DNA from: Vulcanimicrobium alpinum | GTDB taxonomy: Bacteria; Vulcanimicrobiota; Vulcanimicrobiia; Vulcanimicrobiales; Vulcanimicrobiaceae | NCBI RefSeq assembly: GCF_027923555.1 | Contig: NZ_AP025523.1 | Coordinates: forward strand, 682,001 to 746,000 | Length of the DNA stretch: 64,000 nt | Reading direction: 5' to 3' | Part shown: positions 1 to 64,000 of the stretch, piece after piece | Layout of the letters: every line of letters starts with the position of its first letter | Position numbering within the stretch: position 1 is the first letter of the stretch | The notes under the pieces: model-generated | The model's database searches: none | What the model saw: the letters and a program-made list of their open reading frames with translations, nothing else | Told to the model about the DNA's origin: nothing | Position numbers and translations under genes: made by a program

Positions 1-1
1 G

Positions 2-148
2 GACGCGGAGGACCGCGCCGACCCAACGGCGGCCGAGGAGCTCAATCGCGTATTGGAAGCGGGGGCAGAAGGCGCTGACGGTGTCGCCGATTGCGTGTTT
101 GGGGGGGTTGGCGGGGCAGGTTCTCAGGTGCATATCGTTCTTCTGTAG
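2..148 (+). CDS. possible 3' end of an upstream gene (partial)
   Basis: One frame is open from the window edge to a TAG at 146-148 and gives an acidic start (DAEDRADPTAAEELNRV) followed by a Gly/Val-rich tail. It is only 48 codons and has no recognisable domain, and the DNA here is less GC-biased than the genes that follow. It could equally be non-coding. The sequence upstream of the window is needed to decide. Confidence 0.2.
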   Translation, partial: DAEDRADPTAAEELNRVLEAGAEGADGVADCVFGGVGGAGSQVHIVLL

Positions 149-153
149 GCTAC

Positions 154-182
154 TTGACGTAAGTGTAGCACGGTGGTATTCT
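154..182 (+). promoter_or_regulatory. sigma70-type promoter for the DoxX gene
   Basis: TTGACG at 154-159 and TATTCT at 177-182 are separated by exactly 17 bases, close to the housekeeping consensus. It lies about 50 bases upstream of the DoxX start in a locally AT-rich stretch (about 150-230), unusual for this window. Confidence 0.55.
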
Positions 183-232
183 CTTGTTGAACCTACTAAT
201 AGTAAGTCGAATACGAAAGATAAGCTAACGTC

Positions 233-721
233 ATGGATATCGCACTTCTCCTCGTTCGCCTGATCGGGCTCGGCATGGCCGCCCATGGGGCGCAGAAACT
301 CTTCGGCTGGTTCGGCGGCTACGGCATCGCCGGGACCGGCGGCTGGCTGGAATCGATCGGGTTCCGGCCGGGCAAGGCCTTTGCCGTCGCCGCCGGGGCC
401 AGCGAGTTTGCAGGGGGGCTGCTGCTCGCGCTCGGGCTCGGCGGGCCGCTAGGGGCGCTGCTGATCATCGCGGCGATGGTTGTCGCGATCGGCTACCATG
501 CGCAGGGCGGGTTCTTCGCGCAGAAGGGGGGCTACGAGACGGCGTTGCTGTACGTCGTCATCGCGTTCGGGCTGGCGTTCACCGGCTTCGGGGCGTACAG
601 CCTCGACGCTGCGCTCGGACTGACCGGGTTGTACACGCCGACGGTGGAGTGGGCTGCGGTTGGGCTCGGCGTGCTCGGCGGGCTTGCGAACCTCGCGATC
701 CGGCGCAAGCCGGCGGCGTAA
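233..721 (+). CDS. DoxX family membrane protein
   Basis: The 162-residue protein has four hydrophobic segments, beginning with a first helix that ends in the family's HGxQKLFGWFGG motif (residues 18-29) and followed by the small-residue-rich helices typical of DoxX/DoxD proteins. Family members are inner-membrane proteins linked to redox or oxidative-stress systems, but the reaction is not fixed for most of them. It stands alone behind its own promoter, and two copies of the 22-bp repeat lie just after the stop. The ATG is the first in frame and follows the AT-rich leader. Confidence 0.85.
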   Translation: MDIALLLVRLIGLGMAAHGAQKLFGWFGGYGIAGTGGWLESIGFRPGKAFAVAAGASEFAGGLLLALGLGGPLGALLIIAAMVVAIGYHAQGGFFAQKGGYETALLYVVIAFGLAFTGFGAYSLDAALGLTGLYTPTVEWAAVGLGVLGGLANLAIRRKPAA

Positions 722-749
722 CGCCGCCTGCATGTATGAAAGCGGCCGC

Positions 750-793
750 GCTTCGACGAGCTCTGCGTGACAACGCGACGAGCTCAGCGTGAC
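750..793 (+). repeat. two tandem copies of the 22-bp GCTTCGAC...GCGTGAC element
   Basis: Copy one (750-771) is a full element and copy two (775-793) is slightly shortened at its 5' end. The consensus across the window is GCTTCGACAAGC followed by TCAGCGTGAC, and its first 12 bases can fold as GCTT-CGAC-AAGC. The second copy contains the stop codon (TCA at 784-786, read on the minus strand) of the rhodanese-like gene. Confidence 0.8.
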
Positions 794-1179
794 CGAGCGT
801 GCGCTAGAGGCGGCGGGTCCAGTTCTTGGACTTCTGACGGACGGATCGGCGGGACGACTTGTTCGAGCGACGGCTCCTGGGTGGGGCCGTCGTGCTGTTT
901 CCAGGCGCGGAAGCCGCCCTCGAGGATGCGCGCGTTGTAGCCCTGGGCGGCGAACCGGTCAGCGATCTCCGCCGTGTTGCCGCCGCGACCGTCTTCGTCA
1001 TAGAGGACCACCGGGCGCTCCGCCGCGATCGGCAGCGCGAGGTGCTCCGGGGTGAGCAGGTCGTGCGGACGATACCGGATCGCCCCGCGGATCTCTTCGG
1101 CACCCGCGTGCGCGCCCACGTTGATGATCGTCGCGCCGCCTTCGCCGAGCGCGCGCACTTCGTCGACCGTGATCTGCAT
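784..1179 (-). CDS. rhodanese-like domain protein, catalytic cysteine absent
   Basis: The 131-residue protein starts MQITVDEVRAL and follows the single-domain rhodanese pattern, ending with the typical LEGGFRAWK segment. The position that normally holds the persulfide-forming cysteine loop reads YDEDGRGGN, so Asp/Glu replace Cys and the protein probably does not transfer sulfur. It may bind or regulate instead. The ATG at 1179 was chosen because the domain begins there; the frame stays open upstream but runs antisense to the SDR gene. The two genes diverge with only 21 bases between starts. The stop codon lies inside a copy of the 22-bp repeat, so the last residues may be repeat-derived. Confidence 0.85.
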   Translation of the reverse strand: MQITVDEVRALGEGGATIINVGAHAGAEEIRGAIRYRPHDLLTPEHLALPIAAERPVVLYDEDGRGGNTAEIADRFAAQGYNARILEGGFRAWKQHDGPTQEPSLEQVVPPIRPSEVQELDPPPLAHARSR

Positions 1180-1200
1180 GTGTGATATCCTACCCGGCGC

Positions 1201-1914
1201 ATGACCGGTTCGAACGAACGCATCGTGCTCGTCACCGGCGCCGGGCGCGGGATCGGTCGCGCGATCGCGGCGCGCTTCCTCGCTTCGGGCGACCGGTGCG
1301 TTCTCGCCGTTCGCAGCGACGCAGTGCGCCGGGAACTCGAGGCCGAACTCGCCGGTGAACCGCAGGCCGTCGTCGAGCGATGCGACGTGCGCGATCGGGC
1401 GCAGGTCGACGCGCTTGCCGCGCGCGTGCGTGCGCGCTTCGGCCGCGTCGACGTCCTGGTGAACAACGCGGCGATCTTCGAATGCGTCGACTACGCGACG
1501 CGCGCGGACGAACTCGATCTCGACGTCGTGCGCAGGACCCTGGAGACGAACGTGCTCGGGACGATCGGGGTCTGCGTTGCGTTCGTGCCGCTCCTGCCGT
1601 GCGGTTCGCGCATCGTCAACCTCTCGAGCGACCTCGGACAGTTGGGAAAAGACGGCGGCATGACCGCGACGATGGTCGCGTATTCGCTGAGCAAAGCCGC
1701 CGTCAACGCCTACACCTCCGCGCTCGCGAACGCGCTGCACGACCGTGGAATCGCGGTCGACAGCCTGCATCCGGGCTGGATCCGCACCGCGATGGGGGGA
1801 CCGCACGCGCCGCTCTCCGTAGACGACGGTGCCGAAGCAGTCTACGCCCTCGCCAGCCGCGAACCCGGCCCGACCGGACGTTTCTGGATTGACGGCCGCG
1901 TTGCGCCGTGGTGA
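1201..1914 (+). CDS. short-chain dehydrogenase/reductase (SDR)
   Basis: The 237-residue protein is a classical SDR. It has the cofactor motif TGAGRGIG near residues 12-19, NNAA near residue 90, and the catalytic YSLSK near residue 160 after a conserved serine in NLSSD. A CDVRD motif follows the second beta-strand, and R/S residues after strand 2 suggest NADPH. Substrate is not predictable. It diverges from the rhodanese-like gene and converges with the MFS gene, with 7 bases between stops. Confidence 0.9.
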   Translation: MTGSNERIVLVTGAGRGIGRAIAARFLASGDRCVLAVRSDAVRRELEAELAGEPQAVVERCDVRDRAQVDALAARVRARFGRVDVLVNNAAIFECVDYATRADELDLDVVRRTLETNVLGTIGVCVAFVPLLPCGSRIVNLSSDLGQLGKDGGMTATMVAYSLSKAAVNAYTSALANALHDRGIAVDSLHPGWIRTAMGGPHAPLSVDDGAEAVYALASREPGPTGRFWIDGRVAPW

Positions 1915-1921
1915 ACGCGCG

Positions 1922-3262
1922 CTAGGCTGATTCTTCGAGCGCGCTGCGCGATCCGATGAGGCGCGTCGCGCTAGCCAGCATCGCGAAGCCGGCGCACCCG
2001 CACGCGATCCACAGCGCCGCGGGCGTCGCCCGCGCCACGATGTCGTGCGCCACGCCGGTCGCGCCGACGGGCTTCGCCCCGAAGGCGGCGAAGACCATCG
2101 CGACGAGCGCCGCGCCCAGCGTCTGTCCCGAGAGCCTCGCGGCCGCGAGTATCGCCGCGGCACTGGCGCTCTTCGCCCGTGGTGCGCTCGAGATCAGTTC
2201 GCGGTTGTTCGGCGACTGGAAGAAGCCGTAGCCGAACCCGCAGATCGCGCCGTGCGCGACGAACGAGAGCGTCGACGCGTCCGGCGGCATCAGGGCGTAG
2301 AGCGCGAGCCCCGTCGTGAAGATCGCCAGTCCGATCGTCGAGAGCACGCCGGCGGGAATCCGGTCGGAGAGACGGCCGGAGGTCGGCGCGATCAGCGCGA
2401 CGGCGACCGGCCACGAGGTGAGCAGCAGCCCGGATTCGAGCGGCGTTTTTCCGAGGACCGTTTGAAAGTAGAAGGGGAGGCCGACGTAGGCGAGTCCCTG
2501 CGCGACGAACGACGCGATCGACGTCCACGACGCAGCCGCGAAGACGCGAATGCGGAAGAGCTCGAGCGCTATCATCGGTTCCGGGAGCGCGAACTGCCGG
2601 CGGATGAAGAACCATGCCGCCGCCGCACCGGCGACGAGGCGCGCAGCGATCGTCGCCGCGGCGTCGCCGCGCGCGAAACCGTCGATCCCCCAGATGAGCA
2701 GCGAGAACCCGAGCGCGCTGGCGACGACGCTTGCGACGTCGAACCGGCCTTCGCCGCGGATGTCGCGCGGAAGCGAGCGGCTCAACGCGATCGAGGCGAA
2801 CCCGAGCGGCACGTTGATCGCGAAGATCCACGGCCACGGCGCGATCGCGAGGAAGAGTCCGCCGATCGTCGGTCCCGCGGCAGCGCTGGTCGCGATGACG
2901 ACCGCGTTGATCCCGAGCGCGCGACCGAGCTGCGCGCGCGGAAACACCTCGCGCAGAATCGCCGGTGCGACGGCCATGATCGCGGAGGCGCCGACGCCCT
3001 GCGCCGCGCGCGCCGCGATCAGCACCGGCATCGAACGCGCGAGCGCGCACGCGAGCGACCCGGCGATGAAGGCGACGACGCCGTACCGGTAGACACGCGC
3101 TGCGCCGCGCGTCTGACCGAGCGCCGCGAAGGCGAAGAGCGACGCGGTCACGGCGAGCTGAAATCCGTTGACGACCCAGATCGCCTCGACCGGCGATGCG
3201 CCGAGATCGCGCGCGATCGTCGGCAGCGCCGTGTTCGCGATCGATCCGTCCAGTACCGACAT
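1922..3262 (-). CDS. MFS transporter, DHA2/EmrB-type drug exporter
   Basis: The protein has about 14 hydrophobic segments and the EmrB-type motif VLDGSIANTALPTIARDLG at its N-terminus, plus antiporter-type motif C in helix 5 (SAAAGPTIGG). It probably exports a drug-like compound in exchange for protons. The ATG at 3262 cuts into helix 1. The frame continues upstream with well-matching family sequence (LGLAIATA and a basic PLAQRRTAYL stretch) up to a stop at 3341-3343, yet that stretch holds no ATG, GTG or TTG. CTG at 3314-3316 is the only reasonable earlier start. The real protein is therefore probably about 18 residues longer and starts at an unusual codon. Confidence 0.85.
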   Translation of the reverse strand: MSVLDGSIANTALPTIARDLGASPVEAIWVVNGFQLAVTASLFAFAALGQTRGAARVYRYGVVAFIAGSLACALARSMPVLIAARAAQGVGASAIMAVAPAILREVFPRAQLGRALGINAVVIATSAAAGPTIGGLFLAIAPWPWIFAINVPLGFASIALSRSLPRDIRGEGRFDVASVVASALGFSLLIWGIDGFARGDAAATIAARLVAGAAAAWFFIRRQFALPEPMIALELFRIRVFAAASWTSIASFVAQGLAYVGLPFYFQTVLGKTPLESGLLLTSWPVAVALIAPTSGRLSDRIPAGVLSTIGLAIFTTGLALYALMPPDASTLSFVAHGAICGFGYGFFQSPNNRELISSAPRAKSASAAAILAAARLSGQTLGAALVAMVFAAFGAKPVGATGVAHDIVARATPAALWIACGCAGFAMLASATRLIGSRSALEESA

Positions 3263-3419
3263 CGCGGTCGCGATCGCCAGCCCGAGATACGCCGTCCGCC
3301 GCTGCGCGAGCGGCAGACCGTCGTGCTGTTCCGTGTCCGACTAACCCTTCGCTTCGAGCGCGGTGACGCGCCGCTCGCGATCGTGATAGGGCACCGACGC
3401 TGTTACCCCGTTGTGTCCG

Positions 3420-4304
3420 TCAGACGAACGCTTGTTCCGCGTGGTACGAACTGCGCGAGAGCGGTCCGGCGACGACCTGCACGAACCTCTTCGCATCGCC
3501 GACAGCTTTCAGCCGCGCGAACTTCTCGGGCGTGACGAACTCCTGCACCTTGAGATGACGCTTGGTGGGCTGCAGGTACTGCCCCATCGTGAAGATGTCG
3601 ACGCCGATCGCGCGCGCATCGTCCATCGCCTGCGCGATTTCGTCCTCGGTTTCACCGAGGCCGAGCATCAGCGAGGTTTTCGTGTACGTCACCTTGCCCG
3701 AGCGCTTCGCATGCTCCAGCACCGCGAGCGACTGCCGGTAGTTGGCACGCCGGTCGCGCACGCTCGATTGCAGGCGTTCGACGGTTTCGAGATTGTGCGC
3801 CAGCACTTCGGGCTGCGCGTCGAGGACGATGTCGAGCGCAGCGAGATCGCCGGCGAAATCGCCGGTGAGGCACTCGACCTTCGCGTCGGCGACCTTCTTG
3901 CGGATCATGCGCACGGTGCCGGCGAAGATCGCCGCGCCGCCGTCGGCGAGGTCGTCGCGATCGACTGCGGTGAGGACGAGGTACTTCCAGCCCAACTCGG
4001 CGACCGCTTCGGCGACGCGCTTGGGTTCGAGCCAGTCGACTTCACCCTTCGGCGAGCCGGTCTTCACGTTGCAGAAATGACAGCCGCGCGTGCACGTGTC
4101 GCCGAGGATCATGATGGTCGCCGTCCCGGCGCCCCAGCACTCGCCGATGTTCGGGCACATCGCTTCCTGGCAGACGGTGTGCAACTGCAGGCGGCGGACT
4201 TCGCCGAGCACGTGCTCGTACGACTCGCCCGACGGAAGGCGGACTTTGAGCCATTCGGGCTTGCGCTTGGGCGGTTCGGGCGAGATGAGATCGATAGTCG
4301 TCAT
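3420..4304 (-). CDS. lipA: lipoyl synthase LipA
   Basis: This radical-SAM enzyme inserts two sulfurs into octanoyl groups on E2/H proteins. The auxiliary cluster cysteines follow CX4CX5C (C45, C50, C56) and the radical-SAM cluster follows CX3CX2C (C71, C75, C78). The C-terminal RSSY motif that holds the auxiliary cluster serine is present close to the end. Length, 294 residues, is normal. The ATG at 4304 overlaps the lipB stop by four bases (ATGA), so the two are translationally coupled. An in-frame extension upstream lies inside lipB and is rejected. Confidence 0.97.
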   Translation of the reverse strand: MTTIDLISPEPPKRKPEWLKVRLPSGESYEHVLGEVRRLQLHTVCQEAMCPNIGECWGAGTATIMILGDTCTRGCHFCNVKTGSPKGEVDWLEPKRVAEAVAELGWKYLVLTAVDRDDLADGGAAIFAGTVRMIRKKVADAKVECLTGDFAGDLAALDIVLDAQPEVLAHNLETVERLQSSVRDRRANYRQSLAVLEHAKRSGKVTYTKTSLMLGLGETEDEIAQAMDDARAIGVDIFTMGQYLQPTKRHLKVQEFVTPEKFARLKAVGDAKRFVQVVAGPLSRSSYHAEQAFV

Positions 4305-5008
4305 GCGAGTTCCAGGCTGGTGTTCGCCGGAAAGGGAAGCGGTGCCCCCGGCGCGAGCACGTCGCACGCGTAGGTGACGCCGAAGCCGCCGGCGAGCGAC
4401 TCGAGCAGCGCGTCCCGCACGTCGTCGCGCGCGACGTCACGGCAGGTCTGGGCGGCGATCGACGTGATCCCGAACTCCGGCGTCCCGCACGGCGTGATCA
4501 GCCGGTCGTAGTCGAGCGCGGTCGTCACGTTGAGCGCGAGACCGTGCATCGACGTCATCCGCCGCACCGCCAGTCCGACGGCGCAGATCGCGTCGCCGCC
4601 GACGTAGACGCCGCGATGTTCGGCGCGCCGTTGCGCCTCGATGCCGAATTGCCGCAGGGTGTCGATCACCGCGTTCTCGATTGCGCCGACGAGAGGGACG
4701 ATCTCGCGAAAGCGCGGTAGCTTGCGGATCGGGTACACCACGATCTGCCCCGGGCCGTGATACGTGACGTCGCCGCCCCGCTCGACCTCGACCACGTCGA
4801 CGCCGCGCGCGGCGAGCAGGCCGCTCGAGACGAGCAGGTTGGACGTCTTCGCGTTGCGCCCGAGGGTGATGACCGGCTCGTGTTCGACGACGAGCCACGT
4901 CTCCGGGGCGCGTCCCTCGGCGACTGCGGCGTGGAGGGCACGCTGCAGCGCTAGGACCGGCGCGTACCGCCGGCGCCCCAGATCGAGCACGCGAGCCGGG
5001 TCCGCCAT
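4301..5008 (-). CDS. lipB: octanoyltransferase LipB, catalytic lysine position is Ala
   Basis: LipB moves octanoyl from acyl carrier protein to lipoyl-domain lysines. The hallmark GGDVTYHGPGQ (residues 78-88), HGLALNV and the acyl-accepting cysteine in TPCGTPEFG (C174) are intact. The invariant lysine, normally in an xKIxxxG segment, reads GDAICAVG here, so Ala140 replaces it. Known LipB enzymes use that Cys/Lys pair, so this version may be weak or use another base. The start is the ATG at 5008; a TTG at 5029 is an alternative. It is the first gene of lipB-lipA. Confidence 0.93.
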   Translation of the reverse strand: MADPARVLDLGRRRYAPVLALQRALHAAVAEGRAPETWLVVEHEPVITLGRNAKTSNLLVSSGLLAARGVDVVEVERGGDVTYHGPGQIVVYPIRKLPRFREIVPLVGAIENAVIDTLRQFGIEAQRRAEHRGVYVGGDAICAVGLAVRRMTSMHGLALNVTTALDYDRLITPCGTPEFGITSIAAQTCRDVARDDVRDALLESLAGGFGVTYACDVLAPGAPLPFPANTSLELA

Positions 5009-5056
5009 ACCCGGATCACGACCCGGCAAGGGTCGCGATGGTTCCCCGGACCGGTG

Positions 5057-5329
5057 TCAGCGGCGTCCCGCCTCGAGCGCGATCAGACGCGCGTCGATCG
5101 CATCGAAGCGAACGTCGATCGCATCGAACTTTTCCAGCATGCGAATCTCGAGGCGCGCGACGCGGTCTTCGAGGCGATCGACCCGCCGTTCGAGCGCGTC
5201 GAAGCGGCGCTCGAGCGCGTCGAAGCGGCGCACGATCATCTCGACCGTCGAGGCGATCGCTTCGTGCAAGGACCGGAAACCGTCGAGAATTTCCTGATCG
5301 GTCACCGGTCCATCATGGCCGCGCTCCAT
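5057..5329 (-). CDS. small coiled-coil protein
   Basis: The 90-residue protein is built almost entirely of heptads. Repeating units of the form RFDALERR, RVDRLEDR and RFDAIDAR run from about residue 33 to 85, preceded by a short helix (DQEILDGFRSLHEAI). It has no signal peptide or membrane segment. The repeats suggest self-association or binding to a partner coiled coil. Function is unknown. A GTG at 5305 is an alternative start. It sits 24 bases upstream of the lpd stop region and downstream of lpd in the direction of transcription. Confidence 0.6.
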   Translation of the reverse strand: MERGHDGPVTDQEILDGFRSLHEAIASTVEMIVRRFDALERRFDALERRVDRLEDRVARLEIRMLEKFDAIDVRFDAIDARLIALEAGRR

Positions 5330-5353
5330 TGCCGCGACGTTGCCGCCGTACGA

Positions 5354-6802
5354 TCAGACGGCGGCGGGCTGTTTGGCGGGCTTGGCGTTGACGATGTGGA
5401 TCGCTTTTCCGTGCATGAACTCCGCGGTGTCCATGATCGATTCGGTGAGCGTCGGGTGGGGGTGGATCGAGAGTCCGATGTCTTCGACCGTCGCGCCCAT
5501 CTCGAGAGCGATGACGCCTTCGCCGATCAGCGACTCCGCTTGCGGCGCGACGATGTGCATTCCCAGCAACAGGTCCGTCTTCGCGTCGCCGATCAGCTTG
5601 ATGAGGCCGTCCGTCTCGTTCATCGTGCGCGCGCGGCCCGACGCGATCAAATTCATCTTTCCGACCCGCACGTCGTAGCCGGCTGCCTTCGCCTCTTCCT
5701 CGGAGAGGCCGATCGTCGCGACCTCGGGATCGGTGTAGACGCAGTTCGGAATCGCGACCGGGTCGAACGCGCTCGCCTTGTCGCCGGCGATCACTTCGGC
5801 AGCGACGACGCCTTCTTTCATCGCCTTGTGCGCGAGCATCGGCGCGCCGGTGACGTCGCCGATCGCGTAGATCCCCTCGACCTTGGTCCGGCGCTGCGCG
5901 TCGACGTCGAGGAACCCTTTGTCGTTGGTCGCGAGGCCAGCGGCCGCGAGGTTGAGCGTGTCGGTCACCGGCTTGCGGCCGACCGCGACGAGCACTTGAT
6001 CGAACTCGCGCGTCTCGGGTTTGTTGTTCGTCCCCTCGCCGCTGATCGTCACCTTCGCGCGCTGCGGCCCGCTCTTCTCGATCGTCTCGACCTTCGTGCT
6101 GAGCATGATCTCGACGCCCTGTTTTTTGAGGATCCGGCCGAGCGTCTTGCTGATCTCGAGGTCGGTCCCGGTGAGCAGTTGCGGCATCGCCTCGACGACG
6201 AGTACCTTCGCGCCCATGCGGGTGTAGACCGTCGCGAACTCGAGTCCGATCACGCCGCCGCCGACGATGAGCATCGTCTGCGGGATGCGCTTGATGCGCA
6301 CGGCCTCGTCGGAGTTGATGATGACGTCGCCGTCGTGCGGCCACGCCCCGACGTTGATCGGTGCGGAACCGGTCGCGATCACGATCGCCGGTGCCGTGTA
6401 CTCGTCGGTCGAGCCGTCTTTTTTCTTCAGCGAAACGGTGTTCTTCGAGGTGAACGATGCGTCGCCGTAGGCGAACTCGACGTTGTTCGCCTTGAACAAC
6501 TGGTTGACGCCGCCGACGTTCGCTTTTACGACCTTGTCGGCGAACGCGGCCACGCCCTCACGGTCGACTTCGGCCTTGGGAACTTTCAGACCGAGCTGGC
6601 CGGCGTGCTCGATCTGACGCGAGATCTCGCCGACGTGCAGCAGTGCCTTGGTGGGAATGCAGCCCCAGTTCAGGCAGACGCCGCCGACCTCGTCGCGGTC
6701 GAAACAGACGACCTTCTTGCCGAGCTGGCCGAGCCGGATCGCAGCGTGATATCCGCCGGGACCGGCGCCGATGACGAGGGCGTCGACGTTAAAGGGAGCC
6801 AT
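5354..6802 (-). CDS. lpdA: dihydrolipoamide dehydrogenase (E3)
   Basis: This FAD enzyme reoxidises dihydrolipoamide on E2 and passes electrons to NAD+. The GAGPGGY FAD motif lies at residues 12-18 and the redox disulfide GGVCLNWGCIPTK has C43 and C48. The NAD-binding GGGVIGLE and C-terminal HPHPTLTE dyad segments are present, and length, 482 residues, is typical. There is no N-terminal lipoyl domain. Together with lipA and lipB downstream and aceE-aceF 11 kb upstream it completes a pyruvate dehydrogenase complex. The C-terminal KPAKQPAAV tail is a normal variable end. Confidence 0.97.
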   Translation of the reverse strand: MAPFNVDALVIGAGPGGYHAAIRLGQLGKKVVCFDRDEVGGVCLNWGCIPTKALLHVGEISRQIEHAGQLGLKVPKAEVDREGVAAFADKVVKANVGGVNQLFKANNVEFAYGDASFTSKNTVSLKKKDGSTDEYTAPAIVIATGSAPINVGAWPHDGDVIINSDEAVRIKRIPQTMLIVGGGVIGLEFATVYTRMGAKVLVVEAMPQLLTGTDLEISKTLGRILKKQGVEIMLSTKVETIEKSGPQRAKVTISGEGTNNKPETREFDQVLVAVGRKPVTDTLNLAAAGLATNDKGFLDVDAQRRTKVEGIYAIGDVTGAPMLAHKAMKEGVVAAEVIAGDKASAFDPVAIPNCVYTDPEVATIGLSEEEAKAAGYDVRVGKMNLIASGRARTMNETDGLIKLIGDAKTDLLLGMHIVAPQAESLIGEGVIALEMGATVEDIGLSIHPHPTLTESIMDTAEFMHGKAIHIVNAKPAKQPAAV

Positions 6803-6857
6803 GACCTGGACGTTTCTCCTCGAGGCAAGCGCGGGCTGGGACCATCGAACACGACCC

Positions 6858-6887
6858 GCGCCGAACGGAATATGTTTCGTTCGGCGC
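6858..6887 (-). terminator. hairpin after the lipoprotein gene, possible terminator
   Basis: GCGCCGAACG (6858-6867) pairs perfectly with CGTTCGGCGC (6878-6887) and the loop adds further A-T pairs. It lies 32 bases past the lipoprotein stop and about 55 bases before the lpd start. There is no clear U-run, so it could be an mRNA-stabilising or attenuation hairpin instead. Confidence 0.4.
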
Positions 6888-6919
6888 TTCGCGCGCGATG
6901 GTTCCCGTCCCCGGCGCGC

Positions 6920-7294
6920 TCAGCCGCGCGGAACGTCGATCTTGTAGGCGCCGAGCTTCTGGTTGGGATCGATCCGGATGTGGACGACCGCCGTACCCTT
7001 TTCGAACGCCGCTTCGTAGTCGTAGCGTCCCTTGTCGGGATCGGACGAGGAGGGCTTGAGCCCCTGATAGCCGCCCAGCGCGTGCATCTGATCGGAGATC
7101 TGACCGATCGAGGCGCGGGTGACTTCCGCCTTGAGCGCATCGTCCATGTGCGCTGTCGCGCGCTCCATATCGACGTCGTAGACGGCGCGCGTCGTTTCGT
7201 CGGCCAGCGTCTGCGGGCTGGTTGCGGAGGGCGACGCGCATCCGCCCGCCGCGAGCGCGATCAGCGCCGCGGCGGGGAGAAGCACTTTTCGCAT
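6920..7294 (-). CDS. small lipoprotein
   Basis: The mature 124-residue protein starts with a lipobox, LAAGGC, with the lipidated cysteine at residue 19. The preceding signal peptide is MRKVLLPAAALIALAAGG. The remainder is a compact alpha/beta domain of the DUF3887/DUF4019-like kind (helical DVDMERATAHMDDALKAEV, then strands ending HIRIDPNQKLGAYKIDV). This family match is from pattern only. The ATG at 7294 was preferred to one 7 codons upstream because the signal peptide begins there. It follows the next gene's stop by five bases and is likely co-transcribed with it. Confidence 0.7.
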   Translation of the reverse strand: MRKVLLPAAALIALAAGGCASPSATSPQTLADETTRAVYDVDMERATAHMDDALKAEVTRASIGQISDQMHALGGYQGLKPSSSDPDKGRYDYEAAFEKGTAVVHIRIDPNQKLGAYKIDVPRG

Positions 7295-7299
7295 CGCGG

Positions 7300-7782
7300 T
7301 TAGAGTCGGCCCCACCCGTACGTGGTGGTGGCGACCTTCGTGCCGTCGGCGGGACGCGAGAGGCGTGCCGACGCGACCAACGGGCCAGATGCGGTGCTGC
7401 CGGTCGAGGCCGTGTGCTGCGTGCGGCGTTCGCTCATCGCGAGCTGATGGCGCAGGCGCAGCACTTCCTGGTGCTGGATCGCGACTTCGTGCTTGTACGA
7501 GGCGTTGATCGCGACCTGATGATTGTAGGCCGAACGTTCCGATTCGTAGGCCGCCTCGGCGTTGTTCGCTTCCGCCTGCGTCTGCGCCTGACGGTAGTCG
7601 TACTCGGCGTACTTCTGGTGAACTTTGCGGTTGTGGTTGATGATCAGCAGCGCGGCAGCCGCGCCGCCGATGATGATGTTGCGCGTGCTGGCCGCACCAT
7701 CGGCGAGGGCCGGCGCGCTCGGGATCGCGGTCGCCGCAAGCGAGGCGGCGAGGGTCAAGCTAGCGAGTCGTCGGTCAATCAT
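7300..7782 (-). CDS. secreted coiled-coil protein, unknown function
   Basis: The 160-residue protein has a signal peptide (residues 1-27, cleaved after ALA) and a short glycine/alanine hydrophobic stretch (IIIGGAAAALLII, residues 36-48). A long charged helix rich in Gln, Glu and Ala follows, then a low-complexity Ser/Thr tail. It looks like an inner-membrane-anchored or periplasmic coiled-coil protein. The start at 7782 has AAGGAGT about 12 bases upstream. No family recognised. Confidence 0.65.
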   Translation of the reverse strand: MIDRRLASLTLAASLAATAIPSAPALADGAASTRNIIIGGAAAALLIINHNRKVHQKYAEYDYRQAQTQAEANNAEAAYESERSAYNHQVAINASYKHEVAIQHQEVLRLRHQLAMSERRTQHTASTGSTASGPLVASARLSRPADGTKVATTTYGWGRL

Positions 7783-7847
7783 GAAAATGAGTGCACTCCT
7801 TGTTTCGGTAGTTACCCAACGTCTGGCTTCGACGCACGGGTTCCTGA

Positions 7848-10628
7848 TCACGTCCGCTCGAGCGCACACTCGGCTGGTTCGACGACGCTGACCGGGAGCA
7901 ACGAGAATAAGGAAGCAGCCGGCAGCTCGCGGGCACCGTCCCGCTCGACAGGGTGGAGGTGCAGGCCGGTGAGCACATCGCGATAGGCGGGCGCGCCGTC
8001 CGCGGGCAGGCGGACGGCGGTATCGTTCCAGAGTTCGCCGACCGGCAGACCGGCGGCGGCGACGGTTCGCGGCAGCCGGGTCACCGCGACGATCGCGCGC
8101 CCGCGGCGGTACGCCACGAGGTGACCGGCGAGCGGTCCCGTCGTCTCCAGCGGTTCGTATGACGCTGCGGGCCAGCCGGCGGCGGCGCGGTGGCGCAGGA
8201 GCGTCGCCAGAACGTAGAGCTTGAACGTCCCGTCGCCGGCGCGCGCCAGCAGGTCGCGGACGATCGCCGCGCGCTCCGTCCCGGCGGCGAGCGCGTCGTC
8301 GATCGCGCGCAGCGCCGCGTCGCGCCGCGCGAAGTCGACGGGCCGGCGGTTGTCGGGATCGACCAGGCTGAGGTCCCAGAGCTCGGCGCCCTGATACGTG
8401 TCGGGGACGCCCGGCGCGGTCGCGTGCAGGACCGTCTGCGCGAGCGTGTTGGAGAAGCCTCCGGCCGCGATCTCGCGCGCGAACGCCTGCGCTGCGGCGA
8501 GAAAAACCGGTGCCGCCGCCGGATCCATGGCGCGCCGCACGAAGCGCTCGAGCGCGGCTTCGTACTCGCCGTCGGGGTTCGTCCAACTCGTGCGCAGCTT
8601 CGCCTCGCGCCCGGCTTTGAGCACGTAGTCGCTGATGCGGTCCGCGTACGCCGCGAAGGCCGGCGGATCGAGCGGCGCGTCGAGGAGCTCAGCGGGCCAC
8701 GCGCCGATCAGCGTCTGATAGAACAGGTACTCGGCGAGCGACGAGGGCGCGCGTTCGCCGCGCACCGTCGTCTTGTGGCGCCCGTTGAGCCGCGCCCAGC
8801 GCGCGATCGCGCGGCTCCAGCCGTCGGGAATCTCCGAAAGCACGGCGAGCCGCGCGCGCACGTCTTCGCCGCGCTTCGCGTCGTGCGTCGCGGTGGCGAT
8901 CATCGCGTGCGGCCGATGCGCGGCGCGCTGCGCGTTCTGCCGGTGAAACTCGCTCACCGCGAGGCCGAAGCGCGCCGGATCGCCGCCGACCTCGTTGAGC
9001 GCGACCAGACGGATCGAGCGATAGAACGCGGTGTCCTCGACGCCCTTTGCGGCGACCGGAGAGGTGAGCTGCTGGAAGTGCATCGCGAAGTCGACATAGC
9101 TCTCGCGCACCTGCTCGTCGTCCGTCTCGGTGAGCAGGACGCGCCGCAGAAAAGCGTAGACCGATCCTTCGCTCGTGATGTCCCAACTGCGGGCGCGTGC
9201 GATCGCCCACTCGATGTCGTGGCGGTCTTCGTCGTTGATCGCTTCGCCTCGGACGTACGTGCGGTAGACCGGGAAGGCCGCGATCGTGTTGACGAGCGCC
9301 CGTGTGAGCGCGAGCAGCGTGAAGTCGCGCGTGTGAGGATCGCGCTGCGCGATACGGTCGAGGCGCAGCGCCAGCACGTTGCGCTCGGCCGCGAGCGCGG
9401 TGATCAGAACGAACCGCTTCGCTGTGTAGGCGACGTCGGCGAAGCGCGCGGCATCACCGGTGAACGTCCGGTAGGTGCGGTCGAACGCGCGCTCGGCGCG
9501 CGGATCGATCGCGATCCCCGTGACCGCGTTCATGAATTCGTAACCCGTCGTGCCGTCGACATTCCAGCGTTCGCGCAAATCTTCGTGTCCGGCCAGAATC
9601 TTCTCGACGACGAGGTACAGCGGCTCACCGAGCAGCTCCGCACGCGAGCGCAGCAGATCGCAGTAGCCCAGCGGATCGTAGAGGCCGTCGACGTGGTCGA
9701 GCCGCAAGCCGTCGACCGCACCGCGTTCGATCAGCGAAAACGCGAGCGCGTGGGCGTCCGCGAACGTCGCGGCGTGCTCCATGCGGAGTGCGCCGAGGCC
9801 GTTGATGTCGAAGAAACGGCGGTAGTTGATCTCTTCCGCCGCGACCTTCCACGACGTCGGCCGCCAGTGCTGGGCGTCGACGACGCGTTCGATCAGTGCT
9901 TTCCCCTCGGGGCTCGCGCGTTCGGCGTCGAGCCGCGCGGCGAGCGCCCACGCGTTGTCGCGTTCGGTTTCATCGACCAGCCGCCGCAGTGAGGATGCGG
10001 CGTCGCGGCGTTCGATGCGGTCGATCATCCCGGCGAGCGCGGCGAAGAGCGGCGCGAACGATGCCAGCGACGCCGGCTCGGCGCCCTCCAGGACGGCCGC
10101 GTAAGACGGCGGCGTGAGCGGAAAGCAATGCTCGTAGTAGCGCAGGCGGAAGCCGCCGTCGCCGTACTCCCAGCGCAGCTCGCCCGCATCGAGCACTTCG
10201 CCGTACTGGCGACCGAGAAACGGCAGCAGCAGCTTCCCGCGCAGCTGCGCCCGCAGCGGCTCCCAGTCGATGTCGAAGTAGTCGGCGTAGTGCGAATCGC
10301 GGCCCCACGTGAGCACGTCGAGCCACCACGCGTTGTCGCAGCCGCCGACGCCCATGTGGTTGGGGACGAAGTCGAGCACGTGACCCATCCCGTTCGCGCG
10401 CAGCGCGGAGACGAACGCATCGTACTCTTCGCTCGTGCCGATCTCGGGATTGAGCGCGTTGTGGTCGACGATGTCGTACCCGTGCGGCGAGCCGGCGCGC
10501 GCGCGCAGATACGGCGACGCGTAGACGTGGGAGATCCCGAGGCTCCGGAGATACGGGATCAGCGTGATCGCGTCGGTGAAGCGGAAGCCGGCGTGAAACT
10601 GCAGCCGGTACGTCGCGCGCGGGATCAC
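7848..10628 (-). CDS. treY: malto-oligosyltrehalose synthase TreY
   Basis: TreY rearranges the reducing end of maltodextrins to a trehalosyl unit. The 926-residue GH13 protein begins with the family's TYRLQFHAGF and carries HGYDIVDH, DFVPNHMGV, the nucleophile region DGLRLDHVDGL and the C-terminal DTYQGAELWDLSLVDPDNRR. Length fits the family. The GTG at 10628 overlaps the treZ stop (GTGA), which decides the start. It is the last gene of the trehalose operon and works with TreZ on the same glucan. Confidence 0.96.
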   Translation of the reverse strand: MIPRATYRLQFHAGFRFTDAITLIPYLRSLGISHVYASPYLRARAGSPHGYDIVDHNALNPEIGTSEEYDAFVSALRANGMGHVLDFVPNHMGVGGCDNAWWLDVLTWGRDSHYADYFDIDWEPLRAQLRGKLLLPFLGRQYGEVLDAGELRWEYGDGGFRLRYYEHCFPLTPPSYAAVLEGAEPASLASFAPLFAALAGMIDRIERRDAASSLRRLVDETERDNAWALAARLDAERASPEGKALIERVVDAQHWRPTSWKVAAEEINYRRFFDINGLGALRMEHAATFADAHALAFSLIERGAVDGLRLDHVDGLYDPLGYCDLLRSRAELLGEPLYLVVEKILAGHEDLRERWNVDGTTGYEFMNAVTGIAIDPRAERAFDRTYRTFTGDAARFADVAYTAKRFVLITALAAERNVLALRLDRIAQRDPHTRDFTLLALTRALVNTIAAFPVYRTYVRGEAINDEDRHDIEWAIARARSWDITSEGSVYAFLRRVLLTETDDEQVRESYVDFAMHFQQLTSPVAAKGVEDTAFYRSIRLVALNEVGGDPARFGLAVSEFHRQNAQRAAHRPHAMIATATHDAKRGEDVRARLAVLSEIPDGWSRAIARWARLNGRHKTTVRGERAPSSLAEYLFYQTLIGAWPAELLDAPLDPPAFAAYADRISDYVLKAGREAKLRTSWTNPDGEYEAALERFVRRAMDPAAAPVFLAAAQAFAREIAAGGFSNTLAQTVLHATAPGVPDTYQGAELWDLSLVDPDNRRPVDFARRDAALRAIDDALAAGTERAAIVRDLLARAGDGTFKLYVLATLLRHRAAAGWPAASYEPLETTGPLAGHLVAYRRGRAIVAVTRLPRTVAAAGLPVGELWNDTAVRLPADGAPAYRDVLTGLHLHPVERDGARELPAASLFSLLPVSVVEPAECALERT

Positions 10629-12433
10629 GAGACCGCGACGCCGGAGCCGCTGAGATACCAGCCGACGGCCCACGGGCCGAGGTGCGACGCGGCATCGCCG
10701 GCTTCGATCTCGGCAAGCGACGAGAGCATCGTGCCCTCCGCGCCGGCGGGAATCGTCGCCGCCGTATCGCTCAGGTTCGCGAGCAGCGTGATCCGCGCGC
10801 CGTCGCCGAACCGCCAGCGCACGCGCAGCGCGCGCCCAAAGACCGCGCTGCCGTCGCCGTACGCACCGGAACGCAGGTGCGGCGCGATCAGCCGCCGGCG
10901 AACGTCCAGCAGCGCACGATAGTGTGCGAGCATCGCCGCGTGCGGCGCCTGCGTGCGTTCGTCCCAGCGGAGTACGGAGCCGCGCATCGTCTGCGGGTCC
11001 TGCGGATCGGGGATCCGCGTGAGGGACGCCGGGTCGGCGAACGACGGCCACGCCGCGAATTCGCGCCGCCTGCCTTCGGTCACCGCCGCGCCGAGCTCCG
11101 GCCCGAAGTCGGTGAAGAAGCAGAACGGCGTCGACGCCGCCCATTCCTCGCCCATGAAGAGCAGCGGGACGGCGGGGGCGAGCAGCACGATCGACGCGGC
11201 CGCTGCGACGGCGTCGAAGGTCGCGATCGCGGAGATCCGTTCGCCGAGCGCGCGGTTTCCCACCTGATCGTGATTCTGCAGGAAGTCGACGAACGCGCTC
11301 GCGCTGCGGTGCGCGCTCGGCTCGCCGCGCGGCGCGCCGCCGCGGTGCGGCGACGGTTCGCCCTGATAGGCGAATCCTTCGTCGAGTGCGCGCGCCAGGT
11401 GCCGTGCCGGCGCGTCCGCGTAGTCGCGATAGTAGCCGTCACGCTCGCCGGTGACCAGCACGTGCAGGGCGTGGTGGGCGTCGTCGTTCCACTGCGCGTC
11501 GTAACGATCCAGCAGCGAGGCGCGGTTGGCGTCGTTCTCGATCACGAGATGGACGATGCGGTCCGGTTCGACGCCGGCGCGCACGCGCAGCGCGATCTCG
11601 TCGAGGACGTGCGGCTGCGCCTCGCTGAAGATCTCGTGCACCGCGTCGAGCCGCAGCCCGTCGAAGCGGTACTCCAGCAGCCAATAAAGCGCGTTCTGGA
11701 CGAAGAAGTCGCGCACGGTCGCCGCGTGCGCGCCGTCGAAATCGATCGCGGCGCCCCACGGCGTGCCGCGCCGCTCGGTGAAGAACGGCGCCGCATACGC
11801 GTGCAGGTAGTTGCCTTCGGGGCCGAAGTGGTTGTAGACCGCATCGAGGAGGACGGTGAGCCCGCGCTCGTGCGCGGCGTCGATCAGCTCCTTGAGCTCG
11901 TGCGGGGTTCCGTACGCGCGCTGCGGTGCGTAGAGCAAGGTTCCGTCGTAGCCCCAGTTGCGGTCGCCGGCGGGCTGCGCGAGCGGCATCAGTTCGATCG
12001 CGGTGATGCCGAGGTCGACGAGCGCGTCGAGCCGCGCGATCGCCCCGCGGTACGTCCCTTCGGGCGTGAACGTCCCGACGTGAAGTTCGTAGACGACGCT
12101 CTCGTGCCACGGACGCCCGCACCAGCCTTCGGTCCGCCAGCGGTAGGCGCGCGGATCGACGACTTGGCTCGCGCCGTGCACGCCGTCGGGTTGAAACCGC
12201 GACGCCGGGTCGGGGACGCGCAGACCGCTGCCGTCGAACGCGAACCGGTAGCGGGATCGCGCGCGCGCGTGCGGGACGTCGCCGCGAAACCAGCCGTCGC
12301 CGGCTGCGTCGAGCGCGTGCTCGGCTCCGTCGACGTCGACGCGGACCTCGGAACGCGAGGGCGCCCATAGGGAGAAGCGCACGCCGTCGCCGCGGAGTTC
12401 GGCGCCGAACGGCATCGCGTGCGCGAACGTCAC
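10625..12433 (-). CDS. treZ: malto-oligosyltrehalose trehalohydrolase TreZ
   Basis: TreZ releases trehalose from TreY's product. The 602-residue protein has the N-terminal GVRFSLWAP module, ELHVGTFTPEGT, DAVYNHFGPEGNY, the nucleophile segment DGLRLDAVHEI, FLQNHDQVGNR and the LLFMGEEWA segment, all diagnostic. The GTG at 12433 overlaps the upstream treS stop by four bases. A second GTG two codons earlier and an ATG at 12415 are alternatives. It sits between treS and treY in one minus-strand operon. Confidence 0.96.
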   Translation of the reverse strand: MTFAHAMPFGAELRGDGVRFSLWAPSRSEVRVDVDGAEHALDAAGDGWFRGDVPHARARSRYRFAFDGSGLRVPDPASRFQPDGVHGASQVVDPRAYRWRTEGWCGRPWHESVVYELHVGTFTPEGTYRGAIARLDALVDLGITAIELMPLAQPAGDRNWGYDGTLLYAPQRAYGTPHELKELIDAAHERGLTVLLDAVYNHFGPEGNYLHAYAAPFFTERRGTPWGAAIDFDGAHAATVRDFFVQNALYWLLEYRFDGLRLDAVHEIFSEAQPHVLDEIALRVRAGVEPDRIVHLVIENDANRASLLDRYDAQWNDDAHHALHVLVTGERDGYYRDYADAPARHLARALDEGFAYQGEPSPHRGGAPRGEPSAHRSASAFVDFLQNHDQVGNRALGERISAIATFDAVAAAASIVLLAPAVPLLFMGEEWAASTPFCFFTDFGPELGAAVTEGRRREFAAWPSFADPASLTRIPDPQDPQTMRGSVLRWDERTQAPHAAMLAHYRALLDVRRRLIAPHLRSGAYGDGSAVFGRALRVRWRFGDGARITLLANLSDTAATIPAGAEGTMLSSLAEIEAGDAASHLGPWAVGWYLSGSGVAVS

Positions 12434-15400
12434 GGACACTCGACCTGGAGCGCGTCGACGGCGCGGGCAAGGTCGGCAGGGCGCCGCGACAGCGCCTCGC
12501 GCACGTCGCGCAGCGCCGACTGCACTCGGAAGAACGCGACCATCGCATCGCGTTGGGCCGGATCGCGCGGCAGCGTCGGCAGGTCGCGCGCGCTGATCGC
12601 GTAGCGTTCGAAGAACGTCGCCAGCGCGCGCGCGACGATCGAGCGCGTCGTCGCGCGCGTCTCGAGCGGATCGGCGGTGGGGTCGTGGGCGCTGGCGAGA
12701 ATCGACTCGCGCGCGACCGCGTCGAACGAGCGCGCGAGCGACGCCACGTCCTTCAGCGGCGAACTGCGGTCGTCGACCGTCTCGCCGAACCCGACGAAGA
12801 CCGGCACACCCCCGACGAGCAGGACGCGATGCAGCGTCAGCCGCCCGTGCGCGCGCGCCGACGCGGCGTTGACGTGCGGCGGGAGCTTCGCGAGCGCCGC
12901 GGCGACGCGCTCGCGCACCGCGACGACGCCCTCGACGCCGGCGGCGACCAGCGCCTGCAGATCGTCGCCGGCTGCGGCGCGCCATGCGGCGAGATCGGCG
13001 TCCTCGATCGGACGCGTGCCGAAGGTCGGATCGCTCCCCGGCGTCGCGAGCGCGCGGTGCAGGGCCGCCAGCGCATCGGCGACGTTCGTCGCGCTGCGCA
13101 GCAGCCGTTCGTCGGCGGCGCCGGCGCGCAGGATATCGCGCAGCGAGCCCTCCGCGTCGATGGGATGCGGGACATAGCGCTGCGAGGTCGCGACGACCCA
13201 CGTCTCGCGGTCGGTGTCGACATACGTCGCGGTTCCGAGCAGTTCGGGTGCCTGCGCGAAGCCGCGCTCGTGCAGATGGCGCAGAAACGCGACGCCGCTG
13301 TTGCGCAGGCGCGGCATCTGACGGTGCAGCGTGACGAGCCGCGCGTCGTCGAGCACCCAGCGCCGCGCGCCGGTAGCGGAGCCGAGCCGCTGCGAACTCG
13401 ACGCCTCCGGCATCGGCGATCCCTCGAGCGCGAACGTCATCCGCCCCTCGTCGCGCAGCACGACGCCCGCGCGCATCGCACGCTCGACGAGCGGTGCGGT
13501 CGAGGCGTCGCCGCCGGCGTCGACGATCCACCCTTCGCGCGGACCGCTGCGCGCCCGTGCGACGGCATCCTCGCGCACCGGCGCATCCCAGACGAAGCGC
13601 AGCGGGAGCGAGATGCGCCGCAGCCCGTCGCCGACGACGACGAACGCCAGCGCCGGATCGATCTCGGCGGCAACGAACGCGTCGCGGACGTGCCCGTGTT
13701 CCGAGGCGCCGAGCGCGAGCGGGACGATGTCTGAGTCGATCACCGCGCGCGCCCAGCGGTCGAAGGCGAGGCCGGCGCGCGGAACGACGACGGTGGGGAG
13801 TTCCGGAAGCGCGCTCGAGCGAATCGGCGCCGCCGCACCGCTGGGATCGCGGACGAGCGCGAACCAGAAGAATCCGTACGGCCCAAGCGTCACCGCGTAC
13901 GGCGAGGTCGCGATCGGCGGGAACGCGGTCGAGCCGAGCATTTCGAACGGCGTGCGCCCCGCGAACGCGCTCAGATCGAGCTGCACCGCCTGCGCGGTGC
14001 GCGCGAGGTTGGCAACGACGAGCAGCGTCTCGCCGTCGAACTCGCGCAGGTACGCGAGGACGCGGCGATTCGACGGATAGAGCAGGGTCAGCGTTCCCCG
14101 CCCGAACGCACGCGACGCTTTGCGGACGGCGATCGTGCGCCGCATCCAGTTCAGCAGCGAGGTCGGCGTGCGCGCTTGCGTCTCGACGTTCACCGCTTCG
14201 TACCCGTAGGTCGGATCGGTGACGACCGGCGCATAAAGCCGGATGTGGTCGGCGTCGGAGAAGCCGCCGTTGCGGTCGGGCGACCACTGCATCGGCGTGC
14301 GCACGCCGTCGCGATCTTTGAGGAAGAGGTTGTCGCCCATCCCGATCTCGTCGCCGTAGTAGATCACCGGCGTCCCCGGCATCGACATCAGCAGGCCGTT
14401 CATCAGCTCGATGCGGCGGCGATCGTTTTCCAGCAGCGGTGCGAGGCGGCGGCGGATGCCGACGTTGATCCGCATCTTCGGCTCGATCGCGTAGACGGCG
14501 TTCATCCGCTCGCGTTCGCGATCGCTCACCATCTCGAGCGTCAATTCGTCGTGGTTGCGCAGAAACACGGCCCACTGACAGCCTTCGGGGATCGGCGGCG
14601 TCTGGCGCAGGATGTCGTGGATCGGGTAGCGGTCCTCGTCGGCGACGGCCATGAACAGCCGCGGCATCAGCGGGAAGTGAAAGCACATGTGGCACTCGTC
14701 GCCGTCGCCGAAATACGACGAGAGGTCTTCGGGCCACTGATTCGCCTCGGCCAGGAAGATGCGGTCGGGGAACTCGTTCTCCAGCACCGCGCGCAGGATC
14801 TTGATGACGCCGTGCGTCTCGGGCAGGTTCTCGTTGTTGGTGCCTTCGCGCTCGCACAGATATGGAACCGCGTCGAGTCGGAAGCCATCGATCCCGACCT
14901 TCGACCAGAAGCGCATCACGTCGGTGATCGCGCCGATCACCTCAGGATTCTGAAAGTTCAGGTCGGGCTGGTGCGAAAAAAAGCGGTGCCAATAGTACTG
15001 GCCGGCGACCGGATCCCACGACCAGTTCGACCACTCGGTGTCGGTGAAGATGATCCGTGTCCCCGCATACTTCCGATCGTCGTCCGACCACACGTACCAC
15101 TCGCGTTCGGGCGAACCGCGCTCGGCGCGGCGCGCGCGCTGGAACCACGGGTGCTCGTCGGAGGTGTGGTTGACGACGAGTTCCGCAATCACGCGGATTC
15201 CGCGGTCGTGCGCCTCCGCAACGAGCCGGTGGACGTCCTCGAGCGTCCCGTACGCGGGATGGACGCCGGTGTAGTCGGCGATGTCGTAGCCGTCGTCGCG
15301 CAGGGGCGAGGGAAAGAACGGCAGCAGCCACAGCGCCGTGACGCCGAGTTCGGCGAGATAGTCGAGACGCGACGTCAGCCCGTTGACGTCACCGATCCCG

Positions 15401-15480
15401 TCGCCGTTCGAATCACGAAACGCCTTGACGTGCGTCTGATAGACGACCGCATCGCGATACCACTGGGGATCACCAGGCAT
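12430..15480 (-). CDS. treS: trehalose synthase TreS fused to a degenerate maltokinase-like domain
   Basis: Residues 1 to about 550 form a GH13 maltose/trehalose isomerase with nucleophile D203 (GFRLDAVPYL), acid/base E245 (LAEANQWPED) and D311 (RNHDELT). Residues about 560-1016 align by eye with maltokinase (Pep2/Mak), normally fused here so that maltose is phosphorylated. Its catalytic HGD reads HGR (878-880), the following HLGQ reads TLHR, and the metal-binding DFEGE reads GFGET (896-900). The fold markers SPLKDVASLARSFD remain. The domain is therefore probably a pseudokinase, and no GlgE or GlgB gene lies nearby. The start is an ATG 34 bases after the MFS stop. Confidence 0.93.
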   Translation of the reverse strand: MPGDPQWYRDAVVYQTHVKAFRDSNGDGIGDVNGLTSRLDYLAELGVTALWLLPFFPSPLRDDGYDIADYTGVHPAYGTLEDVHRLVAEAHDRGIRVIAELVVNHTSDEHPWFQRARRAERGSPEREWYVWSDDDRKYAGTRIIFTDTEWSNWSWDPVAGQYYWHRFFSHQPDLNFQNPEVIGAITDVMRFWSKVGIDGFRLDAVPYLCEREGTNNENLPETHGVIKILRAVLENEFPDRIFLAEANQWPEDLSSYFGDGDECHMCFHFPLMPRLFMAVADEDRYPIHDILRQTPPIPEGCQWAVFLRNHDELTLEMVSDRERERMNAVYAIEPKMRINVGIRRRLAPLLENDRRRIELMNGLLMSMPGTPVIYYGDEIGMGDNLFLKDRDGVRTPMQWSPDRNGGFSDADHIRLYAPVVTDPTYGYEAVNVETQARTPTSLLNWMRRTIAVRKASRAFGRGTLTLLYPSNRRVLAYLREFDGETLLVVANLARTAQAVQLDLSAFAGRTPFEMLGSTAFPPIATSPYAVTLGPYGFFWFALVRDPSGAAAPIRSSALPELPTVVVPRAGLAFDRWARAVIDSDIVPLALGASEHGHVRDAFVAAEIDPALAFVVVGDGLRRISLPLRFVWDAPVREDAVARARSGPREGWIVDAGGDASTAPLVERAMRAGVVLRDEGRMTFALEGSPMPEASSSQRLGSATGARRWVLDDARLVTLHRQMPRLRNSGVAFLRHLHERGFAQAPELLGTATYVDTDRETWVVATSQRYVPHPIDAEGSLRDILRAGAADERLLRSATNVADALAALHRALATPGSDPTFGTRPIEDADLAAWRAAAGDDLQALVAAGVEGVVAVRERVAAALAKLPPHVNAASARAHGRLTLHRVLLVGGVPVFVGFGETVDDRSSPLKDVASLARSFDAVARESILASAHDPTADPLETRATTRSIVARALATFFERYAISARDLPTLPRDPAQRDAMVAFFRVQSALRDVREALSRRPADLARAVDALQVECP

Positions 15481-15514
15481 GGACCTTGTCGCCTTTCCCG
15501 CGCGTCGGCGTTCG

Positions 15515-17005
15515 CTAACACGCCGGAACCTGCGTCAGGGGCGAGGCAACCTCCTCGAGCGGCTTGTTCTCCGCGTCGACGCCGAGTACGATCTCGACGA
15601 TGCCGCCGGCGATCATCAGCACCGCGCCGACGGACCAGGCCAGCGCGAGCGCCGACGGCTCCTTGGTTCCGATGAGATGGCCGTAGATCGGCGGCGCCAC
15701 CGCGCCGCCGATCAGCAACCCGACGGCGTAGACGACGGCGATCGCCGCGGCGCGGATCTCCAGCGGAAAGATCTCGCTGGTCGTCAGATAGGCCGCGCTG
15801 GCGCCGGCGCTCGCGAAGAAGAACATCGTCGCGAACCAGAGCGTCAGCTGCGTCGCATCGCGCATCCCGTGCAGGAAGAGGTAGGTGACGAGCAGCAGCA
15901 GCGCGCCGCTGACGATGTAACAGCCCGCGATCATCCGTTTGCTGCCGATCGTGTCGAAGAAGTGTCCCAGGACCAGCGCCCCGAGGAAGTTGCCGATCGC
16001 GAACGGGATCGTGAAGAGGCCGACGTCCCCTGGCTTCACGCCGAAGAACGTCGTCAGCCTGAGTCCTTGGGTGAAGAACACGGCGTTGTAGAGGAACGCC
16101 TGCGTGATCATCAGCGCGAGGACGAGCACCGTCCGCCGCGGATAGGCGCGCACCATCGTCCGCGCCGCGTCGACGAAGACGCCGCGATGGCGCGACGCGT
16201 CGAACTCGAGCGTCCCGCTTCCCGGATCGGGAAGTGCCGCACCGGTTTCGTGCACGATCTCGTGCTCGATCGAGGACGCGATCCGTTCGGCCTCGTCGTG
16301 CCGTCCGTGCGTGAGCAGCCAGCGCGGGCTCTCCGGTATCCCGCGGCGCACGAACAGGACCGCGAATGCGAGCACCGCGCCGAGGCCGAACGCCAGCCGC
16401 CAGCCGAGCGACGGCGCGATGAAGCGGCCGTTCAGAAGCGGGATCGACAGCACCGCGCCCATCAGCGTTCCGATCCACCACGACCCGTTGATCGCGATGT
16501 CGGCGATCCCGCGCCGTTTCGCGGGGATCAGCTCGTCGATCGCGGAGTTGACGGCGCTGTATTCGCCGCCGATCCCCGCGCCCGCGAGCATCCGGAAGAG
16601 CACGAAGCTCCAGAAGTCCCACGAGAACGCGGTGAGCAGCGTGCACACCAAATACCAGGTGAGTGTGATGAGGAAGAGTTTCTTGCGGCCGAAGCGATCG
16701 GTGAGGTAGCCGAATCCCAGCGCCCCGATGCAGGCGCCGACGATGTAGAACGAGCCGGCGTAGCTGGCCTGCGTGTCGGAGAGCGAGAGTCCCGCGCTGC
16801 TGGTGAGCGTCGGACCGATCGTGCCGACGATCGTCACCTCGAGCCCGTCGAGGATCCACGTGATCCCCAGCGCGATGACGACCATCCAATGCCAGCGCGC
16901 CCAGGGCAGGCGATCGAGGCGGAGCGGGATGTTCGTCGTGATGGTCTCGGCGGTCCCGGCCAACGTTCCCCCGGCTGCGCGAACGGACCCGGGCGTCGTA
17001 CCCAA
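15515..17005 (-). CDS. MFS transporter, sugar porter type
   Basis: This 12-helix carrier of about 496 residues has the MFS signature DRFGRKK after helix 2 and the sugar-porter motif PESPRWLL after helix 6. It is the first gene of the operon with treS, treZ and treY, so uptake or release of maltose, trehalose or a related sugar is a reasonable inference. The sequence also resembles organic-acid carriers, and substrate cannot be fixed. The start is a TTG at 17005 with no better codon before helix 1. Confidence 0.85.
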   Translation of the reverse strand: MGTTPGSVRAAGGTLAGTAETITTNIPLRLDRLPWARWHWMVVIALGITWILDGLEVTIVGTIGPTLTSSAGLSLSDTQASYAGSFYIVGACIGALGFGYLTDRFGRKKLFLITLTWYLVCTLLTAFSWDFWSFVLFRMLAGAGIGGEYSAVNSAIDELIPAKRRGIADIAINGSWWIGTLMGAVLSIPLLNGRFIAPSLGWRLAFGLGAVLAFAVLFVRRGIPESPRWLLTHGRHDEAERIASSIEHEIVHETGAALPDPGSGTLEFDASRHRGVFVDAARTMVRAYPRRTVLVLALMITQAFLYNAVFFTQGLRLTTFFGVKPGDVGLFTIPFAIGNFLGALVLGHFFDTIGSKRMIAGCYIVSGALLLLVTYLFLHGMRDATQLTLWFATMFFFASAGASAAYLTTSEIFPLEIRAAAIAVVYAVGLLIGGAVAPPIYGHLIGTKEPSALALAWSVGAVLMIAGGIVEIVLGVDAENKPLEEVASPLTQVPAC

Positions 17006-17106
17006 ACCGGTCCCGGCGAAATCGTAAGGCCCCTTACCGCCTGGTCGCGTCGCTTCGCCTAGGCTGGAATTCGGACGAAGACGTCCTCACACGAAAAGGG
17101 GAGACG

Positions 17107-17439
17107 ATGAGAACGATGTTGATGACGGCGGCGGTCGCCGCGGCCGCGCTGATCCCGGGGATCGCGTCGGCCGACGACGCGATGGCGGGCCACGCGATGG
17201 CGGCGCACGGCGCGATGGCGACGATGGTCTGCCGCGTCGCCGCAGGGTCGGAGAAACCGAACGCCATGATGATGGCCGGTCAGAAGCCGATGATCTGCAA
17301 ACCGGTCGCGGTCACGATGAAAGACGGAAGGCTCGTGAACGGCCCGGACCTTTCGCACGCGCTCACGGTCGAGCAGGCCAACGCCGCCTTCGCGAAATGG
17401 TACGCCGAGACGTTCAGCGTGGTCACCGGCGGCGGTTAG
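17107..17439 (+). CDS. small secreted Met/His-rich protein, unknown
   Basis: The 110-residue protein has a cleavable signal peptide (residues 1-22, ASA before DDAMAG), then a run of Met, His and Ala (MAGHAMAAHGAMATM) and two cysteines about 22 residues apart. A good AGGGGAG ribosome site lies just upstream of the ATG. The Met/His run could bind copper or another soft metal, but that is a guess. It converges with aceF, with 22 bases between stops. Confidence 0.6.
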   Translation: MRTMLMTAAVAAAALIPGIASADDAMAGHAMAAHGAMATMVCRVAAGSEKPNAMMMAGQKPMICKPVAVTMKDGRLVNGPDLSHALTVEQANAAFAKWYAETFSVVTGGG

Positions 17440-17461
17440 CCCCCGTTCGCGCGGCGGGCGA

Positions 17462-19144
17462 TCAGAGCAGCGTTCGACGGAGGTCGGCGAGCGTTGCTTT
17501 GAGTTCGACGACGAAACGCGCCGCGTTCGCGCCGTCGATCACGCGGTGATCGTACGAGAGCGAGAGCGGCTGGATCAAACGCGGCTCGAATGCGGCACCG
17601 TCCCATACGGGGCGGATCTCGGCTTTGCAGGCGCCGAGAATCGCGACTTCCGGAGCATTGATGATCGGCGTGAACGTCGTGCCGCCGATCGAGCCGAGCG
17701 ATGAGATCGTGAATGTTGCGCCGCTCATGTCGGCCGGCCCGAGCTTGCCGTCGCGCGCCTTCGCCGCGAGTTCCGACGTCTCGCGCGCGATCTCGACGAC
17801 GCCCTTCGTGTCGGCGCCCTTGATCACCGGGACGACGAGCCCGTTCGGGGTATCCGCCGCAAAGCCGATGTTGTAGTAGCGTTTGAGCACGAGTTCGTCG
17901 CCGTCGAGCGAGCTGTTGAACTGCGGGTAGCGCTTGAGCGCAGCGACGACGGCCTTGATCAGAAACGCCAGCATCGTCACCTTGACGTCCTTGCGTTCGC
18001 CGTTGATTTGCTTGCGGAACGCTTCGAGGTCGGTGACGTCGGCGTCGTCGTTCTGCGTGACATGCGGGATCATCACCCAGTTGCGCGCCAGCACCGGGCC
18101 GCTGATCTTCTGGATGCGCGAGAGCGCGACGCGTTCGACCGGACCGAACTTCGCGAAGTCGATCTGCGGCCACGGCGGCAGGTTCAGGCCGAGTCCGGTG
18201 CCTGCCGGCGCGGACGGGGCCGCGGCGGGACGCGCCGCAAGCGTCTGCTTGACGAAGGCCTGCACGTCGTCGCGGGTGATGCGGCCGTTGGGGCCGCTGC
18301 CGCGGACGCGCGAGAGATCGACGCCGAGTTCGCGCGCGAAGCGCCGGATCGCCGGCGAGGCGTGCACGGGTCCCACCGGCCCCGGCGACGCCGCGGGCGT
18401 GGGCGGGGCTGCGGTTCCGCCCGATGCGATCGGTGTTGCGGCGCCGGTGCCGTTCGATGAAGCAGCCTGGGGGCCGGCCTTCGACAAGCTCAGGCTGACG
18501 GGGGCCGCGGTGTCACGCTGAGCTTGTCGAAGCGCGGACCCGTCGGTGGCCGCCAGCCGCGCGATCACGGTCCCCTTCGAGACTTTGTCGCCGACGTGCA
18601 CGAGCACGTCGCTCACGACGCCGCCGGAGGCCGCCGGGACTTCCATCGTCGCTTTGTCGGACTCGAGCGTGACCAGCGGCGCGTCTTTCGCGATCGTCTC
18701 GCCGGGACGCACGAGCACTTCGATGATCGGGATGTCGCTGAAGTCGCCGATGTCGGGGACCACGAGATCGACGGGCGCATCGTTCGTCGCGATCGCCGGC
18801 ACGCCGCGCACCCCGGCCTCCTCGGCGGCGCTCGCCTCTGCGGCGACGATCCCCACCGGGTCGCTCTTCACGGCATCGACCGTCGCAGCCGCCGCCGCGA
18901 CCGGTGCGTCGGCCTCGACCGTCACCAGCACCGAGCCTTGCGAGACCTTGTCGCCGACCTTGACGCGCACGTCTTTCACCACGCCCGCGGACGACGCCGG
19001 AACCTCCATCGTCGCCTTGTCGGATTCGAGCGTGACCAGCGGCGCGTCTTTGGCGATCGTATCGCCGGGACGCACCAGGACTTCGATGACCGGAACGTCG
19101 TCGAAGCCGCCGAGATCAGGGACCGCGAGCTCTACCTGTGCCAT
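17462..19144 (-). CDS. aceF: pyruvate dehydrogenase E2, dihydrolipoyl acetyltransferase
   Basis: The 560-residue E2 has two lipoyl domains (residues about 3-79 and 125-198; lipoylated K43 and K164, both in ESDKATMEV). The E1/E3-binding domain covers about 260-298 (HASPAIRRFARELG). The catalytic core, from about 330, ends with SLSYDHRVIDGANAARF and its His/Asp. The two lipoyl domains are nearly identical, suggesting a recent internal duplication. The linker at residues 204-223 is encoded by two inverted copies of the 22-bp repeat. It begins five bases after the aceE stop and is co-transcribed with it. Confidence 0.97.
   Translation of the reverse strand: MAQVELAVPDLGGFDDVPVIEVLVRPGDTIAKDAPLVTLESDKATMEVPASSAGVVKDVRVKVGDKVSQGSVLVTVEADAPVAAAAATVDAVKSDPVGIVAAEASAAEEAGVRGVPAIATNDAPVDLVVPDIGDFSDIPIIEVLVRPGETIAKDAPLVTLESDKATMEVPAASGGVVSDVLVHVGDKVSKGTVIARLAATDGSALRQAQRDTAAPVSLSLSKAGPQAASSNGTGAATPIASGGTAAPPTPAASPGPVGPVHASPAIRRFARELGVDLSRVRGSGPNGRITRDDVQAFVKQTLAARPAAAPSAPAGTGLGLNLPPWPQIDFAKFGPVERVALSRIQKISGPVLARNWVMIPHVTQNDDADVTDLEAFRKQINGERKDVKVTMLAFLIKAVVAALKRYPQFNSSLDGDELVLKRYYNIGFAADTPNGLVVPVIKGADTKGVVEIARETSELAAKARDGKLGPADMSGATFTISSLGSIGGTTFTPIINAPEVAILGACKAEIRPVWDGAAFEPRLIQPLSLSYDHRVIDGANAARFVVELKATLADLRRTLL
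18479..18533. repeat. inverted pair of the 22-bp element inside aceF
   Basis: A plus-oriented copy at 18479-18499 (ending GGCTGAC) and a minus-oriented copy at 18512-18533 are 12 bases apart. They keep the aceF frame open and encode the linker residues around SALRQAQRD and VSLSLSK, between lipoyl domain 2 and the binding domain. Confidence 0.8.
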
Positions 19145-19149
19145 CGCGA

Positions 19150-21861
19150 TCAGACCGTCGTCGGCTCGGGCTTGGCGGGATCGATGCCGTATCGCGCGAT
19201 CGCATCGGCGACCTTCGCGCGATCGATCGTCCCTTCATCGGCGAGCGTCTTGAGCGCCGCCAGCGCGATCCAGCGCCGGTCGACTTCGAAGAACGATCGC
19301 AGCTGCTTGCGGGTGTCGCTGCGCCCGAAACCGTCGGTGCCCAGCGCGTGGAAGCGCCGCTCGACGAACGGGCGGATCTGCTCCGCGAACGTCTTCACAT
19401 AGTCGGTCGCGGCGATCACCGGCCCCGCATGTCCGTCGAGCTGCTGCGAAACGAACGCGCGGCGCGGCTCCTCGGTCGGGTGGAGCAGGTTCCAGCGCGC
19501 CGCCGACTCGCCGTCGCGATGCAGCATGGTGAAGCTGGTGCAGCTCCACACGTCGGCGACCACGCCGAAGTCGTCGCGCAGCAAGTCGCCCGCGGCGATC
19601 ACTTCGCGCAGGATCGCACCCGAGCCCATCAGCTGCACGCGCGGCTGACCTTTGCCCTGCGCACCGCCGTCGCGCAGCAGATACATCCCGCGCAAGATCC
19701 CGTCCTCGGCGCCGGCGGGCATCGCGGGGTGCTGGTAGTTCTCGTTGAGCAGCGAGAGATAGTAGTAGACGTCTTCCTGTTCGGCGAGCATCCGGCGCAC
19801 GCCGTCCTGCACGATCGTCGCGACTTCATAGCCGAACGTCGGATCGTACGGCATGCAGTTCGGAATCGACGCTGCGAACAGGTGCGCGTGGCCGTCTTCG
19901 TGCTGCAGCCCCTCGCCGTTGAGCGTGGTGCGCCCCGAGGTGCCGCCGAGCAGGAAGCCGCGCGTGCGCATGTCGCCCGCCGCCCACGCGAAGTCGCCGA
20001 TGCGCTGGAACCCGAACATCGAGTAGAAGATGTAGAACGGGAGCGTCTGCACGCCGTTGGTCGAGTACGACGTCCCCGACGCGATCCACGAGCACATCGC
20101 GCCGGCTTCGCTGATCCCTTCCTGCAGAATCTGACCGGCTTTGTCCTCGCGGTACCACATCAATTGGTCTGCGTCTTGCGGACGGTACAGCTGCCCGACC
20201 GCCGAATAGATCCCGAGCTGGCGGAACATCCCTTCCATCCCGAACGTGCGCGATTCGTCGGCGACGATCGGGACGACGCGCGGGCCGACCGTTTTGTCGC
20301 GCAAGATCGTCGAGAGCGTGCGCACGAACGCCATCGTCGTCGAGATCTCGCGTTCGCCGGTCGACTCGTGCAGGGCGGCGAAGGCGTCGCGCTGCGGCAC
20401 CGCCAGCGGCGCTTCGACGTTGCGGCGGCGCGTCGGCACCGAGCCGAGTTTCGCGACGCGTTCGCGCAGGTACTCGGCCTCGCGGCTGTCCGGCGCGGGC
20501 TTGATCAGCGGGACGTTCTCGAGATCCTTGTCGGAGATCGGGATCGAGAAGCGGTCGCGGAAGAAGCGCAGCTGCTCGAGCATCAGCTTCTTTTGCTGGT
20601 GCGCGATGTTCATGCCCTCGCCGGCCGAGCCCATTCCGTAGCCTTTGATCGTCTTCGCGAGGATGACCGTCGGAGCGCCTCGGTGTTCGGTCGCCGCTTT
20701 GTACGCGGCGTAGACTTTCACCGGGTCGTGGCCGCCGCGATTGAGCGCCCACACTTCGTCGTCGCTCATCCGCTCGACGAGTGCACGCGTCTCGGGATAG
20801 CGGCCGAAGAAGTGTTCGCGCACGTACGCTCCGTCGCGCGACTTATATGTCTGATAGTCGCCGTCGAGCGTTTCGCCCATCAGCTTCACGAGCATCCCGG
20901 TGCCGTCGGCTTCGAGCAGCGGATCCCACTTCGAGCCCCAGATCGTCTTGATGACGTTCCAGCCCGCGCCGCGGAAGATCCCTTCGAGTTCTTGGATCAC
21001 CTTGCCGTTGCCGCGTACCGGACCGTCGAGCCGCTGCAGATTGCAGTTGACGACGAAGATCAGGTTGTCGAGCTTCTCGCGCGCCGCGATCGCCAGCCCG
21101 GCGAGTGTTTCGGGTTCGTCGATCTCGCCGTCACCGAGAAAGCCCCACACCTTGCGGTCGGCGGGATCGATGAAGCCGCGGTCGCGCATGTAGCGCATGT
21201 AGCGCGCTTGATAGACCGCCTGCAGCGGACCCAGTCCCATCGAGACGGTCGCGAACTGCCAGAAGTCCGGCATCAGCCACGGATGCGGATACGACGGCAC
21301 GCCTTTGCCGTCGACCTCACGGCGGAAGTTCTCGACCTGCTCTTCGCTGATGCGTCCTTCAAGGAAGGCGCGCGCGTAGACGCCCGGTGACGAATGCCCT
21401 TGGAAGTAGACCAGATCGCCGCCGCTCGCGTGGTTGGGGCCGCGCCAGAAATGGTTGAAGCCGATGTCGTAGAGCGTCGCCGCCGACGAGAACGTCGCGA
21501 CGTGACCGCCGAGTTCGCTGTGGTCGCGGTTGGCGCGCACGACCATCGCCATCGCGTTCCAGCGCACGTAGTGGCGCAGGCGCTCTTCGATGTCGTGGTC
21601 GCCGGGGAAGTGCCCCTGCTGGAATGCAGCGATCGTGTTGACGTACGGCGTCGTCTGCGCCGCCGGGGTGCGGACGCCGCGCGTCGCAGCGCGCTCGACG
21701 AGGGCGCGGACCAGTTCGCTTGCCCGGCCGGCCCCTTCGGTCTCGATCACGCCGTCGAGCGCGTCGAGCCATTCGCGCGTCTCGTCGGGATCCGGACGTG
21801 CGGCCGGGGCGCTCGAGGCGCCGTCGGCGGCGGAAACGGGTGGCAGCGGCGTGTCGATCAT
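19150..21861 (-). CDS. aceE: pyruvate dehydrogenase E1, homodimeric type
   Basis: The 903-residue thiamine-diphosphate enzyme decarboxylates pyruvate and acetylates the E2 lipoyl group. The ThDP motif starts GDGEIDEPET and ends near NCNLQRLDGP. YHPWLMP-type sequence (YPHPWLMPDFWQF), the TIKGYGMG loop, and the C-terminal ALGTDGFGRSDTR region are all family hallmarks. The start is the ATG at 21861; in-frame sequence upstream is antisense to the MocR gene. It diverges from that regulator across 156 bases. Confidence 0.97.
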   Translation of the reverse strand: MIDTPLPPVSAADGASSAPAARPDPDETREWLDALDGVIETEGAGRASELVRALVERAATRGVRTPAAQTTPYVNTIAAFQQGHFPGDHDIEERLRHYVRWNAMAMVVRANRDHSELGGHVATFSSAATLYDIGFNHFWRGPNHASGGDLVYFQGHSSPGVYARAFLEGRISEEQVENFRREVDGKGVPSYPHPWLMPDFWQFATVSMGLGPLQAVYQARYMRYMRDRGFIDPADRKVWGFLGDGEIDEPETLAGLAIAAREKLDNLIFVVNCNLQRLDGPVRGNGKVIQELEGIFRGAGWNVIKTIWGSKWDPLLEADGTGMLVKLMGETLDGDYQTYKSRDGAYVREHFFGRYPETRALVERMSDDEVWALNRGGHDPVKVYAAYKAATEHRGAPTVILAKTIKGYGMGSAGEGMNIAHQQKKLMLEQLRFFRDRFSIPISDKDLENVPLIKPAPDSREAEYLRERVAKLGSVPTRRRNVEAPLAVPQRDAFAALHESTGEREISTTMAFVRTLSTILRDKTVGPRVVPIVADESRTFGMEGMFRQLGIYSAVGQLYRPQDADQLMWYREDKAGQILQEGISEAGAMCSWIASGTSYSTNGVQTLPFYIFYSMFGFQRIGDFAWAAGDMRTRGFLLGGTSGRTTLNGEGLQHEDGHAHLFAASIPNCMPYDPTFGYEVATIVQDGVRRMLAEQEDVYYYLSLLNENYQHPAMPAGAEDGILRGMYLLRDGGAQGKGQPRVQLMGSGAILREVIAAGDLLRDDFGVVADVWSCTSFTMLHRDGESAARWNLLHPTEEPRRAFVSQQLDGHAGPVIAATDYVKTFAEQIRPFVERRFHALGTDGFGRSDTRKQLRSFFEVDRRWIALAALKTLADEGTIDRAKVADAIARYGIDPAKPEPTTV

Positions 21862-21949
21862 GGCGGCTCCGGTGCGGCGCGCGAAGTGGTCGTCGGTTAT
21901 CGTATCGCGTCGGCCATCCCCTGGCGCGCCCCAATCTGCCGGGGAAGCC

Positions 21950-21991
21950 ATCCAATGTTCCGTATTTTCGGTCACGGAGGCGGGATTGGAT
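21950..21991. promoter_or_regulatory. possible operator between aceE and the MocR gene
   Basis: ATCCAAT at 21950-21956 is mirrored by ATTGGAT at 21985-21991, and GCCATCC occurs twice in direct repeat just to the left. MocR proteins usually bind repeats in the intergenic space of the gene they control. The match is short and could be chance. Confidence 0.25.
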
Positions 21992-22017
21992 CGGGCCGAT
22001 CGCAGAATGGACCTCAC

Positions 22018-23463
22018 ATGCGGACGGGTTGGTCGGAACTCGCGCTGGAGCTCGACCGCGGCAGCATCGTCCCGATCTACCGTCAGATGTACGAGCGGCT
22101 GCGGGAACTGATCCTGGCAGGCGCCCTGCCGGAGGGGACGCGCTTGCCGCCAGAGCGCTCGCTCGCCGAACGCCTCTCCGTGAACCGTTCGACGGTGGTC
22201 CATGCCTACCGCGACCTCGCCGCCGACGGGCTCATCGAGCAGCGGGTCGGGTCGGGATCGCGGGTCGCCGCGCTCGGCGGCGGCGGCCGGCCCGACCGTA
22301 CCAGCGGGGTGCCGTGGTGGGTGACGCTGCCACCGTGGCGCGTCGGTCAGTTCCCGGCGGTACTGGGCGAACTCGCGGCGAGCGAGCATGGCGGGTTGAT
22401 CGCGTTCGTGCAGGGCGTTCCGCCGGCGGAGCCCTCGCCGCTCGCCGACCTCTCGCGCTCGTTCGCGCGAGTCGGCGGCGACGTAAACTACGTTCTGACC
22501 TACGGCGACAGCGAAGGCTACGCACCGCTGCGCGAAGCGATCGCCGTGCGAATGCGCGGGCGCGGCTGTCCGGTCGATCCGCGCGACGTCCTGATGCTGA
22601 CGGGATCGACGCAAGGGATCACGCTGGTCGCGCAGTCGCTGGCGGAGCCGGGCGACGAGATCGTCGTCGAGGCGCCGACGTATCCCGGCGCGCTGCAGAT
22701 CTTTCAGATCGCCGGGCTGCGGGCGATCTCCGTCCCGGTCGACGAGGACGGGATGCGCGTCGATCACGTCGAGGCGATCCTGCGCACGCGCCGGCCGCGC
22801 TTCATCTACACGATGCCGTCGATCCACAATCCGACCGGCGCGACGATGAACGACGACCGGCGAACCCGGCTCGTCACGCTCGCGCGCCGCTATGGCGTCC
22901 CGATCGTCGAGGACGATCCGTACGGCGAACTCGCCGACTCGCCGGTCCCGCCGCTGCTCGCGCGCGACGCCGAGTACGTGCTCTATCTGTCGTCGTTCTC
23001 GAAGACGATCGCGCCGTCGCTGCGGCTCGGCTGGCTCGTCGCGCCGCGCACGATCTACGAGCGTTTGCTGCTGCGCAAACAATCGTACGACATGGCCTCG
23101 TCGATGTACATTCAAGCCGGCGTGCGCGACTATCTGGAAACCGGCTACGACGCGCACATCGACGCCTTGCGGGAAGAACTGCTGCAGCGCCGCGCGATCG
23201 CGCGGGAGGCGATCGAGCGCTGGTGGCCGCCGACGATGCGCGTCGCCAACGGCGACGGCTACTATCTCTGGGGAACGGCACCGCGGGAACTTCGCGCGCG
23301 CGTGCTGCTCGCATCGGCCGAGCGCGCCGGCGCGTCGTTCCTGTTCGGCGAGGCGTTCTTCGCGCAATCGGGCGGCGACCACAACTTCCGCGTCGCGCTC
23401 ACGCCGGTTGCGCGCGGCGCGATCGCGGAGGGGATCCGCCGCATCGGCGAGGCCGCGCGCTGA
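22018..23463 (+). CDS. MocR-type regulator: GntR winged helix fused to aminotransferase fold
   Basis: The 481-residue protein has an N-terminal GntR helix-turn-helix (residues about 15-85; LPPERSLAERLSVNRSTVV). It continues with a fold-type I aminotransferase domain, including NPTGA and the PLP lysine in SSFSKTIAPSLRLGW. Such proteins sense PLP or an amino-acid derivative and regulate adjacent genes. Here the divergent neighbour is aceE-aceF, so control of pyruvate dehydrogenase is possible, though MocR targets are more often amine or vitamin B6 genes. The ATG at 22018 precedes the winged helix. It overlaps mutY by four bases. Confidence 0.92.
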   Translation: MRTGWSELALELDRGSIVPIYRQMYERLRELILAGALPEGTRLPPERSLAERLSVNRSTVVHAYRDLAADGLIEQRVGSGSRVAALGGGGRPDRTSGVPWWVTLPPWRVGQFPAVLGELAASEHGGLIAFVQGVPPAEPSPLADLSRSFARVGGDVNYVLTYGDSEGYAPLREAIAVRMRGRGCPVDPRDVLMLTGSTQGITLVAQSLAEPGDEIVVEAPTYPGALQIFQIAGLRAISVPVDEDGMRVDHVEAILRTRRPRFIYTMPSIHNPTGATMNDDRRTRLVTLARRYGVPIVEDDPYGELADSPVPPLLARDAEYVLYLSSFSKTIAPSLRLGWLVAPRTIYERLLLRKQSYDMASSMYIQAGVRDYLETGYDAHIDALREELLQRRAIAREAIERWWPPTMRVANGDGYYLWGTAPRELRARVLLASAERAGASFLFGEAFFAQSGGDHNFRVALTPVARGAIAEGIRRIGEAAR

Positions 23464-24371
23464 GAGCGTTTCCTTCCGCCGAACTGCTGGCATGGTACGC
23501 GCGGTTCGGGCGCACGCATCTGCCGTGGCGGACGACGCGCGACCCCTATCGCGTCCTGGTGAGCGAAGCGATGCTCCAGCAGACGCAGGTCGAGCGGGTC
23601 ATCCCGCTCTACGAAGCGTTTCTCGCACGCTTTCCGACGCTGGCGGCGCTGGCGGCAGCCGACGCGGGCGACGTCGTGCGCGCGTGGCGCGGGCTCGGGT
23701 ATAACAGCCGCGCGACGCGCCTGCATGCGCTCGCGCGCGTCGTCATGGAGCGCCACGGCGGCGAACTCCCCCGCGAGACCGAGGCGCTGCGTGCGCTGCC
23801 GGGGATCGGCGCATACACGGCCGCAGCGCTGCGCGCGTTCGCGTTCGAACTCGACGACGCGGCCGTCGACGTCAACATCCTGCGCGTCGTGCACCGCGTG
23901 ATGGTGGGGCTCGAGTATCCGGCGGCGGCGGCCGAGCCGGCACTGCGGTCGCTCGCCGTCGCGAGCATCCCGCCCGGCGAAGCGCACGATTGGAACTCGG
24001 CGATGATGGATCTGGGCGCCGCGCTGTGCGGCGCACGCGCGCCGAAATGTCTGATCTGTCCGCTGCGCGACGAGTGCGCGGCAGCGCCGATCGACGCCGC
24101 GCAGCTGGCGGCCGCGGCGCGCGCGCACGGAGAGCGGAAACCTCCGCAGAACGCGATCCCGTTCGAGCGCACGACGCGTTACCTGCGCGGGCGAATCATC
24201 GACCGCTTGCGCGACGTACCGGGGCGAGAGTCGCTCCAACTGGACGCATTGACGCACGATCTCGCCGCGATCGTTCCCGCCGACCGGCTGCATGAAATAC
24301 CCGACGTCGTAAACGCGCTCGTGCGCGACGGCATCGTTGCGAAAGACGAATCGTCGCTGCGTCTGCGTTGA
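23460..24371 (+). CDS. mutY: A/G-specific adenine glycosylase MutY
   Basis: MutY removes adenine opposite 8-oxoguanine. Catalytic E36 (SEAMLQQTQ) and D137 (VDVNILR) flank the helix-hairpin-helix LPGIGAYTA, and the iron-sulfur cysteines follow CX6CX2CX5C. The C-terminal about 90 residues are short and do not look like the full NUDIX-type 8-oxoG-reading domain, as in several short MutY proteins. No ATG, GTG or TTG lies before the conserved FPSAELLAWYARFG. The CTG at 23460 overlaps the MocR stop (CTGA) and is the likely, unusual start. Confidence 0.93.
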   Translation: MRAFPSAELLAWYARFGRTHLPWRTTRDPYRVLVSEAMLQQTQVERVIPLYEAFLARFPTLAALAAADAGDVVRAWRGLGYNSRATRLHALARVVMERHGGELPRETEALRALPGIGAYTAAALRAFAFELDDAAVDVNILRVVHRVMVGLEYPAAAAEPALRSLAVASIPPGEAHDWNSAMMDLGAALCGARAPKCLICPLRDECAAAPIDAAQLAAAARAHGERKPPQNAIPFERTTRYLRGRIIDRLRDVPGRESLQLDALTHDLAAIVPADRLHEIPDVVNALVRDGIVAKDESSLRLR

Positions 24372-24377
24372 TTCGCG

Positions 24378-24406
24378 TTTACATCGTCGTGACATGCGGG
24401 TATGAC
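24378..24406 (+). promoter_or_regulatory. sigma70-type promoter for the DUF4397 lipoprotein
   Basis: TTTACA at 24378-24383 and TATGAC at 24401-24406 are 17 bases apart, about 45 bases before the ATG and just after the mutY stop. Confidence 0.5.
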
Positions 24407-24450
24407 AACGCTCGTTCACGACACTCCAACGCAGTACAGGGAAACACGAA

Positions 24451-25338
24451 ATGAAGTTTACGCGACTTACCGCGCTGGTCGCGGTGCCGGCGGCACTGCT
24501 GATCTCGGCGTGCAGCGGCGGCTCCATCGGCGTCATCGGCGGCGGCGGCGGTACGGCCGGACAGCAGGCCAACGTCCGCTTCGTGCACGGCGCGCCGGGC
24601 GCAGGCAACGTCGACATCTACTTCCAGTCTAACGGCAGCGCGGCGCCGTCGAGCCCGCTGGCGTCGAATGTGCCGTTCGGGATCGCGAGCGATTTTCTCA
24701 CCCTGCCCAACGTCGCCGGCAGCGTCATCGTGCAGAAAGCCGGCGGCGGCGCGCCGTCGACCGGCGCGACCCAATTCCTCTCGTGTCCGGTACCGCAGTT
24801 CGCGAACAACACGAACTATTCGATCGTCATCGTGAAAACGAGCACGTCGCCGAACTGCGTGATCTTCCAAGACCCGAACTACACAGCGTCCAACCAGTAC
24901 CGGTTCCATCACGCGTCGCCGGCTGCGACGGTCGCACTGGGATCGCAGACGGTGACGTACGGCGTCGCAACAGCGGCGGCGCTGCCGGGCGCGACGTTCA
25001 GCGTCGCCGGCACGGCGACGTACGGAACGCAGGCCGTCGGCGGCACGGCGCCGACGTACACCGTGATCGCGCCGGCGACGCTGAGCAGCACCTCGAACGT
25101 CTCGTTCGCGGTCGGGCCGCCGTCGGGCGGCGCGGCGATCACCACGCTCGACGCCGGTGCGATCACGTTGCCGGGCAGCGCAACGCAGCCGAACTCGGCG
25201 AGCAACACGTTCACCCTTCCCAGCGGCTACGCGGGCGCGTCGATCTACGCGATCGACTGCACCGGCGCCACGCTCCCCGCACCGGGCGAGCGCTGCACCG
25301 GCGGCGTCGCGCTGATCGGCGTGTACGACTCGCACTGA
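24451..25338 (+). CDS. DUF4397 domain lipoprotein
   Basis: The 295-residue protein has a lipoprotein signal with LISAC as lipobox, then a glycine linker. The DUF4397 signature NVRFVHGAPGAGNVDIYF falls at about residues 40-57. Several beta-rich repeats with Thr/Ser/Gly composition follow. Family members are surface or periplasmic beta proteins of unknown role. Two cysteines near the C-terminus (ACTG/RCTGG-type) may form a disulfide. It is a single-gene unit with its own promoter and a strong terminator. Confidence 0.85.
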   Translation: MKFTRLTALVAVPAALLISACSGGSIGVIGGGGGTAGQQANVRFVHGAPGAGNVDIYFQSNGSAAPSSPLASNVPFGIASDFLTLPNVAGSVIVQKAGGGAPSTGATQFLSCPVPQFANNTNYSIVIVKTSTSPNCVIFQDPNYTASNQYRFHHASPAATVALGSQTVTYGVATAAALPGATFSVAGTATYGTQAVGGTAPTYTVIAPATLSSTSNVSFAVGPPSGGAAITTLDAGAITLPGSATQPNSASNTFTLPSGYAGASIYAIDCTGATLPAPGERCTGGVALIGVYDSH

Positions 25339-25361
25339 CGAGCACCGAGCAGCAAAAGAAG

Positions 25362-25391
25362 AAGGCCGGTCGCATGCGCGACCGGCCTTTC
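25362..25391. terminator. bidirectional intrinsic terminator
   Basis: AAGGCCGGTCGC (25362-25373) pairs perfectly with GCGACCGGCCTT (25378-25389) around a 4-base loop. AAAAGAAG lies to the left and TTTCTC to the right, so it can stop transcription from both the DUF4397 gene and the convergent oxidoreductase gene. Confidence 0.85.
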
Positions 25392-25410
25392 TCGTCGTCG
25401 GCGTTCTGCT

Positions 25411-26007
25411 TCAGCCGAACCACGCGGGGAGGTCGGCGTAGCGTTCCTCTTTCCACGGATCGGCGTCGTTGTTGTATCCGCGGACTTCCCAGAAGCCCTT
25501 TTCGTCGCGGTCTTTGAACTCGAGGCCGTGCAGCCACTTGGCGCTCTTCCAGAAATACTTCTTCGGAACGAGCATCCGCACCGGACCGCCGTGGATCGGC
25601 TCGACCGGCTGCCCGTCGAACTCGTACGCGACCAGCACGTCGTCGTCGAGCATCACCGCGAGCGGCAGGTTCGTCGTGTAGTCGTTGTCCGCGTGCTGGA
25701 TCACGTACTTCGCTTCTGCGAGCGGTTTGGCGCGCGCGACGATCTCGGAGAACTTCACGCCCACCCAGTAGGTGTTTTTCTTGGTCCAGCGCGTGACGCA
25801 GTGGATGTCGCCGCGATACTCCGACGCGGGCATCGCGCGCAGCTCGTCCCACGTGAGTTCGAAGGGGTTTTCGACGGCGCCGAAGACGCGCAGTCGCCAC
25901 GTCTTCGGATCGATCGGCGGGACGTCGCCCACATGCAGGACCGGGAACCCGTCGGTGACGGTCTGCCCCGGCGGCACCGTCGGGTCTTTCTGTTTGAGGA
26001 ACGGCAT
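25411..26007 (-). CDS. sulfite oxidase-like molybdopterin oxidoreductase (YuiH type)
   Basis: The 198-residue protein has only the molybdopterin-binding fold, beginning PKTWRLRVFGAVENP and carrying the likely molybdenum-ligand cysteine C70 in IHCVTRWT. GGPVRMLVPKKYFWKSAKW continues the fold. There is no signal peptide, heme domain or dimerisation domain. Short cytoplasmic proteins of this type are common, and their substrates are unknown. It diverges from nth, with 41 bases between starts. Confidence 0.88.
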   Translation of the reverse strand: MPFLKQKDPTVPPGQTVTDGFPVLHVGDVPPIDPKTWRLRVFGAVENPFELTWDELRAMPASEYRGDIHCVTRWTKKNTYWVGVKFSEIVARAKPLAEAKYVIQHADNDYTTNLPLAVMLDDDVLVAYEFDGQPVEPIHGGPVRMLVPKKYFWKSAKWLHGLEFKDRDEKGFWEVRGYNNDADPWKEERYADLPAWFG

Positions 26008-26048
26008 GGAAGATAGGATTCTCCGGGCGGGCCCGAAGGTTCCGCCCC

Positions 26049-26798
26049 GTGTCGATCCCGTTTCCCAAACGGAAAGTCACGCGCGCGGTCGCGGCCGAGG
26101 AGCTCGCGATTCTGGAGCGCACGTATCCGCACGCGGTGACCGCGCTCGCGTACACGACGCCGTTCGAACTGCTCATCGCCGTCATCCTGAGCGCGCAGTG
26201 CACGGACGCGCGCGTCAACATGATCACGCCGGGGCTCTTCGCCGCGTATCCCGATGCTGCGGCGCTGGCGCGCGCCGACCGGTCCGACGTCGAACGAATC
26301 ATCAAGTCGTGTGGCTTCTTCCGGACGAAGGCGAAGAACATCATCGCCGCGGCGCAGGGGCTCGTCGGCGAGCACGGCGGCGCGGTGCCGAGCGACCGCG
26401 CCGCGCTCGAAGCGCTCCCCGGCGTCGGGCGCAAGACCGCCAACGTCGTCATGTCGGTCGCCTTCGAGGAGGCCGCGTTCGCCGTCGACACGCACGTCTT
26501 TCGCGTTTCACGTCGGCTCGGGCTGACACTGGCGACGACGCCGCGCGGCGTCGAGGACGACGTCACGGCGCTCGTGCCGCGGGAGAAGTGGCGCCACGCG
26601 CACCACTGGCTGATCCTGCACGGCCGCGAGATCTGCAAGGCCCCGACGCCGCTGTGCGCGCGGTGCCCGGTGACGATGTGTCCGTCGCGGCCGATCGTGG
26701 CGCGCTGCGCGAAGGAGAAGGTGGCTAAAACTGCAGCGGGCCGGAGCCGTCGAGGTGAGCCGGCCGCGGCAGCTCCACGTCGGCGGCGATCGTCTTGA
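26049..26798 (+). CDS. nth: endonuclease III
   Basis: This DNA glycosylase/AP lyase removes oxidised pyrimidines. The helix-hairpin-helix LPGVGRKTANV holds catalytic K129 and the partner aspartate is D147 (AVDTHVFRV). The iron-sulfur cysteines read CX6CX2CX4C, one residue short of the usual X5 in the last spacing. A 25-residue basic tail (KTAAGRSRRGE onward) extends past the family end and overlaps the convergent gene by 74 bases. The start is a GTG at 26049. Confidence 0.95.
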   Translation: MSIPFPKRKVTRAVAAEELAILERTYPHAVTALAYTTPFELLIAVILSAQCTDARVNMITPGLFAAYPDAAALARADRSDVERIIKSCGFFRTKAKNIIAAAQGLVGEHGGAVPSDRAALEALPGVGRKTANVVMSVAFEEAAFAVDTHVFRVSRRLGLTLATTPRGVEDDVTALVPREKWRHAHHWLILHGREICKAPTPLCARCPVTMCPSRPIVARCAKEKVAKTAAGRSRRGEPAAAAPRRRRSS

Positions 26799-27231
26799 GC
26801 AGCTCCGAGCCGGTGAGCGCGTCGCGGTAGCCCGCGTCGGTCGAGAACTTTGAGAGGTTCATCAGCGCCGGCACATCGCTCTCGAGAAATTGATACTCGC
26901 CGTCGAAGCCTTCGCCGGCGATCACCACGAGCTGTCGCGGCTCGTCGAGGTCGAGCGCGATCCGCTTCTCGCGGAAGCGCAGGCGCAGACGCTCGGGCGC
27001 GCGCAGCCGCACGATCGTCACGCCGTTGCGGCGGCCCAGGATCGAGTTCAGCCGCTTCGCGCCGGTCTCAAGGATCGCGGTCAGCGCCTCGAACCGCGCG
27101 GCCGCGTCGTCGCCGCGACCGGGGGCCGGGTTGGCCGTCGCCGAATCGATTGCGGCTCCGAGATCGCGCCGGGCGCGGAGCCTCTGCGCCATTGCGACGA
27201 TGGGATTCTGGTCGTGTTCGCTGTCGTTCAT
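26725..27231 (-). CDS. conserved-looking hypothetical protein
   Basis: The 168-residue cytoplasmic protein begins with a helical, acidic segment. A central domain with alternating strands follows (GVTIVRLRAPERLRLRFREKRIALDLD, read in two parts around residues 70-97), then FDGEYQF and a C-terminal helix. I do not recognise the family. Codon use matches the neighbours and the ATG is the first in frame. It overlaps the 3' end of nth tail to tail. Confidence 0.6.
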   Translation of the reverse strand: MNDSEHDQNPIVAMAQRLRARRDLGAAIDSATANPAPGRGDDAAARFEALTAILETGAKRLNSILGRRNGVTIVRLRAPERLRLRFREKRIALDLDEPRQLVVIAGEGFDGEYQFLESDVPALMNLSKFSTDAGYRDALTGSELLKTIAADVELPRPAHLDGSGPLQF

Positions 27232-27242
27232 CAGAGGTTGCG

Positions 27243-27710
27243 TTGATCGAGGTTCCGGGTGCGCGGGGAGAACGCCCCCCGGTGCTGACGTGGGAGCGAA
27301 GCGCTCAGGCCGTCTCCTCCGCCCCGCCGGAGCGGGTGTGGGCCGTGCTGACCGACGGCCGCCGCTGGTCGCAGTGGAACGCCGGCGTCCAGTGGATCGA
27401 GATCGAAGGCCCGCTCGCGCCGGGGACGCTGCTCACGATGAAGCCGAAGGGCGCCCCGCAGACGGCGTTTCGCATCGCCGCGGCGCTCCCGCCGCATCTA
27501 CTTGCCTTCGCCGTGACGTTCGGACCGCTCGCGACGCTCGAGTTTCGCTACGAACTGCGCCCGGAGGGCGCGCAGACGGCGATCGTGCAGACGATCGGGA
27601 TCGGCGGCCCGTTCGCCGCCCCGCTGCTGCGCAAACGTGCTGAACGGATCGCCGACGCGATGCCGGCGAACCTCGAGCGGCTTGCCGCCCGCGCCGCCGC
27701 GCCGGCGTGA
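27243..27710 (+). CDS. SRPBCC (START-like) domain protein
   Basis: The 155-residue protein has the polyketide-cyclase/START pattern: PPERVWAVLTDGRRWSQWNAGV near residues 30-51, a Gly/Pro strand turn (APGTLLTMKPKG), and a long C-terminal helix. These proteins bind hydrophobic ligands in a cavity. The ligand is unknown. The only reasonable start is TTG at 27243, preceded by AGAGG. The gene diverges from the hypothetical protein, with 11 bases between starts. Confidence 0.8.
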   Translation: MIEVPGARGERPPVLTWERSAQAVSSAPPERVWAVLTDGRRWSQWNAGVQWIEIEGPLAPGTLLTMKPKGAPQTAFRIAAALPPHLLAFAVTFGPLATLEFRYELRPEGAQTAIVQTIGIGGPFAAPLLRKRAERIADAMPANLERLAARAAAPA

Positions 27711-27717
27711 AAACGAA

Positions 27718-27743
27718 AAGCGCGGTCGTTGCCGGCCGCGCTT
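27718..27743 (+). terminator. hairpin after the SRPBCC gene
   Basis: AAGCGCGG-type stem (27718-27725) pairs with CCGCGCTT (27736-27743) directly after the stop. The following bases are not a clear U-run. Confidence 0.45.
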
Positions 27744-27804
27744 CATGAGGATTCGATATGAATGATGACTGAGAATTTCCGATTCCGGTGGTGTCGGAAG
27801 GGGC

Positions 27805-27864
27805 TTACTTCTTGCCGCCCTTCTTCGCCGGTTTCTTCTTCGCGACTTTCTTCTTTGCTGCCAT
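27805..27864 (-). CDS. 19-residue lysine/alanine-rich basic peptide
   Basis: The ORF encodes a 19-residue peptide with 11 lysines in AKKK/AKKP units, like a single repeat of histone H1-like or AlgP/HU-tail sequences. A strong AAGGGGGTGA ribosome site lies about 10 bases before the ATG, which argues that it is translated. Nucleic-acid or ribosome binding is the obvious guess. A small TTCCGA/TCGGAA hairpin lies just past the stop. It stands alone between the SRPBCC gene and the ABC operon. Confidence 0.6.
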   Translation of the reverse strand: MAAKKKVAKKKPAKKGGKK

Positions 27865-28032
27865 GATTATTCACTCACCCCCTTGCCTAGTCAGACTCGA
27901 CCCGATCCGAAAAGCACCGGGTCTGCACCGGCAACGTGAGCCGGTTCACGCGAGTTCCGCTTCGCCCGACCCCCTCCCTGCCCGCCGCGTAAAGGCTGCG
28001 TGCCCCTCGGCGACGGAAAGGCGCTGGTAGCG

Positions 28033-29040
28033 ATGCCGATCATCGAGGCCCAGAGCGTTCGCAAAGTGTTTCGCCGGATCGTGCGGAGGCCGGGTATCGC
28101 CGGCGCGGTCGCGGCGTTGTTCTCGCGCGAGTACGAGGACAAGGTCGCGGTGGATGACGTGAACTTCGCCCTCGAGCCGGGCGAACTCGTCGGCTACCTG
28201 GGTCCCAACGGCGCCGGCAAATCGACGACGATCAAGATGCTCACCGGCATCCTCGTGCCGACGTCCGGCGTCATTCGCGTCGCGGGCGTCGTGCCGTACG
28301 AACGCCGCTCCGACAACGCCGAGAACATCGGCGTCGTGTTCGGGCAGCGCAGCCAACTGTATTGGGATCTGCCGCTGCGCGAATCGTTCGAACTGCTGCG
28401 CGCGATCTACGACGTGCCGCGCGACCGCTTCCGGCAGAACCTCGCCCACTTCTCTGCGATCCTCGACCTCGAACGCTTCATGGACACGCCGGTGCGCCAG
28501 CTTTCGCTCGGCGAGCGGATGCGCGGCGATTTCGCCGCGGCGATGCTGCACGATCCGAAGATCGTCTACCTCGACGAACCGACGATCGGTCTGGACGTGG
28601 TGGCGAAAGAAGCGATCCGCACGTTCATCACGACGGTCAATCGCGAGCGCGGCACGACGGTGATCTTGACGACGCACGACCTCGCCGACGTCGAGCGCCT
28701 GACTCGGCGGATCATCCTGATCGACGAGGGCCGGGTGATCTTCGACGGCGCGCTCGAACAGCTGCGCACCGAGTTCGGCACGCACCGGACGCTCGTCGTC
28801 ACCTTCGTCGAGAACATCGAGACGGTCGAGGTGCCCGGCACCGAGATCGAAAGCCGCGAGGGGACCGTCGTGCGGCTGCGGTTCGACCGGCGCCTGCTCA
28901 GCGCGGAGGCGGTGATCCGCCGGGTGATGGAGCGCTATCCGATCTCCGACGTGTCGATCATCGAGCCGGATATCGACTCGATCGTGCGCCGGATCTACCA
29001 GGAAGGCTATCCGGCCCACGCTGTCTGGAGCGCGACGTGA
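28033..29040 (+). CDS. ABC-2 exporter ATP-binding protein
   Basis: The 335-residue ATPase has Walker A GPNGAGKST, a signature LSLGERMRGD, Walker B IVYLDEPTIGLD and the H-loop TTHD. A C-terminal extension of about 100 residues is typical of the NatA/NodI-like group. ATP hydrolysis would power the two DUF990-type permeases that follow. The ATG at 28033 has GGAAAGG upstream and fits the family N-terminus; a GTG at 28000 is an alternative. It overlaps the next gene by four bases. Confidence 0.93.
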   Translation: MPIIEAQSVRKVFRRIVRRPGIAGAVAALFSREYEDKVAVDDVNFALEPGELVGYLGPNGAGKSTTIKMLTGILVPTSGVIRVAGVVPYERRSDNAENIGVVFGQRSQLYWDLPLRESFELLRAIYDVPRDRFRQNLAHFSAILDLERFMDTPVRQLSLGERMRGDFAAAMLHDPKIVYLDEPTIGLDVVAKEAIRTFITTVNRERGTTVILTTHDLADVERLTRRIILIDEGRVIFDGALEQLRTEFGTHRTLVVTFVENIETVEVPGTEIESREGTVVRLRFDRRLLSAEAVIRRVMERYPISDVSIIEPDIDSIVRRIYQEGYPAHAVWSAT

Positions 29041-29840
29041 GCAAACTGATGCGGCTCGAACCGTACGTCGAGTTCGCGAAGAAGGCGCTGATGCGCGAGG
29101 CGACCTACCGCTTCGACGTCTTCACGACCGTCGCGTCGTTTGCGGTCCGCATCTACCTGCTCAAGATGGTGTGGACCGCGCTCTACGCGCGCAACGCCGC
29201 TCCCTCCGAGCTCTCCCTGCAGGCGATCATCACCTATTCCACCGTCGCGCTGCTGATGGGAATCGTGATGGACATCGACCAGACGCGCGCGCTGCACGAC
29301 AAGCTGCACGACGGCAGCATCGCGACCGACTTCATGAAGCCGATCGTCGTTTCGCTTTACTTCTTCGCCGACGGCACCGGCGAGGTGCTGTTCCATGCGG
29401 TGCTGCTGATCCCGTCGCTGCTGATCGCCGTGCTGCTGGTGCACATCGTCGTTCCCGGCCCGCTTGCGCTGGGCGCGTTCTTCCTGAGCTTCGGCCTCGG
29501 CTATCTGGTTGGTCTGTTCATCAATTTCATTCTGAACTGCACTGCGTTCTGGACGCTCGAGATCCACGCCGTGCAGCTCATCGTCACGTGGCTGACCGAT
29601 CTGCTCGGCGGCGAACTGATACCGCTCGTGCTCTTCCCGGCCTTCCTCCAGCCCTTCGCGTACGCGCTGCCGTTCGCGGCGATGTTTTCGACCCCGCTGC
29701 TGATCTTCGTCGGACAGATCCCGCCCGAGCGGTATGCCGAGGCGATCGGCACGCAGGCCCTGTGGGTCGTCGTGCTGGCCGGGATCTCGGCGGTCATGTG
29801 GCGGGCCGGCGCGCGGCGCGTCGTGGTGCAGGGCGGCTGA
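29037..29840 (+). CDS. ABC-2 permease, DUF990 type (first)
   Basis: The 267-residue protein has six predicted helices. The N-terminal basic segment (LMRLEPYVEFAKKALMREATYR), the region HDKLHDGSIATDFMKPI, and the paired gene structure match PF06182 permeases. The GTG overlaps the ATPase stop (GTGA). Together with the next permease it should form a heterodimeric export channel. Substrate unknown. Confidence 0.88.
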   Translation: MSKLMRLEPYVEFAKKALMREATYRFDVFTTVASFAVRIYLLKMVWTALYARNAAPSELSLQAIITYSTVALLMGIVMDIDQTRALHDKLHDGSIATDFMKPIVVSLYFFADGTGEVLFHAVLLIPSLLIAVLLVHIVVPGPLALGAFFLSFGLGYLVGLFINFILNCTAFWTLEIHAVQLIVTWLTDLLGGELIPLVLFPAFLQPFAYALPFAAMFSTPLLIFVGQIPPERYAEAIGTQALWVVVLAGISAVMWRAGARRVVVQGG

Positions 29841-30649
29841 TGCGCGCGCGGCGGATGGCGAACGTTTACCTGCAGTACTGGCGGATCAACATCCTCACCA
29901 CGCTGGAGTACCGCGAGAATTTCCTGATCTGGTTCGCGTTCACGTTCATCTATCACGGCACCGCGATCGCGTCGCTGTGGATCATCCTTTCGCGCTTCCC
30001 GTCGATGAACGGCTGGAGCTTTCGCGACATGGCGTTCCTCTACGCACTCTGGATGGTCGCGCACGCGCTCCACAACACGTTCTTCTCGACGGTCGGCGAC
30101 GTCCCCGATCACATCCGGGACGGCGAGTTCGACCGGCTGCTGGTCCGTCCGCTCGACACGCTGTTCCAGGCGATCGCGACGCCGGGCCAGGTCTTCCCCG
30201 ACGAGCTGCTGCTCGCACTCTTCACGTTCATCGCGGCGACGATCTACAGCGGGGTGCACGTCGACCTCGCGTTCGTTCTGTTGGTGCCGGCAATCGTGGT
30301 GGGCGGCGCGCTGATCGACCTGGGGCTCAACCTGATGATCTCGACGGCGGCGTTCTGGTTCGTCAAGGTCGATGCGCTGCGCTGGATCGTGATGCAGCTC
30401 GAACAAGAATTCACCCGGTATCCGATCAGCATCTACGCGCGCGGCGTGCAGATCGTCCTCACGTTCGTCTTCCCGTTTGCGTTCATGAACTATTTTCCGG
30501 CGGCGTATTTTCTGCACAAGCCCGACGAGGCGCTGGCGCTGCCCGCGATCGTCGGCGTGCTCACCCCGCTGATCGGCGTGCTCTTCGTCGCCGCCGCCTA
30601 TCTGTTCTGGCGCTTCGGCCTCAGCCGCTATCAGGGCGTGGGCCACTAA
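29840..30649 (+). CDS. ABC-2 permease, DUF990 type (second)
   Basis: The 269-residue protein has six helices and the companion PF06182 pattern: YWRINILTTLEYRENF at the start, then GEFDRLLVRPLDTLFQ, and a C-terminal VQIVLTFVFPFAFMNYFPA helix. It begins within the previous stop (TGATG). The 22-bp repeat begins at the base after its stop codon. Confidence 0.88.
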   Translation: MRARRMANVYLQYWRINILTTLEYRENFLIWFAFTFIYHGTAIASLWIILSRFPSMNGWSFRDMAFLYALWMVAHALHNTFFSTVGDVPDHIRDGEFDRLLVRPLDTLFQAIATPGQVFPDELLLALFTFIAATIYSGVHVDLAFVLLVPAIVVGGALIDLGLNLMISTAAFWFVKVDALRWIVMQLEQEFTRYPISIYARGVQIVLTFVFPFAFMNYFPAAYFLHKPDEALALPAIVGVLTPLIGVLFVAAAYLFWRFGLSRYQGVGH

Positions 30650-30752
30650 GTCACGCTGAGCTTGTCGAAGCGCAGTCTCGAACGCGCACGAAGGAGAACG
30701 TGCCGCTTCGCACGCGACGAGTGCGGCTGCGCTTCGACAAGCTCGGCGTGAC
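30650..30752. repeat. inverted pair of the 22-bp element
   Basis: A minus-oriented copy at 30650-30671 and a plus-oriented copy at 30731-30752 flank 59 bases, forming a large inverted repeat between the convergent permease and 7TM-GAF genes. The left copy starts right after the permease TAA and the right one ends five bases before the other gene's stop. It could act as a shared transcription end. Confidence 0.8.
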
Positions 30753-30757
30753 GGGGT

Positions 30758-32701
30758 TCAGCCGGTGCCGGGGAGCGGCATCGTCGGCGCCGGGAGCGTT
30801 TCGGCGGCGACCGAACTGACGTCGACGCCGACGGATTCGGCGCGATACTTTGCCAGCTCGATCGCGTTGAGCGCGATCGACGCGTGCGCGACGACGCGAA
30901 TGAGCTGTTCGCGTTCCTCCGGGTCCAGGTCGAGGCCGCTCACGTTGTGGCCGTACACGATGATCCCGCTGACCTCGCGGTCGTAGAAGATCGGCGCGAC
31001 GAAGGCCAGCCGCTCGTTGGGGAACGACTCCTGGATCAGCCGCGTGTCGCGGCCGGTGAAGCTCAGCGCGCCGCGCGTGCGCACGATCGCAAGGGTGAGT
31101 TCGTCGCTCGGTCCGAGCGAGAGCGTAAGGCCCTCGGGCCAGCCGGACGACGCCGCGAGACGGTAGCTCCCGTCCCGCTGCCGCGCGAGGAGGCCGCCGA
31201 ACGCGAGCTTCAGCGCGTGGGGAGCATCCTCGAGCAGCGCGCGGTACACGTCGTCGACGCTCTCGGCGTCGAGGATGTATCCGGCGATGAATTCGAGCGC
31301 CTCGCGCTGCGCGCGCCGGTCGCGGAAGATGAACCGGTCGACGATGTGGTCGAGCAGTTCTTTCAGCTTTCCGGTCATCGCGCCGATCCCGATCGAGATC
31401 GCGATGAGGATGCCGTACGCGAGGTCGGTGTTCTGATAAAACAGGTACGTCCCGATCTCTTCGGTGACGGAGATCGTGCCGATCACGCCGGCGGTGAGTG
31501 CGGCGTACACGACCGCGCGGCTCACGACGAAGTCCACGTTGAAGAACTGATGACGAACGACGGCGATCCAGACCGTGACGATCGGGACGATCGATGCCGA
31601 GACGAGGATGCTGTTGAACCACGCCGGGATGCGGCCGGCGGGAAAGAGCGTGTTCGAGAGCCACGCGCAGCCGACGGCGAACGCGAAGGAGGCGATGATC
31701 CAGCCGATGCGGTGACGGTCGTTGAGGCTGCCGCGCACGAACGCGACGGCGAGCGCGATCGCGATGAGCACGTCGAGCGCCGTCCCGCTGTCGCGCAGCA
31801 GGACGGCGAAGTGTTCGGCCGGCAGCCCGGCGTAGTGCTCGCGCCACCCGATCGTCGCCGCGAGCGCACCCAGGCCGACGGCGGTCACGGCCGCGATCCA
31901 GGCGAAGAGCCGCTCGCGCGGCGCGTCCTCGTCGCCGTCGATGAGGCAGAAGGCGAAGAGCAGCAGTGACGGGAGTGCGGCGCCGTGCAAGAGATCGCCG
32001 ACGATCCCCGGCAGCGGCCGCCACGGATTGGGGATGACCGCAGCGAGGTACGTCGACGGTGCGTCGACGCCGGCGAGGCAAAAGCCGAAAAACGCGGCCG
32101 TCGCGATCCCGGGCTTCACGAGGAAAAGAATCGCCCCCAGTCCGAGCGCGAGCATGTACAGCCCGATGTGCAGCATGTCGAGGAAGCGTACGGCGAACTG
32201 TTCGTCGGTCGAGACGAGGTGCAGCACGCGTTCGCTCCCCGCGCGCTCGATCGGCAGGTAGCGCACCGGGTTGTCGTACGTGTAGCCGAAGCCCGCCAAA
32301 CCCGGTTTGCGATCGAACGGGCGGATGCGGTCGATGCGCACACGGTCACCGATCTCGATCGCGTCGCCGGCGGGCTGCGCCCGGGGGCGTCCGCGCAGGG
32401 CATTCTGCAGGAACTGCAGGCCGGAGACGAGCCGTCCGCGCGGCTTCGCCTTCTGCGGCGCGGCGGTGTGCTTCGGCGCCGGCGTCGGCGCGGTGGTCGC
32501 GAGCGCGCGCGGCGGTACCTTGACCACGACGCCGTCGGCGTTGGTGGTGTACGCGAAGACGTGGCGCGGATAGACGACGCGCACGAAGTCCGGAACGACG
32601 CGCGCGAGCGCGATCGCGACGATGATCCCGACGACGATCATCCGCTGCCGCTCGAAGCGGTTGAGCGAGATGTTCGGGAGCGTCGGGTCGTTCGGATTCA
32701 C
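30758..32701 (-). CDS. membrane sensor-like protein: 7TM region plus GAF domain
   Basis: The 647-residue protein has one N-terminal helix (residues about 21-42), a Pro/Ala-rich extracytoplasmic segment to about 160, seven or so helices to about 440, then a helix and a GAF domain (about 460-620). GAF features include LKLAFGGLLARQRDGSYRL and FVAPIFYDREVSGIIVYGHN. No kinase, cyclase or DNA-binding domain follows, so it must signal through a partner or act as a sensor stub. I do not recognise a named family. Confidence 0.75.
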   Translation of the reverse strand: MNPNDPTLPNISLNRFERQRMIVVGIIVAIALARVVPDFVRVVYPRHVFAYTTNADGVVVKVPPRALATTAPTPAPKHTAAPQKAKPRGRLVSGLQFLQNALRGRPRAQPAGDAIEIGDRVRIDRIRPFDRKPGLAGFGYTYDNPVRYLPIERAGSERVLHLVSTDEQFAVRFLDMLHIGLYMLALGLGAILFLVKPGIATAAFFGFCLAGVDAPSTYLAAVIPNPWRPLPGIVGDLLHGAALPSLLLFAFCLIDGDEDAPRERLFAWIAAVTAVGLGALAATIGWREHYAGLPAEHFAVLLRDSGTALDVLIAIALAVAFVRGSLNDRHRIGWIIASFAFAVGCAWLSNTLFPAGRIPAWFNSILVSASIVPIVTVWIAVVRHQFFNVDFVVSRAVVYAALTAGVIGTISVTEEIGTYLFYQNTDLAYGILIAISIGIGAMTGKLKELLDHIVDRFIFRDRRAQREALEFIAGYILDAESVDDVYRALLEDAPHALKLAFGGLLARQRDGSYRLAASSGWPEGLTLSLGPSDELTLAIVRTRGALSFTGRDTRLIQESFPNERLAFVAPIFYDREVSGIIVYGHNVSGLDLDPEEREQLIRVVAHASIALNAIELAKYRAESVGVDVSSVAAETLPAPTMPLPGTG

Positions 32702-32726
32702 GCTATCGCGTCGTACCCGAAACCGC

Positions 32727-33905
32727 TTACGGCTTCGGCGGGCTCCACTTGCCGACCATCGAGCGGGCGATGACCAGCCGCTGGATCTGCTGCGTCCCCT
32801 CGTAGATCTGGGTGATCTTCGCGTCGCGCATCATCCGTTCGACCGGATACTCGGTCGAATAGCCGTACCCGCCCAGAAGCTGCACCGCGTCGACGGTCAC
32901 GCTCATCGCGGTGTCGCCGCACTTGAGCTTCGCCATCGCCGCCCAGGTGGTGACATCGGGCGCGTTCTCGTCGCACTTGCTCGCCGCTTCATAGAGCAGC
33001 AGGCGCGCGGCTTCGACTTCGGTCTTCATGTCGGCGAGCATGAACTGCAAGCCTTGCTGCTGCGAGATCGGTTTGCCGAACGCGACGCGCTGTTTCGTGT
33101 ACTCGGTCGCGTAGTCGAGCGCGCCCTGCGCGATGCCGAGCGCCTGCGCGGCGATCCCGGGACGCGACTTGTCGAGCACCTTCATCGCGATCTTGAACCC
33201 TTCGCCTTCGGCGCCGAGCATATTCGCGGCGGGAACGCGGCAGTTCTCGAAACTCAGTTCGACCGTCGGAGATCCGCGGATCCCCATTTTCTTCTCGAGC
33301 TTGCCGACGGTGAATCCCGGCGTCCCCTTCTCGAGCACGAACGCGCTGATGCCGTTGGGACCCTTCGCCGGATCGGTGACCGCGAAGACCGTGGTCACGT
33401 CGGCGACGCTGCCCTGCGTAATCCAGATCTTCGTTCCGTCGAGGACGTAGTCGTCGCCGTCGCGGCGCGCTTTCGTGCGCATCGATCCCGCGGCGTCGGA
33501 ACCCGACCCCGGTTCGGTGAGCGCATAGGCGGCGATCTTCTTCCCGCTCGCGAGATCGGGGATCCAGCGGCGCTTCTGTTCGTCGGTGCCGCCGATGAGG
33601 ATCGGCAGCGCGCCGAGTTCCTGCACGGCGATGATCAGCGACGACGACGCGCACGCTTTCGCGACTTCCTCGACGACCTTCACGTAGGTGACGAACGAGC
33701 CGCCGAGCCCGCCGTATTCTTCAGGGAACGGGATCCCCAGCAAATCGTTTTGCGCGAAGAGTTCCTTGATGTCCCACGGGAACTCGCCCTTCTCGTCGAT
33801 CTCGGCGGCGCGCGGTTCGACGCGCTCCTTCACGAGCTGACGGACGGTGTCGAGGATCATCTCCTCGACGTCGGAGGTCGCGGTGGCCGGCGGTGCGATC
33901 GACAT
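32727..33905 (-). CDS. acyl-CoA dehydrogenase
   Basis: The 392-residue FAD enzyme carries ALTEPGSGSDA, WITQGSVAD and the C-terminal YGYSTEYPVERMMRDAKI segment. The catalytic glutamate lies in IYEGTQQIQR (about residue 369). It oxidises an acyl-CoA to the enoyl-CoA; the pattern resembles short/branched-chain enzymes. An electron-transfer flavoprotein is not encoded nearby. The ATG at 33905 was chosen from the family N-terminus; an in-frame start at 33968 would add a Pro/Arg-rich stretch. The nearby CoA transferase suggests acid or ketone-body use. Confidence 0.94.
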   Translation of the reverse strand: MSIAPPATATSDVEEMILDTVRQLVKERVEPRAAEIDEKGEFPWDIKELFAQNDLLGIPFPEEYGGLGGSFVTYVKVVEEVAKACASSSLIIAVQELGALPILIGGTDEQKRRWIPDLASGKKIAAYALTEPGSGSDAAGSMRTKARRDGDDYVLDGTKIWITQGSVADVTTVFAVTDPAKGPNGISAFVLEKGTPGFTVGKLEKKMGIRGSPTVELSFENCRVPAANMLGAEGEGFKIAMKVLDKSRPGIAAQALGIAQGALDYATEYTKQRVAFGKPISQQQGLQFMLADMKTEVEAARLLLYEAASKCDENAPDVTTWAAMAKLKCGDTAMSVTVDAVQLLGGYGYSTEYPVERMMRDAKITQIYEGTQQIQRLVIARSMVGKWSPPKP

Positions 33906-34008
33906 AGCCCGGAGTGGTTCGACGCGGCGCGGGCCGAGCCTCGGGGAGGCCCGCGCAGGCGTCGACATTCCGTGATGCCGCGGCGCGGCTGCCGGTCAGG
34001 GCACCGCG

Positions 34009-34532
34009 CTACGGCAGAGGTTCGATCATGAACTTCGGACGCTTGCCGGACGGATTGCAGTATTTCATGTGTTCGGCGTGCGGCACGTACCAGGCGTGGA
34101 TATCATAATGCGGATACATCATCCCGGATGCCCGGTGGTCGGCCAAATGTCCACGTGATCGATCCGATAGCCCGGGAGCGGCCGCAGAATATCGTCGTAT
34201 AGCGTCGTTTTCAATTGTCGCGGTGACGGCATCCATTCGGTAAACACCAGCTTACCGTTGTACCAGCCGTACAAGGGGCCCGTCAGGCCGATCTTCGGAT
34301 TGTAATAGTGGTAGCCCATCGTCGGAATACAACCGACGAACGGTCGAAAGCCGGGCGGCATGCCTTTCGGGTGCGCGGGACCCGCGGGAGTCATGATCAT
34401 CTTCATCATGGCCGGCGTCATGCCGGGCGGGAGGGACCCCGCGCCTGGTGCCGTCGAGGGCGCCGCGTCCGCCACGAGCGTTGAATGGGAGAGCGACAAA
34501 ACGAAAAGGGCCAAGAAGAAAGAGATCTTCAT
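34009..34532 (-). pseudogene. secreted protein gene with a -1 frameshift
   Basis: From ATG 34532 (GGAGG six bases upstream) the gene encodes a signal peptide (cut near VADAA) and a domain with IPTMGYHYYNPKIG, YGWYNGKLVFTEWMPS and IDHVDIWPTTGHPG, then stops at TGA 34119-34121. In the -1 frame the sequence continues at once with MMYPHYDIHAWYVPHAEHMKYC and runs to a stop at 34009. The two halves read as one domain of a family with HPGxxxPHYDIHxYxVP. A single missing base in the CCGGGATG run at about 34121-34126, or a programmed slip, would join them. Confidence 0.7.
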
Positions 34533-34605
34533 TGTGGACCTCCACTCGCGAATTAAGTTTCCGTGAGCGTTCGCTTGCCTTACGAGAGGGACCTGGAGGC
34601 TTTTC

Positions 34606-35274
34606 CTAGACGCCGGCCGGGATGCGCATCTCCGCAAGCGTGCCCGCGGCGTGAAGCGGCGCGCCGGTCGCCGCGCGGACCTCGTCGAGGGTGACCCCGG
34701 GCGCGAGCTCGCGGAGAAACAGGCCGTCGGGCGTCACGTCGATGACCGCGAGGTCGGTAAAGATCTGATTCACCACGCCGCGTCCGGTCAGCGGGAGATC
34801 GCATGCGGTGAGGATCTTGTGCACGCCGCCTTTCGCGGTGTGCTCCATCATCACGATGACGCGCTTGGCGCCGTGAACGAGGTCCATCGCGCCGCCCATC
34901 CCTTTGACCATCTTGCCGGGGATCATCCAGTTCGCGAGATCGCCCGTCTGCGAGACCTGCATCGCGCCGAGGACCGCGACGTCGATGTGCCCGCCGCGGA
35001 TCATCCCGAACGAGAGCGACGAATCGAAGAACGACCCGCCGGGGAGCATCGTGACGGTCTCCTTGCCGGCGTTGATCAAGTCGGGATCCTGCTCGCCTTC
35101 GTACGGATATGGTCCCATCCCGAGGATTCCGTTCTCGCTCTCGAGGACGACGGTGACGCCCTCGGGGACGTAATTCGGGATGAGCGTCGGCAGGCCGATC
35201 CCGAGGTTCACATACTGACCGTCGCGCAGTTCCTGCGCAACGCGGGCGGCGAGTTGGGTGCGTGAGAGCGCCAC
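34606..35274 (-). CDS. scoB: 3-oxoacid CoA-transferase subunit B
   Basis: The 222-residue beta subunit has the active-site segment [13 protein letters not shown] with catalytic E47, [11 protein letters not shown] near the N-terminus, and [19 protein letters not shown], all typical of the succinyl-CoA:acetoacetate family. With subunit A, 15 bases upstream, it transfers CoA between succinyl-CoA and an oxoacid. Confidence 0.95.
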
Positions 35275-35289
35275 GTCGATGATCCTTTG

Positions 35290-36054
35290 CTAGTTCGAAG
35301 CGGCAGCGCGCGAGCGGGTGGTGACGCGTTCGATGCGTTTGCCGGCCGCCCCGACCTCGACGATGCGCTGCACGAAGATTCCCGGCAAGTGCACGTCCTC
35401 CGGATCGATCGCGCCGGGTTCGACGAGCTGCTCCACTTCGGCGATCGTGATCTTTCCGGCCATCGCGCAGACGAGGTTGAAGTTGCGCGTCGCCTTGTGG
35501 AAGACGAGGTTGCCGTGACGGTCGCCGACGCTGGCGCGCACGAGCGCGTAGTCGGTCACGATCCCCTCCTCGAGGACGTACTCGCGGCCGCCGAACGTCC
35601 CCGTCGGCTTCGGCGGCGAGGCGACGAGGACCGATCCATCCGGCGCGTAGCGCCAGGGGAGACCGCCGTCGGCGACCTGGGTCCCGACGCCGGCGGGGGT
35701 ATAAAACGCCGGGATCCCGCAGCCGCCGGCCCGGAGCCGTTCGGCCAGCGTCCCCTGCGGCACCAGCTCGACCTCGAGTTCGCCGGTCAGGTACTGCCGC
35801 TCGAACTCTTTGTTTTCGCCGACGTACGAACCGGTGGTCCGCCGGATCCGCTTGGCGTCCAGGAGGACGCCGAGCCCCCATCCGTCGACGCCGCAGTTGT
35901 TCGAGACCGTCGCGAGGTCGGTTGCCCCCTGCTCCAGGAGTGCCTGGATCAGGTGGTGCGGAATCCCGTTCAGGCCGAATCCGCCGACGGCAAGAGAGGC
36001 TCCGCTCGGAACGTCGCGGACGGCCTCCGAGCAGGACGTGACGGTTTTGTCCAT
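35290..36054 (-). CDS. scoA: 3-oxoacid CoA-transferase subunit A
   Basis: The 254-residue alpha subunit has GGFGLNGIPHHLI, the VSNNCGVDGWGLG segment, SYVGENKEFE and GNLVFHKATRNFN, which define ScoA/AtoD-type subunits. It is the first gene of scoA-scoB. An acyl-CoA dehydrogenase lies two genes downstream, consistent with ketone-body or short-chain acid metabolism. Confidence 0.95.
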   Translation of the reverse strand: MDKTVTSCSEAVRDVPSGASLAVGGFGLNGIPHHLIQALLEQGATDLATVSNNCGVDGWGLGVLLDAKRIRRTTGSYVGENKEFERQYLTGELEVELVPQGTLAERLRAGGCGIPAFYTPAGVGTQVADGGLPWRYAPDGSVLVASPPKPTGTFGGREYVLEEGIVTDYALVRASVGDRHGNLVFHKATRNFNLVCAMAGKITIAEVEQLVEPGAIDPEDVHLPGIFVQRIVEVGAAGKRIERVTTRSRAAASN

Positions 36055-36284
36055 ACCGGCGCGAGAATGCTACGGCCGGGATGCCAGGTCCCGCAGACGC
36101 AGGGACCGACCGGGAGCTTACACCATCCTTACGAAGCAGGACCCAAGCGAGCGGGAGTGGGCTTGTTCGTGAGACAAGGGTAAGGGATGGGTATGACGCA
36201 GGTCACAAGGCATGCGTTCGATAAGTTGCCCCGTCTCAGCGTCGCCGCAGGCTGCCTGGGCGGCTTGCAGCGTTCACTCGCGCT

Positions 36285-38033
36285 GTGGTTTGTCGCACCG
36301 TCGCCGGCGTTGAACGAGGCCTGAACTCCTTGAACGTGGACGATCCCCAGATCGCGCATCTCGTCGACTTATTCGATGCGGCGATCGAGTCGAGCCGGCC
36401 GCAGGCAGAGCTGATGCGGGTCGTCCTGTCTGCCGCGTTGCCGCTTGCCGGCGGCGATCTGGCCGTGGTCTGCGGGCCTGACGGCGAGACCGTCGCCGCC
36501 GCGCCGGCCGACGCCGAGCACGAAGAAGATGCCAAAGCGCTCGCGCGGATCGCGTGCCGTTCCCTCCAACAGGAGACGACCTCCGACGAGTTCTACATCG
36601 CGCACCTCGCCGTCAACCCGCCCTACGTGCTGGCGGTGCGCTGGGCGCGCGGGCAGCGATCGCGCCCGGATATCTGCCACGCGGTAGCGACCGCGTGCGC
36701 GCGGCTCCTCGTGCGCGACGAAACGGTCGCGCCGCGCGAGATCGGCATCGATCCGCTCACCGGCTTGCCGTCGCGTTCGGCGACGCTGCGCTATCTCGAC
36801 GACGCGATGCACGCCGCCGAACGCATCAACTCGCGGGTCGGCGTGATTTTCATCGACCTCGACGGATTCAAGGCGGTGAACGACACGTTCGGGCACGCGC
36901 GCGGCGACAAGGCGCTGATCGAGGCCGCACAGCAGATGCGCGAAGCCGTGCGGCGGGGCGATCTGGTGGGGCGCATCGGCGGCGACGAATTCGTCGCCGT
37001 CCTGGGCGTCGTCGACAACGAAGCGGAGATGGCCGAGGCGGCGCAGCGTTTCCTCGAACGGATTCACCTCAGGATCGAAGAGGACGGGCTGGTGCGGGAA
37101 GTCCGCGCCAGCATCGGGATCTCCGTGTATCCGCAAGACGGCGGCTCGCCCGACGTGTTGCTGCAGCATGCCGACGAGGCGATGTACGCAGCGAAGCAGA
37201 GCGGAGGCCGCGCCGTCTGCTGGTACCGTGACGGCGTCGGCCAGGAACTCCGCGCGCGCCGCGAGATGCGCGAGCGTCTGCTCACCGTCGACGGCGATCG
37301 CGACTTCCTCGTCTGCTGGCAGCCGATCGTCGAATCGGCGACGCTGCGCGTCGTCGGCGCCGAAGCGCTGGTGCGATGGCGGCATCCCTCGCGCGGCTGG
37401 CTCGCACCGCGGACGTTTCTGGAGGCCGGCGGACCTACGCTCGCACCGACGATCGACAACTGGATGATCGGCGCGGTCGAGCGCACGCTGCGCACCATGC
37501 ACGCCGAACTCCCCGAACTGCGCCTGCACGTGAACATCGGAACGACCGAAGAGTCGATCTGCCTCGAACTCGAGCGCATTCTGAGCGAGTTTTCGCCGGG
37601 CGGGCGCAGCATCGCGATCGAAGTCAGCGAAGCGCTCGCGCAAAACGATCCCGATGCGGCGATCGCCTTCCTGCGGCGCCTGCGCGCAAAGGGCGCCGTC
37701 GTCGGGCTCGACGGCTTCGGCTCGCACCCGATGTCGCTCGAATCGCTCGCGCTCCTGCCGCTCGATTTTCTCAAGATCGGCCGCCGCATCACGCAGAGCG
37801 CCGCCTACGATCCGCGCTACGAGCGGGTGGCGCGCGCGGCGATCTCGGTCGCGCAGGCGCTGGGCGTCGAACCGATCGCCGACGGCGTGGAGAGCCGCGA
37901 GCAGGCGTGCTGGCTCTCGGAAAACGGCGTCGGGCAGCTGCAGGGCTATTTCCTCGCGCAGCCGATGACGAGCCCCGATTTCGCCGATTGGCTGAAGTGG
38001 TCGAACGCCACCCAGGCCGCGGTGGGCTGGTAA
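36285..38033 (+). CDS. GGDEF-EAL cyclic-di-GMP protein with altered EAL site
   Basis: The N-terminal about 150 residues are a small, GAF-like, soluble domain. The GGDEF domain (about 160-320) has an intact RIGGDEF active site and IDLDGFK. The EAL domain (about 345-575) keeps EALVRW, but the metal-binding DDFG motif reads LDGFGS, the following KID reads KIG, and AEGVE reads ADGVE. I infer an active or regulated diguanylate cyclase with a weak or dead phosphodiesterase. The start is uncertain: GTG 36285, a TTG or a GTG about 15 codons later are all possible. No membrane segment. Confidence 0.88.
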   Translation: MVCRTVAGVERGLNSLNVDDPQIAHLVDLFDAAIESSRPQAELMRVVLSAALPLAGGDLAVVCGPDGETVAAAPADAEHEEDAKALARIACRSLQQETTSDEFYIAHLAVNPPYVLAVRWARGQRSRPDICHAVATACARLLVRDETVAPREIGIDPLTGLPSRSATLRYLDDAMHAAERINSRVGVIFIDLDGFKAVNDTFGHARGDKALIEAAQQMREAVRRGDLVGRIGGDEFVAVLGVVDNEAEMAEAAQRFLERIHLRIEEDGLVREVRASIGISVYPQDGGSPDVLLQHADEAMYAAKQSGGRAVCWYRDGVGQELRARREMRERLLTVDGDRDFLVCWQPIVESATLRVVGAEALVRWRHPSRGWLAPRTFLEAGGPTLAPTIDNWMIGAVERTLRTMHAELPELRLHVNIGTTEESICLELERILSEFSPGGRSIAIEVSEALAQNDPDAAIAFLRRLRAKGAVVGLDGFGSHPMSLESLALLPLDFLKIGRRITQSAAYDPRYERVARAAISVAQALGVEPIADGVESREQACWLSENGVGQLQGYFLAQPMTSPDFADWLKWSNATQAAVGW

Positions 38034-38109
38034 CGTCCCGGCGGCGTCCGCCGCTTGCCTGGAATCGCATCGGTGACACGAGGACGTACTCTCCACGCGT
38101 GAGCGTGGA

Positions 38110-38532
38110 ATGTCGCCGTCCCGGTATCGCGTGATGCGCCGGCGCTATGCCGCGCGCCGCCGCCTCTCGAGCGACGACTTCGCGCGCGTCGTCGACGACG
38201 CGCTGGCAACGCTTCCCGCACGTTTCGCAGCGATGCTTGAGAACATCGTGATCGTGATCGAGGACGAACCCAACGACGACGACCTCGAGAGCCTCGCCGA
38301 CGACGGTGAAGGCGAGGCGGACGCCGAGATTCTCGGGATTTACCGCGGCGTCGCGCTCACCGATCGCGGCAACGGCGACGTTCCGCTCGTCCCCGACGAG
38401 ATCGCGATCTTCTCAGGGCCGATCGGCCGCATCGCTCGCACGCGCGGCGAAGCCGTCCGCGAGGTGCGCGAGACCGTGATGCACGAGCTCGGCCACTACT
38501 TCGGGCTCGATCACGACGACATGCCGTACTGA
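38110..38532 (+). CDS. zincin-like metallopeptidase family protein
   Basis: The 140-residue protein matches the short PF06262-type pattern: a helical start, EDEPNDDD loop, LGIYRGVAL strand, and the metal site VMHELGHYFGLDHDDM near the C-terminus, with HExxH plus a third histidine. Small cytoplasmic proteins of this family have no known substrate. It converges with the ABC exporter, with 8 bases between stops. Confidence 0.85.
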   Translation: MSPSRYRVMRRRYAARRRLSSDDFARVVDDALATLPARFAAMLENIVIVIEDEPNDDDLESLADDGEGEADAEILGIYRGVALTDRGNGDVPLVPDEIAIFSGPIGRIARTRGEAVREVRETVMHELGHYFGLDHDDMPY

Positions 38533-38540
38533 CGGCAGCG

Positions 38541-40367
38541 TCAGGAGGGAATTGCTTCGACCGCGCGGTCGCGAAACTGCTTCCAGTAGAGCTGGGCGTA
38601 GGCGCCGTCGCGCGCCAGGAGTTCGTCGTGCGAGCCGTGTTCGACGATACGGCCGCCTTCGACGACGAAGATGACGTCGGCGTCGAGGATCGTCGAGAGG
38701 CGATGCGCGATGACGAGGCTGGTGCGTCCTTCCATCAGCGGGACGAGCGCGGCTTGGATCGCCGCTTCGTTCGCTGAGTCGAGCGCGCTGGTCGCTTCGT
38801 CGAGGATGAGGATGCGCGGGTTTTTGAGCAGGACGCGCGCGATCGCGAGCCGCTGGCGCTCGCCGCCGGAGAGCTTGTGGCCCCGTTCGCCGACGATCGT
38901 CTCGTAGCCGTCGGGAAGCGAGGCGACGAACTCGTGGATGTTGGCGGCGCGCGCGGCCGCGATCACCTCGGCATCGGTCGCGTCGGGGCGCGCATAGCGC
39001 AGATTCGCGGCGATCGTGTCGTGGAACAGGTACGTTTCCTGCGTGACGATGCCGACGTTTTCGCGCAGGCTCGCCAGCGTCACGTCGCGCACGTCGTGTC
39101 CGTCGACGCGCACGGCACCTTGCTGCGGATCGTAGAAACGCGGAACGAGCTGGGTGATCGTCGTCTTGCCGGCGCCGGAGGGCCCGACGAACGCCGCCAT
39201 CTGACCGGGCGCGATCCGGAACGAGACGCCGTCGAGCGCGGTGCGTTCGGGCGTGTAGGAGAAGTGCACGTCGTCGAACTCGACGTTGCCGCGCACCGCC
39301 TGCAGCACGGAGGCGTTGGGGCGTTCCGCGCCCTCGGGCGTCATGTCGAGATATTCGAAGATGCGCTCGAACACGGCGAACGCGGAGACGATCTGCACCT
39401 GCACGCCGGCGAGCGCCGACGCGGGTGTGTAGAGCCGGCCGAGATACGCGACGAACGCGACGATCGTCCCGACCTTCAGCTCGCCCTGGATCGCCAACCA
39501 GCCGCCGGCGAACCAGACGATTGCCGGACCGATCACCACCATCGCGGTGATCGCCGCGATGAACCAGCGGCCGACCATCGCGAGCCGGATCTCAAGGCCC
39601 ATCAGATCGGTGCCGACGCGGTAGAACCGCGATCGTTCGAACGCTTCGCGCACGAACGATTTGATCAGCGTGATCCCGGAGATCGAAAGCGTCTCCTGGG
39701 TGATCGACTCGATCTCGTCGCGTTTTTCGCGCGTCTTCTTGCGGATGTTGTACATCCGCCGGCCGACCGGCGAGAGCGGCAGGATCATCAGCGGGATGAT
39801 CGCGAGCGAGAGCAGCGCGAGCCGCCAGTCGAGCACGAAGATCGTCACGACCGTCGTCACCATCGTGAAGACGTTGGTGACGATCGAGACGAGCGTGCCG
39901 GTGACGACGTTGTCGACGTTGTCGACGTCGCTCGAGACGCGGTTCATGATCTCGCCGGTCTTCGTCGAGGTGAAGAACGAGAGCGGCATCGTGTGGAGAT
40001 GGTTGACGAGGCTCGTGCGGATATCGCGCATGATCCCTTCGCCGACCACCGAGTTGAGATAACCTTGATACACGCCGATCACGCCGCTCACCAGGGCGGT
40101 GGCGACCATCCCGCCGACGTTGAGCGCAAGCCTGTGGGTGTCGTGCGCGGGGATCGCGTCGTCGATGAGCCACTTGGTGAACAGCGGCGGCAGCAGCCCC
40201 AGCAGCGCGCCGACGAGGATGCAGACCAGAACGAGCGTCTCCTGCGCCAGATATGGCCGGAAGAACGCCAGGATGCGGCGCAGTTCGACACGTCTCGTCA
40301 CCTTCGGACGATCCGGGCTGTACATGCTGGACCACATCATGTGGACGGGAGGGCCGCCGCCGAGCAT
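38541..40367 (-). CDS. ABC exporter, MsbA/multidrug type (fused)
   Basis: The 608-residue half-transporter has six helices in residues about 35-330. Its ATPase has Walker A GPSGAGKTT, Q-loop VTQETYLFHDT, signature LSGGERQR, Walker B ILILDEATSALD and the H-loop IAHR. It should work as a homodimer exporting lipid or drugs. The N-terminal sequence HMMWSSMYSPDRPKVTRRVELRRIL suggests an ATG a few codons later is also possible. No obvious operon partner. Confidence 0.93.
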   Translation of the reverse strand: MLGGGPPVHMMWSSMYSPDRPKVTRRVELRRILAFFRPYLAQETLVLVCILVGALLGLLPPLFTKWLIDDAIPAHDTHRLALNVGGMVATALVSGVIGVYQGYLNSVVGEGIMRDIRTSLVNHLHTMPLSFFTSTKTGEIMNRVSSDVDNVDNVVTGTLVSIVTNVFTMVTTVVTIFVLDWRLALLSLAIIPLMILPLSPVGRRMYNIRKKTREKRDEIESITQETLSISGITLIKSFVREAFERSRFYRVGTDLMGLEIRLAMVGRWFIAAITAMVVIGPAIVWFAGGWLAIQGELKVGTIVAFVAYLGRLYTPASALAGVQVQIVSAFAVFERIFEYLDMTPEGAERPNASVLQAVRGNVEFDDVHFSYTPERTALDGVSFRIAPGQMAAFVGPSGAGKTTITQLVPRFYDPQQGAVRVDGHDVRDVTLASLRENVGIVTQETYLFHDTIAANLRYARPDATDAEVIAAARAANIHEFVASLPDGYETIVGERGHKLSGGERQRLAIARVLLKNPRILILDEATSALDSANEAAIQAALVPLMEGRTSLVIAHRLSTILDADVIFVVEGGRIVEHGSHDELLARDGAYAQLYWKQFRDRAVEAIPS

Positions 40368-40428
40368 CAGTGCTTAGAACCCGTTCGGGTTGTGAAAGTT
40401 CTGCCGCGGCGCCGGGCGGAGCGCGCCG

Positions 40429-41445
40429 CTACGCGAGACGGACGACCACCTTGCCGAGGTGCGCGTTCGGACGAAGAATGTCGAGGAGCGCGCCGGGCGC
40501 GTTCTCGAGGCCGTCGACGAACGACGTCGGCGCGTGGATCGCGCCGCTCTTCACCAGCGGCGCGACCTCGCCGAAGAACTCCGGGAACCGCTGCATGTGG
40601 TCGAGGACGATGAAGCCTTCGAGGCGGAGCCGTCGGCCGACCGCGAGGACGAGGTTCCGCGGCCCCGGCGGCGGTGACGCGGCGTTGTACTGCGAGACGG
40701 CGCCGCACAGGATCGCGCGGCCGAAGTCGCGCATCGCGCCGATCGCCGCTTCGAGCTGCTCGCCGCCGACGTTGTCGAAGTAGCAGTCGATCCCTTCGGG
40801 AGCGGCGTCGTTCAAGCTCGTGCGCACGGAGTCGTGGTAATCGAACGCGGCGTCGGCGCCGAGCGTGTCGCGCACGAACGCGGCTTTGGCCGGCGAACTC
40901 GCCGAACCGATCACGCGCAGCCCCCAGCGCTTCGCGAGCTGGACGGCCATCGAGCCGACCGCGCCGGCGGCGGCCGAGACGAAGAGCGTCTCGCCGTCCT
41001 TCACGCGCCCGATCGCGCGCAGTCCGACCCACGCGGTGAAGCCGGTGGTGCCCAGCGCGCTCAGGTACGTTTCGGCGGGGACGGCAGTCGTGTCTATCGC
41101 GCGCACCGCTTTCGCCGGGAGCACGGCGTACTCGCGCCACCCATGATCGTGCATCACCGTCGCGCCCTCCGAAACCGACGCGTCCTTCGACGCGACGACG
41201 GTGCCGATCGCCGCGCCGCTGAGCGGCGCACCGACTTCGAACGGCGGCACGTACGAACGTCCCGCGTTCATCCGTCCGCGCATGTACGGCTCGACTGACA
41301 TCATCGCGTTCTTGACGAGCACCTGGCCGTCGCCCGGCGGCCCCACCTTCGTCGAGGCGAGGGCAAAGTTCGCGCCGGTCGGTTCGCCGCTGGGACGCGC
41401 CGCGAGCCGGATCTCGCGGCTCTCACGGGTGTCGACGGTTGTCAT
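40429..41445 (-). CDS. NADP-dependent medium-chain oxidoreductase (CurA/PTGR type)
   Basis: The 338-residue protein follows the zinc-free MDR pattern. It has LVKNAMMSVEPYMRGRM at the substrate site, TGFTAWVGL, the nucleotide motif SAAAGAVGSMAVQLAK, and FDNVGGEQLEAAI. Family enzymes reduce the double bond of alpha,beta-unsaturated carbonyls with NADPH. Substrate unknown. It diverges from the cupin gene. Confidence 0.92.
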   Translation of the reverse strand: MTTVDTRESREIRLAARPSGEPTGANFALASTKVGPPGDGQVLVKNAMMSVEPYMRGRMNAGRSYVPPFEVGAPLSGAAIGTVVASKDASVSEGATVMHDHGWREYAVLPAKAVRAIDTTAVPAETYLSALGTTGFTAWVGLRAIGRVKDGETLFVSAAAGAVGSMAVQLAKRWGLRVIGSASSPAKAAFVRDTLGADAAFDYHDSVRTSLNDAAPEGIDCYFDNVGGEQLEAAIGAMRDFGRAILCGAVSQYNAASPPPGPRNLVLAVGRRLRLEGFIVLDHMQRFPEFFGEVAPLVKSGAIHAPTSFVDGLENAPGALLDILRPNAHLGKVVVRLA

Positions 41446-41525
41446 GCGTCGGCGTTACCCGGCGCGCGGCACCGTGCCTTCTCCGCGACGCGGGTCGGCC
41501 GCAGGGCGCGCGCGAACGTCTCGGG

Positions 41526-41927
41526 ATGGACGCGCCATATGCTTCGATCGTTCCGCGCGAGAAGCTCGTCCCGTTCGCGCCGGGGATCTCGTGGGCGGTG
41601 CTGCCGGGTGACGGCGTGACGCTCGTCTATTGGGTGTTCGAGCCGCCGGAGTGCGGCGAGGTGCCGCTGCACCAGCACGCTCACGCGCAAAGCGGGATCA
41701 TCCTCGAAGGCTCGATCGTGATGCGGTATGCGGACGGGGTGCAGAAGACGCTGCGTCCCGGCGACTGCTACGCGGTCGCGTCGAACGTCGCCCACGGCGC
41801 CTCGTTTCCGGAGCGCTGCGTCGTCGTCGACGTATTCACGCCCAACCGCGTCGAGTACGAACGACGCTACGCGCACGGAACGCGCGCGGACGCGTTCACG
41901 ATCATCGGAGCGACCGCGGTCGGATAA
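41526..41927 (+). CDS. single-domain cupin protein
   Basis: The 133-residue protein has one cupin barrel with motif 1 PLHQHAHAQSGIILEGSI (His ligands and Glu) and motif 2 LRPGDCYAVASNVAHGASF. The metal-binding histidines are present, so it may be an isomerase, dioxygenase or sugar/ligand-binding protein. No specific role can be given. It converges with the DUF1801 gene. Confidence 0.82.
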   Translation: MDAPYASIVPREKLVPFAPGISWAVLPGDGVTLVYWVFEPPECGEVPLHQHAHAQSGIILEGSIVMRYADGVQKTLRPGDCYAVASNVAHGASFPERCVVVDVFTPNRVEYERRYAHGTRADAFTIIGATAVG

Positions 41928-41946
41928 GACCCCTCGGCGACCGCGT

Positions 41947-42300
41947 TCACGGTGCCGGAGCGCCGGTGCCCTCTGAGCGTAGGAAGCTGACGGTGCGCGC
42001 GATGTGGGCTTGCGGAAGCGGATCGCCGTAGCCGAAATGCAGCGTCCCTTTGCCGCCGCGATAGGGGGCGATCTCGGCTTGAAATGCGGCGTCGCCGTCG
42101 GGTATCGGGTAGAGGCTGAGATGGCGTTTCCACGCCGCGAAGAAGACCAGCGCCTGCCGTCGACGGCGAACGCGGGGATCGCGCAGCTGATCGTTTCGGC
42201 GGCGCCGGGGAGCGCGTGCGATCGCGCCCAGTAGCTGCTGCGCGGCGTCGCGCGCGGGTGCGGAAAGCGCGGCGATGTAGGCGTCGATGGTGTCGGGCAT
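41947..42300 (-). CDS. DUF1801 (YdhG-like) protein with a compensated double frameshift
   Basis: The start MPDTIDAYIAALSAPARD and the end, from ALVFFAAWKRHLSLYPIPDG to GGKGTLHFGYGDPLP, match DUF1801. In between, residues about 28-48 read as arginine-rich nonsense. The +1 frame of that stretch gives the expected ETISCAIPAFAVDG. So an extra base at about 42207-42218 is cancelled by a missing base at about 42153-42158. The ATG at 42300 has a strong GGAGGG site. The protein may be misfolded, or the sequence may carry two errors. Confidence 0.75.
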   Translation of the reverse strand: MPDTIDAYIAALSAPARDAAQQLLGAIARAPRRRRNDQLRDPRVRRRRQALVFFAAWKRHLSLYPIPDGDAAFQAEIAPYRGGKGTLHFGYGDPLPQAHIARTVSFLRSEGTGAPAP

Positions 42301-42323
42301 GTGTCCCTCCGGTGAGGGGCGGC

Positions 42324-42345
42324 GCTTCGACGGGCTCAGCGTGAC
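42324..42345 (+). repeat. 22-bp element overlapping the dnaJ stop
   Basis: The copy differs from consensus at one inner position (GACGGGCTC). The TCA at 42336-42338, read on the minus strand, is the stop codon of dnaJ, so the last four residues of DnaJ (ESR and stop region) border the element. Confidence 0.8.
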
Positions 42346-43370
42346 TCGTGGGCTTTGCCGTTGCGGAGGGTGGCGAGTTCGCGGAAGAGTTTCGTTTCTT
42401 TGTCGGTGAGGTTGGTCGGGAGCTGGCCGATAAGCCGGACGTACTCGTCGCCGTAGCCGCCGTTTTTGAGTTTCGGCATTCCCTTGCCGGTGAGCCGCAG
42501 CATCTTGTTGTTCTGCGTGCCGGCGGGGATCGTCATCGTGACGTCGCCGGTCATCGTGGGGACGCGCACGTCGGCGCCGAGCAGCAGATCGTAGATGCTC
42601 ACCGGCAGATCGACGTAGAGATCGTCGCCTTTGCGTTCGTATTGTTCGTCGTCGCCGAGATGGACGACCAGGTAGAGGTCCCCGCGCGGGCCGCTTCCTG
42701 GTCCGCTTGCGCCCTGCCCGGAGAGGCGGATGCGCTGACCGTCGCGCACGCCGCGCGGAATCGTGACGTCGAACTTCTTCGTTTCGCGGATCCGGCCGGT
42801 GCCATGGCACTGCGGGCAGATGCGATTGCGATCGGTTCCGGTCCCGTGACAACGCGGGCAGATGTCTTCGACCTGCAGCGTGATCGGTTTCTTGCCGCCT
42901 TCGTAGGCATCGTGGAGCGAGAGCTCGATCGTCGATTCCAAATCCTCACCTCGCTGCGCCTGCGTGGTGAACCCGGACGGTCCGGCGCCGCCGCGCCGGC
43001 CGATTCCGGAGAAGAACATATCGAAGAAATCCGAGAATCCGCTGGCGCCTGCGCCCGGCGCCGCCCCGCCTGCATTGAAGTTGAAGTTGCCGAAGTCGGC
43101 TTGCTGGCGGTACGTGCGCTGACGCTCCGCTTCGCGCGCCGCATTCTGCCAATCGGATCCCAGGACGTCGTACTTGCGGCGTTTCTCGGGATCGCCGAGC
43201 ACCTCGTACGCTTCCTGGATATCCTTGAACTTTTCTTCAGCCTGCTTCGCGTTGGTCGGATTCTGATCCGGATGCCACTTGCGCGCGAGCTTCCGATAGG
43301 CGCTCTTGATGTCTTTCTCGGTGGACGTCTTGGGGACGCCGAGAATTGCGTAGTAGTCCTTGTAGTTCAC
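42336..43370 (-). CDS. dnaJ: DnaJ co-chaperone with a half zinc-finger domain
   Basis: The 344-residue protein has an N-terminal J-domain with HPD (KWHPDQNP, about residues 31-38) and a Gly/Phe-rich linker (about 92-135). The cysteine-rich region has only two CxxCHGTG repeats instead of the usual four, enough for one zinc site. C-terminal substrate-binding domains follow. It stimulates DnaK ATPase and delivers clients. The GTG start overlaps the grpE stop by four bases (GTGA). It is the last gene of dnaK-grpE-dnaJ. Confidence 0.94.
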   Translation of the reverse strand: MNYKDYYAILGVPKTSTEKDIKSAYRKLARKWHPDQNPTNAKQAEEKFKDIQEAYEVLGDPEKRRKYDVLGSDWQNAAREAERQRTYRQQADFGNFNFNAGGAAPGAGASGFSDFFDMFFSGIGRRGGAGPSGFTTQAQRGEDLESTIELSLHDAYEGGKKPITLQVEDICPRCHGTGTDRNRICPQCHGTGRIRETKKFDVTIPRGVRDGQRIRLSGQGASGPGSGPRGDLYLVVHLGDDEQYERKGDDLYVDLPVSIYDLLLGADVRVPTMTGDVTMTIPAGTQNNKMLRLTGKGMPKLKNGGYGDEYVRLIGQLPTNLTDKETKLFRELATLRNGKAHESR

Positions 43371-43906
43371 GGAGTTTTGGCGACGACGACTTGCGCGGGG
43401 CGCAGCACCTCGTCACCCATCGTGTACGCCTTGTGCGCTTCGTCGAGGACGGTGTCTTCGGCGACGCCGTCGGGTGCGGGCTGGGTCGCGATCGCCTCCG
43501 CGAGGTTGGGATCGAAAGGTTTGCCTTTGAGCGAGACGCTCTTCACATTCTCGCCGGCAAGCGCCGACTCGAACATGCGCAGCGTCGCCTGCAGACCGCC
43601 GCGCAGCCCGTCGGAGTCGTCGAACGCGATCGCGCGTTCGAGGTTGTCGAGAACGGGGAGCATCCGGCGCAGGACGGACTTGCGGCCGTCCAGCGCGATG
43701 CGGGCGAGGTCGCGCTCGATCCGCTTCTTGTAGTTTTCGAAGTCGGCCATCGCGTAGAGGAACTTGTTGTAGTTCTCTTTCGCTTCGGCGCGCGCAGCAG
43801 CCAGCTCGGCGGTGAGGTCACCCTCGCCGCCGTTCGCTTGCGCGCCGCCGTTCTGCACGGGGTTCGCCGTCTCCGACGGCGCCGTGCTCACGGTCTCGTC
43901 GCTCAC
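43367..43906 (-). CDS. grpE: GrpE nucleotide-exchange factor
   Basis: The 179-residue protein has an acidic, disordered start, a long helix (ELAAARAEAKENYNKFLYAMADFENYKKR) and the C-terminal beta domain with the YTMGDEVLRPAQVVVAK signature. It releases ADP from DnaK. It lies 7 bases after the dnaK stop. Confidence 0.96.
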   Translation of the reverse strand: MSDETVSTAPSETANPVQNGGAQANGGEGDLTAELAAARAEAKENYNKFLYAMADFENYKKRIERDLARIALDGRKSVLRRMLPVLDNLERAIAFDDSDGLRGGLQATLRMFESALAGENVKSVSLKGKPFDPNLAEAIATQPAPDGVAEDTVLDEAHKAYTMGDEVLRPAQVVVAKTP

Positions 43907-43913
43907 GGCCGCG

Positions 43914-45773
<1,860 letters not shown>

Positions 45774-45884
45774 GGTTGTACTGTTTCTCGCTTTCCGAGC
45801 GTCGTGGACCAGCCGTTTCCGGCAGCACAGCGGGGTGGGCTGGGCTGTCGAAGCGGGCCTTGCCGCTTACCGTCGCTCAAGGGT

Positions 45885-45911
45885 GAGCATGCCGCACTCC
45901 GTGCGGCGCTC
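45885..45911. promoter_or_regulatory. inverted repeat in the dnaK leader
   Basis: GCCGCAC (45891-45897) and GTGCGGC (45901-45907) are perfect arms around TCC, and outer GAGC/GCTC arms extend the stem. It lies about 115 bases upstream of dnaK. It could be an operator for a heat-shock repressor or an mRNA hairpin, but it does not match CIRCE (TTAGCACTC). Confidence 0.35.
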
Positions 45912-46009
45912 GTCTATGATACGCCACCGGGGTGGGGTTGTTCCACTCATCTGGTGTGACAGTTATTCTGGCACAACGGTTGCACCCGGCGGCGCGTTGA
46001 GAGGAGAAG

Positions 46010-46794
46010 ATGCTCGCTGTCTTCCTTGCGGCGGCCGGGGTGCTCGCCGCCGGCTCGGTGACGGGCGGCGGACCGTGGCCCGGGCTGCCGCGCTGGTACG
46101 GTCTGGCGTTCGGGTCGGCGGCGATCGCGTACCGGCCGCTGCTCGGCGATCCGCTCGAGATGGCCGCCGGACCGGGCACCGCGCCGGAACGGATCGCGCG
46201 GTTCGCGCTCCCGCGCGGCGCCGCGCTGCTCGTCACCGAGCGGCGTGGCGCCGTCGCGGGGATCGAGGTGCGGGTCGAGCGGGCTCCCGCCGCGGTGCTC
46301 TAGAGATCGAGGCCGATCCGAGCGGGGTGACGCTGGGCAGCCGGTACGCGGAGGTCGCAGCGCGGCGGCCGACCGCGCGGCGTGCAACCGGGCCCGACGG
46401 GGAACGGATGCTCGTCGAGACGCTCAATTCCGCGCGCGGCCTGACGGCGCGCTACACGTTTCGCGACGACCGGCTCGTCGACGACGCCTGGAGCACGCCG
46501 CCCGCGGCGGACGGCGTCCCGCCTGCGGGCGGCATCGCCTGCTCGGAGCCGGCGGCGGACGATCCGACGACCGCCGTGCTCGACGTTCAGACGAACGCGC
46601 GCGACGGACGCGCCTGGGAGCGCGCCTACCTCGCCGCGCATCCGTGCAGCGACGCGGAGCCGTGGCTCGTGACGGGCACGTCGACCCGCCGCGTGCGCGA
46701 ACCCTGGTACGACGTTGTTGTTGCGCGGTGCCCGGCGTCCGGCGCGACGCGTCTGTGGTTTTTCGACGTGACGGCGTTCGCGGAGCGCGCGTAG
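46010..46794 (+). pseudogene. secreted hypothetical gene broken by a frameshift
   Basis: A strong AGAGGAGAAG ribosome site precedes ATG 46010. The product has a signal-like start (MLAVFLAAAGVLAAGS) and a domain ending GIEVRVERAPAAVL at TAG 46301-46303. In another frame coding resumes with ALEIEADPSGVTLGSRYAEVAAR and continues to a stop at 46794, with ARYTFRDDRLVDDAW and WFFDVTAF. The fit between the halves (a DPxGVxLG strand after the first beta region) suggests one gene with a shift near 46280-46300. Function unknown. Confidence 0.6.
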
Positions 46795-46820
46795 CCGCAA
46801 ACCGCGGCTGCTTCGTCTGC

Positions 46821-46842
46821 GCTTCGACAGGCTCAGCGTGAC
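46821..46842 (+). repeat. 22-bp element touching the HtrA stop
   Basis: One mismatch to consensus (GACAGGCTC). Its last base is the first base of the CTA at 46842-46844, which is the stop codon of the minus-strand protease gene. Confidence 0.8.
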
Positions 46843-48071
46843 TAGGGGCTCTGCTGCTGCTGCAGGTAGTTCGCGACGGGCTGCTCGCCGAGCGTGACGT
46901 CGACGTTCTTCTTGACGCCGGACGACCACACGCGCAGCGTGACCTTGGTCCCCGGCTTCATCGACGAGATCGTCGAGGTGAACTCCGGCGCCGTGTTCAC
47001 CGATTTGCCGTTGACCGCTTGGATCACGTCGCCCGGTTCGAGCCCGGCCTGCGCGGCCGCCGTTCCGTCGACGACGCTGCCGATCGCAACGCCGCCGGGA
47101 TCGCGGTAGCCGCCGAGCTGCGTGCGCACGTTGTTGTCGATCGTCACTACCTGCACGCCGAGAAACGCTTTGCCGGTCCCGGTGCCGTTCGCATCGAGCG
47201 TTTTACCGGGGTTTTTGGCGAGCGTCGCAGCCGTCTGCATCACCGTGGTCGATGGGATCGCGAAGCCGATCCCCTGCGCCGACGACGGGTTCGCCGTCGA
47301 CTGGTTGACGCCGATGACGCGTCCTTCGTAGTCGATCAGCGGGCCGCCGGAGTTGCCGGGGTTGATCGGCGCCGACGTCTGCAAGAGTCCTTTGAAGATC
47401 CGCAGCTGTTGGTCTTCGCCCTGGATCGGTTCGTCGCGGTTGAAGCCGGAGACGACGCCGACCGCGACCGAATGCTGCAGTTCCAGCGGTTCGCCGATCG
47501 CGATCGCCCACTGGCCCGCCGACACCTTGCTGGTGTCGACGAACTCGAGCGGCGGCGGCAGCTTCGCATAGCCGTCCACCTTCACGAGCGCGAGATCGAC
47601 GCCGGGATTCGAGGAGAACACATGCCCCTTCACCTTGTCGCCGTTATTGAAGACGACGGTGATCTGACTCGTCCCGTTCGGGACAACGTGCGCGTTGGTG
47701 AGGATCAGGCCGTCTTTCGAATAGACGAAGCCGGAGCCGGACGCGCGCTGGCGGACGCGCTGACGCACGACCGGGCCGCCGCCGCCGAACATCTGCGCGA
47801 ACGGATCGACCGGCACGAGCTGCGTGCCGTTGACGACGACTTCGAGCGCGACCACCGAGGGCTGCACCCGCTTGACTGCGTTCACGATTCGATCCTGATC
47901 GGTCGTCCCGGCGCCGGCTTGCAGCGGCGCGGCACTGACCGCCGGCGGCGTGTTTCCCGGGCCGGCGACGCCGGCGAAGTGCGTGCTCGCGTAGAGCATC
48001 ATCGAGAAGCTCCCGATGATCGCGCCGATGAGTCCGACGACTGCTGTCCCGAAGACGCTGCGAGACTTCAC
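46842..48071 (-). CDS. HtrA/DegP-like periplasmic serine protease
   Basis: The 409-residue protein has an N-terminal membrane anchor (residues about 9-28), a trypsin-like domain with His in NAHVVPNG, Asp in DLALVKVDG and Ser in GNSGGPL, and one PDZ domain (about 310-395; GDVIQAVNGKSV). One PDZ domain places it nearer DegS or HhoA than DegP. It should cleave or sense misfolded envelope proteins. GTG at 48071 has AGGAGC 10 bases upstream and was preferred over GTG 48113. Confidence 0.93.
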   Translation of the reverse strand: MKSRSVFGTAVVGLIGAIIGSFSMMLYASTHFAGVAGPGNTPPAVSAAPLQAGAGTTDQDRIVNAVKRVQPSVVALEVVVNGTQLVPVDPFAQMFGGGGPVVRQRVRQRASGSGFVYSKDGLILTNAHVVPNGTSQITVVFNNGDKVKGHVFSSNPGVDLALVKVDGYAKLPPPLEFVDTSKVSAGQWAIAIGEPLELQHSVAVGVVSGFNRDEPIQGEDQQLRIFKGLLQTSAPINPGNSGGPLIDYEGRVIGVNQSTANPSSAQGIGFAIPSTTVMQTAATLAKNPGKTLDANGTGTGKAFLGVQVVTIDNNVRTQLGGYRDPGGVAIGSVVDGTAAAQAGLEPGDVIQAVNGKSVNTAPEFTSTISSMKPGTKVTLRVWSSGVKKNVDVTLGEQPVANYLQQQQSP

Positions 48072-48166
48072 GTTGTTTCTTGCTCCTGCTTCATGGGCTG
48101 GTCTGGACGCCACTACTAACGAAGTGGGCCGCGGGTAGCGTTTCCGGGCGCCGTTTTCTCGAACCC

Positions 48167-48877
48167 TTAATCGCGCCCCGCCGTGCCGCTCGCGCGCACC
48201 CGGTCGTCGACGATCAGTCCGTCGCGGACCCGGATGATCCGCTTGGCGTGGGAGGCGACGTCCTCGTCGTGGGTGACCATGATGATCGTGCGGCCGCCTT
48301 CGTTCAAGTGCTCGAAGAGCGCCATGATCTCTTCGCTGGTCTGCGAGTCCAGGTTGCCGGTCGGCTCGTCGGCCAGCAGGACCGCCGGGTCGTTCACGAG
48401 GGCGCGGGCGATCGCGACGCGCTGCTGCTGGCCGCCGGAGAGCTCGCTCGGCTTGTGGTCGAGGCGATCCCCCAGCCCGACTTCGCGCAGCCGGTCGGCG
48501 GCGAGGGCGTTGCGCGCGCGCGTGCCGATGCCGGCGTAGAAGAGCGGAAGGGCGACGTTCTTCACCGCGCTGGTCCGCGCCAGCAGGTTGAAGCCTTGGA
48601 AGACGAAGCCGAGCTTTTTGAGGCGGATCACGGCAAGGCCGTCGTCGGGAAGCGTCGAGACGTCGACGCCGTCGAGGCGGTAGGTACCGGTGGTGGGGCG
48701 ATCGAGGCAGCCGAGCGTGTTCATCAGCGTCGATTTGCCGGAGCCGGAGGGGCCCATGATCGCGACGTACTCGCCCGCGTCGATGCGGAACGTGACGCCG
48801 TTGAGCGCGTGGACGTGAACCTCGCCGAGGTCGTAGGTCTTGGTGACGTTGACGACGTCGATCGCGGGATCATTCAT
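48167..48877 (-). CDS. MacB/LolD-type ABC ATPase
   Basis: The 236-residue ATPase has Walker [11 protein letters not shown]-loop [10 protein letters not shown], signature LSGGQQQR, Walker [13 protein letters not shown] and THDEDVA. It is of the MacB/LolD/FtsE subgroup that drives FtsX-like permeases. It is the last gene of a six-gene operon; ATG 48877 overlaps the end of the upstream permease gene. Confidence 0.93.
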
Positions 48878-50072
48878 AGCGCAGGGCCTCGATGGGGTCA
48901 AGGGTCGCTGCGCGCCAGGCGGGATAGGTGCCGAACGCGACGGTGACCAGCGTTGCGAAGCCGGTCGCGATCGCGATGCTGCGCAGCCATGGGATCGGCG
49001 CGACGACGCCGGAGAGGTGCACGATCGCGACGTTGTTGACCACGCCGCCGATCGCGACGCCGAAGATCAGGCCGATGAGACAGCCGAAGCCGGAGAGCGC
49101 GAGCGCTTCGATGAAAAACTGCAGGAGCACTTGAAAGCGGGTCGCGCCGATCGCTTTGCGCAGGCCGATCTCGCGCGTACGCTCCGCCACGCTGACCAGC
49201 ATGATGTTGAGGATGCCGATTCCGGCGACGAGCAGCGAGACCGCGCCGATCAGCGCGACGACGAGCGTGATCCCCGCGAAGAGTCCGTTGACGGCGTTCG
49301 AGAACGTCTTGCGATCGAAGGTCTGGTAGGTGACGCGGCCTTTCTTGAGCTGCTTGAGCCAGCGCAGCGTGTCGCTCTCGGTTCGATCGACTTGCGTCGG
49401 ATCGGCGAGCAGAAAGCGAGCGGCGACGATCGCGCGGCCGCGCGCGTACTGCCGTTCGTAGGTCGGGTACGGGATCGTCACGCCTTGATTGATGACGACC
49501 GGGACGATCCCGCTGGCGGCTTTACCGAGCACGCCGACGATCGCGTAGCGGTGTTCGCCGACACGCAAGGTCGCGCCGACCGGATCGCCGGTGATCCCGA
49601 GCGCGGTATACGCTTCGTTCGAGAGGACGCACACGTTGCGCGCCGTCGCGATGTCGTCGGCGGAGATCTTGCGGCCGAAGCGGATCGGCGTCGCGGTCGC
49701 GAAGCGCTCGTCGGCGCCGGCGCCCAGCGAGACGCGCCGGGTGAGATGACCGTAGCTCGCGCGCAGCGATTGTCCGCCGGCCGGGATCGCGTCGACGAGG
49801 TTGGGCACCTCGTACTTCGCTCGCTGGAGGTCGGAGAGACGGATCGCGGCGCGGGTGAAATCGCTTTGCTGCGCGTTCGGAAACACGACGAACGTCGCGT
49901 CGCTGATCCCGCCGAGGATCCCCTCGACCGCTCCCGCCATCCCGGCGCCGAGGACTTGGATCGCGATCACCGCCGTCACGCCGATGATCAGCCCGAGCGC
50001 GGTGAGGATCGAGCGCACGCGGTTCGCGGCGAGCACCGCGAACGCTTCGGTGAAGTACTGCCAGATGCTCAC
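48870..50072 (-). CDS. MacB-type FtsX permease (second)
   Basis: The 400-residue protein has one N-terminal helix after [15 protein letters not shown], a large periplasmic domain (about 45-270) and three C-terminal helices with [16 protein letters not shown], the MacB hallmark. It lacks a fused ATPase. Its start overlaps the previous permease stop by four bases. With the other permease it probably forms a heterodimer, unlike the homodimer of E. coli MacB. Confidence 0.91.
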
Positions 50073-51262
50073 GAGCGGAGCGCCGCGATCGGGTCGAGGC
50101 GCGACGCGCGGATCGCCGGATACGTGCCGAACACGCAGCCGACGAGCGTCGAGAAGCCGACGGCGACCGAGATGATGAGCAGATACGGGATCGGTGCCGG
50201 GCCGACCAGCGACTCGACGGCGCGATACGCCAGCAGGGTCGCGACGAAGCCGAGCACCGTCCCGACCCCGCCGCCCATGAACGAGAGCAGGATCGCCTCG
50301 AGCAGAAACTGCAGCGCCACGTCGCCGCGCTTCGCGCCGATCGCCTTACGCAGCCCGATCTCGCGCGTGCGCTCGGTGACCGAGACCAGCATGATGTTCA
50401 TGATCCCGATCCCCGCGACGACGAGCGCGACGCCGCCGATCCCGGTCAGCCCGGCCGCCACGATCCCCAGCACGTTGTTGAAGACGTTGACCTGCGCCGT
50501 ACTGTCCTGCGTCTGATACTGCGCGCGCGCACCGTGCAGGCGGCGCACCGACGCGTCGACGGCCTCGGAGACGCGGTCGACGGAGACGCCGGGCGCGGCG
50601 TAGATCGTGAGCGAGTCGATCGGACCCGGCGTGAAATCGTGAAACCACGTGTACGGGATCAGCGCGAAATCGCTCGCGCCGATCGAGTTGAACAGGCTCC
50701 CCTTGATCTCGTTGAAGACGCCGACGACCGTGCAGCGCGAGCCGCCGACGCTGACGACGCCGCCTTCGGCCGGACCGCCCTTGAACAGCTTGTCGGCGAG
50801 CGGTGCGGTGAGTTCGCAGACGTGCGCAGCCCCGGCGACGTCGGCGCGATTGAAACGGCGGCCTTCGCGCAGCGTGATGCTGTCTTTGTAATAATCGCTG
50901 GCAGAGCCGACGAAGGTGTTGATCGCCACGCCGTTCGCGCGCAGCGTGAACGAGCGGGTGTACGACGGCTCGATGTGATCGAGCAGCGGACCCGCGGCCG
51001 CTTCGATCGTGCGGACGTCGCGGTACTGGATCGCGGCCGCGCGCGCGTCGTCCTGATTCGAGTCGACGGCGATCGTGATCCCCTGGTCGCCGAAGGAGTT
51101 GAGCGTCCCGGTGATCCCGCCCGACGCCGCGCGGCTGATCCCGAGCACGGCGATGATCGACGACGTGCCGATGATCATCCCCAGCATCGTGAGGATCGAA
51201 CGCGTCCGGTTGCGCCAGATCGCGGCGAACGCCTCGGCGGCGTACGCTCCCAACCGCGTCAC
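50069..51262 (-). CDS. MacB-type FtsX permease (first)
   Basis: The 397-residue paralogue has the same plan: RTRSILTMLGMIIGTSSIIAV, a periplasmic domain and [20 protein letters not shown] before the last three helices. It differs enough from the next permease that a heterodimeric channel is likely. Four-base overlaps link it to both neighbours. Confidence 0.91.
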   Translation of the reverse strand: MTRLGAYAAEAFAAIWRNRTRSILTMLGMIIGTSSIIAVLGISRAASGGITGTLNSFGDQGITIAVDSNQDDARAAAIQYRDVRTIEAAAGPLLDHIEPSYTRSFTLRANGVAINTFVGSASDYYKDSITLREGRRFNRADVAGAAHVCELTAPLADKLFKGGPAEGGVVSVGGSRCTVVGVFNEIKGSLFNSIGASDFALIPYTWFHDFTPGPIDSLTIYAAPGVSVDRVSEAVDASVRRLHGARAQYQTQDSTAQVNVFNNVLGIVAAGLTGIGGVALVVAGIGIMNIMLVSVTERTREIGLRKAIGAKRGDVALQFLLEAILLSFMGGGVGTVLGFVATLLAYRAVESLVGPAPIPYLLIISVAVGFSTLVGCVFGTYPAIRASRLDPIAALRS

Positions 51263-52803
51263 GGCTTCGGCGAGGGGCTCGCGGAGGGAAGCGCCGTCGG
51301 CGAGACGTGCATCCCCTCGACGATGCCGATGTTGCGCTCGGCGACGACGGTATCCGCCGGGGCGATCCCGCTGCGCACCACGACCTGCGCGTCGTTGGTC
51401 GCGCCGAGTACGACCGAACGCTTCACCGTGGTGCCGTCGGCAACGACGAGCACGTAGGGCCGGTTTTTGTCGTCGCGGCGCATCGCGTCGGCGGAAAGCA
51501 CCAGGACGTGCGGCAAGTTTTGGGTCACGATGTCGACGTCGACGTTCATTCCGTCGCGCAGATACGGCACGGTGCGATCGAGCGCGATCGTGGTGATCAC
51601 CTGACGCGAGGTGTTCGAGGGATCGTCGCTCTTCTGCGCGACGGCGCCGACGGTGACGATGTGGGCGGGGAGCGTCGTCGTTCCGAGGTCTTCGCCGGAG
51701 ACGACGGCGGAGGCGCCGGGACGCACCGAGGCGACGTCCTGCTCGTCGACCCGCGTGCGCACGACGAAACCGGCGTTGGTGGCGAGCGTCACGATCGACT
51801 GCCCGGCGGTGACCGCGTCGCCCGGCTGCAGCGGCCGCAGGGTGTCGCCGGTCTCGGTCGCGATCGTCTGCACGACGCCCGCGAACGGCGCGGTGATGCG
51901 CAGGCGCGCGACCTGCTCGGACGCATAGCGCCAGTCCTCGGCCGCTTTCTGCGCGTCGGCTTGCGCGGCGAGGACGTCGCCGCTCTTGTCCTGGCTCGCG
52001 TTCGCGCGCGCGGCGGCGAGCGCCGCCTGCGCCTGCGTGACGGCGTCGCGCTCCGCGCGCACGCGATCGGAGAGCACCGGCGACTGCCGCGCAATCTGCG
52101 CGTACGTCTCGTCGCGGTCGCGTTTCGCCTGGTCGTAGGCGACCTGCGCCTGCTGTTCTTTGGCGAGATCGAGGTCGAGCGTGTTGCGCGCGATCGCCTT
52201 CTGCGCGAAGAGGTCGCGATCGGCGTCCGCGATCCGCTTCGCTTCCCGCAGATCGGTGGCGCGCTGTGCGACCGCCGCGTCGGCTGCCGCGCGCTGCTGC
52301 GATGCCGACGTGCCCCCGTACCCCAGGCCCGACTGCGTCCCGGCGCGCTGGTCGGTGATCGCCTGGTTCAAATTGAACTTCGCCTGTTCGAGCGCAGCCT
52401 GCGCCTGCACGACGCTCGAGCGGTTCTGTGCGGGCAGGACTGCGTTCGTCTGTTGGACGGTCCGCAGCCGACCCTGGGCCGCGAGATAGGCGGCGTGCGC
52501 CGTCGCTTCGGCGTCGACGAGCTGCGGGTTCGCGATCGCGGCGAGCAGGGTGCCGGCGGCGACGCGCTGACCGGGGCGGACCCAGATCGTCTCGATGTTG
52601 CCGGCTACGAGCGCGGCCAACGTCTGCGTCTGCGGCCGCTGGACCACGCCGGTTTCGGGCAATTTCATCTGGAAGCGCGCGTACGCGGCGCGGGTGACCT
52701 TCACCGGCGTCCCCGCGCCGCGCGGGCGCGCGACGAAGGCGCCGACCACGAGGATCGCGGCGATCGCGGCGATCGCAATGACGAGGTTGCGGCGACGATC
52801 CAC
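51259..52803 (-). CDS. periplasmic adaptor (MacA/HlyD family)
   Basis: The 514-residue protein has an N-terminal helix (residues 7-25), a split lipoyl domain (GNIETIWVRPGQRV and APFAGVVQTIATETGD), a very long coiled-coil hairpin between them (about 95-300, Ala/Gln/Arg rich) and beta-barrel/MP domains. It should bridge the permeases to TolC. The hairpin is longer than in typical MacA. It starts at a GTG directly next to the TolC-like stop. Confidence 0.92.
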   Translation of the reverse strand: MDRRRNLVIAIAAIAAILVVGAFVARPRGAGTPVKVTRAAYARFQMKLPETGVVQRPQTQTLAALVAGNIETIWVRPGQRVAAGTLLAAIANPQLVDAEATAHAAYLAAQGRLRTVQQTNAVLPAQNRSSVVQAQAALEQAKFNLNQAITDQRAGTQSGLGYGGTSASQQRAAADAAVAQRATDLREAKRIADADRDLFAQKAIARNTLDLDLAKEQQAQVAYDQAKRDRDETYAQIARQSPVLSDRVRAERDAVTQAQAALAAARANASQDKSGDVLAAQADAQKAAEDWRYASEQVARLRITAPFAGVVQTIATETGDTLRPLQPGDAVTAGQSIVTLATNAGFVVRTRVDEQDVASVRPGASAVVSGEDLGTTTLPAHIVTVGAVAQKSDDPSNTSRQVITTIALDRTVPYLRDGMNVDVDIVTQNLPHVLVLSADAMRRDDKNRPYVLVVADGTTVKRSVVLGATNDAQVVVRSGIAPADTVVAERNIGIVEGMHVSPTALPSASPSPKP

Positions 52804-54195
52804 TCAGACCCCCACGTCGACGACGGCGAGCGCGTCGGCGGTGCCGACGGCGGTGCGCAAGCGTACCAGCGCGTTGAGATACGCGACGCGCGCTGCGACC
52901 AGATCGTTTGCGGCGGAGAGCGCGCTCTGCTGCGCGGCCGCGGCGTCGGTGAGCGAGATCAGTCCGTTGCGGTACTGCAGCTGCGCGATCCGGGCGGATT
53001 CGAGCCCCAGCCGCGTGCCCTCGCGCTGGGTCGCGAGGTTGGCGTTCGCGGTCTGCACGCCGCGCAGCGCCTGCCGCACGTCGGTCGCGACGCCGGATTC
53101 GTCCGACGCGAGCGCTGCGAGCGCCGCATCGAGCTGCGCGCGCGCGGCGCGGTGCGCGGCGCGGCGCGAACCGTAGTCGATCACCGGGAGCGTGAACGAC
53201 TCGGTCGCGCCGAGGTTCCAGAAACCCGGCCGCTGGACGGCGTTGCCCGCGACGAGTCCGAAGCCGGGGACGAAGCGCGACGCGGTGCCCGACGTCGGCG
53301 ATTCGGAGTTGCCCAGCGATGCGCTGAGCGTGAGCTGCGGGCGGCGGTCGCTCTCGATCGCGGCGTCGGCGAGACGCGCGACGGCAACCTGCGCGCGGGC
53401 GCTCCCGATGTCGCTGCGCGCGTCGAGCGCCTGCGCGATCAGCGCCGCGAGCGGCGTCGTCGGAGGCGGCGGTTCGGGGAGGTCGACCGGTAGCGCGAAT
53501 GCCGTGTCGGGCGGTGCGCCGATCCGCTGCGCGAGCGCTTCGCGCGCGTTCGCCGCGGCGGCACGCGACGAGGTGAGCGTCGCTTCGCTGCGCAGCTCAT
53601 TCACCTGCGCGCGCAGGACGTCGACGCCGGCGACGCGGCCGACGCGCTCCTGCGCGCGGGCAGCATCGAGGAGCTGCTGCTGGTACGTGCGATCGCCGTC
53701 GGCGAACCGCACCGCTTCGCGCTGCTGCACCGCGTTGTACCATGCGGCCGCGACGTCGCTCGCCAGCTGCTGCTCCGCGCGCTTTTCATCGAAGCGCGCC
53801 GCCTCGACGTTGCGCTTCGCCTCCTGCGCCTGAATCTGCGCGAGCGATCCGTTGTAGAGCGTCCAGTTCGACCCGATCTGGGCGAGATTCTGCGAAAAGA
53901 CCGACGCTTGCGACAGACCGAACTGCTGGAACGATCCGCCGCTGTTCCCGTTTCCTTTCGAAAGCTGATTCTGCAGCGTCGCCGCGAGCGACGGAAACTC
54001 CGCCGCATGGTTCTTGGCGTACGTCGCTTCGTTTTGTGCGAGGGCGGCACGGCGGTTGAGCACCGTCGGGTCGTGATCGAGCGCGAATCGCACCGCGCCG
54101 CGCAGATCGAGCGGCGGCGCCGGCTGCGCGGCTGCCGGCACGACGAAGAAGGCGACCGCTGCGAGCGCGGCGCCTGCGCCGACGCGTGCGCGCAT
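52804..54195 (-). CDS. TolC-like outer-membrane efflux protein
   Basis: The 463-residue protein has a signal peptide (cut after PAAAQ) and two OEP repeats with long Ala/Gln-rich helices, including the conserved ALAQRIGAPP and RTAVG ends. Trimeric TolC channels carry substrate across the outer membrane, direct evidence for a diderm cell. The ATG overlaps the upstream stop (TAATG). Confidence 0.92.
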   Translation of the reverse strand: MRARVGAGAALAAVAFFVVPAAAQPAPPLDLRGAVRFALDHDPTVLNRRAALAQNEATYAKNHAAEFPSLAATLQNQLSKGNGNSGGSFQQFGLSQASVFSQNLAQIGSNWTLYNGSLAQIQAQEAKRNVEAARFDEKRAEQQLASDVAAAWYNAVQQREAVRFADGDRTYQQQLLDAARAQERVGRVAGVDVLRAQVNELRSEATLTSSRAAAANAREALAQRIGAPPDTAFALPVDLPEPPPPTTPLAALIAQALDARSDIGSARAQVAVARLADAAIESDRRPQLTLSASLGNSESPTSGTASRFVPGFGLVAGNAVQRPGFWNLGATESFTLPVIDYGSRRAAHRAARAQLDAALAALASDESGVATDVRQALRGVQTANANLATQREGTRLGLESARIAQLQYRNGLISLTDAAAAQQSALSAANDLVAARVAYLNALVRLRTAVGTADALAVVDVGV

Positions 54196-54932
54196 TACGG
54201 GGTAAACAGCGCCGCGAGACCGGCCGAGATGACGAGCCCCGCGATCGAGAACGCCCAGGCGATCGCGGGGGAGATCCGCGCGATCGCTACCAGGCCGTAT
54301 GCCTGCAGCGTCGTCACCGACAGCGTGACGATCGAAAACGCGGCGAGAAACGCCTGTGCCTTGTTCGGCGCCGACGGCGCCAGCAGCGCCAGGCTGGGCA
54401 TCGCGCGCGTCACCGAGCCCAGACTGTCGAACGACGCCGCGCCGCGCATCACGCAGATCAGTCCGGTGATGACGAGCCCGAGGCCGGTCACCACGCCCAG
54501 CGTGATCGCGAGCGCGAAGAAGTGCCGGAACGAACCTTCGCCTTTGCCGACCGCCTTCGCGAACAGCGCCAGGACCGCGGTGATGAGCCCGCTGATCAGC
54601 AGCCCGATCGGAAACCCGATCCATTGCAGTTTGACCGAGAGCCGCGCGAAGCTCATCGTCTGCTCGATCGCCTTCGCCTGCTGATCGGGCGGAAGTTTCG
54701 CGACCGCCGGGTTGGCGGCGTAGAGCGCCGGTCCCGAGGTCTCGAGCGCGTGCATGAACGCCGGCTGCATCAAGAGGAAGCCGGCGATCCCGAGCAGGCT
54801 CGCGACGAGATAGGCCCATCCCCACGCCGGGACCAGCCGGATGCGTTCGAACGCCGCGCTCGGTGCGATGACGATGTCGACGACGTTGTGCAGGCTGGAA
54901 CCGCGCTGTTCCGCGGCGGACGGGATGGTCAC
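54195..54932 (-). CDS. Yip1-domain membrane protein
   Basis: The 245-residue protein begins with the Yip1 pattern VVDIVIAPSAAFERIRLVPAWGWAY, then five helices, a loop with QQAKAIEQTM, and a C-terminal LQAYGLVAIARISPAIAW helix pair. Yip1 proteins are often found beside ABC exporters, with an unknown role. GTG 54932 has GGGGAG eight bases upstream, which fixes the start. It is the first gene of the export operon. Confidence 0.83.
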   Translation of the reverse strand: MTIPSAAEQRGSSLHNVVDIVIAPSAAFERIRLVPAWGWAYLVASLLGIAGFLLMQPAFMHALETSGPALYAANPAVAKLPPDQQAKAIEQTMSFARLSVKLQWIGFPIGLLISGLITAVLALFAKAVGKGEGSFRHFFALAITLGVVTGLGLVITGLICVMRGAASFDSLGSVTRAMPSLALLAPSAPNKAQAFLAAFSIVTLSVTTLQAYGLVAIARISPAIAWAFSIAGLVISAGLAALFTP

Positions 54933-54960
54933 GCGACATACTCCCCGGTCATGAGCGAGC

Positions 54961-55272
54961 TTACCTAGCGTTCGGCGATGGTGTTTCACCCACCAACGCA
55001 TCAATTCGGAGTTTTCGTTCGATGACCGCACGCGCCCGCTCCAGCCCGGCCAGGCGCGTTTCGAGCAGTTTGAGCCGCAGATACGATTGGACGAGCCGCC
55101 GCGAACGCCGCGAATAGAGGCTCGAGGCTGGGAACGCCGGATACGGGACCGGCGTCGCCGCGGGCCGCGAGGCGTGTGCGCCCGGCGGTGGAACCGTCGC
55201 CGCCCGGAGCGGGGTCGCGGCAGTCGAACAGAAGAGCACCAGCAGGGTGCCGGGGAACAGCGTGTTGCTCAC
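54961..55272 (-). CDS. small secreted or periplasmic protein
   Basis: From GTG 55272 the 103-residue product has a signal-like start (NTLFPGTLLVLFCSTAATPLRA), a Pro/Ala linker and a charged helix (SYLRLKLLETRLAGLERAR) that looks like a short coiled coil. AAGGA lies just upstream. It lies divergent to the RNase J gene and 28 bases upstream of the Yip1 gene, so it may be the true first gene of the operon. It has no recognised family and could be spurious. Confidence 0.45.
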   Translation of the reverse strand: MSNTLFPGTLLVLFCSTAATPLRAATVPPPGAHASRPAATPVPYPAFPASSLYSRRSRRLVQSYLRLKLLETRLAGLERARAVIERKLRIDALVGETPSPNAR

Positions 55273-55315
55273 GCCCGTCCTTCCCACCGGCACCGTCCTC
55301 CCGCAAGGATCCCCT

Positions 55316-57010
55316 TTGACTTCCGATACCTTTGTCGTCCCTGCTCCGCCCAGCGAGCCGTATCTTCGCATCGTCCCGCTCGGGGGCTGCGGCGAGATCG
55401 GCCGCAACATGACGGTCGTCGAGACCAACGACGATCTGGTCGTCGTCGACTGCGGGCTGATGTTCCCCGACGAGGAGATGTTCGGGGTCGACATCGTCAT
55501 CAACGACTTCACCTACCTGCGCGAGCGCCGCGACAAGTTCCGCGGCCTGCTGGTCACGCACGGGCACGAAGATCACATCGGCGGGATTCCCTACCTGCTG
55601 CGCGAGTTTCCGCAGATCCCGGTGGTCGGCACCCCGCTCTCGCTCGCGCTGATCCGCGCGAAGCTCAAAGAACACAAGCCCGGCGAGTGGCAGGCCCGCG
55701 AAGTCGAACCCGGCGATCGCGTGAAGTGGGGCGCGATCGAAGCGCAGTTCATCCACATCAACCACTCGCTGGCGGGCGCGTGCGCGCTGGCGATCCGCAC
55801 GCCGCTGGGCACGGTCTTCCACACCGGCGACTTCAAGTTCGATCAGACGCCGATCGACGGCGACCCCGCCGACTTCGCGTCGATCGCGCGCGTGGGCGAC
55901 GAGGGCGTGCTGGTGATGCTTTCTGATTCGACCAACGCGGAGCGTCCGGGCCACACGCTCTCGGAACGGATCGTCGGCGAAGCGTTCTCGAACATCTTCG
56001 CGCGGGCGAAGGGCCGCATCATCGTGACGTCCTTCGCGTCGAACGTCCCGCGCATCCAGCAGGTCGTCGATCAGTCGCGGCGCTTCGGGCGAAAGGTCGC
56101 GTTTCTCGGGCGTTCGCTCCAGAACGTGGTGCAATTCGCCGGCCAGCTCGGCTATCTCGACATCCCCGACGGTCTGGTGATCCGGCTCGAAGATGTCGAC
56201 GATCATCCGCCCGAGCAGATCTGCGTGATGACAACCGGTTCGCAGGGCGAGCCGATGTCGGCGCTGACCCGGCTCTCGGTGCGCGACCACAAGAAGTTCA
56301 AGATCGTCCCCGGCGACACGGTCGTGATCTCGGCGACGCCGATCCCCGGCAACGAGAAATCGGTCGCGAAGACGATCAACAACCTCTACCGCATCGGGGC
56401 GAACGTCATCCACGGATCGAGCGGCAACGCGCACGTCTCGGGACACGCATCGCAAGAAGAGCTGCTGCTGATGCTCAACCTGGTGCGGCCGAAGTACTTC
56501 GTCCCGATCCACGGCGAGTATCGGATGCTGGTGACGCACGGACGGCTCGCCGCGCAGACCGGCGTCGCCGGCGACAACGTCTTCGTCGCGGAGAACGGCG
56601 ACGTGCTGCAATTTACCAAAGAGGGCGCGGAGAAAGTCGGCCGCACGTACGGCGGCAACGTGATGGTCGACGGTTCCGGGGTCGGCGACGTCGGCGAAGC
56701 GGTGCTGCGCGATCGCAAGCATCTCGCCGGCGACGGGATCATGATGGTGGTGGTGACGGTCGATGCGGAAGAAGCGCGCGTCGTCGCCGGTCCCGATTTG
56801 ATCTCACGCGGCGTGTTCTACTTGCCCGAGTCCGGTGAACTCGTCGACGAGTTGAAAGAACGGCTGTCGCGCATCCTGGCCGACTGCAGCGTCGAGGGGA
56901 TCCGCGACATCGGCAACGTCAAGGAACACATCCGCTCGGGGCTCGCCAAGATGGTGTTCGAAAAATCGCGCCGCCGGCCGATCGTGATCCCGGTGGTGAT
57001 GGAAGTCTGA
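55316..57010 (+). CDS. rnj: ribonuclease J
   Basis: The 564-residue enzyme has a metallo-beta-lactamase domain with VTHGHEDHIGGI and later ligands in INHSLAGACAL and HTGDFKFD. The beta-CASP region contains SDSTNAERPG, and HGEYRML and a C-terminal domain complete the family pattern. It has 5' exo- and endo-nuclease activity in mRNA decay and rRNA maturation. The TTG at 55316 has AAGGAT five bases upstream and gives the expected length; a GTG at 55247 is less likely because it overlaps the divergent gene. Confidence 0.95.
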   Translation: MTSDTFVVPAPPSEPYLRIVPLGGCGEIGRNMTVVETNDDLVVVDCGLMFPDEEMFGVDIVINDFTYLRERRDKFRGLLVTHGHEDHIGGIPYLLREFPQIPVVGTPLSLALIRAKLKEHKPGEWQAREVEPGDRVKWGAIEAQFIHINHSLAGACALAIRTPLGTVFHTGDFKFDQTPIDGDPADFASIARVGDEGVLVMLSDSTNAERPGHTLSERIVGEAFSNIFARAKGRIIVTSFASNVPRIQQVVDQSRRFGRKVAFLGRSLQNVVQFAGQLGYLDIPDGLVIRLEDVDDHPPEQICVMTTGSQGEPMSALTRLSVRDHKKFKIVPGDTVVISATPIPGNEKSVAKTINNLYRIGANVIHGSSGNAHVSGHASQEELLLMLNLVRPKYFVPIHGEYRMLVTHGRLAAQTGVAGDNVFVAENGDVLQFTKEGAEKVGRTYGGNVMVDGSGVGDVGEAVLRDRKHLAGDGIMMVVVTVDAEEARVVAGPDLISRGVFYLPESGELVDELKERLSRILADCSVEGIRDIGNVKEHIRSGLAKMVFEKSRRRPIVIPVVMEV

Positions 57011-57059
57011 CGCCGGGCTTGCCGGCCCGCCTCACGCGCGTGATACACACTCGTGCGCG

Positions 57060-57661
57060 ATGTCGCTGCTCGAGATCGTCCTGCCGCAGACGAAGCCGGA
57101 AACCGAGTGAGTTCGCGGGCGGGGCCCTCCAGAAGGTGAGCCCGACCTATAGTCACGCGGTGCTGCAGAGGCTTTTGGCGACCGCTTTCGGTGCGTGGGC
57201 GGACGAGGGCGAGCACGGACGCGTCGGAACGGAATGGCGATTTCGCACCGCTCCGCCCGGCGAGGTTGTGCACCCGCTCGTGCCCGATGTGGCGTTCATG
57301 GCATTTGCCGATCTTCCGATCGGCGCACCACGCAGCGCGATCGAACTGCCGCTCGGCGCGCCGACGGTCGCGGTCGAGAATTCGCTCGCCGGACGATCGT
57401 CGAGCGGACGTCGACGACAAGATCGAGACCTACCTGCGCGCGGGTGCACGAGTGGTGGTCGTCGTCGGTCCGCAGCACGAGGCGATGGATGTGCACGACG
57501 GTGCGCGCCGAACGCTGCACGTGGGCGCCACGCTGACGCACGAGGCGCTCCCAGGATTTGCGCTCGACCTCGACGTGTTGTTCGCGCGCGAAGCGCTGAG
57601 CGATTCCATCCGTTCGGACGATCCGTTCGGACGGGCCGCATGGGGCCTGCGGGGGGGTTGA
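57060..57661 (+). pseudogene. Uma2/DUF820-family nuclease-like gene, two frameshifts
   Basis: ATG 57060 opens with MSLLEIVLPQTKPETE, a normal Uma2 start, then hits TGA because GAGT is duplicated (57105-57112). Reading resumes in another frame with LQKVSPTYSHAVLQRLL and VHPLVPDVAFMAF. A second shift, an extra A in GAGAATTC at 57379-57380, breaks VEIRSPDDRRADV before the conserved KIETYLRAGARVVVVV. The PD-(D/E)XK core pieces are recognisable. Both lesions are insertions, which fits gene decay. It lies just upstream of the M-box. Confidence 0.8.
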
Positions 57662-57687
57662 CACGCAGGCGTACGATAGGGGCGGAC

Positions 57688-57843
57688 ATCCTCGTTAGGT
57701 GAGGCGTCCGCACGACAACAAGCCGCTGCCCGGAAAGGTCGAGAGACCCCAATGGGTTACCAGGCCTCGTCGAATCAAGGCGAGATCTAATGCGGCTGAG
57801 CTTCGGCTCTACGGCGTGTGGTGCCAAACCCCGGACGTAGAGG
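57688..57843 (+). ncRNA. M-box (ykoK) Mg2+ riboswitch aptamer
   Basis: The conserved M-box blocks occur in order: CGTTAGGTGAGGC (57693-57705), CCGCTGCCC (57723-57731), GAGACCCCAATGGG (57743-57756), CTAATGCGGCTG (57787-57798) and GTGCCAAACCC (57820-57831). CCTC at 57690 can pair with GAGG at 57839-57843 to close P1. The RNA folds around several Mg2+ ions and in known cases shuts off Mg2+ importers when Mg2+ is plentiful. An intrinsic terminator and Mg2+ genes follow, in keeping with that role. Confidence 0.93.
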
Positions 57844-57878
57844 CCGATCGACACGCCGCAGGCCTGTCGTTCTTCTTC

Positions 57879-57911
57879 ACCGCCGGATCGTGGATCTGAG
57901 CGGTTTTTTTA
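57879..57911 (+). terminator. M-box expression-platform terminator
   Basis: ACCGCC (57879-57884) pairs with GGCGGT (57900-57905), an inner GGATC/GATCT stem stabilises it, and seven Ts follow. This is the expected off-state terminator of a Mg2+-sensing leader. Confidence 0.88.
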
Positions 57912-57959
57912 TCTGAGACGCGCACCAACGGTGCGATCCGAAAGGGGGTGAGTTCCGCA

Positions 57960-58043
57960 ATGGACGACGGCAGTAGTTGTATCGACCGACCTCCGCCCGC
58001 TAGGGGCGTTTTCGCCGGCGTCGCTTTGCGACGTCATTTGTAA
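57960..58043 (+). CDS. 27-residue leader peptide ORF, mgtL-like candidate
   Basis: A strong AAGGGGGTGAG site sits six bases before the ATG, itself just after a CGCACC/GGTGCG hairpin. The peptide starts MDDG and contains DRPPPARG, so Asp and Pro stretches occur early, as in Salmonella MgtL, whose Asp/Pro run stalls or destabilises ribosomes in low Mg2+. Its codons for PPARGVF lie inside a terminator-like hairpin. I infer a translation-coupled attenuator, not a functional protein. Confidence 0.5.
   Translation: MDDGSSCIDRPPPARGVFAGVALRRHL
57994..58012 (+). terminator. hairpin with T-run inside the leader ORF
   Basis: CGCCC (57994-57998) and GGGCG (58004-58008) enclose a 5-base loop and are followed by TTTT. 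The stem is short for a terminator but lies exactly under the PPAR codons of the leader ORF, where a stalled ribosome would melt it. Confidence 0.4.
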
Positions 58044-58057
58044 GTAGGAGAGCTACC

Positions 58058-58264
58058 ATGGCATCACTGGTTGCCCTGCGGTCGCTGCACGCGCCGCACA
58101 CCTTCCTCGGCCGAATTGGGGCCATTTCTTCGAGCGCGTTACGCGCGACCGCACGCGCCTTTATAGCACGCCGCACGTCGACGAAGACGCATTGCCCCCC
58201 GCCGTACGTCGCTGAACCTGTCATGAGCCCGACGTCGATCTATTGGATCTTGCATGTGCGATGA
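58058..58264 (+). CDS. small ORF in the Mg2+ leader, uncertain
   Basis: The 68-codon ORF has AGGAG seven bases upstream and begins 14 bases after the leader-peptide stop. The product is Ser/Ala/Arg rich and ends SPTSIYWILHVR. No domain is visible, and the first part may be RNA structure instead of protein. Its stop overlaps the next small ORF's ATG. Confidence 0.35.
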   Translation: MASLVALRSLHAPHTFLGRIGAISSSALRATARAFIARRTSTKTHCPPPYVAEPVMSPTSIYWILHVR

Positions 58265-58464
58265 TGAACAACGCATCATCGATCCGCAAGCCCGGCTTAG
58301 CTGCGATCATCGACGCGTGCGCCGCGCGCGACCGTGCATGGCGCAAGGGTTACGCGACGACCGCATATCTCCTCGACGTCGCTCTGCGCGCAACGTTGGA
58401 GCGCCGCCGCACGGCGCAGGCCGTCCGGCGCGTCCTCGCGCGACGGGCAGCGCTGCACCGGTAG
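58261..58464 (+). CDS. small basic helical protein
   Basis: The 67-residue product is mostly helical: RKPGLAAIIDACAARDRAW, then TTAYLLDVALRATLERRR and an Arg-rich end. It could be a small regulatory or RNA-binding protein. The ATG overlaps the stop of the preceding ORF (ATGATG). A longer overlapping frame (from 58254) has shadow-like Arg/Pro composition and was rejected. Spacing to the transporter is 114 bases. Confidence 0.4.
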   Translation: MMNNASSIRKPGLAAIIDACAARDRAWRKGYATTAYLLDVALRATLERRRTAQAVRRVLARRAALHR

Positions 58465-58578
58465 AGCCCGACACGCACCTTCATTCGAGCGCTGCGCGAC
58501 GCGCGCAACTTCGCCACGCTTTCACGTCGCGCAATCACGCAGAAACGAACTTCAGCATCAATGTTTGAGGAGAGTTAC

Positions 58579-60213
58579 GTGGCGAGCATCCACGAACCAC
58601 GCGCCAACGCCTCGGCGCATCTCGATGACATGCACGTTGGCGACATCAATGGTGGCCTCGGGACAATTCGTCGCGGTGATACCGGCGCGCGCAAGACGCT
58701 GCGGCAGCGGTTGGTGACGTTCCTTGCGATCCTCGGTCCCGGGCTCATCGTCATGGTCGGCGATAATGATGCCGGAGCGTTCGGTACCTACACGCAAGCC
58801 GGGCAGAATTACGGAACGACCCTGCTCTGGACGCTACTACTCCTCGTGCCGGTGCTTTACGTAAACCAGGAGATGGTGTTGCGGCTCGGCGCGGTCAGCG
58901 GCGTCGGCCACGCGCGACTCATTCTCGAACGCTTCGGCCGTTTTTGGGGCGCATTCAGCGTCATCGATCTGTTCATCCTCAACGCCTTGACGATCGTCAC
59001 GGAATTCATCGGTATCAGCCTAGCGTTGAGTTTCTTCGGGCTGCCGAAGATCTGGGGCGTGCTGGCCTCAGCCGCACTCGTTATCATTGCAGCGGCGCAA
59101 GGGAATTTTCGGCGCTTCGAGCGCTTCTGCATCGTGCTCTGCATCGGCAGCCTGTTTTTGATCCCGGTTCTAGTTGCGGTGCATGCGCCACTGGGTCAAA
59201 CGGTGCACGATTTCTTTATCCCCGGGCTCCCGAAGGGTGCCGAACTCAGCACCGTCATGCTGCTGATCGCCGGCATCGTCGGGACAACGATTGCGCCATG
59301 GCAGCTCTTTTTTCAGCAGAGCTACGTGATCGATAAGCGGATCACCCCTGCGTTTATTAACTACGAGCGTTGGGATCTGGTCCTCGGCATCGGTTTCGTG
59401 ATATTGGGCGCGATCGCGATGATGTCGTTTACGGCCGCCACATTCGCCGGGCATAAGGAATTTGGCAACTTTGCAGACGCCGGCGCCGTAGCCGCTGGAA
59501 TCGCGAAGTACGTCGGATACTGGCCGGCAGCGTTCTTTGCGATCGCACTCATGGATGCGTCGATCATCGGAGCTGCCGCCGTGAGCCTCTCGACGGCCTA
59601 CGCCGTTGGCGACGTGTTGTCGCTCAAGCATTCGCTCCATCGCAAACCCACCGACGCGCCGGCATTTTACGGTGTGTATCTGGCGTTGATCGGACTCGCC
59701 GCCGCGCTCGTACTGATCCCAGACTCGCCGCTCGGATTGTTGACCAATGCCGTGCAAGTACTCGCCGGCGTCCTGCTGCCCAGCGCGACCGTGTTCCTCT
59801 TATTGCTTTCAAACGATAAGCCCGTGCTCGGACCTTGGGCGAATACCGCCCGCGTAAACATTTTCACCGGTGTCGTGATCGCGGTACTCGTGGTGCTCTC
59901 GATCGTGCTGACCGCGTCGACATTATTTGCGAACTTCGGCACGACGCAGATCCTGGGGACCCTGGGAGTCGGGCTCGTCGGCGCGACCGGCATTGGAGTG
60001 TGGCTCGCGATCGCGCACCCCAGCCCAGCGGTTGGCGAATCGATGTCCTTGGATGCGAAGCGGGCCTGGCGGATGCCGCCGCTAACCGAACTTCCGCCCG
60101 CGAAGCTCTCGGTGCTCAATCGCGTGTGGCTTGTCATCTTGCGTGTCTACTTGGTGGGTGCCGTGGTCCTGGTCGTTTACAAGGTCACGCTACTCGCGCT
60201 GCACAGGGCTTGA
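58579..60213 (+). CDS. NRAMP-related Mg2+ transporter (NRMT)
   Basis: The 544-residue protein has 11-12 helices of the NRAMP/APC fold. The DPGN metal motif of helix 1 reads GDNDAGAFG and the MPH motif of helix 6 reads TTIAPWQLFF, the pattern of NRAMP-related magnesium transporters, not Mn/Fe NRAMPs. The M-box upstream supports Mg2+ as substrate. GTG 58579 has GGAG six bases upstream and was preferred over ATG 58561. Codon use is less GC-rich than flanking genes, which may reflect transfer. An acidic N-terminal tail of about 35 residues precedes the first helix. Confidence 0.88.
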   Translation: MASIHEPRANASAHLDDMHVGDINGGLGTIRRGDTGARKTLRQRLVTFLAILGPGLIVMVGDNDAGAFGTYTQAGQNYGTTLLWTLLLLVPVLYVNQEMVLRLGAVSGVGHARLILERFGRFWGAFSVIDLFILNALTIVTEFIGISLALSFFGLPKIWGVLASAALVIIAAAQGNFRRFERFCIVLCIGSLFLIPVLVAVHAPLGQTVHDFFIPGLPKGAELSTVMLLIAGIVGTTIAPWQLFFQQSYVIDKRITPAFINYERWDLVLGIGFVILGAIAMMSFTAATFAGHKEFGNFADAGAVAAGIAKYVGYWPAAFFAIALMDASIIGAAAVSLSTAYAVGDVLSLKHSLHRKPTDAPAFYGVYLALIGLAAALVLIPDSPLGLLTNAVQVLAGVLLPSATVFLLLLSNDKPVLGPWANTARVNIFTGVVIAVLVVLSIVLTASTLFANFGTTQILGTLGVGLVGATGIGVWLAIAHPSPAVGESMSLDAKRAWRMPPLTELPPAKLSVLNRVWLVILRVYLVGAVVLVVYKVTLLALHRA

Positions 60214-60226
60214 CGCGTAGCGGGTA

Positions 60227-60355
60227 ATGCAACGCGATTGGACGCGTGCGCTCCTGTGGATCGCGGCAATTTATCTCCTCGTCATTATCGTCGGATTTAT
60301 CTTCATCTGGCTTCACGTATTCCAGCTCCCTCAGCCACTGCGCCCCACGCGTTAA
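60227..60355 (+). CDS. 42-residue single-helix membrane protein
   Basis: The ORF starts MQRDWTRALLW, has one long hydrophobic helix (about residues 9-29, rich in Ile, Leu and Val) and ends LPQPLRPTR, so the N-terminus is basic inside and the tail is short. It lies 13 bases after the transporter and 13 before the barrel gene, in the same direction. Small membrane proteins such as MgtS stabilise Mg2+ transporters in E. coli; sequence similarity is not claimed. The ribosome site is weak. Confidence 0.65.
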   Translation: MQRDWTRALLWIAAIYLLVIIVGFIFIWLHVFQLPQPLRPTR

Positions 60356-60368
60356 ATCGGAGGGTCTC

Positions 60369-62324
60369 ATGTTCTCACGCGGCTTCGCGCTCGGTGCGGC
60401 ATCCGTCTGGTTGGTTGCGCTCGGGCTCACCGCTCGGTCAACCGCAAATGCGGACCCGAGTCAGTCGCCCGGCCCTATTTCGACGATATCGCCGACGGCG
60501 ACATCGTCCGCCACACTGAGCCCCGCCCCATCGTCGACTCCGCGTGCGCCGGGCCTGCATGTCGACTCCGCCGCGAGCATCACATTCGTCAATCAAGGTA
60601 CCTCCGGAGGCGGACAAGTCGGGCCTGAGGCGCCTGGGTTTCTTGCCGGTTCGCCGCTCTCGCCGAACACACCGTACGATCTCTTCTCGAGCGCCCCGCA
60701 GGTTCCGGGGATCGCTGGGATCGGCGCGCTCGTCTCGACCGCGACGTACCGTTCGCGAACGCTCGACATCGGCCTCACCGCCGGGCTCGGTTACGTGCGC
60801 GGAAGCACGACCAACGCCACGTATTGGGGTGAAAACCTCCTCCCGACGTTAAATCCGCATCTTGGATCGCAAGCGTTGCCCTACGCCATCGCGTTCCCGA
60901 CGCATGCTGGCGGCGACGATGGCACGGCACTGCGATTATCGCTGCTCGGCGCGTCCATCGCGACTGCCGACGGTAATCTGCGCGTGCGTGGTGGCTGGTT
61001 CGATCTCGCGCAGACCGACCGTTTCGTCTTCGCGCCGCCGGCGCTCACCAGCGTGAACCCGCAGATCGCGTACGCGCCGGCGGAATCGCTCTCGAGCGGG
61101 CTCGCCGGCGCGCCGTGGTGGCAGCCCGCCGCGACGGCGCTCCCGCTGCACGGGATCGACGCCGTCGTGCGGCACGGCGACGCGACCATCGAACTTACCA
61201 GCGCCGCGCTGCCGTCGCTGCCGGGCCAGGGCGCGCGCATGACGATGGGGTCGCTCGTGTTCGATCGCGGCGAGGGGACGCGCTTCTCCGCGCAGCTGCT
61301 GCACGTCGCGACCGGCGGTGCGCCGTTCGGCACGACGATCCCGACCGGACTCGATCCGCGGTTTACGCCGACGCCGCAGGGGATCTTGCCGACCAGCACG
61401 CTCAGCGGCCAGCGTCAGACGATCGCGGGAGTCCGCGGCGCGTTTCACCTTCTGCCCGCCGAGGGTGTCGATGCGGTCGTGGAGATCGGCCGCGCGTGGT
61501 ACGACGCCGCTCCGGTCGCGCGCCCCGGCACCGAGGCCCCGGGCGGCTTCTATCACGTTGGGCTCGCGTGGATGCACAACCGCGCTACCGCAGCGCTGGA
61601 TCTTTATCGGATGGAGCCGCGGTACGCTACGATCATCCTGCCGTACGGCGTTCCGGAGAATCAGTGGAGCGCGGCGTTCGCGTGGCCCGGGCAATGGCTC
61701 AAGTCCAACTATCAGCTCATCGACAACAGCGTGCTGGGCGTCAACCGCCAGGGATATCGCCTCCGTTACGCCGTCGACGAGGGGCCGCTCGAAGCGCGTC
61801 TCGAGTTCACGAACTTGCAGCAGATCGAACCGGAGACGACGTCGATGTCGACGCAGTCGGGGTATGTCGACGGCTACTATCTGCCGCAAGTGCCCGATGC
61901 TGCGACGTTCGGACGGCAGAAGCGCTACGGTTTCTGGGCGGCATGGCATCCGCGCTTCGGCGACGTCACGCTCGACGTCGTCGACGACACGCTCTACCGG
62001 CCGTTCGCCCCGGCGCATCCCGAGGATCGTGTCTCCTACGAGGTGCCGCAAGCCGTCGTCACGTACTCGCGCGCGATCGCGGCGAATGCTACATTCGCCG
62101 CGGGCCTCGGACGCTATGCGATCAAAGGCGCGTTCGCCGAACCGCTCGACTTCGCCGAACGCCTCGCGTTCGCGGGCGTGCAGTTCCGGTCGAGTTCGCG
62201 CGCGTCTACGTTGATCACGTTCCGGCGCACGGCGTTCGCGGGGATGTCGACCTTCCCGGCGTCGCCGGCGAGTCCGAACTTCACCGGTTCTGCGCTGGTC
62301 GCCGAAGAACGTCTGCGGTTCTGA
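60369..62324 (+). CDS. outer-membrane beta-barrel protein
   Basis: The 651-residue protein has a signal peptide (residues 1-28, cut after TANA), a Ser/Thr/Pro linker and then many amphipathic strands with aromatic girdles (for example GFYHVGLAWMHNRATAALDLYRM, split by turns). It ends EERLRF with a terminal Phe, the signal for BAM-dependent insertion. GGAGG lies six bases before the ATG. Placement inside an M-box operon suggests an outer-membrane channel for Mg2+ or a Mg2+ complex. I do not recognise a named porin family. Confidence 0.8.
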   Translation: MFSRGFALGAASVWLVALGLTARSTANADPSQSPGPISTISPTATSSATLSPAPSSTPRAPGLHVDSAASITFVNQGTSGGGQVGPEAPGFLAGSPLSPNTPYDLFSSAPQVPGIAGIGALVSTATYRSRTLDIGLTAGLGYVRGSTTNATYWGENLLPTLNPHLGSQALPYAIAFPTHAGGDDGTALRLSLLGASIATADGNLRVRGGWFDLAQTDRFVFAPPALTSVNPQIAYAPAESLSSGLAGAPWWQPAATALPLHGIDAVVRHGDATIELTSAALPSLPGQGARMTMGSLVFDRGEGTRFSAQLLHVATGGAPFGTTIPTGLDPRFTPTPQGILPTSTLSGQRQTIAGVRGAFHLLPAEGVDAVVEIGRAWYDAAPVARPGTEAPGGFYHVGLAWMHNRATAALDLYRMEPRYATIILPYGVPENQWSAAFAWPGQWLKSNYQLIDNSVLGVNRQGYRLRYAVDEGPLEARLEFTNLQQIEPETTSMSTQSGYVDGYYLPQVPDAATFGRQKRYGFWAAWHPRFGDVTLDVVDDTLYRPFAPAHPEDRVSYEVPQAVVTYSRAIAANATFAAGLGRYAIKGAFAEPLDFAERLAFAGVQFRSSSRASTLITFRRTAFAGMSTFPASPASPNFTGSALVAEERLRF

Positions 62325-62326
62325 TC

Positions 62327-63046
62327 ATGGACTTCTGGGATTTCGTCCTGCGGCTCGCAGCTGCGCTGCTGCTCGGTTCGATCGTAGGCCTGGAGCGGCA
62401 GTATCGCCAGCGCACGGCGGGGCTGCGCACGAATGCGCTCGTTTCGGTCGGTGCGGCGACGTTCGTGATGATCTCCGCACTCGATAAGACGGGCGATCCG
62501 ACGCGCGTCGCAGCCCAGGTCGTGTCCGGGATCGGGTTCCTCGCCGGCGGCGTGATCTTTCGCGAAGGGCTTAGCGTGCAAGGACTCAACACCGGCGCGA
62601 CGATCTGGGCGACCGCGGCGGTCGGAACGCTCGCGGGGTTCGGGTTTTTCGCGCAGGCGGCCGCCGGAGCGGCGGCGATCTTGGCGGCCAACGTGTTCTT
62701 GCGGCCGATCGCACGCAGCATCAACCGTCAGCCGTTCGACGATACCGAAGTCGTCACGAGCTACGAGATTCGCGCGGTCTGCCGCAACGACGTCGAAGAG
62801 CAGGTGCGCGAGGCGCTGATTGCGTCGGTACGCGGCGGACCGCTGATCCTGCAAGCGCTTTCCAGCGAAGACATCGAGGCGACGACGCGGGTCGAGGTGG
62901 TCGCCGACGTCGCGGCGAGGGGACGCGCGGACACCCACCTTGAGCGCTCGGTGACGAAGCTCGGCGTCGTCTCCGGCGTCACCGCGGTCAGCTGGAAAGC
63001 CGTCCCGACCGGCGAGGACGAACAGGCGATGCTCGGTGACGCGTGA
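62327..63046 (+). CDS. mgtC: MgtC/SapB family protein
   Basis: The 239-residue protein has an N-terminal membrane domain with the MgtC signature GSIVGLERQYRQRTAGLRT, IGFLAGGVIF and GLNTGATIWATAAVG, then a soluble ACT-like domain of about 90 residues. MgtC helps cells grow in low Mg2+, partly by acting on the F-type ATPase. It is the last gene of the Mg2+ operon, two bases after the barrel gene stop. Confidence 0.95.
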   Translation: MDFWDFVLRLAAALLLGSIVGLERQYRQRTAGLRTNALVSVGAATFVMISALDKTGDPTRVAAQVVSGIGFLAGGVIFREGLSVQGLNTGATIWATAAVGTLAGFGFFAQAAAGAAAILAANVFLRPIARSINRQPFDDTEVVTSYEIRAVCRNDVEEQVREALIASVRGGPLILQALSSEDIEATTRVEVVADVAARGRADTHLERSVTKLGVVSGVTAVSWKAVPTGEDEQAMLGDA

Positions 63047-63090
63047 CGTCACCCGTTTAGCAGGCCGATGAAAAATCGGCCGAGTTGATG

Positions 63091-63119
63091 TTGGCGTGAC
63101 GGCGTTTTTCGCGTATTAT
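63091..63119 (+). promoter_or_regulatory. promoter for the transposase gene
   Basis: TTGGCG at 63091-63096 and TATTAT at 63114-63119 are 17 bases apart, 40 bases upstream of the transposase ATG. Confidence 0.6.
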
Positions 63120-63158
63120 AAGAGCAAGTCTCCTCATACCTTGGTGAGGTTGCGGCCG

Positions 63159-64000
63159 ATGCGGACTCATGATGAGCAGCGTGCATCCGTTTGGACGACG
63201 TTGCAGCCGGAAGACACCGTGCCCGGCGATCATCCGTTGCGCCCGATGCGCGTGATGGTCAACGAAATTCTGCGCGAACTCTCGCCGGAGTTTTCCAAGC
63301 TCTACTCCCGACGGGGCCGGCCATCGATCGCGCCGGAGAAGCTGCTGCGAGCCTTGCTGTTGCAAATGTTCTACTCGATCCGCAGCGAGCCGATGCTGCT
63401 GGAGCAGTTGCGTTACAATTTGCTCTTTCGTTGGTTCGTGGGCTTGAGCATGGACGACAAGATCTGGGACCCCTCGACGTTCAGCAAGAACCGCGATCGG
63501 TTCTTGAATGGCGAAATCTCCGAGCGGTTCTTCGCCGCCGTGGTCGAGCGGGCGCGTGCCGACGAACTGCTCTCGAACGAGCATTTCACCGTCGATGGGA
63601 CGCTAATCGAGGCGTGGGCCAGCCACAAGAGCTTTCGGCCCAAGTCGGACGACGAACCGCCGACCTCGAGCGGCGGTCGCAACGAGGGCGTGAACTTTCG
63701 TGGCCGGCCGCGCAGCAACGAGACGCACGTCTCGAGTACCGATCCGGACGCGCGGTTGTACCGCAAGAGCAGCGGCGCGCCGGCGATTCTCGGCTATCTC
63801 GGACATGCTCTGATGGAGAATCGCAACGGCTTGATCGTCGGCGTGAAGACCACTCGCGCGACCGGGATCGCCGAACGCGAAGCAGCGCTGGAATTGATTC
63901 GCGGGGTCAGCGGAAGCAACCGAATCACGCTCGGCGCCGACAAGGCGTACGATACCAAAGACTTTGTCGAGGCGTTGCGAGCGCTCAACGTGACGCCGCA
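63159..64000 (+). CDS. IS5-like DDE transposase, partial (3' end outside)
   Basis: The first 280 or so residues are visible. An N-terminal DUF772-type helical domain covers KLYSRRGRPSIAPEKLLRALL through LLFRWFVGL. The first catalytic Asp is in FTVDGTLIEAWASHKSF and the second in LGADKAYDTKDF. The RSNETHVSSTDPDARLYRK stretch is characteristic of this group. The open frame is intact to the edge. It is a cut-and-paste transposase; the Glu of the DDE triad lies beyond the window. Confidence 0.92.
   Translation, partial: MRTHDEQRASVWTTLQPEDTVPGDHPLRPMRVMVNEILRELSPEFSKLYSRRGRPSIAPEKLLRALLLQMFYSIRSEPMLLEQLRYNLLFRWFVGLSMDDKIWDPSTFSKNRDRFLNGEISERFFAAVVERARADELLSNEHFTVDGTLIEAWASHKSFRPKSDDEPPTSSGGRNEGVNFRGRPRSNETHVSSTDPDARLYRKSSGAPAILGYLGHALMENRNGLIVGVKTTRATGIAEREAALELIRGVSGSNRITLGADKAYDTKDFVEALRALNVTP

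Follow-up and report, generated by a model that had tools for sequence, protein, structure and literature searches.

In Vulcanimicrobium alpinum, an M-box Mg2+ riboswitch and its terminator are followed by two small open reading frames (uORF1 and uORF2), and then by a transporter operon headed by an NRMT-type gene. We propose that these parts make up a translated relay leader, running from the M-box to uORF1, from uORF1 to uORF2 and from there to NRMT, in which the first residues of uORF1 would act on the ribosome. We give this reading a probability of about one half. Comparison of related leaders shows that the uORF1 start, its Shine-Dalgarno (SD) sequence, the N-terminal residues, two hairpins (H1 and H2), and the stop position are conserved, as is the association with the M-box and NRMT genes.

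By analogy with known M-boxes, low Mg2+ would let RNA polymerase past the terminator. Ribosomes would then load at a near-complete complement of the anti-SD, translate uORF1, open H1 and H2, and stop a few nucleotides 5′ of the uORF2 start. Termination-reinitiation would carry them to uORF2 and then to the transporter operon, and uORF1 translation may shield the structured leader from Rho. The N-terminus, M-D-[D/G]-[G/S]-[P/S], most likely acts during the first peptide bonds and would set ribosome throughput, an effect whose existence and direction we infer.

The M-box Locus and Its Operon

The window, that is the whole stretch of 64,000 nucleotides analyzed here, is part of a 3.5-Mb single-contig genome. 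Its features are collected in Table 1. The score of the aptamer lies above the gathering score of its family (44), and this M-box is the only one in the whole genome.

Table 1. Features of the M-box leader and of the downstream operon in the window.
Feature	Position	Strand	Basis
M-box Mg2+ riboswitch aptamer (RF00380)	57684–57849	+	cmscan 123.5 bits, E 3e-27
M-box intrinsic terminator, stem-loop and T7	57879–57910	+	fold z -3.1, 2/200 shuffles; terminator scan
uORF1 extended Shine-Dalgarno AAAGGGGGTGA	57941–57951	+	sequence; kept in nearly all uORF1 loci
uORF1 leader ORF, 27 codons, MDDGSSCIDRPPPARGVFAGVALRRHL (starts MDDGSSCIDRPPPAR...)	57960–58043	+	sequence, comparison
Pro codons CCT CCG CCC, overlapping H1	57990–57998	+	sequence
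Hairpin H1 CGCCC/GGGCG	57994–58008	+	sequence; covariation in relatives
H1 arms CGCCC and GGGCG	57994–57998 and 58004–58008	+	
TTTT directly 3′ of H1	58009–58012	+	sequence
Hairpin H2 GGCGTCGC/GCGACGTC, just 5′ of the uORF2 ribosome site	58017–58035	+	folding, comparison
uORF2 Shine-Dalgarno AGGAG	58046–58050	+	sequence
uORF2, 68 aa, C-terminus SIYWILHVR, conserved M-box-linked small ORF	58058–58264	+	
uORF3, 67 aa, start overlapping the uORF2 stop (ATGA)	58261–58464	+	positional counterpart in G091
Nramp transporter gene of the NRMT type; start GTG, SD GAGGAG	58579–60213	+	Pfam Nramp E 5e-79
Alternative ATG start of the Nramp gene	58561	+	
Large protein without Pfam family, porin-like by inspection, start uncertain	60246–62324	+	
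mgtC	62327–63046	+	Pfam MgtC E 6e-36

The best solved-structure match of the Nramp protein is EleNRMT (7qia, E 9e-48), with which it has the alpha-6 IAPW motif in common. These two points, judged from the protein sequence, make it plausible that the operon serves Mg2+ transport. An NRMT is marked by closeness to EleNRMT, by a replacement of Met with Ala and of the first His with Trp in alpha-6, and by a change of Asn to Gly in alpha-1; the window protein conforms to this pattern, with Ala, not Gly, at the alpha-1 position.

The interval between uORF2 and the NRMT gene holds the 67-aa uORF3 and a further ~115 nt, a distance that counts against the relay. uORF3 is Arg/Ala-rich and matches no Pfam family; G091 (L052) has a small ORF at the same position. 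In relatives, a gene that by eye looks similar to that of the large protein lies between uORF2 and the Nramp gene. In the window and in relatives such as L078, L094, and L236, the large protein has a PSPSPTP-rich N-terminus and its gene repeatedly adjoins M-box, Nramp, and mgtC genes; it could be an outer-membrane Mg2+ channel.

uORF1 Is a Conserved Leader ORF

Taken alone, the window stretch folds no better than its shuffled versions (z +0.48 and -0.45), and the case for uORF1 rests on comparison. The string made of the SD, the start codon, and MDDG occurs nowhere else in the window (expected number, 0). A covariance model built from 19 sequences of other genera, the window's genus being left out, finds the window copy as its single match in the 3.5-Mb genome (E 4.4e-9). 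The same model also matches members of two other families of this class, and direct reading of their DNA reveals M-box sequence, uORF1, and uORF2 together. As judged from these comparisons, uORF1 is a real leader ORF, conserved in its place between M-box and NRMT gene. The preliminary description had reported a leader ORF with a strong ribosome site behind the M-box terminator, and all of these parts are present, the ribosome site being a near-perfect SD; the conserved ORF that it proposed to look for in relatives is there as well, with its start kept and its strong SD present in nearly all loci, as seen over 40 copies. These copies, which come from three families of Candidatus Eremiobacterota, are related sequences, so that the counts given below are not independent. 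Their lengths range from 18 to 49 aa.

Within the family, 84 of the 99 genomes have an M-box above the cut-off. Two groups are prominent in the set of M-box loci (98 oriented loci and the window). In one, an mgtE-type gene (MAF..GFISELVGR; Pfam MgtE_N) stands immediately behind the M-box; in the other, a short ORF comes next, which has an extended SD and starts with an MD[D/G]G-like sequence. The uORF1 motif was recognized in 33 of these 99 loci, G090 being added by hand. Where an NRMT-A orthologue lies directly behind the M-box, uORF1 is always present (11/11), and uORF2 is found within the stretch read in 10 of the 11. The extended SD is also carried by M-box-controlled mgtE-type genes and is thus not special to uORF1, which again speaks against the relay. 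A second perfect AAGGGGGTGA extended SD-like site occurs in the window at 27875–27884 on the minus strand.

The DNA pattern formed by the SD and the uORF1 start has nine matches among 84,980 species genomes, all in Eremiobacterota MAGs. A first phylum-wide pattern, whose spacing was too rigid, matched 2 genomes and was repeated with a gap; matches of the gapped pattern outside the family look like chance.

Selection Acts on the Start of the uORF1 Peptide

Codon 2 is Asp in all 40 aligned uORF1s. At codon 3, 28 of them have Asp and 10 have Gly; Gly4 is present in 31, and the fifth residue is Pro in 23 copies and Ser in 11. Neither Asp2 nor Asp3 is ever replaced by Glu, and all four synonymous codons are in use for Gly4 and for Pro5. 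With one sequence per genus (n = 14) and a bootstrap over genera, pN/pS of codons 2–5 is 0.31 in frame (5–95% interval 0.20–0.39) vs. 1.34 and 0.95 out of frame, and that of codons 9–16 is 0.95, like the other frames. This difference indicates that the constraint on the peptide is confined to the very start of uORF1. From the codon-level pattern we also infer that uORF1 is translated.

A functional small peptide would account for a frame that is kept open and for a conserved N-terminus. However, codons 9–16 evolve as if the peptide were unimportant, G030 and G031 differ by a one-base change that puts the latter half of uORF1 into another frame while leaving the ORF intact, and the length of the ORF varies widely. 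With its second half neutral, the peptide was rejected as the product of uORF1, and we consider this explanation highly improbable.

A restriction of selection to the first residues, where ribosome destabilization acts, would also be expected if uORF1 were an mgtL-like Mg2+ sensor, added to the M-box. At low Mg2+, the early Asp(-Asp)-Gly-Pro codons would then make ribosomes pause or drop off, the hairpins would refold, and Rho- or hairpin-dependent termination would be relieved, the M-box and the nascent chain acting in series. In E. coli, early acidic residues destabilize ribosomes; early di-acidic residues and the EPDP of MgtL cause pausing or drop-off, which EttA counteracts, and EPDP makes MgtL a Mg2+ sensor acting via Rho (PMC11282234). 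The frequencies of Asp2, Asp3, and Pro5 fit such a sensor, and Rho and an EttA-class ABC-F protein are both encoded in the genome, a point that counts for the relay as well. On the other hand, 12 of the 40 copies are without Asp3 and many are without Pro near the start, leaving a single Asp as the sole constant. This Asp never changes to Glu, although a pure charge effect would allow it, and di-acidic residues alone are insufficient (PMC11282234). Since one Asp, never Glu, is the sole invariant residue, the argument from mgtL is weak, and we regard this sensor as possible but lean against it.

Hairpins, Proline Codons, and a Proposed Hand-Over to uORF2

Beyond its first codons, uORF1 is constrained differently. 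In H1 and H2, 8 of the 12 pairs have changed on both sides (0/500 shuffles), and 90% of the cells are paired vs. 28–48% when the pairing is slid. Because of these double-sided changes, the body of uORF1 is, on comparative grounds, constrained as RNA. H2 is the more widespread stem. H1 is missing from seven leaders (G010, G011, G013, G014, G034, G036, and G039). Compensatory stem changes, which the preliminary description proposed to seek in relatives, do occur, though not for H1 in every leader.

H1 is also the center of the explanation first put forward. In this model, a ribosome slowed at Asp and Pro codons would cover an arm of H1 and block an intrinsic terminator, and low Mg2+ or low proline would lead to read-through. 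The window does have these elements: CCT CCG CCC overlaps the 5′ arm of H1 (57994–57998) and TTTT follows. The PPP run and the H1 stem occur together in six loci (G000, G029, G089, G090, G091, and G094), and G087 has a QPP form with a matching T-A pair. However, PPP has no counterpart beyond the window's genus and G029, and the T-run is missing in the other members of the genus. The 5-bp stem with four Ts fails the terminator scan, and a terminator-like hairpin with a T-rich tail, of any kind, lies within uORF1 in only 7 of the 40 loci. Given the narrow distribution of PPP and the T-run, the scarcity of tails, and the seven leaders without H1, a ribosome-controlled intrinsic terminator at H1 would be at best a local development, and we find the model very unlikely. 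From the comparison, the proline run and the terminator that drew attention are local details. What stands of the attenuator described at first is the conserved leader ORF with its start, SD, and stems; its proline run and terminator do not, and the small ORF that comes next had been missed, as had the geometry that points to coupling.

That geometry is regular. In 39 of the 40 loci, uORF1 reaches its first in-frame stop between -8 and +30 nt from the start of uORF2; for the other two frames, the first stop falls in this interval in 15 loci and in 1. In many loci, the end of uORF2 in turn abuts or overlaps the next long gene (offsets of, for example, +4, -4, +12, +13, and +20 nt). Together, the constraint on the peptide start, the hairpins, the fixed stop position, and the position of the uORF2 end argue for ribosomes that traverse uORF1 and then hand over to uORF2.

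How the hand-over might occur was approached by structure prediction. The accessibility of the uORF2 SD is barely tied to uORF1 translation, the predicted mean unpaired fraction going only from 0.49 to 0.56, and masking of this SD by the uORF1 region was therefore rejected. Coupling by SD unmasking is thus not supported by the model, and reinitiation, our preferred link for this reason, would have to carry the effect. RNAalifold also proposed a pairing of both start codons (CAUGGACG with YGYCAUG). It was set aside; the columns hardly vary and both contain CAUG, and GTGTCATG is kept in two of the three uORF2 copies without uORF1.

These predictions also bear on a translational platform like that of Mycobacterium tuberculosis pe20, where the uORF1 SD and a pyrimidine-rich anti-SD would swap partners with the uORF2 SD and the peptide would matter little. 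The order of the parts is the same, both systems have an M-box-independent uORF2 homologue (PMC12810186), and ACCTCC in the window (57989–57994) could pair with GGGGGT. Yet an intrinsic terminator lies between the aptamer and the uORF1 SD, ACCTCC is confined to part of the window's genus and a neighbor, the N-terminal residues are under peptide-level selection, and the uORF1 region is not predicted to set the accessibility of the uORF2 SD. We judge such a platform unlikely.

In the relay that we favor, the M-box terminator precedes uORF1. A perfect-stem scan recognized 18 of 34 M-box terminators, a count that was not used, since most of those missed carry, by eye, a T-run behind a stem that is longer or broken.

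Leader ORFs Apart From the M-box

Cases of uORF1 and uORF2 INDEPENDENCE from the M-box were observed in G006, G056, G001, and G023. In G006 (L216, C29 at about 20600–20800), an insertion with repeat-like sequence splits the M-box and leaves the terminator, uORF1, and uORF2 intact; this locus is a natural M-box knock-out. G056 (L086, C67:49468–49610) has, between two Nramp genes, a second uORF1 with H1 and H2, without M-box and without uORF2, directly 5′ of the NRMT-A orthologue. The persistence of uORF1 in these two loci counts in favor of the relay. One may also imagine from G056 and G006 that the M-box is stacked on an independent second Mg2+ sensor peptide, working by drop-off or pausing at low Mg2+, able to function without the M-box, mgtL-like, and evolved separately in Eremiobacterota; we hold this view to be doubtful.

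uORF2 is found without M-box or uORF1 in G001 and G023. In G023 (G023:C9:121821), no obvious same-strand gene follows and uORF2 is apparently monocistronic. The existence of these copies suggests, from sequence, that uORF2 encodes a small protein. Most members of the family are ~35–68 aa long, with MKKIL...HDDxLRANQ...FSFWRALVS or an end in FWILHAR, and lie mostly behind an M-box and uORF1 (window; alignments A1 and A2; L213, L214, and L215). uORF2 has no Pfam or NCBIfam match.

In G049 (C50:26000–27260, L241), a weak M-box that lacks part of its aptamer precedes an MDDGPS start, and from there the frame continues into a signal-peptide-like stretch and a protein of 324 aa, as though uORF1 and the downstream gene were fused.

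Comparison With Known Systems

M-boxes upstream of Nramp-related Mg2+ transporter genes occur in Clostridium, as for the NrmT genes, and the part of that report consulted mentions no leader ORF (PMC4072509). The B12 riboswitches of M. tuberculosis resemble the leader proposed here in that riboswitch and uORF translation act together; they differ from it by ligand and phylum, and no shared sequence is known from the part of the account consulted (PMC11260477).

The mgtL leaders of Salmonella and E. coli share with the window a short leader ORF 5′ of a Mg2+ transporter gene, one or more acidic residues among the first codons, and Rho (PMC11282234). The window differs by an M-box in place of the mgtA-type leader RNA, for which no Rfam match up to E 5 was found besides the M-box and one chance-level match. 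It also has no EPDP, early Pro codons of the mgtL type are not conserved, and a response of uORF1 to Mg2+ is a proposal only. Of the mgtL likeness pointed out in the preliminary description, only a loose resemblance stands, in that the part conserved is an early acidic N-terminus ahead of a Mg2+ transporter gene; the proline run and the T-run are not general. If the N-terminus does sense Mg2+, one transporter would be under two unrelated Mg2+ sensors in series, a possibility that can be tested directly in a laboratory host with the ~40 natural variants. In the uORF1 leader, moreover, selection on the nascent N-terminus is separable from selection on RNA structure.

The closest known system is the M-box leader of M. 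tuberculosis pe20, with its uORF1 and uORF2/Rv1805A (D'Halluin et al., 2026; PMC12810186), of which the Eremiobacterota leader is a variant whose uORF families are its own. In both, the M-box is followed by two small ORFs, each with an SD, of which uORF2 is conserved and has M-box-independent homologues (the two uORF2 peptides being likened by position), and mgtC belongs to the operon (PMC12810186). The order of parts found in M. tuberculosis is thus found here. The exchange between the uORF1 SD, an anti-SD, and the uORF2 SD, which there proceeds without an intrinsic terminator, is not supported for the window, where a terminator is present and no masking of the uORF2 SD is predicted. uORF1 of pe20 is poorly conserved and termination is Rho-dependent (PMC12810186), whereas the window has a uORF1 with a selected N-terminus, an intrinsic terminator before it, an NRMT as transporter, and a different phylum as host. 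Thus, the arrangement of an M-box and two uORFs that was described for M. tuberculosis in 2026 is present in an uncultured phylum as well, where the expression platform is another one.
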